Assembly: GCA_009840595.1 (NCBI GenBank)
Contig: VXNK01000045.1
Span: forward strand, 1 to 33,410
DNA: 33,410 nucleotides
Origin: Rhodospirillaceae bacterium
Lineage (GTDB): Bacteria > Pseudomonadota > Alphaproteobacteria > Bin65
Direction of reading: 5' to 3'
Shown piece after piece: positions 1-33,410 of this stretch. Below the pieces are notes generated by a model. The model saw nothing but the letters and a program-made list of their open reading frames with translations. It was not told where the DNA came from and made no database searches. Positions within the stretch are counted from its first letter, which is position 1; the number at the start of each line of letters is the position of its first letter. The position numbers were made by a program, and so were the translations under genes.

Positions 1-87
1 CAACTACATCAGGAATGCCGGATACGGCCCAACCTAAAACGGATACGCTCTAGGCACGGAAATTCAGGCCATCGCTGCCGCAGCCCC

Positions 88-804
88 CTAGAACTGCCGG
101 ATCAGGCCGATCAGGCGGCCCTGGATGCGCACCTGGTCCGGGTGGAAGATGCGGGTTTCGTATTTCTGGTTCGCCGGCTCCAGGGCGATCGAGTTGCCGC
201 GCTGGCGCAGGCGCTTCAGCGTCACCTCCTTCTCGTCGACCAGGAGGGCGACGACGACCGTGCCGTTGTCCGCCTTCTCGCAGCGCTGGATGACCACGGT
301 GTCGCCGTCCATGATGCCGGCCTCGACCATCGAATCGCCCTCGACCTCCAGGGCGTAGTGCTCGCCCCGGCCGAGCATGCTGGGCGGTACCTCGACCGTG
401 TGCGAGGTGTCGCTCAGCGCTTCGATCGGCGTGCCGGCGGCGATTTTGCCGTAGAGCGGCAGGGCCGCGGTGTCGTTCGCCGCGTCGACGCGCCGGCGGG
501 CCGGCAATCCGCTGCGCCCGCCGTCGATCACGCTGGGCAGGAACTTGTTGTTGCGCGCCGGCGTGCCCGGCGACGTTCCGACCGCAGCGGTCTCCGGCAT
601 GCGGACGACCTCCAGGGCGCGCGCCCGGTGGGGCAGGCGGCGCAGGAAACCGCGCTCCTCAAGCCCGGTGATCAGCCGGTGGATGCCCGATTTCGAGCGC
701 AGGTTCAGCGCGTCCTTCATCTCGTCGAAACTCGGCGAGACGCCGGATTCGGCGATGCAGTCGTTAATGTAGACAAGTAACTCATGCTGTTTGCGCGTGA
801 GCAT
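88..804 (-). CDS. lexA: LexA, SOS repressor and self-cleaving protease
   Basis: The 238-residue product has the LexA layout. An N-terminal winged helix-turn-helix (about residues 1-65, with [11 protein letters not shown] and [15 protein letters not shown]) binds DNA. A linker follows, then a C-terminal S24 peptidase domain. The autocleavage bond is visible as Ala123-Gly124 ([11 protein letters not shown]), the nucleophile as Ser158 (GDSM) and the general base as Lys197 (VTLKRL). By family, RecA-ssDNA filaments trigger self-cleavage and derepress DNA-repair genes. The ATG is preceded by GAGAGG at suitable spacing, and a perfect SOS box lies about 76-90 bp upstream, so autoregulation is expected. 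The length is normal for alphaproteobacterial LexA, whose linker is longer than in E. coli. The identification is secure. Confidence 0.97.
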
Positions 805-879
805 TTCGACCTCTCTGCGTCGCGTGTTCCGTGAAGCTTGGTCACATACTTCCAGGGAACAAAATATAAACCGATGTGT

Positions 880-894
880 GTTCTACTTTGGTTC
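880..894 (-). promoter_or_regulatory. LexA operator (SOS box) upstream of lexA
   Basis: The + strand reads GTTC, seven bases, GTTC (GTTCTACTTTGGTTC), and the minus strand reads GAAC-N7-GAAC. This direct repeat is the established alphaproteobacterial LexA target. It lies 76 bp upstream of the lexA ATG, next to an AT-rich stretch (about 857-870) that could hold the promoter. The 900-1070 stretch beyond it shows no gene. Confidence 0.85.
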
Positions 895-1070
895 GATCGA
901 GCCGTCAAGTATTCTTTGATAAATTTGTGCCCGGCCGAATGGCGGTGCCAATTGTACTTGTTCCGGGATTGCTCCGGATTGAGAAGGACTATGCGGGATC
1001 AAGCTGCCATTTCCGCAGATTTTCGGGCGGTGAGCAGGGCAGGGCGGGCGGCGATCGGCGATCGGCAATG

Positions 1071-2504
1071 TCAACCGGCCCTGGCATGGAGTGGGCTCCC
1101 GACCCGATCGCCCCGGCCCCAAGTCGCATGGAAGCCGAACGGCACGCGCTGCGGGATTCTGACGCGGGCGACCGGACCGGCGTCGAGCGCCCGAGCGTCG
1201 AACACCTGCGCTTCGGAGCGGCCGTCCGCCCGGTCGACGGTAAAGGTGACGACATAGCCGTCATCCTCTTCGGCGGCGCCCGGCCGGGGCGCGAACACCG
1301 GTTCCGAGCCGTACACGCCGGGCGCGAACCGGTGTTCGACGCACGCGCCGGTTTCCAGGTCGTATTTCAGGAGCCCGTCGAACAGAAGCGTGTCGGACCC
1401 CTCCAGCGACACATGATAGGAATGGCGGCCCTTGCGGCCGACCCAGTCCAGGTTGACCGCCGGAAACTCGCCAAGCCGATCGTCGAGCTGCCGCTCGGCG
1501 ATGCCGCCGGTCTTCAGGTTCATGCGCCATTCCACCGGCACGGCATGGAGCGCCAGCAGTGCCACCATGGGCGCGTAGGCGCCGTATTTCGGATCCGGCG
1601 CCAGGTTGTTCGGGATCATCTTGCAGGCGTGCATGACGACTTCGTCGCCATCCTCCCAGCAGTTGATCACATGATAGATGTAGCAGGGGTCGGTCTCGAA
1701 CCACCGGATCTCGTCGCCGCGTCCGGTGCGCGGTAGCACGCCGAAGCGGGTCGGCAGGTCGCGCGGCTGGTGGATGGTCCACAGGCCCTGCTTCATTCCC
1801 TGCTCCGTAAAGACCACCGGCAGGTCGTGCAGGATCGCGTAGTTCTCCGTGATGCCCATGTCGTGGGGCAGGCGCGGGCCGGGCAACTCGATCTGCGTGA
1901 AATGCTTCAGTTCGTTGTCGGCGCCGACGACGCCGAACGACATCCACGGCTCGTACAGCGCATAGTCGAAGAACAGGAACTCGCCGGTCCGGGCGTCGGT
2001 CTTGGCGTGGGCGGAGACCCGGCGCGGCAGCTTGCCGGAGAACGTCTCTTCCCCGAGGGTTTCGAGGGTCAGAGCATCGACCCGGACCGGCGCCCCGCAA
2101 ATATACCACAGCGCCATCAGTTCGCCGTTGTGAATGACGATATCCGTATTCGCCGTGTCCTTGTATTCGGTCCCGGTCCGGCCGCGGTTTGCGGGCCCCA
2201 GGATCCCGCCTGCGTCGCATGCGCCGGCAACTTCGGCGAGATGGTCGCTCGTCCGGACATAGCGGTTGCGATAGGTCGCCCTGCCGTCCTCGAACCAGAC
2301 GGCATGGAGCATCGCATCGCCGTCAAACCAGTGGTGCATGCCGGAGGGCGGGCGGACCGGGTTGGGGCCGTTGCGGTAGTAGCCGCCGAACAGGTCGACC
2401 GGAATTTCACCCTCGATCTCCAGATCGTGCGCCGCGATTTCCGTATCGACCGGCGCGTAAAGCCCCTGGAGGTAGGGGTTGAGGTCGTCGATCTTCACGT
2501 CCAT
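1071..2504 (-). CDS. Carotenoid / stilbene cleavage oxygenase (RPE65 family)
   Basis: The 477-residue product matches non-heme iron dioxygenases that split a conjugated C=C bond in carotenoids or lignostilbenes to give two aldehydes. The N-terminal GGYYRNGPNP and HHWFDGDAM motifs are typical. The four iron-binding histidines can be placed at His166 (SAHAK), His214 (PHDMGIT), His278 (YIYHVINCW) and His459 (GFHATWGRG), near the C-terminus as expected. The length is normal and no signal peptide is seen, so it is probably cytosolic. The ATG at 2504 has a strong GGAGGA ribosome site. It sits between lexA and moeA on the same strand, separated by gaps of about 95-270 bp, where such a gene is not usual. 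The substrate cannot be told from sequence. Lignostilbene dioxygenase is the closest-looking subgroup. Confidence 0.9.
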   Translation of the reverse strand: MDVKIDDLNPYLQGLYAPVDTEIAAHDLEIEGEIPVDLFGGYYRNGPNPVRPPSGMHHWFDGDAMLHAVWFEDGRATYRNRYVRTSDHLAEVAGACDAGGILGPANRGRTGTEYKDTANTDIVIHNGELMALWYICGAPVRVDALTLETLGEETFSGKLPRRVSAHAKTDARTGEFLFFDYALYEPWMSFGVVGADNELKHFTQIELPGPRLPHDMGITENYAILHDLPVVFTEQGMKQGLWTIHQPRDLPTRFGVLPRTGRGDEIRWFETDPCYIYHVINCWEDGDEVVMHACKMIPNNLAPDPKYGAYAPMVALLALHAVPVEWRMNLKTGGIAERQLDDRLGEFPAVNLDWVGRKGRHSYHVSLEGSDTLLFDGLLKYDLETGACVEHRFAPGVYGSEPVFAPRPGAAEEDDGYVVTFTVDRADGRSEAQVFDARALDAGPVARVRIPQRVPFGFHATWGRGDRVGSPLHARAG

Positions 2505-2598
2505 GGCGTTTCCTCCGTCCGGCCGTCGAACGGTCTCCGATCGCCCATGCTCCGGAGCGGCCGGGTCGGCGATGTCATGCGGTCGTCCAGGCGCGCCG

Positions 2599-3821
2599 TC
2601 AAATGGCGGCCGGGTCTTTGGACAGCGGAATGATGGCGACGCTGTCGCCGGCCGCCGCGGGCGACGCGTGGGGCGGGCGGACGATCAGCGCATCGGCCGC
2701 CGCCAGGCGCGAGAGCATCGAGCTGTCCTGCTTCGCGAACGGCGTCGCGACCGGCCGGCCGGCATCGTCCGCGGAGAGCGTGGCGCGCAGATAATCCTCC
2801 CGCTCGTCGTTGGCTGCGAGATCGGCGCCCAGGATCGCGGTTTCGGTCGCCGGGCCGTCCGCCGGCCGGCCGAGCATGCGCTGGAGCACCGGCGCCATGA
2901 ACATGAGGGCGCAGACCAGCGCCGACACCGGGTTGCCCGGCAGGCCGAGGAACGGCGTCGATGCGCCGTCCCGTTCGAGCGCGCCGAAAATCAGCGGCTT
3001 GCCTGGCCGCATGGCGATCTTCCAGAAATCGACCTTGAGGCCGATCTCGCCGAGCGCCGCCTGAATCAGGTCGTGTTCGCCGACCGAGGCGCCGCCGGTG
3101 GTGACCAGCAGGTCGGCCCGGCCCATGCCGCGGACGGCGGCCTGCAGTGCGGCCGGGTCGTCGCCGGCGATGCCGAGATTCTGCGCCGTGCCGCCATTGC
3201 GCTCGACGAAGGCGGCGAGCGCCCAGCTGTTGGAACTGACGATTCGGTCCGGTCCGACCGGGTCGCCGGGCAGGACGATCTCGTCGCCCGTCGCCAGGAT
3301 CGCCACGACCGGCCTGCGCACCACCGGCAGCCAGGGCGCGTTGACCGCGGCGGCGAGGCCGATGTCGCGCGGCCGGAGCAGCCGGCCGGCGGGCAGCAGC
3401 ACCTCGCCTTCCGAGAAATCGAGCCCGGCCGGGCGGATGTAGCGTCCTTCCGGAACCGGCCCGGCCGCGATGACGGTATCGCCGTCCCGTTCGGCGTTTT
3501 CCTGGATCAGGATCGCGTCCGCGCCGTCCGGCACCGGCCCGCCGGTGAAGATGCGCACCGTCTCGCCGGGGCCGACCGCGCCGCCGAACGGCCGGCCGGC
3601 CGGCGCTTCGCCGATCTGCGTCAGGCGCGCGCCCGGCGCCCGGGTATCGGCGGCGCGCACCGCGTAGCCGTCCATCGCCGACACCGCGACCGGCGGCTGG
3701 GTCAGGCGCGCCGGCACGTCGCGCGCCAGCACCCGCCCGGCGGCGGCGGAAAGCGGCACGATCTCGGCGGGCAGCGGCGCGAACCGGCCGACGATCCGCG
3801 ACCGGGCCTCGGCCACGGAAA

Positions 3822-3825
<4 letters not shown>
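2599..3825 (-). CDS. moeA: MoeA, molybdopterin molybdenumtransferase
   Basis: The 408-residue product inserts molybdate into adenylated molybdopterin in the last step of molybdenum cofactor synthesis. Visible family motifs are [15 protein letters not shown] near the N-terminus, [22 protein letters not shown] (the MPT-binding core) and [12 protein letters not shown], followed by the C-terminal beta domain. The reading frame stays open far upstream to 4845, but [11 protein letters not shown] is the real start. It gives normal family length, and its ATG overlaps the moaC stop in an ATGA, a usual sign of translational coupling. The extended upstream frame is only the shadow of moaC. It works with moaC directly upstream. 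Confidence 0.95.
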
Positions 3826-4328
<503 letters not shown>

Positions 4329-4339
4329 GCTCCCTCCCG

Positions 4340-4384
4340 TTACGTTTGGGCCTGTTTCGTTTGGGGCCGCTTCGTTTGCCGCGC
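4340..4384. repeat. 15-bp tandem repeat in the moaC/ppiD gap
   Basis: Three imperfect 15-bp units follow each other: TTACGTTTGGGCCTG, TTTCGTTTGGGGCCG and CTTCGTTTGCCGCGC. They fill nearly all of the 66-bp space between the moaC start and the ppiD-like stop, where a trp cluster would often be found. No function is evident. Confidence 0.6.
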
Positions 4385-4394
4385 TCCCGCGCGC

Positions 4395-6308
4395 CTAGTA
4401 GCCCTGCTCGCGCTGGGCCGCGCGGGAAAACAGCCGGTCGATGCCGTTGCGGTCGATCCGGACGGGATAGATCCGGCGCAGCATGGCGCTGTACTGCGTC
4501 AGCAGTTCCTGGCCGATCTCCGCCTTCACGCCGTCGAGGACCGCCCGGCGGTTCTCCTTTGCGTCGCCGCCGGTTTCGATCGCCGCGAGCACGGCGACCG
4601 AATAGCCGTTGACGCCGGGCCGGGCGACCGCCGCGCCCGTCGCGCCGGCCTCGAACAGGGCGTCGCGCAACCGGCCGGAAACTTCCGGATCGCCGGTCGC
4701 GCCGTAGCGGTTGAGCGGCGCGCTGTTCTTGATGCCCGCGCCGGCCGCCTTCGCGACCTCCTCGATGCCCGCACCGGCGCGGATCCGCTGCGCCAGCGCG
4801 TCGGCCCGGATTTTCAGGGCGCGGGTGCGGGCGTCCGCAGCCCAATCCTTCGCAACGCGCTCTTCGACCTCCTCGAGCGCAGGGGTCCGGCTCGGCGCGA
4901 TCCTGTCGACCTCGACGATGAAGAAGGCGCCGTCCTTCCGGTCCAGGACATCGCGGTCGTCGCGCCCGACATCCTGCTCGAAGATACGCTGGAGGAAGCG
5001 CGGATCGTCCGGCAGGCCGCCGATCGCCTTGCCCGTGGCGTCGCGCCCGCGGCTGTCGATGGCCGGAATGCGTTGCAGCTTCACGCCCACCTGCTCGGCG
5101 ATCCTGTCCAGCGGCAGGTCGGCGCCAAGCCCGTCGTCGGCTTCCTCGCGCAGCCCGTCCAGGATGGCGCCGGCCCGCTTCCGCTTGATCGCCTCCTCGA
5201 TGTCGGCCCTGACCTTTTCGAGCGGCGTCACTTTCGCCGGCTCCACCTTGTCGACGACGAGGACATGCCAGCCGAGCGGCGTCCTGACCGGCTCGGTAAT
5301 CTCGCCGGCCCGGCGGGCGAAGGCGGCCCCGGCCAGCTCGGGGATCGGCAGGCCGTCCGCCGCCACCGTGCCCAGGCTGAGCGGCTCCTGCTTCACGACC
5401 TCCTTTGCGACCGTATCGAAGCTCCTGCCGCCGGCCATGGCCGCGGCAACCTTCCGGGCGTCCTCTTCGCTCGTGAACAGGAGTTGGCGTAGGGTGCGCC
5501 TTTCGGGGGTCGTGTATTTCGCCTTGTCCCGCTGGTAGGCGGCCAGGATTTCGCTGTCGGCGACCGGGATCCGGCCGAACACGTCCTCCGGCAGGACGAT
5601 CAGGGCCGAGACCGCCCGGCTGGGCGGCCGGGTATAGCGGGCCTTGTGCTTGTCGTAGAATTCCGCGAGCTGCGCCTTGTCCGGCGCGGGCAGGTCGGTG
5701 ATCGAACTGTCGCGCAGGATGAAGAAGGTCGCCCGGCGCCTCTCGTTGCGGTAGCGGTCGATCGTGTCCACGATCGCGGCCGGTGCGGCCTCGATGCCGG
5801 CGATGCCCTGGATGAGATATTGCGCGGCGATTTCGGTCCGCTGCGAATCGAGGAATTCCGGCTCGCTCATCTGGGCCGATTCCAGGCCGCGCCGGTAGAG
5901 TTCGGAGTCGAACTTGCCGTCCACGCCCCGGAAGGCCTCCATGGTCCGCACCGCCTCGCGGACCACCGGATCGCCGACCATGATGCCCGCGTCGCGGGTC
6001 GCCTGGCGGTACAGCGCCTCGCGGACGAAACCGTCGGCGACGATATCGACGACGCCCATGGTTTTCGCCGTCCGGTAGTCGACGCTGGCGCCGCTGCGCC
6101 GGTTCAGCGCATCGAGCCGTTCGCGGAAGGCGCGCTGGAATTCGCGGCCGAGAACCTCCTGCTCGCCGACCTCGATCACCGCTTCGGCGCGCGAGAAGCC
6201 GTCGCGGAAGACATACTCCACACCGACGATGGCGAACGGCGGGATCAGGATGCAGGCAAGCACGATGCCGAGCCAGGATCGGGCGCCCTTGCGGATATCT
6301 TGCAGCAT
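4395..6308 (-). CDS. ppiD: Membrane-anchored peptidyl-prolyl cis-trans isomerase (PpiD/SurA type)
   Basis: The 637-residue product looks like PpiD, a periplasmic folding chaperone tethered to the inner membrane. One membrane segment (about residues 9-28, WLGIVLACILIPPFAIVGV) follows a short basic cytoplasmic start. A SurA-like N-terminal region and a parvulin-type rotamase domain follow, the latter visible as RTLRQLLFTSEEDA, SLGTVAADGLPIPELAGA and TPLGWHVLVVDKV. A second degenerate repeat follows it. MLQDIRKGARSW is preferred as start. The longer reading, with 34 more residues rich in Pro and Gly, would bury the membrane anchor. Its position between moaC and divergent tpiA is the usual alphaproteobacterial one. 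Confidence 0.9.
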   Translation of the reverse strand: MLQDIRKGARSWLGIVLACILIPPFAIVGVEYVFRDGFSRAEAVIEVGEQEVLGREFQRAFRERLDALNRRSGASVDYRTAKTMGVVDIVADGFVREALYRQATRDAGIMVGDPVVREAVRTMEAFRGVDGKFDSELYRRGLESAQMSEPEFLDSQRTEIAAQYLIQGIAGIEAAPAAIVDTIDRYRNERRRATFFILRDSSITDLPAPDKAQLAEFYDKHKARYTRPPSRAVSALIVLPEDVFGRIPVADSEILAAYQRDKAKYTTPERRTLRQLLFTSEEDARKVAAAMAGGRSFDTVAKEVVKQEPLSLGTVAADGLPIPELAGAAFARRAGEITEPVRTPLGWHVLVVDKVEPAKVTPLEKVRADIEEAIKRKRAGAILDGLREEADDGLGADLPLDRIAEQVGVKLQRIPAIDSRGRDATGKAIGGLPDDPRFLQRIFEQDVGRDDRDVLDRKDGAFFIVEVDRIAPSRTPALEEVEERVAKDWAADARTRALKIRADALAQRIRAGAGIEEVAKAAGAGIKNSAPLNRYGATGDPEVSGRLRDALFEAGATGAAVARPGVNGYSVAVLAAIETGGDAKENRRAVLDGVKAEIGQELLTQYSAMLRRIYPVRIDRNGIDRLFSRAAQREQGY

Positions 6309-6617
6309 GTGCGGCGGGTCCGGTTGCTGTGTGCCGGCGCGCCCGAAGGGAAAGGGGGCGGCCGCGCCGGGCCTGCCGGCAATGTAGGGATGCGACTCCG
6401 GCGCTGGCAAGCGGCCCGATCCGGAACCGGGTTCAAATCGGCGCGACGCATTTCGGCGCGGCGGCCCGTTCTTCCGGCCGTTCCGGCGCGGGCGGGGCTG
6501 CTTTTCGGGCGGTCAATCGGGCAGCCGATCGGGCGGGGGCGGCCGATCCGGAGTCTGGCCTGCACGGGCGGCCCCTGCTAAATCCGGCGCGGGAAGCAGG
6601 GCGGAGCCGGTCGCGAG
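6309..6617. other. Divergent intergenic region, ppiD-like / tpiA
   Basis: This 309-bp GC-rich stretch separates two divergent genes and must hold both promoters. Open frames cross it on both strands but have no family resemblance. No clear -35/-10 pair, hairpin or RNA gene was recognised. Confidence 0.5.
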
Positions 6618-7361
6618 ATGAAAAAAGCCAAGCCGTTGATCGCCGGCAACTGGAAGATGAACGGCCTGCGCGCCGAGGCCGTCGCGCTGGCGGAATCGGC
6701 CGCCGCGGCTGCCGCGGCGTCCGACTCCTGCGACGTCGCGGTGTTCCCGCCCTTCACTGCGCTAGACGCCGTCGCCGGCGCGCTCGCCGGATCGCCGGTC
6801 GCGCTCGGCGGGCAGGATTGCCACGAGGCCGAAGCGGGCGCCTACACCAGTTGCATCAGCGCCGCCATGCTGGCCGATCTCGGCTGCCGCTACGTCATCC
6901 TCGGCCATTCGGAGCGCCGCCACGGCCGCAGGGAAACCAGCGACACCGTTTATGAAAAGGCCAAGGCCGCGTTCCGCGCCGGGCTGATCCCGATCGTCTG
7001 CGTCGGCGAGACCCGGGCGCAACGCATAAGGGGACTGGGCGATGACGCGGTCGTCGACCAGGTCTTCGGGTCGGTCCCGTACGCCGAGGGGCCGATGATG
7101 CTCGCCTACGAGCCGGTCTGGGCGATCGGCACCGGCAAGGCGGCCACGGTCGAGGACATTGCCAGGATGCACGATATCCTCAGCGGCGTGCTCGAAGCGA
7201 TGGAGCGCGACTGCGAAGGCAGCCCCATCCTGTACGGCGGCTCGGTCAGCCCGGACAACGCCGCCGATATCCTGGCGACCGACGGGGTCGGCGGCCTGCT
7301 GGTCGGCGGCGCCAGCCTGGACGCCGAAGCCTTCGGCGCGATTATCCGCGCGGCGGGATAG
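6618..7361 (+). CDS. tpiA: Triosephosphate isomerase
   Basis: The 247-residue product interconverts dihydroxyacetone phosphate and glyceraldehyde 3-phosphate in glycolysis and gluconeogenesis. All key sites are present: Asn and Lys in AGNWKMNG, the electrophilic His in ILGHSERR, the catalytic Glu in AYEPVWAIGTGK, and the phosphate-binding YGGSVSPDN and LLVGGASL. Length is normal. It is divergent from the ppiD-like gene, as usual. In many alphaproteobacteria secG and pyrG follow on the same side. Here an exporter on the opposite strand follows instead, so synteny breaks immediately after the stop. Confidence 0.97.
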   Translation: MKKAKPLIAGNWKMNGLRAEAVALAESAAAAAAASDSCDVAVFPPFTALDAVAGALAGSPVALGGQDCHEAEAGAYTSCISAAMLADLGCRYVILGHSERRHGRRETSDTVYEKAKAAFRAGLIPIVCVGETRAQRIRGLGDDAVVDQVFGSVPYAEGPMMLAYEPVWAIGTGKAATVEDIARMHDILSGVLEAMERDCEGSPILYGGSVSPDNAADILATDGVGGLLVGGASLDAEAFGAIIRAAG

Positions 7362-7383
7362 AGGTCGCCGGCTCGGGCGTACC

Positions 7384-7473
7384 TCAGGCGGAACCCCAGA
7401 TCGCTTCGGCGGTGCGTTGGGTGCGGTCGAACTTGGTCATCTGGTCGTCGAAGGTGACGATTTTGCCGCCGTC
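7384..7473 (-). pseudogene. Possible 3' remnant of an unidentified gene
   Basis: Between the tpiA and MFS stops, the minus strand encodes 29 protein-like residues (DGGKIVTFDDQMTKFDRTQ, then RTAEAIWGSA) ending in TGA. An in-frame TAG lies directly before them. The composition looks like a real C-terminus and unlike a GC shadow frame. The family was not recognised. It may be the tail of a gene cut off when the exporter region was placed here. The call is speculative. Confidence 0.3.
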
Positions 7474-7486
7474 CTAACGCGTCCGG

Positions 7487-8698
7487 TCAAGAGGTCGATG
7501 AAGCCAACCGCGCTTCCGAGCGGTCGAGCCAAAGCATATAGAGCGCGGCCGCCAAACCCAAAGCGGACGAGATCAGCATCATGCCCAGCAACGCCAGGGC
7601 CGCATTCTCCGCCGTCAGAATGGCCCCGGTGGCGGCCGACACCAATGCGCCTCCCGCCACGGCCAGCGCGCCGGTAAGGCCGGAAGCGCTCCCGGCCAGG
7701 GCCGGCCGGACCGACAGGGCGCCGGAACTGCTGCTCGGCATGGTGACGCCATTGCCGATGCCGACGCAAACGCAGGCGCCGAACACGGTCAGCTCGTGCA
7801 CAAACCCTGTCGCCAGGACCAGCAGCCCCAGAAGCAGGCCGGCGCAGGCGACGATCCGCCCGGCTGTCATCATGGCGGAAAGCGGATAGCGCGCGGCGAA
7901 GCGGCCGGAAAGAAAGCTGCCGAAGACGAAGCCCGCGGTGATGCTGCCCATGTAGACGCCGAGCAGCCCCGGCGGCACATCGAACAGCGCGCTGGCGACC
8001 ACCGGCGCACCGCCGAGAAAGGCGTAGAAGGCGCCGGTCGAGAATGCCATGCAAAGCGCATAGCCCCAGAAACGACGCGAGCGCGCCAACTCGGGATAGG
8101 CGCGGAACTGCGCCTTCAGCGTCCTGGATGGCGTTCGATTGGTTTCGCGCAGATCGATCCAGCAGACGGTCAGGACGACGACGCCGAAGCCCGAAAAGGC
8201 CCAGAAGCTGGCGCGCCAGCCATAGAGCTCGTCCAGCAGGCCGCCAAGCACCGGTCCGAGCATCGGGGCAATGGCCCAAGCCATGGCGAGATAGCCGATC
8301 AGGCTCGCCGCGCGCTGCGCGCCGGCGGTGTCCCTGACCACGGCGAGCGAGACCGTGTAACCGGCAACAATCGCCGCTTGCATCATGCGGCACAGCAGGA
8401 AGGTCCGGATATCTGTGGCCAACAAACAGCCGAACGAGGCCAGACAGAAGACGACCAGCGCGGCCAGCATCACCGGTCGCCGGCCGAAGCGGTCGGACAG
8501 CGGCCCGACGATCAACTGCAGGATCGCTGTGGCTGCGGCGTAGCCGGCAATGGAGAGGTTTACCAGGGTCCAGGACGCCGAGAAATCCGTCGCGATGTTG
8601 GAGAGCGACGGAAGAAACATGTTGAGCGACAGGACCGACAGCCCGCTCAGCGCAATCAGTGTGCCAAATCTCGGCGCTATCGTGGCGTTTTGCGGCAT
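7487..8698 (-). CDS. MFS drug-resistance transporter, Bcr/CflA type
   Basis: The 403-residue product is a 12-helix major facilitator transporter, probably a proton-coupled exporter in the inner membrane. The first helix pair is LIALSGLSVLSLNMFLPSLS. The loop 2-3 signature GPLSDRFGRRPVML is clear, and the helix 5 region GPVLGGLLDELYGWRASFW is typical of the Bcr/CflA drug-efflux family. The start MPQNATIAPRFG is chosen because it has GGGAAGGG five bases upstream and gives normal topology. A reading from 8779 adds 27 residues and would run through a terminator-like hairpin. The gene stands alone on its strand. The exported compound is unknown. Confidence 0.9.
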   Translation of the reverse strand: MPQNATIAPRFGTLIALSGLSVLSLNMFLPSLSNIATDFSASWTLVNLSIAGYAAATAILQLIVGPLSDRFGRRPVMLAALVVFCLASFGCLLATDIRTFLLCRMMQAAIVAGYTVSLAVVRDTAGAQRAASLIGYLAMAWAIAPMLGPVLGGLLDELYGWRASFWAFSGFGVVVLTVCWIDLRETNRTPSRTLKAQFRAYPELARSRRFWGYALCMAFSTGAFYAFLGGAPVVASALFDVPPGLLGVYMGSITAGFVFGSFLSGRFAARYPLSAMMTAGRIVACAGLLLGLLVLATGFVHELTVFGACVCVGIGNGVTMPSSSSGALSVRPALAGSASGLTGALAVAGGALVSAATGAILTAENAALALLGMMLISSALGLAAALYMLWLDRSEARLASSTS

Positions 8699-8745
8699 CC
8701 GGCCCTTCCCGCCCCGAATCGCAGGGCATTTCTTGAATCGGACAC

Positions 8746-8776
8746 AAAAAAACGCCCCCGATTTCGGTCGGAGGCG
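8746..8776 (-). terminator. Terminator-like hairpin in the leader of the MFS gene
   Basis: Read on the minus strand, the arm CGCCTCCGA pairs with TCGGGGGCG (one mismatch) around a short loop and is followed at once by seven T. This is a classical intrinsic terminator. It lies about 48 bp upstream of the MFS start on the same strand, so it is either an attenuator or the leftover terminator of a vanished upstream gene. Confidence 0.6.
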
Positions 8777-8889
8777 CATGGGGTCCCGGTCTGGGGTCCG
8801 TTACCGGTCCAGGCGCCAAGCTCCCACAACGACGGTCGTCACTGTCATTTCGAACGGTTCCGCAGAGGTTCGTGGGGCACGCTAGGCAG

Positions 8890-8912
8890 GGTCGTTTACC
8901 GTGTCAACGACC
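8890..8912. repeat. Inverted repeat, operator-like
   Basis: GGTCGTT and AACGACC form perfect 7-bp arms around 9 bp. No T-run follows, so it is more like a protein-binding site than a terminator. It lies about 190 bp upstream of the antitoxin start. Confidence 0.35.
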
Positions 8913-8939
8913 GAGGCGCCACGCCCGGAGGCAACCGGC

Positions 8940-8986
8940 AGGCCCGGCATCGGACCGGGCATCGGACCCGGCCTCGGACCGGGCGC
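8940..8986. repeat. 12-bp tandem repeat, about four units
   Basis: The units are (A)GGCCCGGCAT, CGGACCGGGCAT, CGGACCCGGCCT and CGGACCGGGCGC. They lie about 115 bp upstream of the Phd-like gene. Copy number could vary by slippage. Confidence 0.6.
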
Positions 8987-9102
8987 TTGACCGAATCGCT
9001 GCCGGTGCCAATCTCCCGGTCGAACCGGGCGTCAGCGGCGCCCGGCTGCACAGATTTCCCAACCGGGTTTCGATACAAGGCCGGACGGCGAGCGGGGGCA
9101 TC

Positions 9103-9345
9103 GTGGCGCGACATGTGAAGATCGGAGAGGCGAAGACCCGCCTTTCTGCGCTGCCGGTGGCAGTGGAGACAGGCGAGGATCCGACGATCTGCCGCGGCGC
9201 AGCGCCGGTCGCCCATGCAACGCGGAGCGCCGGCGAAGGCGAACATGCCGCGCTCAGCGCGACGCTGCGCCGGGAACGGGCGAAGCGGAAGGCGGTGACG
9301 ACGGCCGAGATCCTGTCCTGGCGTCACGAGGGACACGCGCACTGA
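9103..9345 (+). CDS. Phd/YefM-family antitoxin, apparently without intact toxin
   Basis: The 80-residue product begins VARHVKIGEAKTRLSAL and has ETGEDPTICRGAAPVAH, the conserved DNA-binding half of Phd/YefM antitoxins. It ends AVTTAEILSWRHEGHAH, a tail common in antitoxins paired with PIN-domain (VapC) toxins. The GTG at 9103 is chosen because the homologous region begins there and GGGGG precedes it. The frame stays open upstream to 8872 without family resemblance. Normally a vapC overlaps the antitoxin stop. Here only a short toxin-like fragment follows before a rhodanese gene. By family it would bind its own promoter and neutralise a cognate toxin. Confidence 0.72.
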   Translation: MARHVKIGEAKTRLSALPVAVETGEDPTICRGAAPVAHATRSAGEGEHAALSATLRRERAKRKAVTTAEILSWRHEGHAH

Positions 9346-9440
9346 GGACGACCGTATCCTGCGCCTCGGCGGCTGCCTGGGCGCCGCCGGGCGAGGGCGC
9401 GGCGCTGGGCCGGTTGACCGCGCGCCCGGCCGCGCCATGA
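9342..9440 (+). pseudogene. Possible truncated VapC (PIN toxin) remnant
   Basis: In the -1 frame, overlapping the antitoxin stop exactly where a toxin start is expected, 32 codons read LRTTVSCASAAAWAPPGEG, then AALGRLTARPAAP, then stop. The opening resembles the PIN start of VapC (hydrophobic, D-x-S-A-x-A-W), but the first catalytic Asp is absent and the rest is missing. There is no ATG. Decay after a deletion is inferred. Chance resemblance is possible. Confidence 0.3.
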
Positions 9441-9500
9441 TGGCCGGCGAATATTCAGCGACCGAATCCCGCGAACAGCCAGCAACGAAGGAACCCAGCC

Positions 9501-9914
9501 ATGCCGGTGACGAAAGGCATCAAGGCCCTGGTCGAGGAAGCCTATGCGCAAGTCGAGACCTGGACGGTCGAAGACGCGATCGCCCGCTTCGGCGACGACT
9601 CGATCCAGCTCGTCGACATCCGCGACATCCGCGAATTGTGGCGCGAGGGCACGGTGCCCGGCGCGGTCCACGCGCCGCGCGGCATGCTCGAATTCTGGGT
9701 CGATCCGGACAGCCCCTATCACCGCGAGGTCTTCGCGACCGACAAGAAGCTGGTGTTCTATTGCGCCGCGGGCTGGCGCAGCGCGCTCGCCGGCAAGGCG
9801 ATGCTGGAGATGGGCCTGACCGACGTCGCCCATATCGACGGCGGTTTCACCGGCTGGAAGAAGGCCGGCGGCCCGGTCGAGGAAAAGCCGCAGCCCGCGC
9901 CGAAGACGGGGTAG
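9501..9914 (+). CDS. Rhodanese-like sulfurtransferase
   Basis: The 137-residue product is a single rhodanese domain. It shows the N-terminal LVDIRDIRELWREGTVPGA, the active-site loop FYCAAGWRSAL with catalytic Cys88, and the C-terminal HIDGGFTGWKKAGGPVE. Such proteins carry sulfur as a cysteine persulfide. No signal peptide or second domain is present, so it is probably cytosolic. The ATG is preceded by AAGGAA. The CoA-transferase gene follows about 120 bp later on the same strand, past a strong hairpin. The partner and sulfur acceptor are unknown. Confidence 0.92.
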   Translation: MPVTKGIKALVEEAYAQVETWTVEDAIARFGDDSIQLVDIRDIRELWREGTVPGAVHAPRGMLEFWVDPDSPYHREVFATDKKLVFYCAAGWRSALAGKAMLEMGLTDVAHIDGGFTGWKKAGGPVEEKPQPAPKTG

Positions 9915-9964
9915 GGGACGGAACACTGCTGATCGGCCCGGATTTCGGTTCGGGCGGTGGGACC

Positions 9965-9991
9965 GTAGGGGAGTTTGAAACCCTCCCCTAC
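9965..9991. repeat. Perfect 9-bp inverted repeat between rhodanese and CoA-transferase genes
   Basis: GTAGGGGAG and CTCCCCTAC pair perfectly around the loop TTTGAAACC. There is no T-run after it, so it is either a weak terminator, an mRNA-stabilising hairpin or a dispersed repeat. The CoA-transferase start is 42 bp downstream. Confidence 0.6.
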
Positions 9992-10032
9992 ACGGGTTCG
10001 GACTGGCTCGGCATTTTGGGAGGAATGGAAAG

Positions 10033-12594
10033 ATGACCGCCGATGCACCGGACCGGGCGGCGCCGCTGGCGGGCGTTCGGGTCCTCAATCTCGGCACGCG
10101 CTGGCCCGGCCGGGTGGCCGCGATGCTGCTGGCCGACCAGGGCGCGGACGTGGTCGAGATTGTGCGGCCCGGCCGCGAGACCCACGCCGCCGACCCGCTG
10201 CTCGACCGCGGCAAGCGCCTGGTCGAGCTGGACCTCAAGGACGAGGCGGCTCGCCGCATCTGCCGCGAGCGGGCCGCCGAGGCGGACGTCGTGTTCGAGA
10301 ACATGCGCCCCGGCGCCGCCGCCGCGCTCGGGCTCGACTATGCCGCGCTCGGCGGCGAAGGCAGCGGCCTCGTCCACATCTCCCTGCCCGGTTTCGCCGA
10401 AGGCGATCCGATGCGCGACGTCCCGGCCTGGGAGGGAACCGTCTGCGCCGCCGTCGGCGTCTATACCGATATCAGCCCCCTCGGCGCGCTGCTCGGCACG
10501 CCGGTCTACTCCGCTATCCCCATGGCGTCGGCCTATGGCGGCGTGCTCGGCAGCCTCGCCGCCTCGCTCGGGCTCTACCGCCGGCAGCGCACCGGCCGCG
10601 GCCAGCATATCGAGGTGCCGCTCGCCGATTGCGTGATGGCCGCCATGGCGCTGCTCACCTGCAAGATCGAGGGCCAGCCCGCGCGCTACAACTTCCCGCC
10701 CATCGACAACGCGGTGCTGGATCTCGTGTTTCCGGCGCTGCGCGACCTGCGCGGCGGCATGACCGAAGACCATGTCGCCCGGATCGCGGACTATGTCCGG
10801 GGCCACGCCAACCCGACGATCAATTTCTACGAATGCGCGGACGGGCGGATCCTCTTCGTCTGCGCCCCGGACCACGTCTACCAGAACCGCGCCTTCCTCC
10901 AGGCTCTCGGCGTCTACGACCGGGTCATCGCCGAGGGGATGGTGAGCGAAACCCCCTATACGGAGCACGATGCCGGCAACAATGTGAACAAGGCGGCGAG
11001 CCTGACCCCGGCGTGGCGCACGCGGCTCATCGGACTCATCGCGGCGGCGGTGAAAGCCCGCCCGGCGGCGGAATGGGAGGCGACGATGCGCGCGGTCAAC
11101 GTGCCGGCGACGGTGGTGCGGACGAGCGCCGAATGGCTGGCCGACCCGGCCGTCCGGGAGGCCGGGATCACCGCCGACCTCGACGACCCGGTGCGCGGCC
11201 CGGTGCGCCAGCCCGGCCGGTTCGTTTCCATCGAGAACGCGGCGGTCCGGTCGCCGGGGCTCCGGCCGGCGGCGGCCGCTACGGCAGATTTCGCGTGGCT
11301 GGCCCCGCCGATGGACCGGCCGGCGCCCGCGGCAACGGATTCGGATATCGGCCCGGACGCCGGCCCGGATGCGGCATCGCGGGGGATGCTCGACGGAGTC
11401 CGGGTGCTCGATTTCTCGAACATCGTCGCCGGCCCCGCTGCGGGCCGCACCCTCGCCGAACACGGCGCAGACGTCATCCGCATCGATCCGCCGGCGCCCC
11501 AGGCCGGACCCTACGCGACCATGTGGTTCGGCGTCGACGTCAACCAGGGCAAGCGCGCCGTCGTTCTCGACCTCAAGACCGATGCGGGCAAGGCCGCGCT
11601 CGCACGGCTGGTCGAAGGCGCGGACGTCGTCCTGCACAACTTTCTCGACCGCTCCGCCCGGTCCCTCGGCATCGCGCACGATCAGCTCGCCGCGATCAAC
11701 CCCGCCATCGTCTCGGCCCAGATCGGCGCCTGGACGGGGATGGAGCCCGGTCCGTACGACGACGATCCGTCCTTCGATCCCGTGCTGCAGGCGGCGACCG
11801 GAATCATGGCGCGCTACGGCGACGGCCCGGACAAGCCGGTCATGCACGCCATCGCCTCCTGCGTAGACTATATCACCGGCTTCTCGACGGCGGCCGGCAT
11901 CGCCCAGGCGCTGCTGGCGCGCGCGCGCGGGCAGGGCGGCAGCTATGTCCGCACCTCGCTCGCGATGGCGGCGCAACTGGTCCAGTTCCCCTACATGGTC
12001 GTCTGGGACGGCGCCGGGCCGGGCGCGGAGCCGTCCGGCCAGCAGGCGCGCGGCGAGCGCCCCGGCCAGCGCATCTACGAGACGGCCGACGGCTGGGTTT
12101 ACATCGGCTGCCGCCCCGGCGACGCCGCCGGGGGCGCCCCGGCGGGGGGCGGGGCGGTCGGCGGGGCGGACGGCTCGGCCGGCGCGATCGCGGATGCCGT
12201 GCGCGGACTGACGACCGGGGAAATCCAGGCGCGGCTCGCGGGAATTCCCGGCGCCGGCGCGGTGGCGCTGCGCACGCTTGCGGAGATCCGCGCCGACCGC
12301 ACGGTCGAAACGGCGGAGACCGCGGATCGGCGCTCCAACTGGATGAGCGGCGGTTCCATCTGCCTGCGCCGCGGCCTGCACCCCTCCGGCCACACCACCA
12401 CCCTGCCGCTGCCGACTTGGGTGCGCCCCGAAGCGGCGTCCGTGCAGCACCTTGGCCCCGCGCCCCCGCCCGGCGCCCACACCGCCGAGGTGCTGGCCGA
12501 GGCGGGGCATTCGGCCGGGGAGACGGAAGACCTTCTGCGCCGCGGCGCCGCGCGCGACGGCTGGGCCGTCCTGCCGCGCTACCTGCCGAGGTGA
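10033..12594 (+). CDS. Tandem double-domain CaiB/BaiF (family III) CoA-transferase
   Basis: The 853-residue product is twice the usual 380-450. Two family III domains follow each other: residues 10-430 (LAGVRVLNLGTRWPGRVAAML) and about 452-850 (LDGVRVLDFSNIVAGPAAGRT). Such enzymes move CoA between carboxylic acids through an aspartyl-CoA intermediate. The first half keeps the expected Asp199 in VPLADCVMAAM. The second half has Met645 at that place (TSLAMAAQ), so it is probably not catalytic and may be structural. Its C-terminal third is also Gly/Ala-rich (about 695-720). GGGAGGA precedes the ATG. The substrate pair is unknown. Family III enzymes are dimers of interlaced rings, so a fused pseudo-dimer is a natural reading. 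Confidence 0.88.
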   Translation: MTADAPDRAAPLAGVRVLNLGTRWPGRVAAMLLADQGADVVEIVRPGRETHAADPLLDRGKRLVELDLKDEAARRICRERAAEADVVFENMRPGAAAALGLDYAALGGEGSGLVHISLPGFAEGDPMRDVPAWEGTVCAAVGVYTDISPLGALLGTPVYSAIPMASAYGGVLGSLAASLGLYRRQRTGRGQHIEVPLADCVMAAMALLTCKIEGQPARYNFPPIDNAVLDLVFPALRDLRGGMTEDHVARIADYVRGHANPTINFYECADGRILFVCAPDHVYQNRAFLQALGVYDRVIAEGMVSETPYTEHDAGNNVNKAASLTPAWRTRLIGLIAAAVKARPAAEWEATMRAVNVPATVVRTSAEWLADPAVREAGITADLDDPVRGPVRQPGRFVSIENAAVRSPGLRPAAAATADFAWLAPPMDRPAPAATDSDIGPDAGPDAASRGMLDGVRVLDFSNIVAGPAAGRTLAEHGADVIRIDPPAPQAGPYATMWFGVDVNQGKRAVVLDLKTDAGKAALARLVEGADVVLHNFLDRSARSLGIAHDQLAAINPAIVSAQIGAWTGMEPGPYDDDPSFDPVLQAATGIMARYGDGPDKPVMHAIASCVDYITGFSTAAGIAQALLARARGQGGSYVRTSLAMAAQLVQFPYMVVWDGAGPGAEPSGQQARGERPGQRIYETADGWVYIGCRPGDAAGGAPAGGGAVGGADGSAGAIADAVRGLTTGEIQARLAGIPGAGAVALRTLAEIRADRTVETAETADRRSNWMSGGSICLRRGLHPSGHTTTLPLPTWVRPEAASVQHLGPAPPPGAHTAEVLAEAGHSAGETEDLLRRGAARDGWAVLPRYLPR

Positions 12595-12636
12595 GGGAAG
12601 CCGGAGGGCTCCGCGCACCACAGGACGAACCGGCCC

Positions 12637-12662
12637 GGCCGGCGTTGCCCGGCCTCTTGATT
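12637..12662 (+). terminator. Weak terminator after the CoA-transferase gene
   Basis: GGCCGG and CCGGCC pair around CGTTGC and are followed by TCTTGATT. The T-content is poor. It lies about 42 bp after the stop and just before the vapB operator. Confidence 0.3.
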
Positions 12663-12669
12663 CACGATG

Positions 12670-12698
12670 GGGTAGAAACAAATACCCGGTTTCTACCC
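12670..12698 (+). promoter_or_regulatory. Palindromic operator upstream of the first vapB
   Basis: GGGTAGAAAC and GTTTCTACCC form perfect 10-bp arms around 9 bp, ending 13 bp before the ATG. The same arms occur upstream of the second vapB. Type II antitoxins usually bind such palindromes to repress their own operon. Confidence 0.7.
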
Positions 12699-12711
12699 TA
12701 AGGGACCGGAC

Positions 12712-12969
12712 ATGGGCCTCAACATCAAGAACGAAGAGACCTGCGCGCTCGCCCGCGAACTCGCCGACCTGACCGGCGAGACCGTGACCGGCGCGATAAC
12801 CGTTGCCCTGCGCGAACGCCTGGAGCGGGAGAAGCGGGAGCGGGACAAAGAAGCACTGCTTCGGGATGTCCGCGCCATAGCAGAGCGCTGCGCTGCGCGC
12901 ATGGGTCCGGGGCCGTCGTCCACCGAGATCGGCGATTTCCTGTATGACGGGCACGGGTTGCCGAAGTGA
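12712..12969 (+). CDS. VapB-family antitoxin, orphan upstream copy
   Basis: The 85-residue product begins MGLNIKNEETCALARELADL and belongs to the Rv0623-like VapB antitoxins, which have a ribbon-helix-helix-like N-terminus that binds DNA and a C-terminal tail that wraps the toxin (FLYDGHGLPK end). It is a tandem duplicate of the gene 357 bp downstream. Residues 1-45 differ at only two positions, while the C-terminal 40 are only about half identical. No toxin follows: a GTGA start/stop overlap is kept at 12966, but the frame after it closes quickly. It may therefore be a cassette that has lost its vapC. It could still act on a remote toxin or on the neighbouring operator. Confidence 0.85.
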   Translation: MGLNIKNEETCALARELADLTGETVTGAITVALRERLEREKRERDKEALLRDVRAIAERCAARMGPGPSSTEIGDFLYDGHGLPK

Positions 12970-13026
12970 TCGGAACCGGGCGAGGCGGTTGCTGCGCGGG
13001 CGTTGCGCAGACACCTGAACGGCGGT

Positions 13027-13057
13027 AGGGTAGAAGCAGATATCTGATTTCTACCCT
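13027..13057 (+). promoter_or_regulatory. Palindromic operator upstream of the second vapB
   Basis: AGGGTAGAA and TTCTACCCT form the outer arms, and a perfect inner palindrome CAGATATCTG sits at 13037-13046. The outer arms match those of the first vapB operator, which predicts cross-binding by both antitoxins. It ends 11 bp before the start codon. Confidence 0.7.
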
Positions 13058-13068
13058 GGGGATCGTAA

Positions 13069-13326
13069 ATGGGCCTCAACATCAAGAACGAAGAGACCTG
13101 CGCGCTCGCCCGCGAACTGGCCGACCTGACCGGCGAGACCATGACCGGCGCGATAACCGTTGCCCTGAGCGAACGCCTGGAGCGGGAGAAGCGGGAGCGG
13201 GATGCAGAGGCGGAGATTGCGGAAATGCTCGCCTTCGGCGAACGCTGCGCCAAGCGCCTGGGTCCGGGGCCGTCCGCTGTCGAGCACGGCGACTTCCTGT
13301 ACGACGAGCACGGCCTGCCCAGGTGA
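13069..13326 (+). CDS. vapB: VapB-family antitoxin paired with VapC
   Basis: The 85-residue product is an Rv0623-like VapB antitoxin and the downstream copy of a tandem duplication. Its N-terminal 45 residues are nearly the same as in the copy at 12712. The tail (EIAEMLAFGERCAKRLGPGP, then FLYDEHGLPR) differs. The stop overlaps the vapC GTG start in a GTGA, so the two are translationally coupled. It should neutralise the following toxin and repress the operon through the palindrome just upstream. Confidence 0.9.
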   Translation: MGLNIKNEETCALARELADLTGETMTGAITVALSERLEREKRERDAEAEIAEMLAFGERCAKRLGPGPSAVEHGDFLYDEHGLPR

Positions 13327-13733
13327 TTGTCGATACCTCGGCGGTCCTGGCGGTCCTGTTCGGCGAACCGGATCGGCAGCGCTATGCCGCCGCCCTCCAG
13401 ACAGCGCCGCGTCGCCGAATGTCGGTCGCTAACGCGCTCGAAGCGACAATCGTTGCCGAACGTCGCGGCGGTGCGCCGGCTGGGGTCGATCTTGAACTTT
13501 TTTTCGAGCTATGCGGCCGCGCGCGGGGGCCCGTCACGACGGAACAGCTTGCCGCCGCCCGGCGCGCGGGGCGGCGGTTCGGCAGGGGCAACCATCCGGC
13601 CGGGCTGAATTTCGGCGACTGCTTCGCCTACGCCCTCGCCGAGACGACCGGCGAACCGCTGCTCTTCAAGGGCGGCGACTTCGCGCAGACGGACATTCCG
13701 CCGGCGCTGGCGGAAGAGGCGGCGGCGGGGTAG
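13323..13733 (+). CDS. vapC: VapC-type PIN-domain ribonuclease toxin
   Basis: The 136-residue product is a PIN-domain toxin, by family a Mg2+-dependent endoribonuclease that cuts tRNA or rRNA and stops growth when free of antitoxin. The acidic metal-binding residues are in place: Asp4 (MIVDTSAVLAVLFGE), Glu40 (NALEATIVAE), Asp99 (NFGDCFAYALA) and Asp119 (FKGGDFAQTD). Nothing is missing, so it should be active. The start is GTG at 13323, overlapping the antitoxin stop by four bases. No further gene follows on this strand for 1 kb. Confidence 0.93.
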   Translation: MIVDTSAVLAVLFGEPDRQRYAAALQTAPRRRMSVANALEATIVAERRGGAPAGVDLELFFELCGRARGPVTTEQLAAARRAGRRFGRGNHPAGLNFGDCFAYALAETTGEPLLFKGGDFAQTDIPPALAEEAAAG

Positions 13734-13815
13734 GGCGCCGGGGGGAACGAAGGGCGGCGATGCCTGAGTCGCCCGTCGCGGGACGGGCTGCGCCCCGGCG
13801 GTGCCGCAACCCCGC

Positions 13816-14661
13816 TCAGTCCCGGCCCGCCTCGACGATCTTTTGCGCCAGCAGTTCCGGATCGGTGAAGCAGGCTTCGTGGCCGCCCGGCATCTGCACC
13901 AGCCGGCACAGGCCGAGGCGCGCCGTGAACCGCGGATGCCAGGCGAAATCGCCCGGCGGCATGGCGATGTCTTCCGTGCAGTTGATGTAGGAGCGCGGAA
14001 TCTTCAGCTCGTGGAAGGATTTCAGCGCCACCCGGTCGGTCAGCGTCCGCAGCGGATGCGGCGTCGTCAGCTCGTAGGTCTTCTGGGCGAGCGCCAGGTC
14101 CGCATCGTTCATGAACGCCTCGCGCCACACCGGGAAAGGCAGTTTGACCGCGCCCGGGCCGTGGGCCCCGGACGCCGCGATCGCGTCCATCAGCTGCTTG
14201 TAATGCGGCGGGCTGACCGATTCGATCGATTCGCCGTCGCTCAGCACGAAAGCGTTCCAGTAGACCAGCCGGCGAATGCGGTCCGGCAGCTCCTCCGCCA
14301 TCCGGGAGATGATCGTGCCGCCGTAGGAATGACCGAGGAGCACGAAATCCTTCAGGTCGTTTTTAACGACATAGTCGACGGCGGACTTGACGGCGTCGTT
14401 GTGCCCGACGGTCCTGTCGATGTCCTTGCCGGGTCCGTTGCCGGCCAGGGTCGGTGTGTGGACGGTGTGCCCGGCCTTGCGCAGCGGTTTCGCAACGTCC
14501 TCCCACAATGCGCCATAGTGCCAGGCGCCGTGAATCAGCACGAATGTCGTCATGTTTGCCTCCTGCTTCGGCGTCCCGGCGGCCAGAACGGTCGTCGGGG
14601 CCGTGGCCAGCGCGCCCGCCGCGCCCGCCCCTTGCATGAACTGTCTGCGGTGGATGGTCAT
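13816..14661 (-). CDS. Alpha/beta hydrolase with Tat signal (methylesterase-like)
   Basis: The 281-residue product starts with a twin-arginine signal (MTIHRRQFMQGAGAAGALAT) and continues into an alpha/beta hydrolase fold. The oxyanion region is VLIHGAWHYGALW, and the likely triad is Ser112 (GHSYGG), Asp231 and His261 (PGGHEA). The core resembles small plant-type methylesterases and hydroxynitrile lyases (EstC group), which normally begin right at MTTFVLIHGAW. That methionine (position 14553) has its own excellent AGGAGG six bases upstream. The 14661 start also has AGGGAG. Both exported and cytosolic forms may therefore be made. It is divergent from an AraC regulator 137 bp away, which may control it. 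The substrate is unknown. Confidence 0.85.
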   Translation of the reverse strand: MTIHRRQFMQGAGAAGALATAPTTVLAAGTPKQEANMTTFVLIHGAWHYGALWEDVAKPLRKAGHTVHTPTLAGNGPGKDIDRTVGHNDAVKSAVDYVVKNDLKDFVLLGHSYGGTIISRMAEELPDRIRRLVYWNAFVLSDGESIESVSPPHYKQLMDAIAASGAHGPGAVKLPFPVWREAFMNDADLALAQKTYELTTPHPLRTLTDRVALKSFHELKIPRSYINCTEDIAMPPGDFAWHPRFTARLGLCRLVQMPGGHEACFTDPELLAQKIVEAGRD

Positions 14662-14798
14662 CGGTCTGCTCCCTCATGCCCGGATGCCGGCCGGCGACCG
14701 CAGAATTGCCCCGGCCAGCGCACTGCCTTATCCTCACAAGAGCGCCGGGCCGGTTCTTGGCCCGCAGCGCACCGGAACGGGACTCGAGGGAACGTTCC

Positions 14799-15797
14799 AT
14801 GACCCGCGAGGCCGGACAGGCGCCGCGCGTGCGGAACAGGCGGTACGAAATCTGGCGCACCGCGGATGTCGCCGAGCCCGACCGTTACGCCTATTTTCGC
14901 GAGGCGGTCTGCGAAGCCTTCATGGACCTGACGCCCGAACACGACCGCTCGGGTCCGTTCGACGCCGTGGTCGAATCCGTGCCGCTGGCCGACGGTGCGG
15001 TAAACCGGGTTCGCGGCACGCCGCACCATGTTCAGCGGACGCCGGCGCAAATTCGCCGGACAACCGAACAGTGTTTCTTCCTCAACATCCAGCTCAAGTC
15101 CGAATGCGTCATCGAACAGACGGGCCGCGCGGTCCGGCTCGCGCCCGGACAGGTCGCCCTGTTCGGCAGCGACCAGCCCTTCCGGATTTTCCACCCCGAG
15201 GGGCGTGACATGAGCGTCGCCTCATTCTGGCTGCCGCGCCGGCAGGTCGAGGAGTCGTTTCCCGGCGGGCGGATACCGGGTATCCGCCGGGTCTCCGACC
15301 ATCCGTTCCTCGGCCCGCTGATCGCGTCGGCCGCGCGCACCCTGAATCGCGGCGCCCGCGCCATCGACCCCGCCGACGGCAGCCTCATGCTGGAGAGCCT
15401 GATCCGGCTGGCGGCGCAGGCCGGCTCAGGCAGCCGCGATCCGGGCGTTGCGCCCGAAACGCTCCATCCGGTCCTGCTGGCGGCCGTTCTGGAACATGTC
15501 GAGAGCCGGTTGCACGAACCGGCCCTTTCGGTCGGCGGGGTCGCCGCGCATTTCGGCATCAGCAAGCGCTATGTCCACAAGCTGTTCGAGCGCACCGGCA
15601 ACAGTTTTTCGCGCCACGTCCTGCAATGCCGGCTCGAACGGACGGCGGCGGACCTTGCGGCGCCGGAATACGCCCGGTCGCCGATCGCCGAGATCGCCTA
15701 CCGCAACGGCTTTTCCGACCTGTCCTATTTCAACCGCCGCTTCAGGGCGCATTTCCAGGCGACGCCGCGGGAGGTGCGGCGGAACCGGCGCCGATGA
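14799..15797 (+). CDS. AraC-family transcriptional regulator
   Basis: The 332-residue product has an N-terminal cupin-like sensor region (about 40-180, with LAPGQVALFGSDQPFRIFHP) and a C-terminal double helix-turn-helix (about 225-330). The latter shows LSVGGVAAHFGISKRYVHKL and the AraC signature IAEIAYRNGFSDLSYFNRRF. The ATG at 14799 is preferred: GAGGGA precedes it and the sensor domain follows directly. The frame extends upstream to 14676 without sense. Such regulators activate or repress nearby genes in response to a small molecule. The divergent hydrolase is the obvious target. Confidence 0.92.
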   Translation: MTREAGQAPRVRNRRYEIWRTADVAEPDRYAYFREAVCEAFMDLTPEHDRSGPFDAVVESVPLADGAVNRVRGTPHHVQRTPAQIRRTTEQCFFLNIQLKSECVIEQTGRAVRLAPGQVALFGSDQPFRIFHPEGRDMSVASFWLPRRQVEESFPGGRIPGIRRVSDHPFLGPLIASAARTLNRGARAIDPADGSLMLESLIRLAAQAGSGSRDPGVAPETLHPVLLAAVLEHVESRLHEPALSVGGVAAHFGISKRYVHKLFERTGNSFSRHVLQCRLERTAADLAAPEYARSPIAEIAYRNGFSDLSYFNRRFRAHFQATPREVRRNRRR

Positions 15798-15837
15798 TCC
15801 GGTCCTGCCGGTCGACGCAGGCGCCATGCGCCGGAAT

Positions 15838-15900
15838 TTCAGATAAAATTACTATTTTCGCTTGAATTTCCTGTAATATTTCCTATAAATGTGAGATGGT
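15838..15900. other. AT-rich segment downstream of the AraC gene
   Basis: This stretch is strikingly AT-rich for the window, with repeated TTTCCT-type words (ATTTCCTGTAATATTTCC). It holds no open frame. It could be foreign DNA or a promoter-like spacer. The rest of the 15798-16111 gap is the iteron element at 15942-16050. Confidence 0.5.
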
Positions 15901-15941
15901 TTCATCGCCGCCGGACAATCCCTCCGAGCCCGGACGGAAAC

Positions 15942-16050
15942 TGACATTTCATGACATATCCTGACATCCCCCCACGTCATCCCGCTCCGGCCGGAATGAC
16001 GGGAGGGGTGAAAGGAAGGCACAATGACGAATCATGACATTTCCTGACAC
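15942..16050. repeat. Iteron-palindrome element, copy 1
   Basis: TGAC recurs at exact 10-bp steps at 15942, 15952 and 15962 (words like TGACATATCC). Thirteen bases after the last of these, a palindromic core begins with CGTCAT (15975) and closes with ATGACG (16001). TGAC then recurs at 16025, 16035 and 16045. Copy 2 at 16769-17104 has the same plan and the same 13-bp left spacing. It is not an insertion sequence, because no transposase frame is present. Confidence 0.75.
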
Positions 16051-16111
16051 ATGCCGAAGGCTCTCCGTCCGGCGCCGCCGCCGGGTTGCGGAACCGTCGC
16101 CGCGCCGGCCG

Positions 16112-16501
16112 TCAGACGGTCTGCAGCCCGAGATGGGCCTCGATGACGTCGAAATCCCGGTCGGCATGGAGCAGGCGGTGGCCGTTCTCCAGGCAGAAGG
16201 TCGCGATCAGCATGTCGATCGTCTTGCGCACGGTCACGCCCCGCGCGCGCAGAGTGCGATAGTTGCGGGCGCCGGCGAGCGCGATCTCCCGCCCGACCAT
16301 CGGCGCGAAGTGCAGCGTGTCGAGGGCGTCGCGGGCGCGGCGGGCGTCGCGGCTGCTGCGAAAGCCTTGCAGCACCTCGCACAGGATGAGATCGCCGGTC
16401 AGCACCGGCTCGACGCCGAGAATATCGTCGAGCAGCGCGGTTTCCCGGGTCGCGGCGCCGTTGAAATAGTCGATCCAGACCGAGGAATCGACGACGATCA
16501 C
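16112..16501 (-). CDS. vapC: VapC-type PIN-domain ribonuclease toxin, second locus
   Basis: The 129-residue product is a complete PIN toxin. Acidic residues are Asp5 (MIVVDSSVWIDYFNG), Glu42 (LILCEVLQGF), Asp96 (VRKTIDMLIATF) and Asp114/Asp116 (LLHADRDFDVI). The start is GTG, overlapping the stop of its antitoxin in GTGA. It is unrelated in close sequence to the toxin at 13323, being of the VDSSVWIDYF subgroup. By family it cleaves RNA to arrest growth. The operon lies between two iteron-palindrome elements. Confidence 0.95.
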   Translation of the reverse strand: MIVVDSSVWIDYFNGAATRETALLDDILGVEPVLTGDLILCEVLQGFRSSRDARRARDALDTLHFAPMVGREIALAGARNYRTLRARGVTVRKTIDMLIATFCLENGHRLLHADRDFDVIEAHLGLQTV

Positions 16502-16692
16502 CGGTCCCGCCGCATGTCGTCGAGATTGCCGTCCCAGCGCAGCTTGCCGCGCAGGGCGCGCAGCCGGCCTTGCCGCCGCGTTCTCACCAGCAGGCGCAAC
16601 CCTTCCTCCACGGCGGCCTTCTTCGTCTTGCTGCCGCTCGCCTCCAGGGCTTCCGCCATCAGGTCGTCGTCGATGTCGATATTGGTGCGCAT
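16498..16692 (-). CDS. vapB: VapB-type antitoxin, second locus
   Basis: The 64-residue product begins MRTNIDIDDDLMAEALEASG and is a ribbon-helix-helix VapB. The beta-strand TNIDIDDDLM and helices through KKAAVEEGLRLLV bind DNA, and the basic tail LRGKLRWDGNLDDMR contacts the toxin. The frame stays open 35 codons further upstream, but MRTNIDI is where the family begins and the upstream part covers the operator. The stop overlaps the vapC GTG by four bases. Confidence 0.93.
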   Translation of the reverse strand: MRTNIDIDDDLMAEALEASGSKTKKAAVEEGLRLLVRTRRQGRLRALRGKLRWDGNLDDMRRDR

Positions 16693-16701
16693 GGCTGCTT
16701 T

Positions 16702-16730
16702 ATGTGTATCAATCGGAAAATTATACACAT
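16702..16730 (-). promoter_or_regulatory. Palindromic operator of the second vapBC
   Basis: ATGTGTAT and ATACACAT form perfect 8-bp arms around 13 AT-rich bases, starting 10 bp upstream of the vapB ATG. This position and symmetry suit VapB/VapBC autoregulation. Confidence 0.7.
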
Positions 16731-16768
16731 CGGTGACGCCGCCGGTCAACCTCCGGACTGCCGAAACA

Positions 16769-17104
16769 TGACATATCCTGACATCGCAATCCGTCATCCC
16801 GCCCGACCGGACCGGACCTTCATCCCGACCGACCGGACCGGACCTTCTTCCCGACCGAAGCGCCCCTCACCGTCATTCCGACCGAAGCGCCCCCCGCCGT
16901 CATTCCGACCGAGCGAAGCGAGTGGAGGAATCTCGGCTCGATTTCGACACCGGGAACCCCGGGTCCGGCGACGGGGTTCCTCCCCTTCGACTTCGCTCAG
17001 GGCAGGCTGCTTCGCGGACCGGCGTCCGCTCCGGCCGGAATGACGGGAAAGGGCGAACGGGACGGCGGTATGACAAATCCTGACGAATCATGACATATCC
17101 TGAC
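16769..17104. repeat. Iteron-palindrome element, copy 2 (expanded core)
   Basis: TGAC occurs at 16769 and 16779. Thirteen bases later CGTCAT opens the core (16792). The core closes with ATGACG (17040-17045), and TGAC recurs at 17071, 17081, 17091 and 17101. The right core end shares 23 bp with copy 1 (CCGCTCCGGCCGGAATGACG and on). The core here is about 240 bp longer, containing tandem repeats and words such as GAGCGAAGCGAGTGGAGG and CCTTCGACTTCGCTCAGGG, which resemble common intergenic repeats. Apart from the vapBC operator this fills the 16693-17160 gap. No gene was found in it. Confidence 0.75.
16805..16906. repeat. Nested tandem repeats inside copy 2
   Basis: Units of 22 and 26 bp begin GACCGGACCGGACCTTC or GACCGACCGGACCGG (16805-16852). 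Two 27-bp units follow (16853-16906), each starting GACCGAAGCGCCCC and ending CGTCATTCC. They look like slippage or recombination growth of a dispersed repeat. Confidence 0.6.
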
Positions 17105-17160
17105 GCCTCCGCTTCGTTCGCATCGCCGGGCCGCCGTCCGGCGGGCTGCCTCTGACCGTC

Positions 17161-18402
17161 ATGACCGAAGGCCCCGAAGTTCTCGTCATCGGCGCCGGGA
17201 TCGTCGGCGTCAGCGCCGCGCTGAACCTGCAGCGCCGCGGCCTGCGCGTGACGCTCGCCGACCGGCGGGCGCCGGGCGAGGGCGCCTCGTTCGGCAATGC
17301 CGGCATCCTGGTGCCGGGCGCCGTGACGCCGGTGCCCGTGCCGGGCCTGCTGGGCAAGGCCCCGGGCATGCTGCTGCGCGGCAAGGGCCCGCTGTTCCTG
17401 CGCTGGCCGTACCTGCCGGTCCTGCTGCCCTGGCTGGCCCGCTATCTCGCGAACGGGACCGACCGCAACGTCCGCCGGATCGCCGCCGCGCTGACGCCGA
17501 TCATCGGCGACAGCCTGGAGGAGCACCGGGCCCTGGCGCGCGGCACGCCGGCCGAAGCGCATATCCGGGCGCAACCCTATCTGTTCGCCTACCGGGACCG
17601 GGCGGCGTTCGATGCCGACGGCTACAGCTGGGCGATCCGGCGCGCCCAGGGCATCGGCTGGCGGGAGTATGAGGGCGACGGGGTCCGGGCGCTCGAGCCG
17701 TCCCTCGGGCCGGACTACCGCTTCATCGCCGCGCTGGAGGCGGGCCACGGCATGATCGACGGGCCGGGCGACTATGTGAAGGCGCTCGCCCGGAGCTTCG
17801 CCGCGGCCGGCGGCGACATCCTGGAGGCGGCGTTCACCGGCTTCGAACATGCCGGCGGCCGGGTCGAGGGCGTGCGGTTCGGCGACAGGACCGTCCGGGC
17901 CGAAACGATCCTGGTCGCCGCCGGCGCATGGTCCGCGCGGGTCCTCGGGCCGCTGGGCCTCAGGATCCCGCTGGAAAGCGAGCGCGGCTATCACGCGGAG
18001 CTATGGGAACCCGACGGCGGCCCCGCCCAGTGCGTCATGCTGAGCGACAGCAAGCTCGCGGTCACGCCGATGAGCGGCCGGGTCCGCTTCGCCGGGCTGG
18101 TCGAATTCGGCGGGCTGGACGCCGGGCCGCGCCGGGCGCCGCTGCGCGCGGTCCGGGCGGGCGCAAAGGCCTTTCCCGGCATGACCTGGCAGCGCGAGAC
18201 CGAGTGGCTGGGCCATCGCCCGGCGCCGGCCGACAGCATCCCCTATATCGGCGCCGTGCCGGCCCATCCCAACGTCTACACGGCGTTCGGACACCATCAT
18301 GTCGGCCTGACCGGCGGGGCGCGGACCGGCCGCCTGGTCGCGGATTTGATCGCGGGTGCGACACCGAATTTCGACATGACGCCCTATCGGGTGGATAGGT
18401 AG
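17161..18402 (+). CDS. FAD-dependent D-amino-acid dehydrogenase-like oxidoreductase
   Basis: The 413-residue product is a DAO/DadA-family flavoprotein. The N-terminal Rossmann motif VLVIGAGIVGVSAALNLQRRG binds FAD. GEGASFGNAGILVPGAV is the DadA-type second motif, and the C-terminal FGHHHVGLTGGARTGRLVADL closes the FAD site. Such enzymes oxidise D-amino acids or secondary amines to keto acids, passing electrons to quinones. Length fits DadA. It precedes dctP by only 55 bp on the same strand, so the TRAP transporter may import its substrate. The ribosome site is weak. The exact substrate is uncertain. Confidence 0.87.
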   Translation: MTEGPEVLVIGAGIVGVSAALNLQRRGLRVTLADRRAPGEGASFGNAGILVPGAVTPVPVPGLLGKAPGMLLRGKGPLFLRWPYLPVLLPWLARYLANGTDRNVRRIAAALTPIIGDSLEEHRALARGTPAEAHIRAQPYLFAYRDRAAFDADGYSWAIRRAQGIGWREYEGDGVRALEPSLGPDYRFIAALEAGHGMIDGPGDYVKALARSFAAAGGDILEAAFTGFEHAGGRVEGVRFGDRTVRAETILVAAGAWSARVLGPLGLRIPLESERGYHAELWEPDGGPAQCVMLSDSKLAVTPMSGRVRFAGLVEFGGLDAGPRRAPLRAVRAGAKAFPGMTWQRETEWLGHRPAPADSIPYIGAVPAHPNVYTAFGHHHVGLTGGARTGRLVADLIAGATPNFDMTPYRVDR

Positions 18403-18457
18403 GGCCGGCGGCCGGCGCGTTTTCCGGCCGCTTCGTATCGGGAAGGAGACCTCCACC

Positions 18458-19438
18458 ATGAACCCTGCTCTTCGCACGGCGCTGCTCGGCGCCTCTGCAC
18501 TCGTCCTGGCCGCGATCCCCGCCCAGGCCGCGAAATGGGATATGCCGCTGGCCTATTCGGCTTCGAACTACCATTCCAAGAACGCTGCGAAATTCGCCGA
18601 AGCGGTGAAGAAGAACAGCGGCGGCAAGATCGACATCGTGACCCATCCGGGCGGCTCCCTGTTCAAGGGCGGCGAGATCTTCCGCGCCATCCGGACCGGG
18701 CAGGCGCCGATCGGCGAGCGCCTGATTTCGGCGCTGGGCAACGAGAGCCCGCTCTTCGAGATCGACGCGCTGCCCTTCCTCGCCACCTCCTTCGCCGACG
18801 CGCTGAAGCTGCACAAGGCGTCGCTGCCGGTGCTCCAGAAGATCCTGGCGAAGAAGCGCGTGCGGATGCTCTACGCCGTGCCGTGGCCGCCGCAGGGCCT
18901 CTACAACAAGAAGCCGGTCAACACGGTCGCCGACATGAAGGGCGTCAAGTTCCGCGCGTACAACGCCGCGACGGCGCGCCTCGCGACCCTGATGGGCGCG
19001 ATTCCGACCAAGATCGAGGCGGCGGAGCTCTCGCAGGCGTTCGCCACGGGCGTCGCGGAATCGATGATCTCCTCCGGCTCGACCGGCTACGACCGGAAGA
19101 TCTGGGAGCATGTCAAATACTGGTACGACACCCAGGCCTGGCTGCCCAAGAACATGGTGATCGTCAACGCCAAGGCCTGGGACGGCCTGGACGACGCCGG
19201 CCGGGCCGCGATCGCCAAGGCGGCCGCTGCGGCCGAGAAAGCCGGTTGGGCGGAGGCGCAGCGGCTGGCCGACTGGTACAAGACCCAGCTCGCCAAGAAC
19301 GGCATGGAAGTCGGCCCGCCGAGCGCAGCGCTGGCCACGGAATTCCGCGCGCTGGGCAACACGATGATGCAGGAGTGGCTGAAGCGCGCCGGCGACGACG
19401 GCAAGGCCGTGATCGACGCCTACAAGGCGATGAACTAG
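18458..19438 (+). CDS. dctP: TRAP transporter periplasmic solute-binding protein, DctP type
   Basis: The 326-residue product carries a Sec signal (about 1-24, ending AIPAQA) and the DctP fold. Typical segments are GGSLFKGGEIFRAIRTGQ, LPFLATSFADALKLH, GVKFRAYNAATARLATLMGA (the region with the substrate-carboxylate Arg) and ELSQAFATGVAESMISSG. It captures an organic acid or amino acid in the periplasm and hands it to the DctQM membrane complex encoded downstream. The ATG has AAGGAG. It forms an operon with dctQ (66 bp away) and dctM, and perhaps with the FAD oxidase upstream. Confidence 0.94.
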   Translation: MNPALRTALLGASALVLAAIPAQAAKWDMPLAYSASNYHSKNAAKFAEAVKKNSGGKIDIVTHPGGSLFKGGEIFRAIRTGQAPIGERLISALGNESPLFEIDALPFLATSFADALKLHKASLPVLQKILAKKRVRMLYAVPWPPQGLYNKKPVNTVADMKGVKFRAYNAATARLATLMGAIPTKIEAAELSQAFATGVAESMISSGSTGYDRKIWEHVKYWYDTQAWLPKNMVIVNAKAWDGLDDAGRAAIAKAAAAAEKAGWAEAQRLADWYKTQLAKNGMEVGPPSAALATEFRALGNTMMQEWLKRAGDDGKAVIDAYKAMN

Positions 19439-19504
19439 CGCGCCGTCCGGGATAGCGGTGCCTGCGGCGATTTCGATCCGCCGCCGGCCCCGCGGCTTCC
19501 GCAG

Positions 19505-20107
19505 ATGGCCGGGATCGTCCTGGACTACGGGCCGCTGGCGGCGGTTCTCGCTGCCGCCGGCTTCGCCATGGCCGCCGCGCTGGCGCCGCCGGCGGGGCGG
19601 GCGGCGGCCGGCCTGTACCGGCTCTGCGGCGCCGTCGGGGCCGGATTCCTGGTCCTGATCGGCCTGCTGATCCTGCTGGAGATCGGCTCGCGGGCCGCCG
19701 CCGTCTATGTGCCCGGACTCAAGGCCTATGCCGGCTATTCGATGGCGGCCTCGGCCTTTTTCGCCTTTGCCTACACCTTCGGCCACCGGGCCCATATCCG
19801 CATGTCGGCGATCGTCGGCCGGCTGGCCGGGCGCGCCCGGCGCATCGCCGAAATCTGGTGCCTGGCCGCCTCCAGTTTCGTGACCGGCTTCGTCTGCTGG
19901 TACGCCGTGAAGCTGGTCGCCGTCTCCTGGGACCTGGAGGATGTCAGCGAGGGTACGGACCGGATGCTGCTGTGGATCCCGCAGACCGCGGTCGCCGTGG
20001 GCGCGACGGTGCTGTTCGTCTGCGTCCTGCACCGGTTCGTCGACGTGCTGCGCGGCGCCGACATCGGCGACCAGCGCAGCGCCGACGTCATGGCGACGGC
20101 GGAATAG
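19505..20107 (+). CDS. dctQ: TRAP transporter small membrane subunit, DctQ type
   Basis: The 200-residue product has about four or five hydrophobic helices, as DctQ proteins do: LAAVLAAAGFAMAAAL, GFLVLIGLLILLEIGSRA and the FAYTFGHRAHIRMSAIVGRL loop, which matches the DctQ family. It stabilises the large DctM subunit. It lies between dctP and dctM. The start is poorly marked by a ribosome site, so the first few residues are uncertain. The dctM start follows 11 bp after its stop. Confidence 0.9.
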   Translation: MAGIVLDYGPLAAVLAAAGFAMAAALAPPAGRAAAGLYRLCGAVGAGFLVLIGLLILLEIGSRAAAVYVPGLKAYAGYSMAASAFFAFAYTFGHRAHIRMSAIVGRLAGRARRIAEIWCLAASSFVTGFVCWYAVKLVAVSWDLEDVSEGTDRMLLWIPQTAVAVGATVLFVCVLHRFVDVLRGADIGDQRSADVMATAE

Positions 20108-20118
20108 GGCGGCCGGCA

Positions 20119-21438
20119 GTGGAGCATATTCTTGCCACCGCCGTGTTCCTCGGCGTGCTGCTGTTCCTGCTCGGCAGCGGGGTCTGGGTCGGCTTCTCGC
20201 TGATCGGCGTCGCCTTTACCGGCATGCTGCTGTTCGCGCCCGGCACCTTCGGCCAGATCGGCGACCGGATGATGACCGTGATCTGGTCCCATTCGGCGAG
20301 CTGGACGCTGACCGCCCTGCCGCTCTTCATCTGGATGGGCGAGATCCTGTTCCGGACCCGATTGTCCGAAGACCTGTTCAAGGGCCTGTCGCCCTGGATG
20401 AACCGGCTGCCCGGGCGGCTGCTCCACACCAACATCATCGGCTGCACGATCTTCGCCGCGATCTCCGGCTCGTCGGCGGCAACCGTGGCGACGGTCGGCA
20501 AGATGTCGATTCCCGAATTGCGGGCGCGCAAATATCCCGAAGACCTGGTGATCGGCACGCTTTCCGGCGCCGGCACGCTCGGCCTGCTGATCCCGCCGTC
20601 GATCATCCTGATCGTCTACGGCGTGACGGTGAACCAGTCGATTTCCAAGCTGTTCATCGCCGGCGTGGTGCCGGGCATCGTGCTGGCGAGCCTGTTCATG
20701 GCCTATGTGATCGGCTGGTCGCTGCTGCGGCCGGGCAGGATGCCGCCGGCCGAGCCGCGGCGGCCCTTCGGAGAGAAACTCGGCCAATCGCTCTACCTCA
20801 TCCCGGTCCTGCTGCTGATCGCCGGGGTGCTCGGCTCGATCTACGGCGGCATCGCCACGGCGACCGAGGCGGCGGTGTTCGGCGTCGCCGGGGCGCTCGG
20901 CCTGTCGGCGATCCAGGGTTCGCTGTCCCGGGAAACCTTCCGGGAATCGCTGCTGGGCGCCACCCGCACCTCCGCCATGATCGCGCTGATCCTGGCCGGC
21001 GCGGCCTTCCTGACCCTGGCGATGGGGTTTACCGGCCTGCCGCGCGGCCTGGCGTCCTGGATCGCCGGCTTCAACCTCAGCAAGTACGAGCTGATCCTGG
21101 CGCTGACGGTCTTCTACATTCTGCTCGGCTGTTTCCTCGACGGCATCTCGGCCGTCGTGCTGACCATGGCGATCGTCGAGCCGATGATCCTGCAGGCCGG
21201 CATCGACCTGATCTGGTTCGGCATCTTCCTCGTCGTCGTCGTCGAGATGGCGCAGATCACGCCGCCGATCGGCTTCAACCTGTTCGTGCTGCAGGGCATG
21301 ACCGGCCACAATATCGGCTATATCGCGAAGGTCTCGCTGCCCCTGTTCCTGGTCATGGTGTTCGCGGTCTTCCTGATCGTCGTCTTCCCCGACATCGTGA
21401 TGTTCCTGCCCGACAGCATGGCCGGGGCGGCCCGGTAG
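20119..21438 (+). CDS. dctM: TRAP transporter large permease, DctM type
   Basis: The 439-residue product is the ion-coupled permease of a TRAP system with about 12 helices. Family segments include ALPLFIWMGEILFRTRLSED, FAAISGSSAATVATVGKMSI, GTLGLLIPPSIILIVYGV, TATEAAVFGV and the C-terminal EMAQITPPIGFNLFVLQGM. GTG at 20119 is chosen as start, 11 bp after dctQ. The frame stays open further upstream only as a shadow of dctQ. Transport is usually Na+-driven. A GC-rich hairpin follows right after the stop. Confidence 0.95.
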   Translation: MEHILATAVFLGVLLFLLGSGVWVGFSLIGVAFTGMLLFAPGTFGQIGDRMMTVIWSHSASWTLTALPLFIWMGEILFRTRLSEDLFKGLSPWMNRLPGRLLHTNIIGCTIFAAISGSSAATVATVGKMSIPELRARKYPEDLVIGTLSGAGTLGLLIPPSIILIVYGVTVNQSISKLFIAGVVPGIVLASLFMAYVIGWSLLRPGRMPPAEPRRPFGEKLGQSLYLIPVLLLIAGVLGSIYGGIATATEAAVFGVAGALGLSAIQGSLSRETFRESLLGATRTSAMIALILAGAAFLTLAMGFTGLPRGLASWIAGFNLSKYELILALTVFYILLGCFLDGISAVVLTMAIVEPMILQAGIDLIWFGIFLVVVVEMAQITPPIGFNLFVLQGMTGHNIGYIAKVSLPLFLVMVFAVFLIVVFPDIVMFLPDSMAGAAR

Positions 21439-21440
21439 AT

Positions 21441-21461
21441 GCGGCGCACGAAACGCGCCGC
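21441..21461 (+). terminator. Hairpin after dctM
   Basis: GCGGCGC and GCGCCGC pair perfectly around seven bases, starting two bases after the dctM stop. There is no T-run, so termination may be partial or Rho-dependent. Confidence 0.4.
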
Positions 21462-21531
21462 GATTGACCGGATTTGCCGGGCTTCGTAAACCGGACTCCG
21501 ACCGTTAGGACAAAGCTTCAGAAGGCGCGCC

Positions 21532-22287
21532 ATGTCTCACACCCGATCCGTCATCGTTACAGGCGCCGGCTCCGGCATCGGCCGCGCGGTCGCCCTGGCG
21601 ATGCAGGCCGACGGCTACAATGTGGCGCTGGCCGGCCGGCGCGCCGACGAACTGGACAAGACGGCGGTGCAGGCGGCCGAGGGCGGCGGCCGGATGCTGG
21701 CGCTGCCGACGGACGTGACCGACGACGACCAGGTCGCCCGGCTGTTCGCGCGCACGGTCGAGGAATTCGGCCGGCTCGACGTGCTGTTCAACAATGCCGG
21801 CCGGGGCGCGCCGCAGGTGCCGATGGAGGAGCTGACGCCGCAGCAGTGGCGCGACGTGGTCGACCTGAACCTGACCGCCTGTTTCGTCTGCGCCCAGCAC
21901 GCGATCCGGATCATGAAGGCGCAGGAGCCGAAGGGCGGGCGGATCATCAACAACGGCTCGATTTCGGCCCACACGCCGCGGCCGTTCACCGCGCCCTACA
22001 CCGCGACCAAGCACGCGCTCACCGGCCTCACCAAGTCCATCGCGCTGGACGGCCGGCCCGACGACATCACGGCCTGCCAGATCGACATCGGCAACGCGGT
22101 GACCGGGATGACGAAGGTCATGGCCGAGGGGATATTGCAGGCGAACGGCGAAAAGATGGTCGAGCCGCGCATGGACGTCGAACATGTCGCGACGTCGGTC
22201 CTGCACATGGCCAACCTGCCGCTCGACGCCAACGCGCTCTTCATGACCGTCATGGCGACCAAGATGCCCCATATCGGCCGGGGCTGA
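21532..22287 (+). CDS. Short-chain dehydrogenase/reductase (SDR)
   Basis: The 251-residue product is a classical SDR that oxidises or reduces an alcohol/carbonyl with NAD(P). It has the cofactor motif [10 protein letters not shown] and NNAG in the fourth strand. Its catalytic set is Ser (NNGSISAH), Tyr and Lys (YTATKHAL). The GRRADE at the end of strand 2 suggests NADP preference, but this is only a hint. Length is normal. It lies about 90 bp after the TRAP operon on the same strand, and may process the imported compound. The specific substrate is unknown. Confidence 0.92.
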
Positions 22288-22348
22288 GGCGTCGACATCG
22301 GGCCGTCGGGAAGCGTATCGTCAACGGTCCATCCCTGGGGAGGAGACC

Positions 22349-23182
22349 ATGACTGGAATTCGATCCGCCGCTGCGGGTATCGCCGTTGCGGTTCTTGGGG
22401 TTTTGTTCGTATCCGCGCCAGCCGATGCCTGTTCGAACGACATGAAGCAGCGCGTCAAGGCGGCCGGCGGCTGCTTTGCAATCGATTTCGTCGGGAACAA
22501 GGAAATCGCCAAAGGCGAGCCGCTGGTCGTGTTCATTCACGGGGACAGGCAACCCGTGAACAGAGACAACAGTTACCACCGAGGGTATGCCTTCCTGTTT
22601 GCCGGCTTGAACGCCTATCGGATCAACGCCATTGCGATCGCCCGTCCGACCTATTCGGTACCCACGGGGAAAACCGTCGACGTACCGGGAAATCGCCGCA
22701 GGGACCAGTACATTCCCGGTGCGGTGGACGGCGTCGCTGACGCCTTGAAAGCGCTGAAGAAACATTACCGGCCTTCACGGCTGGTCCTGATCGGACATTC
22801 CGGCGGATCCATGATTTCAGGCATCCTGTTCGGGCGCCATCCGGGGATCGCCGACGGCGGGGTGCTAATCGCTTGGGGGTGCGATACTCCGACCTGGTGC
22901 CAATGGCGCATCGATTCCGCCGGCGGCGGAAGGCGGCACTGGCCGGAGAACCTTTCGGCCTGGGACTACATTCCGAAAATTCCGGCCGGTTCCGTGAAGG
23001 TTATCGCTATTACGGGAACCGCCGACAGGAACACGCTACCGAAGTTCGCCAGGCAGTGCGTCGATGCCATGAAGAAGCGCGGCATCGACGCCCGGCTCGA
23101 ACTGGCGGACGGCCTCGGGCATGGCTCGGTATTCCTGTCAGACAAAATCCTGGCCGCCGTCGAGGAACTCTTGAAACGATAG
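22349..23182 (+). CDS. Secreted alpha/beta hydrolase
   Basis: The 277-residue product starts with a Sec signal (about 1-27, ending SAPADA with a Cys after it; a lipoprotein is less likely as the lipobox is weak). The rest is an alpha/beta hydrolase: VVFIHGDRQP forms the oxyanion region, Ser151 is in IGHSGGSM, and Asp226 (TGTADRN) and His258 (GLGHGS) complete a triad. It has several Cys (28, 42, 178, 184, 237), suggesting periplasmic disulfides. GGGGAGGAG precedes the ATG. Base use is less GC-rich than its neighbours, a hint of separate origin. The substrate is unknown. Confidence 0.8.
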   Translation: MTGIRSAAAGIAVAVLGVLFVSAPADACSNDMKQRVKAAGGCFAIDFVGNKEIAKGEPLVVFIHGDRQPVNRDNSYHRGYAFLFAGLNAYRINAIAIARPTYSVPTGKTVDVPGNRRRDQYIPGAVDGVADALKALKKHYRPSRLVLIGHSGGSMISGILFGRHPGIADGGVLIAWGCDTPTWCQWRIDSAGGGRRHWPENLSAWDYIPKIPAGSVKVIAITGTADRNTLPKFARQCVDAMKKRGIDARLELADGLGHGSVFLSDKILAAVEELLKR

Positions 23183-23285
23183 CAGGGGAGAAGGCTATTC
23201 GGCAGGGAAAGAAGCCGTCTATTGTGGCTGGTTTGCGTAAAATCGGTGCGCCGACAAAATTGCAATTTGACGGTGCCGAATGGTT

Positions 23286-23318
23286 GCGAAAGAAAAGGGC
23301 GCCCCGAGCGGGGCGCCC
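23286..23318 (-). terminator. Intrinsic terminator of the binding-protein gene
   Basis: Arms GGGCGCCCC and GGGGCGCCC pair perfectly around a 4-base loop (23297-23318). On the minus strand TTTTCTTTC follows. It lies about 25 bp after the stop of the branched-chain type binding protein gene. Confidence 0.85.
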
Positions 23319-23342
23319 AGCATAGAGAGGTCGGATCGGGGA

Positions 23343-24539
23343 TCAGTTCCAGCTTTTCTGCGGGCACTTGTCGCCGAAGCTGTCCGTCTTGAAGGTCACC
23401 ATCTGGTTGACCTCGATCTGCGGCACGCCCTTGGCGTCGAGCGTGACCGAGCGCTTGTACCAGGGCTGGATCAGGAATCCGTTGACATTGTATTTCAGCT
23501 GGCCGCGGACCGAGTTCAGCCCCTGTGCCCGCATGACCTTGACGAGGTTTTTCAGGTTCTTGAAGTTGCCCTTCACGCCGCGCAGGCCGTCGGCGATCTT
23601 GCGCGCGCCGTCATAGGCCTGGAGCGCGAACATGTCCGGCATCCGCTTGTTCTTCGCCATGAAAGCCTTGATGAACTCGGCATTGCGCGGGTTGTCCATG
23701 TTCGGGCCCCAGTGCAGCGTGTGGAACGAGCCCACGGCCGCCTTGCCGATCGGTTTGATCGTGATGTAGTCGACGGCGTAGTTGGTGTAGAGCCTCACCT
23801 GCTGGCCGGCGCCGGACGCCGCCCACTGTTTCATGAAGGCGATGCCCATGCCGCCCGGCACGAAGATGAACAGCGAGTCGGCGCCGCTGGCGCGCACCTT
23901 GCTGATCTCGGCCTGATAGTCGCGCGTACCCAGCTTGAACAGGATCCGGCCGACGACCTTGCCGTCCTTGTAGGTGCGCTGGAAGCCGTTCAGCATGTCC
24001 TTGCCCGCCTGGTAGTTGGGCGCCATCATGAACACCTTCTTCAGGCCTTCCTGGTTCAGCAGTTCGCCCATTGCCTCGGCGGCCTCGTCGTTCTGGAACG
24101 AGCTCGAGATGAAGTAGGGGCTGCAGTTCTTGCCCGCCAGGCCGGACCAGCCGGCGTTGTTGCTCATGAGTATCCGCCTCGCGCGGGTCACCGGACGGGA
24201 CACGGCGGCCAGGATATGCGACCAGATAATTCCGGAAACCATATGGACTCTCTGCGACTTGAGCCATTTGCGCACGGCGCGCAGGCCGACATCCGCCTTG
24301 CGCTGGTCGTCGCCGATAAAAATGTCCGTCGGTACGCCGCCCAGTTTGTCGCCATTTTTCTTCCAGCCTTCGAGTTCGAGGCCGAGCTGCCAGCCGGCGA
24401 GCTGCGACTTGCCGAGAATGGCGGCGCCGCCGGACAGCGTGTTGAGGAAGCCGATGCGGAAATTCTCGGCCTGCGCCGGCGCTGCGAGGCCGGCGGCAAG
24501 GGCCGTCGCCGCGACGGTCCCGATGACAAGTTTTTTCAT
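23343..24539 (-). CDS. ABC transporter substrate-binding protein, branched-chain amino acid type
   Basis: The 398-residue product is a periplasmic Peripla_BP_6 (LivJ-like) protein. The Sec signal is residues 1-24 (ending APAQA). The mature part begins ENFRIGFLNTLSGGAAILGK, the family opening. GIIWSHILAAV, SNNAGWSGLAGKNC, FQNDEAAEAMGELL and MMAPNYQAGKDMLNGF follow the known pattern. No permease or ATPase genes adjoin, so it serves a system elsewhere. GGGAGG precedes the ATG. It is divergent from the Rieske oxygenase gene with a 122-bp shared promoter region, suggesting that it imports an aromatic, betaine or amide-type compound for that enzyme. Confidence 0.93.
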   Translation of the reverse strand: MKKLVIGTVAATALAAGLAAPAQAENFRIGFLNTLSGGAAILGKSQLAGWQLGLELEGWKKNGDKLGGVPTDIFIGDDQRKADVGLRAVRKWLKSQRVHMVSGIIWSHILAAVSRPVTRARRILMSNNAGWSGLAGKNCSPYFISSSFQNDEAAEAMGELLNQEGLKKVFMMAPNYQAGKDMLNGFQRTYKDGKVVGRILFKLGTRDYQAEISKVRASGADSLFIFVPGGMGIAFMKQWAASGAGQQVRLYTNYAVDYITIKPIGKAAVGSFHTLHWGPNMDNPRNAEFIKAFMAKNKRMPDMFALQAYDGARKIADGLRGVKGNFKNLKNLVKVMRAQGLNSVRGQLKYNVNGFLIQPWYKRSVTLDAKGVPQIEVNQMVTFKTDSFGDKCPQKSWN

Positions 24540-24625
24540 GACGTCCCTCCCAAGGGTGCTGACGTTCGACTCCGATTGGCCGTTTTGTCCTGCTCTCGAA
24601 GTGTTGCGGCGGCCAAACCGATACC

Positions 24626-24656
24626 GTTATAGCGTGTTTTTGCGAAAAGCGGTCAA
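24626..24656 (-). promoter_or_regulatory. Candidate sigma-70 promoter of the binding-protein gene
   Basis: On the minus strand TTGACC (24656-24651) is followed after 19 bp by TATAAC (24631-24626), 87 bp before the start codon. The spacer is slightly long. It is the most AT-rich part of the divergent region. Confidence 0.4.
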
Positions 24657-24661
24657 CAAGA

Positions 24662-25867
24662 TTGTCCGATGTTTTTCTGCCACCCTTTCACGATGACCCG
24701 GAATCTTCGAGCAGATCGTTGGAAACAGAAACCCACAAATCGCTGATCCGCCGCGTGTTTTCCCACCTGGATGCCGGCACGACCGACCGTGCGCCGGACA
24801 TCCTGCGCAACCCCGTCGGCATCTACACCGATCCGGGCAGGCTTGAGGCCGAGATGGTCCGCATCCTGCGCCGGAAGACCCTGCTGGCCGGCCTGTCGGG
24901 GCGCCTGCCCGGGCCGGGCAGTTTTCTGGCGGAGGATCTCGCCGGCGTGCCGGTCCTGCTCATGCGCGGCGAGGACGGCGTGGCGCGGGCCTTCCTGAAC
25001 AGCTGCCGCCACCGCGGCACTCGCCTGCTCGACGGCGCGGGCGCCGTCCGCCGCGCCTTCGCCTGCCCCTATCACGGCTGGACCTATGGTGTGGACGGAC
25101 GCCTGACCGGCGTGCCGGACCAGGAGGCCTTCGAAGGCGCGGACCTCGCCGACTGCTCGCTGGCCGCGCTGCCCTGCACCGAGACCGACGGGATGATCTG
25201 GATCCGGCTGTCCGGCGACGCGCCGGCCGATGCGGGCGAGTCGCTGGACGGCCTCGCCGCCGAATTTGCCGGCTACGAATTGGCCGGATACCACCACTAC
25301 GCCAGCCACCGGATGACCCCGGCGATCAACTGGAAGATGGCGCTGGACACCTTCATGGAGCCGTACCATTTCGCCGTGCTGCACAAGGAGACGGTGGCGC
25401 CGATCTTCTTCCCCAATCTCTGCCTCTACGACGAGTTCGGCGAGAGTTTCCGGGAGTACCTGCCGCGCCGCTCGATCGTTGAGATGCGCGGGCGACCGGA
25501 GGCGGAATGGGATGCGGTCTGGCATTCCGCGATCGTCTATTACCTGCCGCCCAACGCGGTCTTCGTCATGCAGCAGGACCATGCCGAAGTATGGCGCATC
25601 TTCCCGCGGGACGGCCGGGTCGACTGGACCGAGGTTCATCTCGACCTGTACATTCCCGAGCCGGCGGAGACCGAAAAGGCCCGCCGCCACTGGGACGCCA
25701 ATCTCGACCTCGCCGTGCGCACCGTCGAGAACGAGGATTTCGCCGCCGCCGAATCGGCCTATGCCGGCTTCGCCAGCGGCCTTGCCGAAGAGGTCGTCTA
25801 CGGCCGTAACGAGCCCGCGCTCCAGGGGCTTCATCGCAGGATCGCGGCGATGATGGCCGGGCAGTGA
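24662..25867 (+). CDS. Rieske non-heme iron oxygenase, alpha subunit
   Basis: The 401-residue product hydroxylates or demethylates a small organic molecule with O2. The Rieske [2Fe-2S] ligands are Cys115-x-His117 (SCRHRG) and Cys135-x-x-His138 (CPYHGW). The catalytic iron is bound by His236 and His241 (MEPYHFAVLH) and probably Asp359 (ENEDF). The residue that bridges the two centres is Glu233, not the Asp of naphthalene dioxygenase. The reductase partner is not encoded nearby. The start is unsure: TTG at 24662 gives the full length, TTG at 24719 would be 19 codons shorter, and neither has a good ribosome site. An acyl-CoA ligase gene follows 82 bp downstream. Confidence 0.88.
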   Translation: MSDVFLPPFHDDPESSSRSLETETHKSLIRRVFSHLDAGTTDRAPDILRNPVGIYTDPGRLEAEMVRILRRKTLLAGLSGRLPGPGSFLAEDLAGVPVLLMRGEDGVARAFLNSCRHRGTRLLDGAGAVRRAFACPYHGWTYGVDGRLTGVPDQEAFEGADLADCSLAALPCTETDGMIWIRLSGDAPADAGESLDGLAAEFAGYELAGYHHYASHRMTPAINWKMALDTFMEPYHFAVLHKETVAPIFFPNLCLYDEFGESFREYLPRRSIVEMRGRPEAEWDAVWHSAIVYYLPPNAVFVMQQDHAEVWRIFPRDGRVDWTEVHLDLYIPEPAETEKARRHWDANLDLAVRTVENEDFAAAESAYAGFASGLAEEVVYGRNEPALQGLHRRIAAMMAGQ

Positions 25868-25949
25868 AGGCCGGATTCCAGGCGCCGGGTTTGCCCCGGC
25901 CGCGGCGTTACGCTTATCTTCGGCCGGTCTCAAGCAAGCCGCTGCCGCC

Positions 25950-27380
25950 ATGACCGAAGACCGCGCTGCCGCCACCCGCCGCGCCTATATGGCAGTCCTC
26001 GAACACTATCGCAGGGACTTCGCCGCACCGGGCTCGGCGGAGTATTGGTCACCGAGCCTGGAGACCGCGTCGCGCGACGAAATCCGGGCGATCCAGAACG
26101 CCAAGCTGGAGAAGCTGTCGCCGTTTCTCTACGAGAACAGCGCCTTCTACCGCCGCCGGTTCGACGACGCCGGCATGATCCCGGACGATATCCGGACGGT
26201 CGACGACCTGCCGAAATGGCGCCCGGTCGACAAGAAGGAGATGGTCGCCGACATGGCGGCCCATCCGCCCTGGGGCACCTACACCACCCATGACGACGCA
26301 ATTTGGAACAGCCGGGGCTGGACGATTTTCCCGACCTCCGGCTCGACCGGCACGCCGCGGGTCTTCCGCTATTCGAAGACCGACCTGGACTACTGGAAAT
26401 GGGCGAACAGCCGGGCGCTGTGGTCGCTCGGCGCCCGGCCGGGCGAAAAGGTGTTCCTGGTCGTCGGCTTCGGCCCCCATGTCTGGGGCTGGGGCGTGCT
26501 GCACGCGCTCGCCCATATGGGCGTGCCCTGCATCCCCGGCGGCGGGCTGACGGCGGAACTGCGCTGTAACTTCATCCTGCGCTACCGGCCGACCATCCTG
26601 GCGACCCTGCCGTCGCAATTGCTGCGCCTCGGCCATGTCATGCGCGACCTGGGCCACGACCCGACGCAGACATCCGTGACGAAGCTCTTCACCGGCGGCG
26701 AACCGGCGGCCGGCATCGCGGCGACGCGCCGGCGGCTGGAAGAGATGTGGGGCGCCGAGGTGGTGGAGTTCTACGGCTGCACCGAGGCTTCGCCCCATTC
26801 CGGCGGCTTCTCCTGCAGCCATCCGGTGCGCGACGACGGCACGGTGCAGACCCATCTGATGGAGGATATCCAGGTCTGGGAGCTGTGCGATCCGGACAAC
26901 GATATGGCGGTTGTGCCGGAGGGCGGGCGCGGCATCACCGTCTGCACTAACATGAACTCGGAAAGCTCCAGCCATCTGCGCTTCGTCGTCGGCGATTATA
27001 CGAGCTTCGACACCGCGCCCTGCGCCTGCGGCCGGACCCATGTCCGCGCGCTCGGCGGCTTCCAGGGCCGGGCCGACGACCTGATCAACCTGCGCGGCGT
27101 CAAGTTCTATCCCAGCGTCGTGGAGGAGGGCGTGCGCGCCGTCAGCGGCGTCGGCGACGAATATATGGTCCGCCTCGACACCACCGCCGAGGGCATCGAC
27201 TTCATGCGCATCGAGGTGGAGCACGCCGACCATGCCGGCCCGGACGGCGTCATCGCCGCCGTGCGCAACGCCGTCACGAGCCGGATCGAGGTGCGCGTCG
27301 AGGTGGATGTGGTGCCGCCCGACACCTTCCCCAAGACCGAGATGAAGGCGAAACGGGTGGAGGACCGGCGGGGGAAGTAG
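25950..27380 (+). CDS. PaaK-like acyl-CoA ligase (AMP-forming)
   Basis: The 476-residue product belongs to the phenylacetate-CoA ligase-like branch of adenylate-forming enzymes, which activate a carboxylic acid with ATP and transfer it to CoA. The ATP motif is FPTSGSTGTPRVFRY, then VEFYGCTEASPHSGGF, RFVVGDYTSFD, a CxC (APCACGRTH) as in PaaK, and GRADDLINLRGVKFYPS. The C-terminal catalytic Lys is in FPKTEMKAKRVED. Length fits PaaK (about 430-480). The substrate is probably an aromatic or related acid. It follows the Rieske gene on the same strand, so the two may act in one pathway. Confidence 0.88.
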   Translation: MTEDRAAATRRAYMAVLEHYRRDFAAPGSAEYWSPSLETASRDEIRAIQNAKLEKLSPFLYENSAFYRRRFDDAGMIPDDIRTVDDLPKWRPVDKKEMVADMAAHPPWGTYTTHDDAIWNSRGWTIFPTSGSTGTPRVFRYSKTDLDYWKWANSRALWSLGARPGEKVFLVVGFGPHVWGWGVLHALAHMGVPCIPGGGLTAELRCNFILRYRPTILATLPSQLLRLGHVMRDLGHDPTQTSVTKLFTGGEPAAGIAATRRRLEEMWGAEVVEFYGCTEASPHSGGFSCSHPVRDDGTVQTHLMEDIQVWELCDPDNDMAVVPEGGRGITVCTNMNSESSSHLRFVVGDYTSFDTAPCACGRTHVRALGGFQGRADDLINLRGVKFYPSVVEEGVRAVSGVGDEYMVRLDTTAEGIDFMRIEVEHADHAGPDGVIAAVRNAVTSRIEVRVEVDVVPPDTFPKTEMKAKRVEDRRGK

Positions 27381-27421
27381 GTCGGCTGCCGGCCCGCCGG
27401 CTCTGTCGATGAAGCGGTCCG

Positions 27422-27450
27422 TTGCAATAAAATAAAGAACCGGCGATAGA
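27422..27450 (+). promoter_or_regulatory. Candidate promoter of the Sel1-protease gene
   Basis: TTGCAA and GATAGA are spaced by 17 bp in an AT-rich window (27422-27450), 38 bp before the start codon. AAGGAGG follows it as a ribosome site. Confidence 0.35.
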
Positions 27451-27488
27451 TTGGCGACCTGCGGCAGCCGGGCGAAGGAGGCGGCGGA

Positions 27489-29423
27489 ATGGCGAGGCGG
27501 GCGTTTCGGTTCATCGCTCCGACGGTTTTGCTTCTGCTGGCCGCGACGCTTGCACTGCCGGCGGCGGCGCAGACCTTCGACGAAGCTCTTGCGGCCGCCA
27601 AGCGCGGCGACTATGCAACCGCCTACCGCGGGTTCCGGCGCCTTGCCGAACAGGGCCATGCCTCCGCTCAGAACAATCTCGGGAACATGTACGCCGAAGG
27701 CCACGGCGTTCAGCAGGATCATGCGGAGGCCGTGAAGTGGTACCGGCGTGCTGCTAAGCAGGGCGAGTCCGACGCTCAGAACAATCTCGGCTATATGTAC
27801 GAAGAGGGTCAGGGCGTTTCGCAGGACTACGTCGAGGCCGCGAAATGGTACGGTCGCGCCGCGGAACAGGGCGATGCCTACGCTCAAATCAATCTTGGGC
27901 GCATGTACGCCAAAGGCTACGGCGTTCGACAGGATTACGCCGAGGCTGCGAAATGGTATCGCCTCGCCGCCGAGCAGGGCCATGCCTCCGCTCAGAACAG
28001 TCTCGGGCGCGTTTACTACAACGGCTGGGGCGTTGCGCAGGATTACGTCGAAGCCGCGAAGTGGTTCCGCCGCGCTGCGGAACAGGGTCTTGCCGCGGGT
28101 CAAGTCGGTCTGGGCTATATGTACGAAAGGGGCCGAGGCGTTCCGCAGGATTATGCGAAGGCCGTGAAGTGGTACCGGAGGGCTGCTAAGCACGGCGAGG
28201 CCTACGCTCAGAACAGTCTTGGGATAATGTACGACAGCGGTCGAGGCGTTCCACAGGACTACGCCGAAGCCGCAAAATGGTACCGCCGCGCCGCCGGACA
28301 GGGCTACGCCTACGCTCAAAATAATCTCGGGAACATGTACGAAGGCGGGAAGGGCATTCCGCGCGACCCGGTTCAGGCGCACAAATGGTTCAACCTTGCC
28401 GCGTCACGGGCTGCGGCGTCGGATAAGAAACTGCGCGAACGGGCGGTAGTGAACCGGGACCGCGTCGCGGCGCAGCTTACAGGGGCCCAACTGGCCCGCG
28501 CGCAACGGCTGGCGCGGGTGTGGCGGCCCCGAACGGGCGCGGCTGATTCAACCCCGCCCGCCGCCGGCGGGGATGACCGCCGCCGGGTCGCTGCGGTGCA
28601 ACGGGCGCTCGCACAGCTCGGCTACGATCCCGGCCCGGCCGACGGAATTGCCGGCCCGAAGACCCGCAACGCGGTGCGGGCGTTTCAGGCGGCGGCTGGG
28701 CTGCCGGTGGACGGCCGCGTCTCCGAAGGGCTGGAGCGGACGGTTCTCGCCGCTCTTCGGCGCGCCGGCCCGGCGCCGCGTCCCGCGCTCGAAAAGACAT
28801 CGACCGGCTCCGGCTTTCGCGTCAGCGCCGGCGGCGACATCCTGACCAACGCTCATGTCGTGGACGGCTGCATCGAGGTGCGGATTCCGCCGCCGGCCGG
28901 CGGCCCTGCCCGCCGGGTTGCGGTCGCCGCGCGCGACCGGGGTGCCGATCTCGCCCTGCTCAAGGGACCGGCAGGCCTGTCCTTCGCCGCCTTCCGCCAG
29001 GGGCGCGGCGTCCGTCCGGGCGCGCGCATCGTCGTGATGGGCTATCCGCTGCGCGGCCTGCTCGCCGCCGACGTGAATGTGAGCACCGGCACGGTCGCTG
29101 CTCTCGCCGGGCCAGGCGACGACCGCCGGCTCATCCAGATTACCGCACCGGTCCAGCCCGGCAACAGCGGCGGCCCCGTGCTGGATGCGGCCGGCAACGT
29201 CGTCGGCGCGGTCGTGGCGAAGCTCAACGCCCTCAAGGTCGCCCGCGCGACCGGCGACATCCCCCAGAACGTCAATTTCGCTGTGAGCGCGGGAGCGGCG
29301 CGCGCCTTCCTCGATTCCAAAGGGGTGGCCTATACCACCGCGCCATCGGCCGCCGCCCGGTCCGCCGAAGACGTGGCGGATGCCGCGCGCAAATTCACCG
29401 TTTTGGTCGAGTGCTGGAAGTGA
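27489..29423 (+). CDS. Secreted Sel1-repeat / peptidoglycan-binding / trypsin-like protease fusion
   Basis: The 644-residue product has a Sec signal (1-28, ending PAAAQT). Seven near-perfect 36-residue Sel1 repeats follow (residues 42-293, each like EAAKWYRRAAEQG...GVPQD), with an eighth partial one. A peptidoglycan-binding_1-like domain is at about 361-421 (VQRALAQLGYDPGPADGIAG). The C-terminal trypsin-like protease has His456 (TNAHVVDGC), Asp487 (GADLALL) and Ser560 (QPGNSGGPV), a complete triad. Sel1 solenoids bind proteins. It is thus likely a periplasmic, wall-associated protease that uses the repeats to select partners. AGGAGG lies 7 bp before the ATG. It converges on the AbrB gene. Confidence 0.92.
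   Translation: MARRAFRFIAPTVLLLLAATLALPAAAQTFDEALAAAKRGDYATAYRGFRRLAEQGHASAQNNLGNMYAEGHGVQQDHAEAVKWYRRAAKQGESDAQNNLGYMYEEGQGVSQDYVEAAKWYGRAAEQGDAYAQINLGRMYAKGYGVRQDYAEAAKWYRLAAEQGHASAQNSLGRVYYNGWGVAQDYVEAAKWFRRAAEQGLAAGQVGLGYMYERGRGVPQDYAKAVKWYRRAAKHGEAYAQNSLGIMYDSGRGVPQDYAEAAKWYRRAAGQGYAYAQNNLGNMYEGGKGIPRDPVQAHKWFNLAASRAAASDKKLRERAVVNRDRVAAQLTGAQLARAQRLARVWRPRTGAADSTPPAAGGDDRRRVAAVQRALAQLGYDPGPADGIAGPKTRNAVRAFQAAAGLPVDGRVSEGLERTVLAALRRAGPAPRPALEKTSTGSGFRVSAGGDILTNAHVVDGCIEVRIPPPAGGPARRVAVAARDRGADLALLKGPAGLSFAAFRQGRGVRPGARIVVMGYPLRGLLAADVNVSTGTVAALAGPGDDRRLIQITAPVQPGNSGGPVLDAAGNVVGAVVAKLNALKVARATGDIPQNVNFAVSAGAARAFLDSKGVAYTTAPSAAARSAEDVADAARKFTVLVECWK
27612..28367 (+). repeat. Seven 108-bp tandem coding repeats (Sel1)
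   Basis: The Sel1 repeats are also visible as DNA. Words such as GACTACGCCGAAGCCGCAAA and GCTCAGAACAATCTCGG recur every 108 bp. This can drive copy-number change by recombination. Confidence 0.85.
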
Positions 29424-29451
29424 CGCGCGGCGACCGGTTCCGCGGCGGCGA

Positions 29452-29730
29452 TCACCCGGTCGGAGAAACCCGCGCCGCACCTTCGGCGATGGCGCGTTCC
29501 ATGTCTTCGAGCGAGGCTGGCGGGCCGCCGTATTTCAGCGCCCCGAACAGCCGGGCGACCGGGCGGATCGGCAGGAGCCGGACTTCGTTATTTTCCAGGA
29601 TGAAATAGCGGACCCGGTCCCCGGGCTCTATGCCGAGCGCCTCTCGAACGGACTTGGGCAAAGTCGTTCGTCCGCTAGAATCGATTGCCGATTCGATGCA
29701 ACTTTCGTCAATGCTGGCGCGGTTCGTCAC
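29452..29730 (-). CDS. AbrB/MazE-domain DNA-binding protein
   Basis: The 92-residue product contains a SpoVT-AbrB swapped-hairpin domain (about residues 13-55: AIDSSGRTTLPKSVREALGI, GDRVRYFILENNEVRLLPI), followed by a helical tail (ASLEDMERAIAEG). Such proteins are antitoxins or small regulators. The GTG at 29730 overlaps the VOC-gene stop in a GTGA, so it is preferred over ATGs eight codons upstream. No toxin gene follows; it converges with the Sel1 gene only 28 bp away. It may therefore regulate the VOC gene it is coupled to, or be an orphan antitoxin. Confidence 0.82.
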   Translation of the reverse strand: MTNRASIDESCIESAIDSSGRTTLPKSVREALGIEPGDRVRYFILENNEVRLLPIRPVARLFGALKYGGPPASLEDMERAIAEGAARVSPTG

Positions 29731-30266
29731 CGCGCCGCCTTCCATTCCTGCCACTTCGCCAGGTTGGCGCGGGCTTCCGCGGCTTCCTGCGCCAGCACGG
29801 CGCGTTCTTTTTCGTTCTCGGCGGCGAATTCCAGAACGTAGCCGTTCGGGTCGCTGAAATAGATCGAGCTGCAGATGCCGTGGTCGATCGGGCCTTTGAC
29901 CGCTATGCCGTTATCGCGCAGCCGGGTCTTCCACGCCGCAAGGTCCTCGTGACCGTTCACCCGCATGGCGAGATGCAGGTCAAAGCCCCATTTCTGGGCA
30001 AAGGTGGTCTCGTCAGCCGGCGTATCCGGCAGTTCGAAGAAGGCGATATAGTTCGGTTCGTCCGCCTTGTGGCTGCCGATATCGAAGAAGATGTGCAGGT
30101 ATTTGAGCGGATTGCCGGTCGACGGCTCTTCCTCGATTTCCAGCGCCAGGGTCATCGGGAAGCCCAGCTTGTCCTCGTAGAAGGCGCGGGTCTCCTCGGC
30201 GTCGCGGCAGCGGTAGGCGGTATGGTGAACGCCGAAGACCGGCGGGCTGGCGTCTGCTGTCGTCAT
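29727..30266 (-). CDS. VOC-family (glyoxalase/bleomycin-resistance/dioxygenase) protein
   Basis: The 179-residue product is a vicinal-oxygen-chelate fold protein with two paired beta-alpha-beta-beta-beta modules. Metal ligands can be proposed as His15 (VHHTAYRC), His98 (DLHLAMRV) and Glu146 (YVLEFAAE). The segment IYFSDPNGYVLEFA is the usual VOC closing motif. It could be a lyase, an isomerase or a ring-cleavage enzyme; the sequence alone does not decide. AGGGAG precedes the ATG. It is translationally coupled to a downstream AbrB-domain gene. Confidence 0.87.
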   Translation of the reverse strand: MTTADASPPVFGVHHTAYRCRDAEETRAFYEDKLGFPMTLALEIEEEPSTGNPLKYLHIFFDIGSHKADEPNYIAFFELPDTPADETTFAQKWGFDLHLAMRVNGHEDLAAWKTRLRDNGIAVKGPIDHGICSSIYFSDPNGYVLEFAAENEKERAVLAQEAAEARANLAKWQEWKAAR

Positions 30267-30367
30267 CGTTTCGCTCCCTTTACAGCGCCATCATCGCCGT
30301 GCCGTCCCGCAATGTAAACCGGACGGGCCGGCCGGACGGGCTGGCTTTCGGCAGCGTTGCCGTCCGG

Positions 30368-30748
30368 TCAGGCGCTTTTCCGGACCGGTTCGGAGAGCGT
30401 CGCAATGCCCTCGGGGCGAACCGCCCGGTAGAAGCAGTTGGGGCGGTTCGTGTGGCAGGCCGGGCCGGTCTGCTCGACCAGCAGCAGGATGGTGTCGCCG
30501 TCGCAGTCGTAGCGGAAGTCGATCAGCCGCTGGACGTTGCCGGACGTCTCGCCCTTGCGCCACAGGCTGCGGCGCGAGCGCGACCAGTAGCACACCCGCC
30601 GGGTCGCCAGCGTTTCGCGCACGGCTTCGGCGTTCATCCAGGCCATCATCAGCACCTCGCCGCTGTCGTGCTGCTGCGCGATGCACGGGATCAGCCCGTC
30701 CGCGTTGAACTGCATCTCGGCCAGCGCGCGGTCGATCAAGGAGTCCAC
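30368..30748 (-). CDS. hisI: HisI, phosphoribosyl-AMP cyclohydrolase
   Basis: The 126-residue product opens the adenine ring of phosphoribosyl-AMP in the third step of histidine synthesis. It is a stand-alone HisI without the HisE domain. SRSLWRKGETSGN-type sequence (here SRRSLWRKGETSGN), YDCDGDT (Asp81, Cys82, Asp83 and Asp85, for Mg and Zn) and GPACHTNRPNCFYR (Cys98, Cys105) are all present. The start is GTG with GAGG upstream. It is separate from other his genes and stands between the VOC gene and ftsH on the same strand. Confidence 0.96.
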   Translation of the reverse strand: MDSLIDRALAEMQFNADGLIPCIAQQHDSGEVLMMAWMNAEAVRETLATRRVCYWSRSRRSLWRKGETSGNVQRLIDFRYDCDGDTILLLVEQTGPACHTNRPNCFYRAVRPEGIATLSEPVRKSA

Positions 30749-30868
30749 GGTTGCCTCGCTTCCTGTTGCAGGCGCTGTCGGGAAAGTCTTTTCGCCGTTT
30801 GTAACGCGATCCGGCCGCTTCGGCGGTCGCTCTGCACCCGGCCCGTAATTCGTCGAGAGAACCGAACG

Positions 30869-30892
30869 GCCGGCCTCCGGCAGAAGGCCGGC
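30869..30892 (-). terminator. Hairpin after ftsH
   Basis: GCCGGCCT and AGGCCGGC form perfect 8-bp arms right after the ftsH stop. On the minus strand CGTTCGGTTCTC follows, which is only mildly T-rich, so termination is likely but not certain. Confidence 0.5.
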
Positions 30893-30896
30893 GACA

Positions 30897-32840
30897 TCAG
30901 GTCTGCGGTTCCGGCTCCATACCGCCGCCGGGGCCGCCTTCGGGTTCCGGCCGGCTGCTGGTCGGCACGCTGGTCCGGCGCGGCCGGCCGGCTTCGCGGG
31001 CCGCCTGGGCCTCTTCGCTCTCGTCCGGCCGGACGATCTTCTCGCCCTTCAGCAGCTGGTCGATCTCCAGGGCGTTCAGGGTCTCGAATTCCAGCAGGGC
31101 GTTCGCCAGGGTGTGCAGCTGGTCGAGATGTTCGGTCAGGATCTCGCGGGCTGTGGCCTCGCCTTCCTCGACCAGCCGGCGGACCTCGTTGTCGATCGTT
31201 TCGGCGGTCTTGTCGGAGACGTTCTTGTGCTGGGTCACGGAATGGCCGAGGAAGACCTCCTCCTGGTTATCCTCGTAGCGCAGCGGCCCCAGCTTGTCGG
31301 AGAAGCCGAACTCGGTGACCATCTTGCGCGCCAGGTTGGTCGCCTGCTGGATATCGTTGGTCGCGCCGGTCGTGACCGCGTCCTTGCCGTAGATCAGCTC
31401 CTCGGCGATCCGGCCGCCGAAGGTCATGGCGATCTTCGCCTTCAGTTCGCGCTCGGCATAGGCGTACTTGTCCCGCTCGGGCAGCGACATGGTCACGCCC
31501 AGCGCACGGCCGCGCGGGATGATCGTCACCTTGTGCAGCGGGTCGTGATATTCCTGGTGCACGGCGATCAGGGCGTGACCGGCCTCGTGATAGGCGGTCA
31601 TTTCCTTCTCCTCCTCGGTCATCACCATCGACCGGCGTTCGGCGCCCATCAGGACCTTGTCCTTGGCCTCCTCCAGCTCCAGCATGCCGACGACGCGCTT
31701 GTTCTTGCGCGCGGCGAGCAGCGCCGCCTCGTTCACCAGATTGGCGAGATCGGCGCCGGAGAAGCCCGGCGTGCCGCGGGCGATCACCGAGGCGTTGACG
31801 TCCGGGCCGAGCGGTATGCGCCGCATGTGGACCTTCAGGATCTTTTCGCGTCCGGCGATGTCCGGGTTGGGCACCACGACCTGCCGGTCGAACCGGCCCG
31901 GGCGCAGCAGGGCCGGGTCCAGCACGTCCGGCCGGTTCGTGGCGGCGATCAGGATGACGCCTTCGTTGGCCTCGAAACCGTCCATTTCGACCAGCAGCTG
32001 GTTCAGCGTCTGCTCGCGCTCGTCGTTGCCGCCGCCGAGACCTGCGCCACGATGGCGGCCGACGGCGTCGATTTCGTCGATGAAGACCAGGCAGGGCGCA
32101 TTCTTCTTGCCCTGCTCGAACATGTCGCGCACCCGGCTGGCGCCGACGCCGACGAACATCTCGACGAAATCAGAGCCCGAAATGGTGAAGAAGGGCACGT
32201 TGGCCTCGCCGGCGATCGCCCGGGCGAGCAGCGTCTTGCCGGTGCCCGGCGGGCCGACCAGCAGCACGCCTTTGGGAATCTTGCCGCCCAGGCGCTGAAA
32301 TTTCTGCGGATCGCGCAGGAACTCGACAATCTCCTCGACTTCCTGCTTCGCCTCTTCGATGCCGGCAACGTCCTCGAACGTGACCCGGCCGGTGCGCTCG
32401 GTCAGCAGGCGCGCGCGCGACTTGCCGAAGCCCATGGCCCGGCCGGTCCCCGACTGCATCTGCCGCATGAAGAAGATCCACACCGCGATGATCAGGATGA
32501 TCGGCAGCCAGGACACGAAAATGGAGAGCAGCGGATGCATCTCCTTGTCCTTCGGCTCGGCGCGGACGCCGACCTTCTTGTCGATCAGCCGTTCGACCAG
32601 TTTCGGATCCGCCGGGCTGGTGACTTCGAAGGTCCGGCCGCTGCGCAGGACGCCCTTGATCTTCTCGCCCTGGATCACGACCTCGCGGACGTTGCCGCCA
32701 TCCACCTGGCCGATGAATTCGGAATAGGACATCTCGCTCGCCGCGTTCCGGTTGGAACCGCCCTGAAACAGATTGAACAGGGCGATCAGCAGCACGCCGA
32801 TCACCAGCCACATGGCAAGATTTCTGCCGAAATTGTTCAC
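30897..32840 (-). CDS. ftsH: FtsH, ATP-dependent membrane zinc metalloprotease
   Basis: The 647-residue product degrades misfolded membrane proteins and some regulators. Two membrane segments (about 9-25 and 106-125) bracket a periplasmic domain. The AAA+ ATPase has Walker A at 196-203 (GPPGTGKT), Walker [12 protein letters not shown] and the second region of homology [19 protein letters not shown]. The protease has HEAGH at 418-422. The C-terminal tail is Pro/Gly/Glu-rich. The start is GTG ([10 protein letters not shown]). It lies 58 bp downstream of tilS on the same strand, the usual tilS-ftsH order. Confidence 0.98.
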
Positions 32841-32898
32841 GAAGCCACGCCTTTCGAAGATTGGGGCTTGTGACGGGCGCGCCCCGGCGGCCGACGGT

Positions 32899-33336
32899 CT
32901 ACTCTAGATAAGGGAATGTGGGATCGAGTCCAGCCGGCGCAACCGCCGGAAACGGCGCGAACGCCGCGGGTGCGAGGGCCGGGCGGTCCGTGCCGTTGCC
33001 GCGGCGTGCCCCCTCATCCGATCGCCCGGGTTCGGGGGCGAATGTCGCCCGGGCGCCTTCCAGGCAGACGGCGCATCCTCCGATCGTCCTGCGGCCGTCC
33101 CGGGCCGCGCCGCACAGCCAGCTCACGGTCCGTGCCAGCCGCTCCATGCGGGGCGGCGCCGATACTCCGCCGGCCCAACGGATCAGCGCGGCGACGGCGG
33201 CGGCGGCGGTTTCCGGCTCGGCCTGCCGCAGCGCCGCGCGGTCGAGAAGGGCCCGCGGACCGTCCGGAGAAACCGAAGCCACGAGCAGATCGGCGACCCG
33301 GCGCTCGAAACGCCGGCGCGCCCGTCCCGCCGCGCC
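32899..33336 (-). CDS. tilS: TilS, tRNA(Ile)-lysidine synthetase, C-terminal part only
   Basis: Only the 3' part is present, entering from the right edge. It reads [20 protein letters not shown] (frame continuing upstream past 33300), with DRAALRQAE and [17 protein letters not shown]. This resembles the C-terminal region of TilS, which makes lysidine at position 34 of tRNA(Ile) so that it reads AUA. The N-terminal ATPase with its SGGxDS motif lies outside the window. The tilS-ftsH neighbourhood supports the call. No reliable frame continues beyond about 33340 because the sequence turns into homopolymer runs. Confidence 0.62.
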
Positions 33337-33340
33337 GGCG

Positions 33341-33410
33341 CGCCCCCCCCGCGCCCGCCCCGACGGGGGGCCCCCCCCCCCCGCCCGCCGGGGGGCCCCC
33401 CGGGGGGGCG
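33341..33410. other. Low-complexity C/G homopolymer end, likely artefact
   Basis: The last 70 bases are runs of C and G, up to 14 C with almost no A or T. The tilS coding signal stops here. This is typical of a poor-quality contig end. Confidence 0.75.

Follow-up and report, generated by a model that had tools for sequence, protein, structure and literature searches.

The vapB1-vapB2-vapC locus of the window (the whole stretch of 33,410 nucleotides analysed here, from a Rhodospirillaceae bacterium) is genuine and conserved, and makes an informative variant of a known system. On balance, we lean towards reading it as a VapBC30-like type II cassette that retained a toxin-less upstream antitoxin after its toxin was displaced, with the heads of the two antitoxins homogenised and VapB1 acting as an extra repressor and antidote.

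Anatomy of the locus

The two vapB genes lie head to tail and, as was noticed earlier and is borne out by the gene calls, vapC (13323-13733) is present after the second copy only. The distance of 357 bp first given between the copies holds as start-to-start spacing but not as a gap, the intergenic region being 99 bp. The features are as follows.

12670-12698, + strand: operator 1, GGGTAGAA-N13-TTCTACCC, 13 bp 5' of vapB1
12712-12969, + strand: vapB1, 85 codons, PF07704
12712-12846, + strand: vapB1 head, codons 1-45, homogenised with the vapB2 head
12847-12969, + strand: vapB1 tail, codons 46-85 and stop; toxin-binding half of the upstream type, the same type as G005 vapB
12970-13027, + strand: spacer including the second promoter region; vapC remnant not detected
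13028-13056, + strand: operator 2, arms as in operator 1, core with CAGATATCTG, not conserved
13069-13326, + strand: vapB2, 85 codons, PF07704
13069-13203, + strand: vapB2 head, codons 1-45
13204-13326, + strand: vapB2 tail, codons 46-85 and stop; partner of the vapC downstream
13323-13733, + strand: vapC, GTG start overlapping the vapB2 stop
13323-13526, + strand: vapC 5' part, residues 1-68, variable among congeners
13527-13733, + strand: vapC 3' part, residues 69-136 and stop, conserved among congeners; W83G codon at 13569-13571

Both VapB match PF07704 (PSK_trans_fac) with E values of 3.7e-25 and 7e-25 (89.1 and 88.2 bits, cut-off 28.3), and they are the only PF07704 genes above cut-off in the window's genome (G000). 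The vapC product carries a PIN domain (PF01850, E 5.1e-14). The overlap at 13323-13326 places the antitoxin gene immediately 5' of the toxin gene, the layout of a type II vapBC operon. By eye, VapC has D4, E40, D99 and a nearby C-terminal Asp, which we take to be the acidic PIN active-site residues. Residue 83 is Gly in the window and Trp in 64 of 67 family VapC (the others are one Tyr, one gap and the Gly of the window itself), and this substitution raises doubt about the ribonuclease activity or toxicity of the window's VapC. Residues 59-68 hold a cluster of differences from the congeners; given this cluster and Gly83, the window toxin may be weakened. A CoA-transferase gene lies on one side of the locus and an alpha/beta hydrolase gene on the other. 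An unrelated second vapBC (PF09957 antitoxin, VapC NF047959) lies 2.4 kb downstream at 16112-16797 on the - strand. A decayed vapBC is seen at G000:C8 (L121, L003), where the start of the VapC frame is fused to its own 3' half by an internal deletion.

The arms GGGTAGAA-N13-TTCTACCC match exactly at the two operator positions and nowhere else in the window, with no match in 100 shuffles, and both vapB genes thus have the GGGTAGAA/TTCTACCC operators reported for them. That the matched operators are a special feature did not survive comparison: with at most three mismatches the operator stands upstream of 56 of 86 vapB genes (0 of 1720 shuffles) and is therefore the family norm, and we rejected it as a hallmark of the tandem. 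The predicted operator may serve vapBC autoregulation. The extra CAGATATCTG is indeed present within operator 2, but it is not conserved across copies; the congener at the same site has CAAATATCTG and the core varies in other aligned copies, and a conserved extra palindrome was rejected.

The head and tail mosaic and its recurrence

Residues 1-45 of VapB1 and VapB2 differ at two positions (4/135 nt), the count given in the earlier note. Residues 46-85 differ at 16 positions (36/120 nt); the strong divergence claimed for them is real, and the exact share of 40% (16/40) is slightly below the half first estimated. The description of a common DNA-binding head with distinct tails is therefore correct. 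The contrast is also found at silent sites, with pS of 0.06 in the head and 0.43 in the tail (Fisher p = 7e-4) and dS of 0.06 and 0.64. It follows that protein-level selection alone is insufficient for the likeness of the heads, which we ascribe to homogenisation by recombination; such unequal silent divergence is unexpected by descent alone, so recombination either homogenised the heads or imported the tails. The shared repressor head is thus real as a likeness, but its cause is recombination and not solely selection for a common repressor.

In four-way comparisons of the copies, genome-type and copy-type sites number 7:1 in the head and 0:26 in the tail for G000/G002 (p 1.5e-6), 6:0 and 1:15 for G000/G003 (p 9e-5), and 4:0 and 0:13 for G002/G003 (p 4e-4), with crossed-type sites tallied separately (two in the G002/G003 head). 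Heads cluster by genome and tails by copy in all three comparisons, which is concerted evolution confined to the DNA-binding half. In G003, by comparison with the other genomes, the two tails have traded their final ~18 residues, crossed-type sites making up 5/9 and 8/9 of the informative sites in codons 67-85, and this exchange blurs tail specificity. Trees of the 132- and 120-column pieces fit the mosaic reading, with weakly supported forks. Copy 1 of G002 has a GTG start.

Among the seven genomes of the genus sample (G000-G006), the vapB-vapB-vapC array is found in G000, G002 and G003, at two chromosomal sites. The search for such arrays proposed at the outset has thus been answered within the genus, and the duplication is not confined to a single strain; an assembly artefact or single-strain oddity was rejected on the same three genomes and two sites. 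In G005, vapC comes after a single vapB of the locus type; vapBC in G001 and G006 is only of a more distant kind, and G004 lacks any PF07704 match. The CoA-transferase flank is common to G000 and G003, and the other site to G002 and G005. No clean empty site is definable at the CoA-transferase gene, as homology in G001, G002 and G005 stops 47-58 bp past it, with no further match in the compared stretches.

Beyond the genus the array is rare. PF07704 occurs in 57 of 385 genomes of the class. Two adjacent same-strand matches, in the list read by eye, occur only in G000 and G003, and these 385 genomes hold no other case beyond the genus; G002 is absent from the class genomes listed with a PF07704 match, and G333:C132 is one PF07704 gene in two pieces. 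Of 106 public loci, 80 were kept, and among these tandems occur in L018 and L019, both of the window's genus, and in two Chloroflexi loci, L062 (intact) and L075 (decayed). The heads of L062 differ at 17/120 nt and its tails at 36/120, the heads being less alike than in the window's genus; in the family of L062, PF07704 is found in 5 of 44 genomes and the tandem in one. In L075 a partly deleted vapB and a vapC start remnant (2740-3010) lie upstream of an intact vapBC. No relatives were found in plasmid and viral collections. The vapBC family of the locus is found in MAGs of many phyla, with VapB 51-95% identical in L018-L097 (Gemmatimonadota, Chloroflexi, Acidobacteria, Nitrospirota and others), and this spread suggests that one vapBC cassette was widely transferred among phyla. 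In L049, L053, L035, L061 and L047, vapC is split or truncated by frame breaks and vapB is intact.

Probable exchange of the toxin and its matched antitoxin tail

G002 and G005 are natural alternative alleles at one chromosomal site. They share ~95% identity across the 7.6 kb leading to the vapB1 stop, and the DNA beyond vapC is also common to both. Past the vapB1 stop, G002 continues with the spacer, vapB2 and vapC2, and G005 goes directly into a vapC with a different 5' half. Silent divergence between the two vapC genes is 0.65 over residues 2-68 and 0.04 over residues 69-126; the 5' half of G005 vapC is foreign to the other vapCs and its 3' half matches them. Over six genome pairs the 3' half shows pS of 0.04-0.25, near or below that of the CoA-transferase gene (0.22-0.33, G000 against each congener), and the 5' half 0.58-0.67 in five pairs, the exception being G000/G002 with 0.15. 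Because the vapC 5' half is diverged whereas its 3' half and the vapB head are conserved, the vapB tail and the vapC 5' half appear to be one exchanged unit. The tail of G002 vapB1 is identical to that of G005 vapB at 40 of 40 residues. Most simply, vapB1 can be taken for the antitoxin that belonged to the displaced toxin type. The data also agree with an ancestor that had two full modules and was later reduced along two different paths; none of the genomes examined has the full vapB1-vapC1-vapB2-vapC2 array.

The spacer bears on this history. The AAGTGA/GTGA end of vapB1, taken in the earlier note as the scar of a lost toxin start, does exist, but the DNA downstream resembles vapC no better than shuffled sequence. 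Local and start-anchored alignments detect no vapC remnant in the G000 spacer (its own vapC is matched by 75 of 300 shuffles, G005 vapC by 16 of 300) and no convincing vapC similarity in the G002 and G003 spacers. By the same test, the L062 spacer does keep the scar of a vapC start behind vapB1, with 0 of 300 shuffles scoring as well. As there is no vapC1 remnant in the spacer and no full two-module array, the order of events is not fixed. Likeness between spacers is reached by 1 of 500 shuffles for G000/G003 and 2 of 500 for G000/G002, and moderately supports one probable origin of the vapB1-vapB2 junction; it is carried by two of three comparisons, G002/G003 showing no alignment beyond shuffles (239 of 500). 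A single origin would imply selection on vapB1 while toxin-less.

To relate tail to toxin across the family, we compared 67 non-redundant pairs (83 vapB entries, of which 16 were dropped for length or lack of a full vapC, with the window and G005 pairs added and two identical ones removed). Distances of VapC residues 2-68 correlate at 0.44 with those of the tails and 0.22 with those of the heads; for the whole VapC the values are 0.43 and 0.30 (bootstrap of the difference 0.015-0.28), and for residues 69-127 heads (0.33) slightly exceed tails (0.30). That heads correlate with whole VapC at all (0.30) weighs against the swap reading. At silent codons of 53 loci (26 entries skipped, genus rows left out), the middle, formed by vapB tail and vapC start, is more diverged than the ends (p < 0.01) in 17 of 80 close locus pairs and the reverse holds in none; over all 1378 pairs the counts are 42 and 2. 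The boundaries 45 and 68 were picked on the window's genus, and rotated partitions served as controls: rotation by 30, 53 and 80 codons gives 2, 1 and 0 of the 80 pairs (reverse 0, 1 and 1), and the half turn of 106 codons gives 0 and, as expected, 16 reverse. In distant pairs, the first 10 codons of vapB and codons 81-100 and 111-120 of vapC are also more alike. Part of the contrast is therefore intrinsic, from mild constraint at the ends, and only the excess in close pairs counts.

Maintenance of vapB1 and comparison with known systems

The vapB1 tail is under purifying selection, and vapB1 is therefore maintained. N and S differences between vapB1 tails are 4/88 and 13/32 for G000/G002 (p 4.5e-6), 9/89 and 11/31 for G000/G003 (p 0.0036), and 11/88 and 19/32 for G002/G003 (p 7e-7); none of 5000 neutral simulations of the G000/G002 tail is as conservative. 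Intact, without an adjacent cognate toxin and under selection, vapB1 is an orphan antitoxin. It is improbable that vapB1 is a disappearing gene, still present only because it arose recently and undergoes gene conversion with vapB2. The visible vapC1 scars of the Chloroflexi loci L062 and L075, the latter with vapB1 partly deleted, would agree with such decay, but vapB1 is full length in all three array genomes of the genus, and it is the unconverted tails that are selected.

The earlier note proposed two-input control, in which VapB1 and VapB2 both neutralise one VapC and repress both promoters, and differently regulated or degraded antitoxins gate the toxin. An intact and conserved vapB1 with its own operator, the common head and the recurrence of the array in three genomes would suit it. 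However, 16 of 40 tail residues differ, and the tails remain separate types despite recombination in the heads; the vapB1 tail type occurs with a different vapC 5' half in G005, and this pairing argues against both antitoxins acting on one toxin. The accessible text of a review adds that VapB of Mycobacterium tuberculosis do not neutralise non-cognate VapC, more crosstalk being possible within sub-clusters. We regard two-input control as unlikely, and a retained antitoxin after a toxin swap as better supported. Least probable by far is a regulatory decoy, with VapB1 only adding repressor for the second promoter and its tail serving dimer stability rather than toxin binding: head and operators are common to both copies, but the copy 1 tail of G002 is that of an antitoxin followed by a toxin in G005.

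Under the retained-antitoxin reading, an older vapB1-vapC1 pair would have lost its toxin when a second vapB arrived, bringing its own promoter and another vapC 5' half; the incoming toxin would have retained or picked up the conserved 3' half of the old one, and vapB1 would have been left in place. From then on, recombination between copies would homogenise the heads in each genome and leave the tails distinct. Both VapB are predicted to bind both operators; VapB2 would neutralise the linked VapC, and VapB1 would keep its fit for a VapC1-type toxin, possibly adding repression and also protecting against related cassettes, entering or formerly resident. Toxin-antitoxin families are diverse in specificity, and it is still an open problem how a cell survives the replacement of one matched pair by another. 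The locus suggests a route, with the old antidote kept, the repressor common and the matched middle exchanged. More tentatively, vapB end and vapC start could form a lock-and-key cassette exchanged by recombination between two conserved ends, the repressor head and the 3' half of VapC. The window would then show a swap left incomplete, its retained older antitoxin conferring immunity to the old toxin allele ('antidote memory').

Among the titles found on tandem antitoxins with gene conversion, domain shuffling, mosaic VapBC and cognate specificity, none describes the window's arrangement. The VapBC30 locus of Mycobacterium tuberculosis presumably has a single vapB before vapC; the window's locus would differ in its tandem vapB with head/tail mosaic. 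By sequence, VapBC30 (PDB 4XGQ, 4XGR; see the available part of the review PMC10526153) provides the only solved relatives, with E 3e-8 over 84 residues for VapB and 1.8e-32 over 126 residues for VapC. As far as the accessible portions of these sources go, orphan antitoxins are widely noted, with an anti-addiction role proposed (PMC7354431), solo antitoxins occur in abundance (PMC2701414), and sponge symbionts are enriched in toxin-antitoxin genes, VapBC among them (PMC5649159). The vapB1 gene resembles orphan antitoxins and anti-addiction modules as an intact antitoxin without its own toxin. It differs in lying directly upstream of a paralogous complete pair, with a head common through recombination, and in that the sibling genome G005 shows the pair to which it probably belonged. 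In colicins and bacteriocins, in cassette exchange of polymorphic toxins and in target-domain exchange of HsdS, conserved flanks surround an exchangeable specificity piece. Unlike in those systems, the piece exchanged at the window's locus spans the end of the antitoxin gene and the start of the toxin gene.
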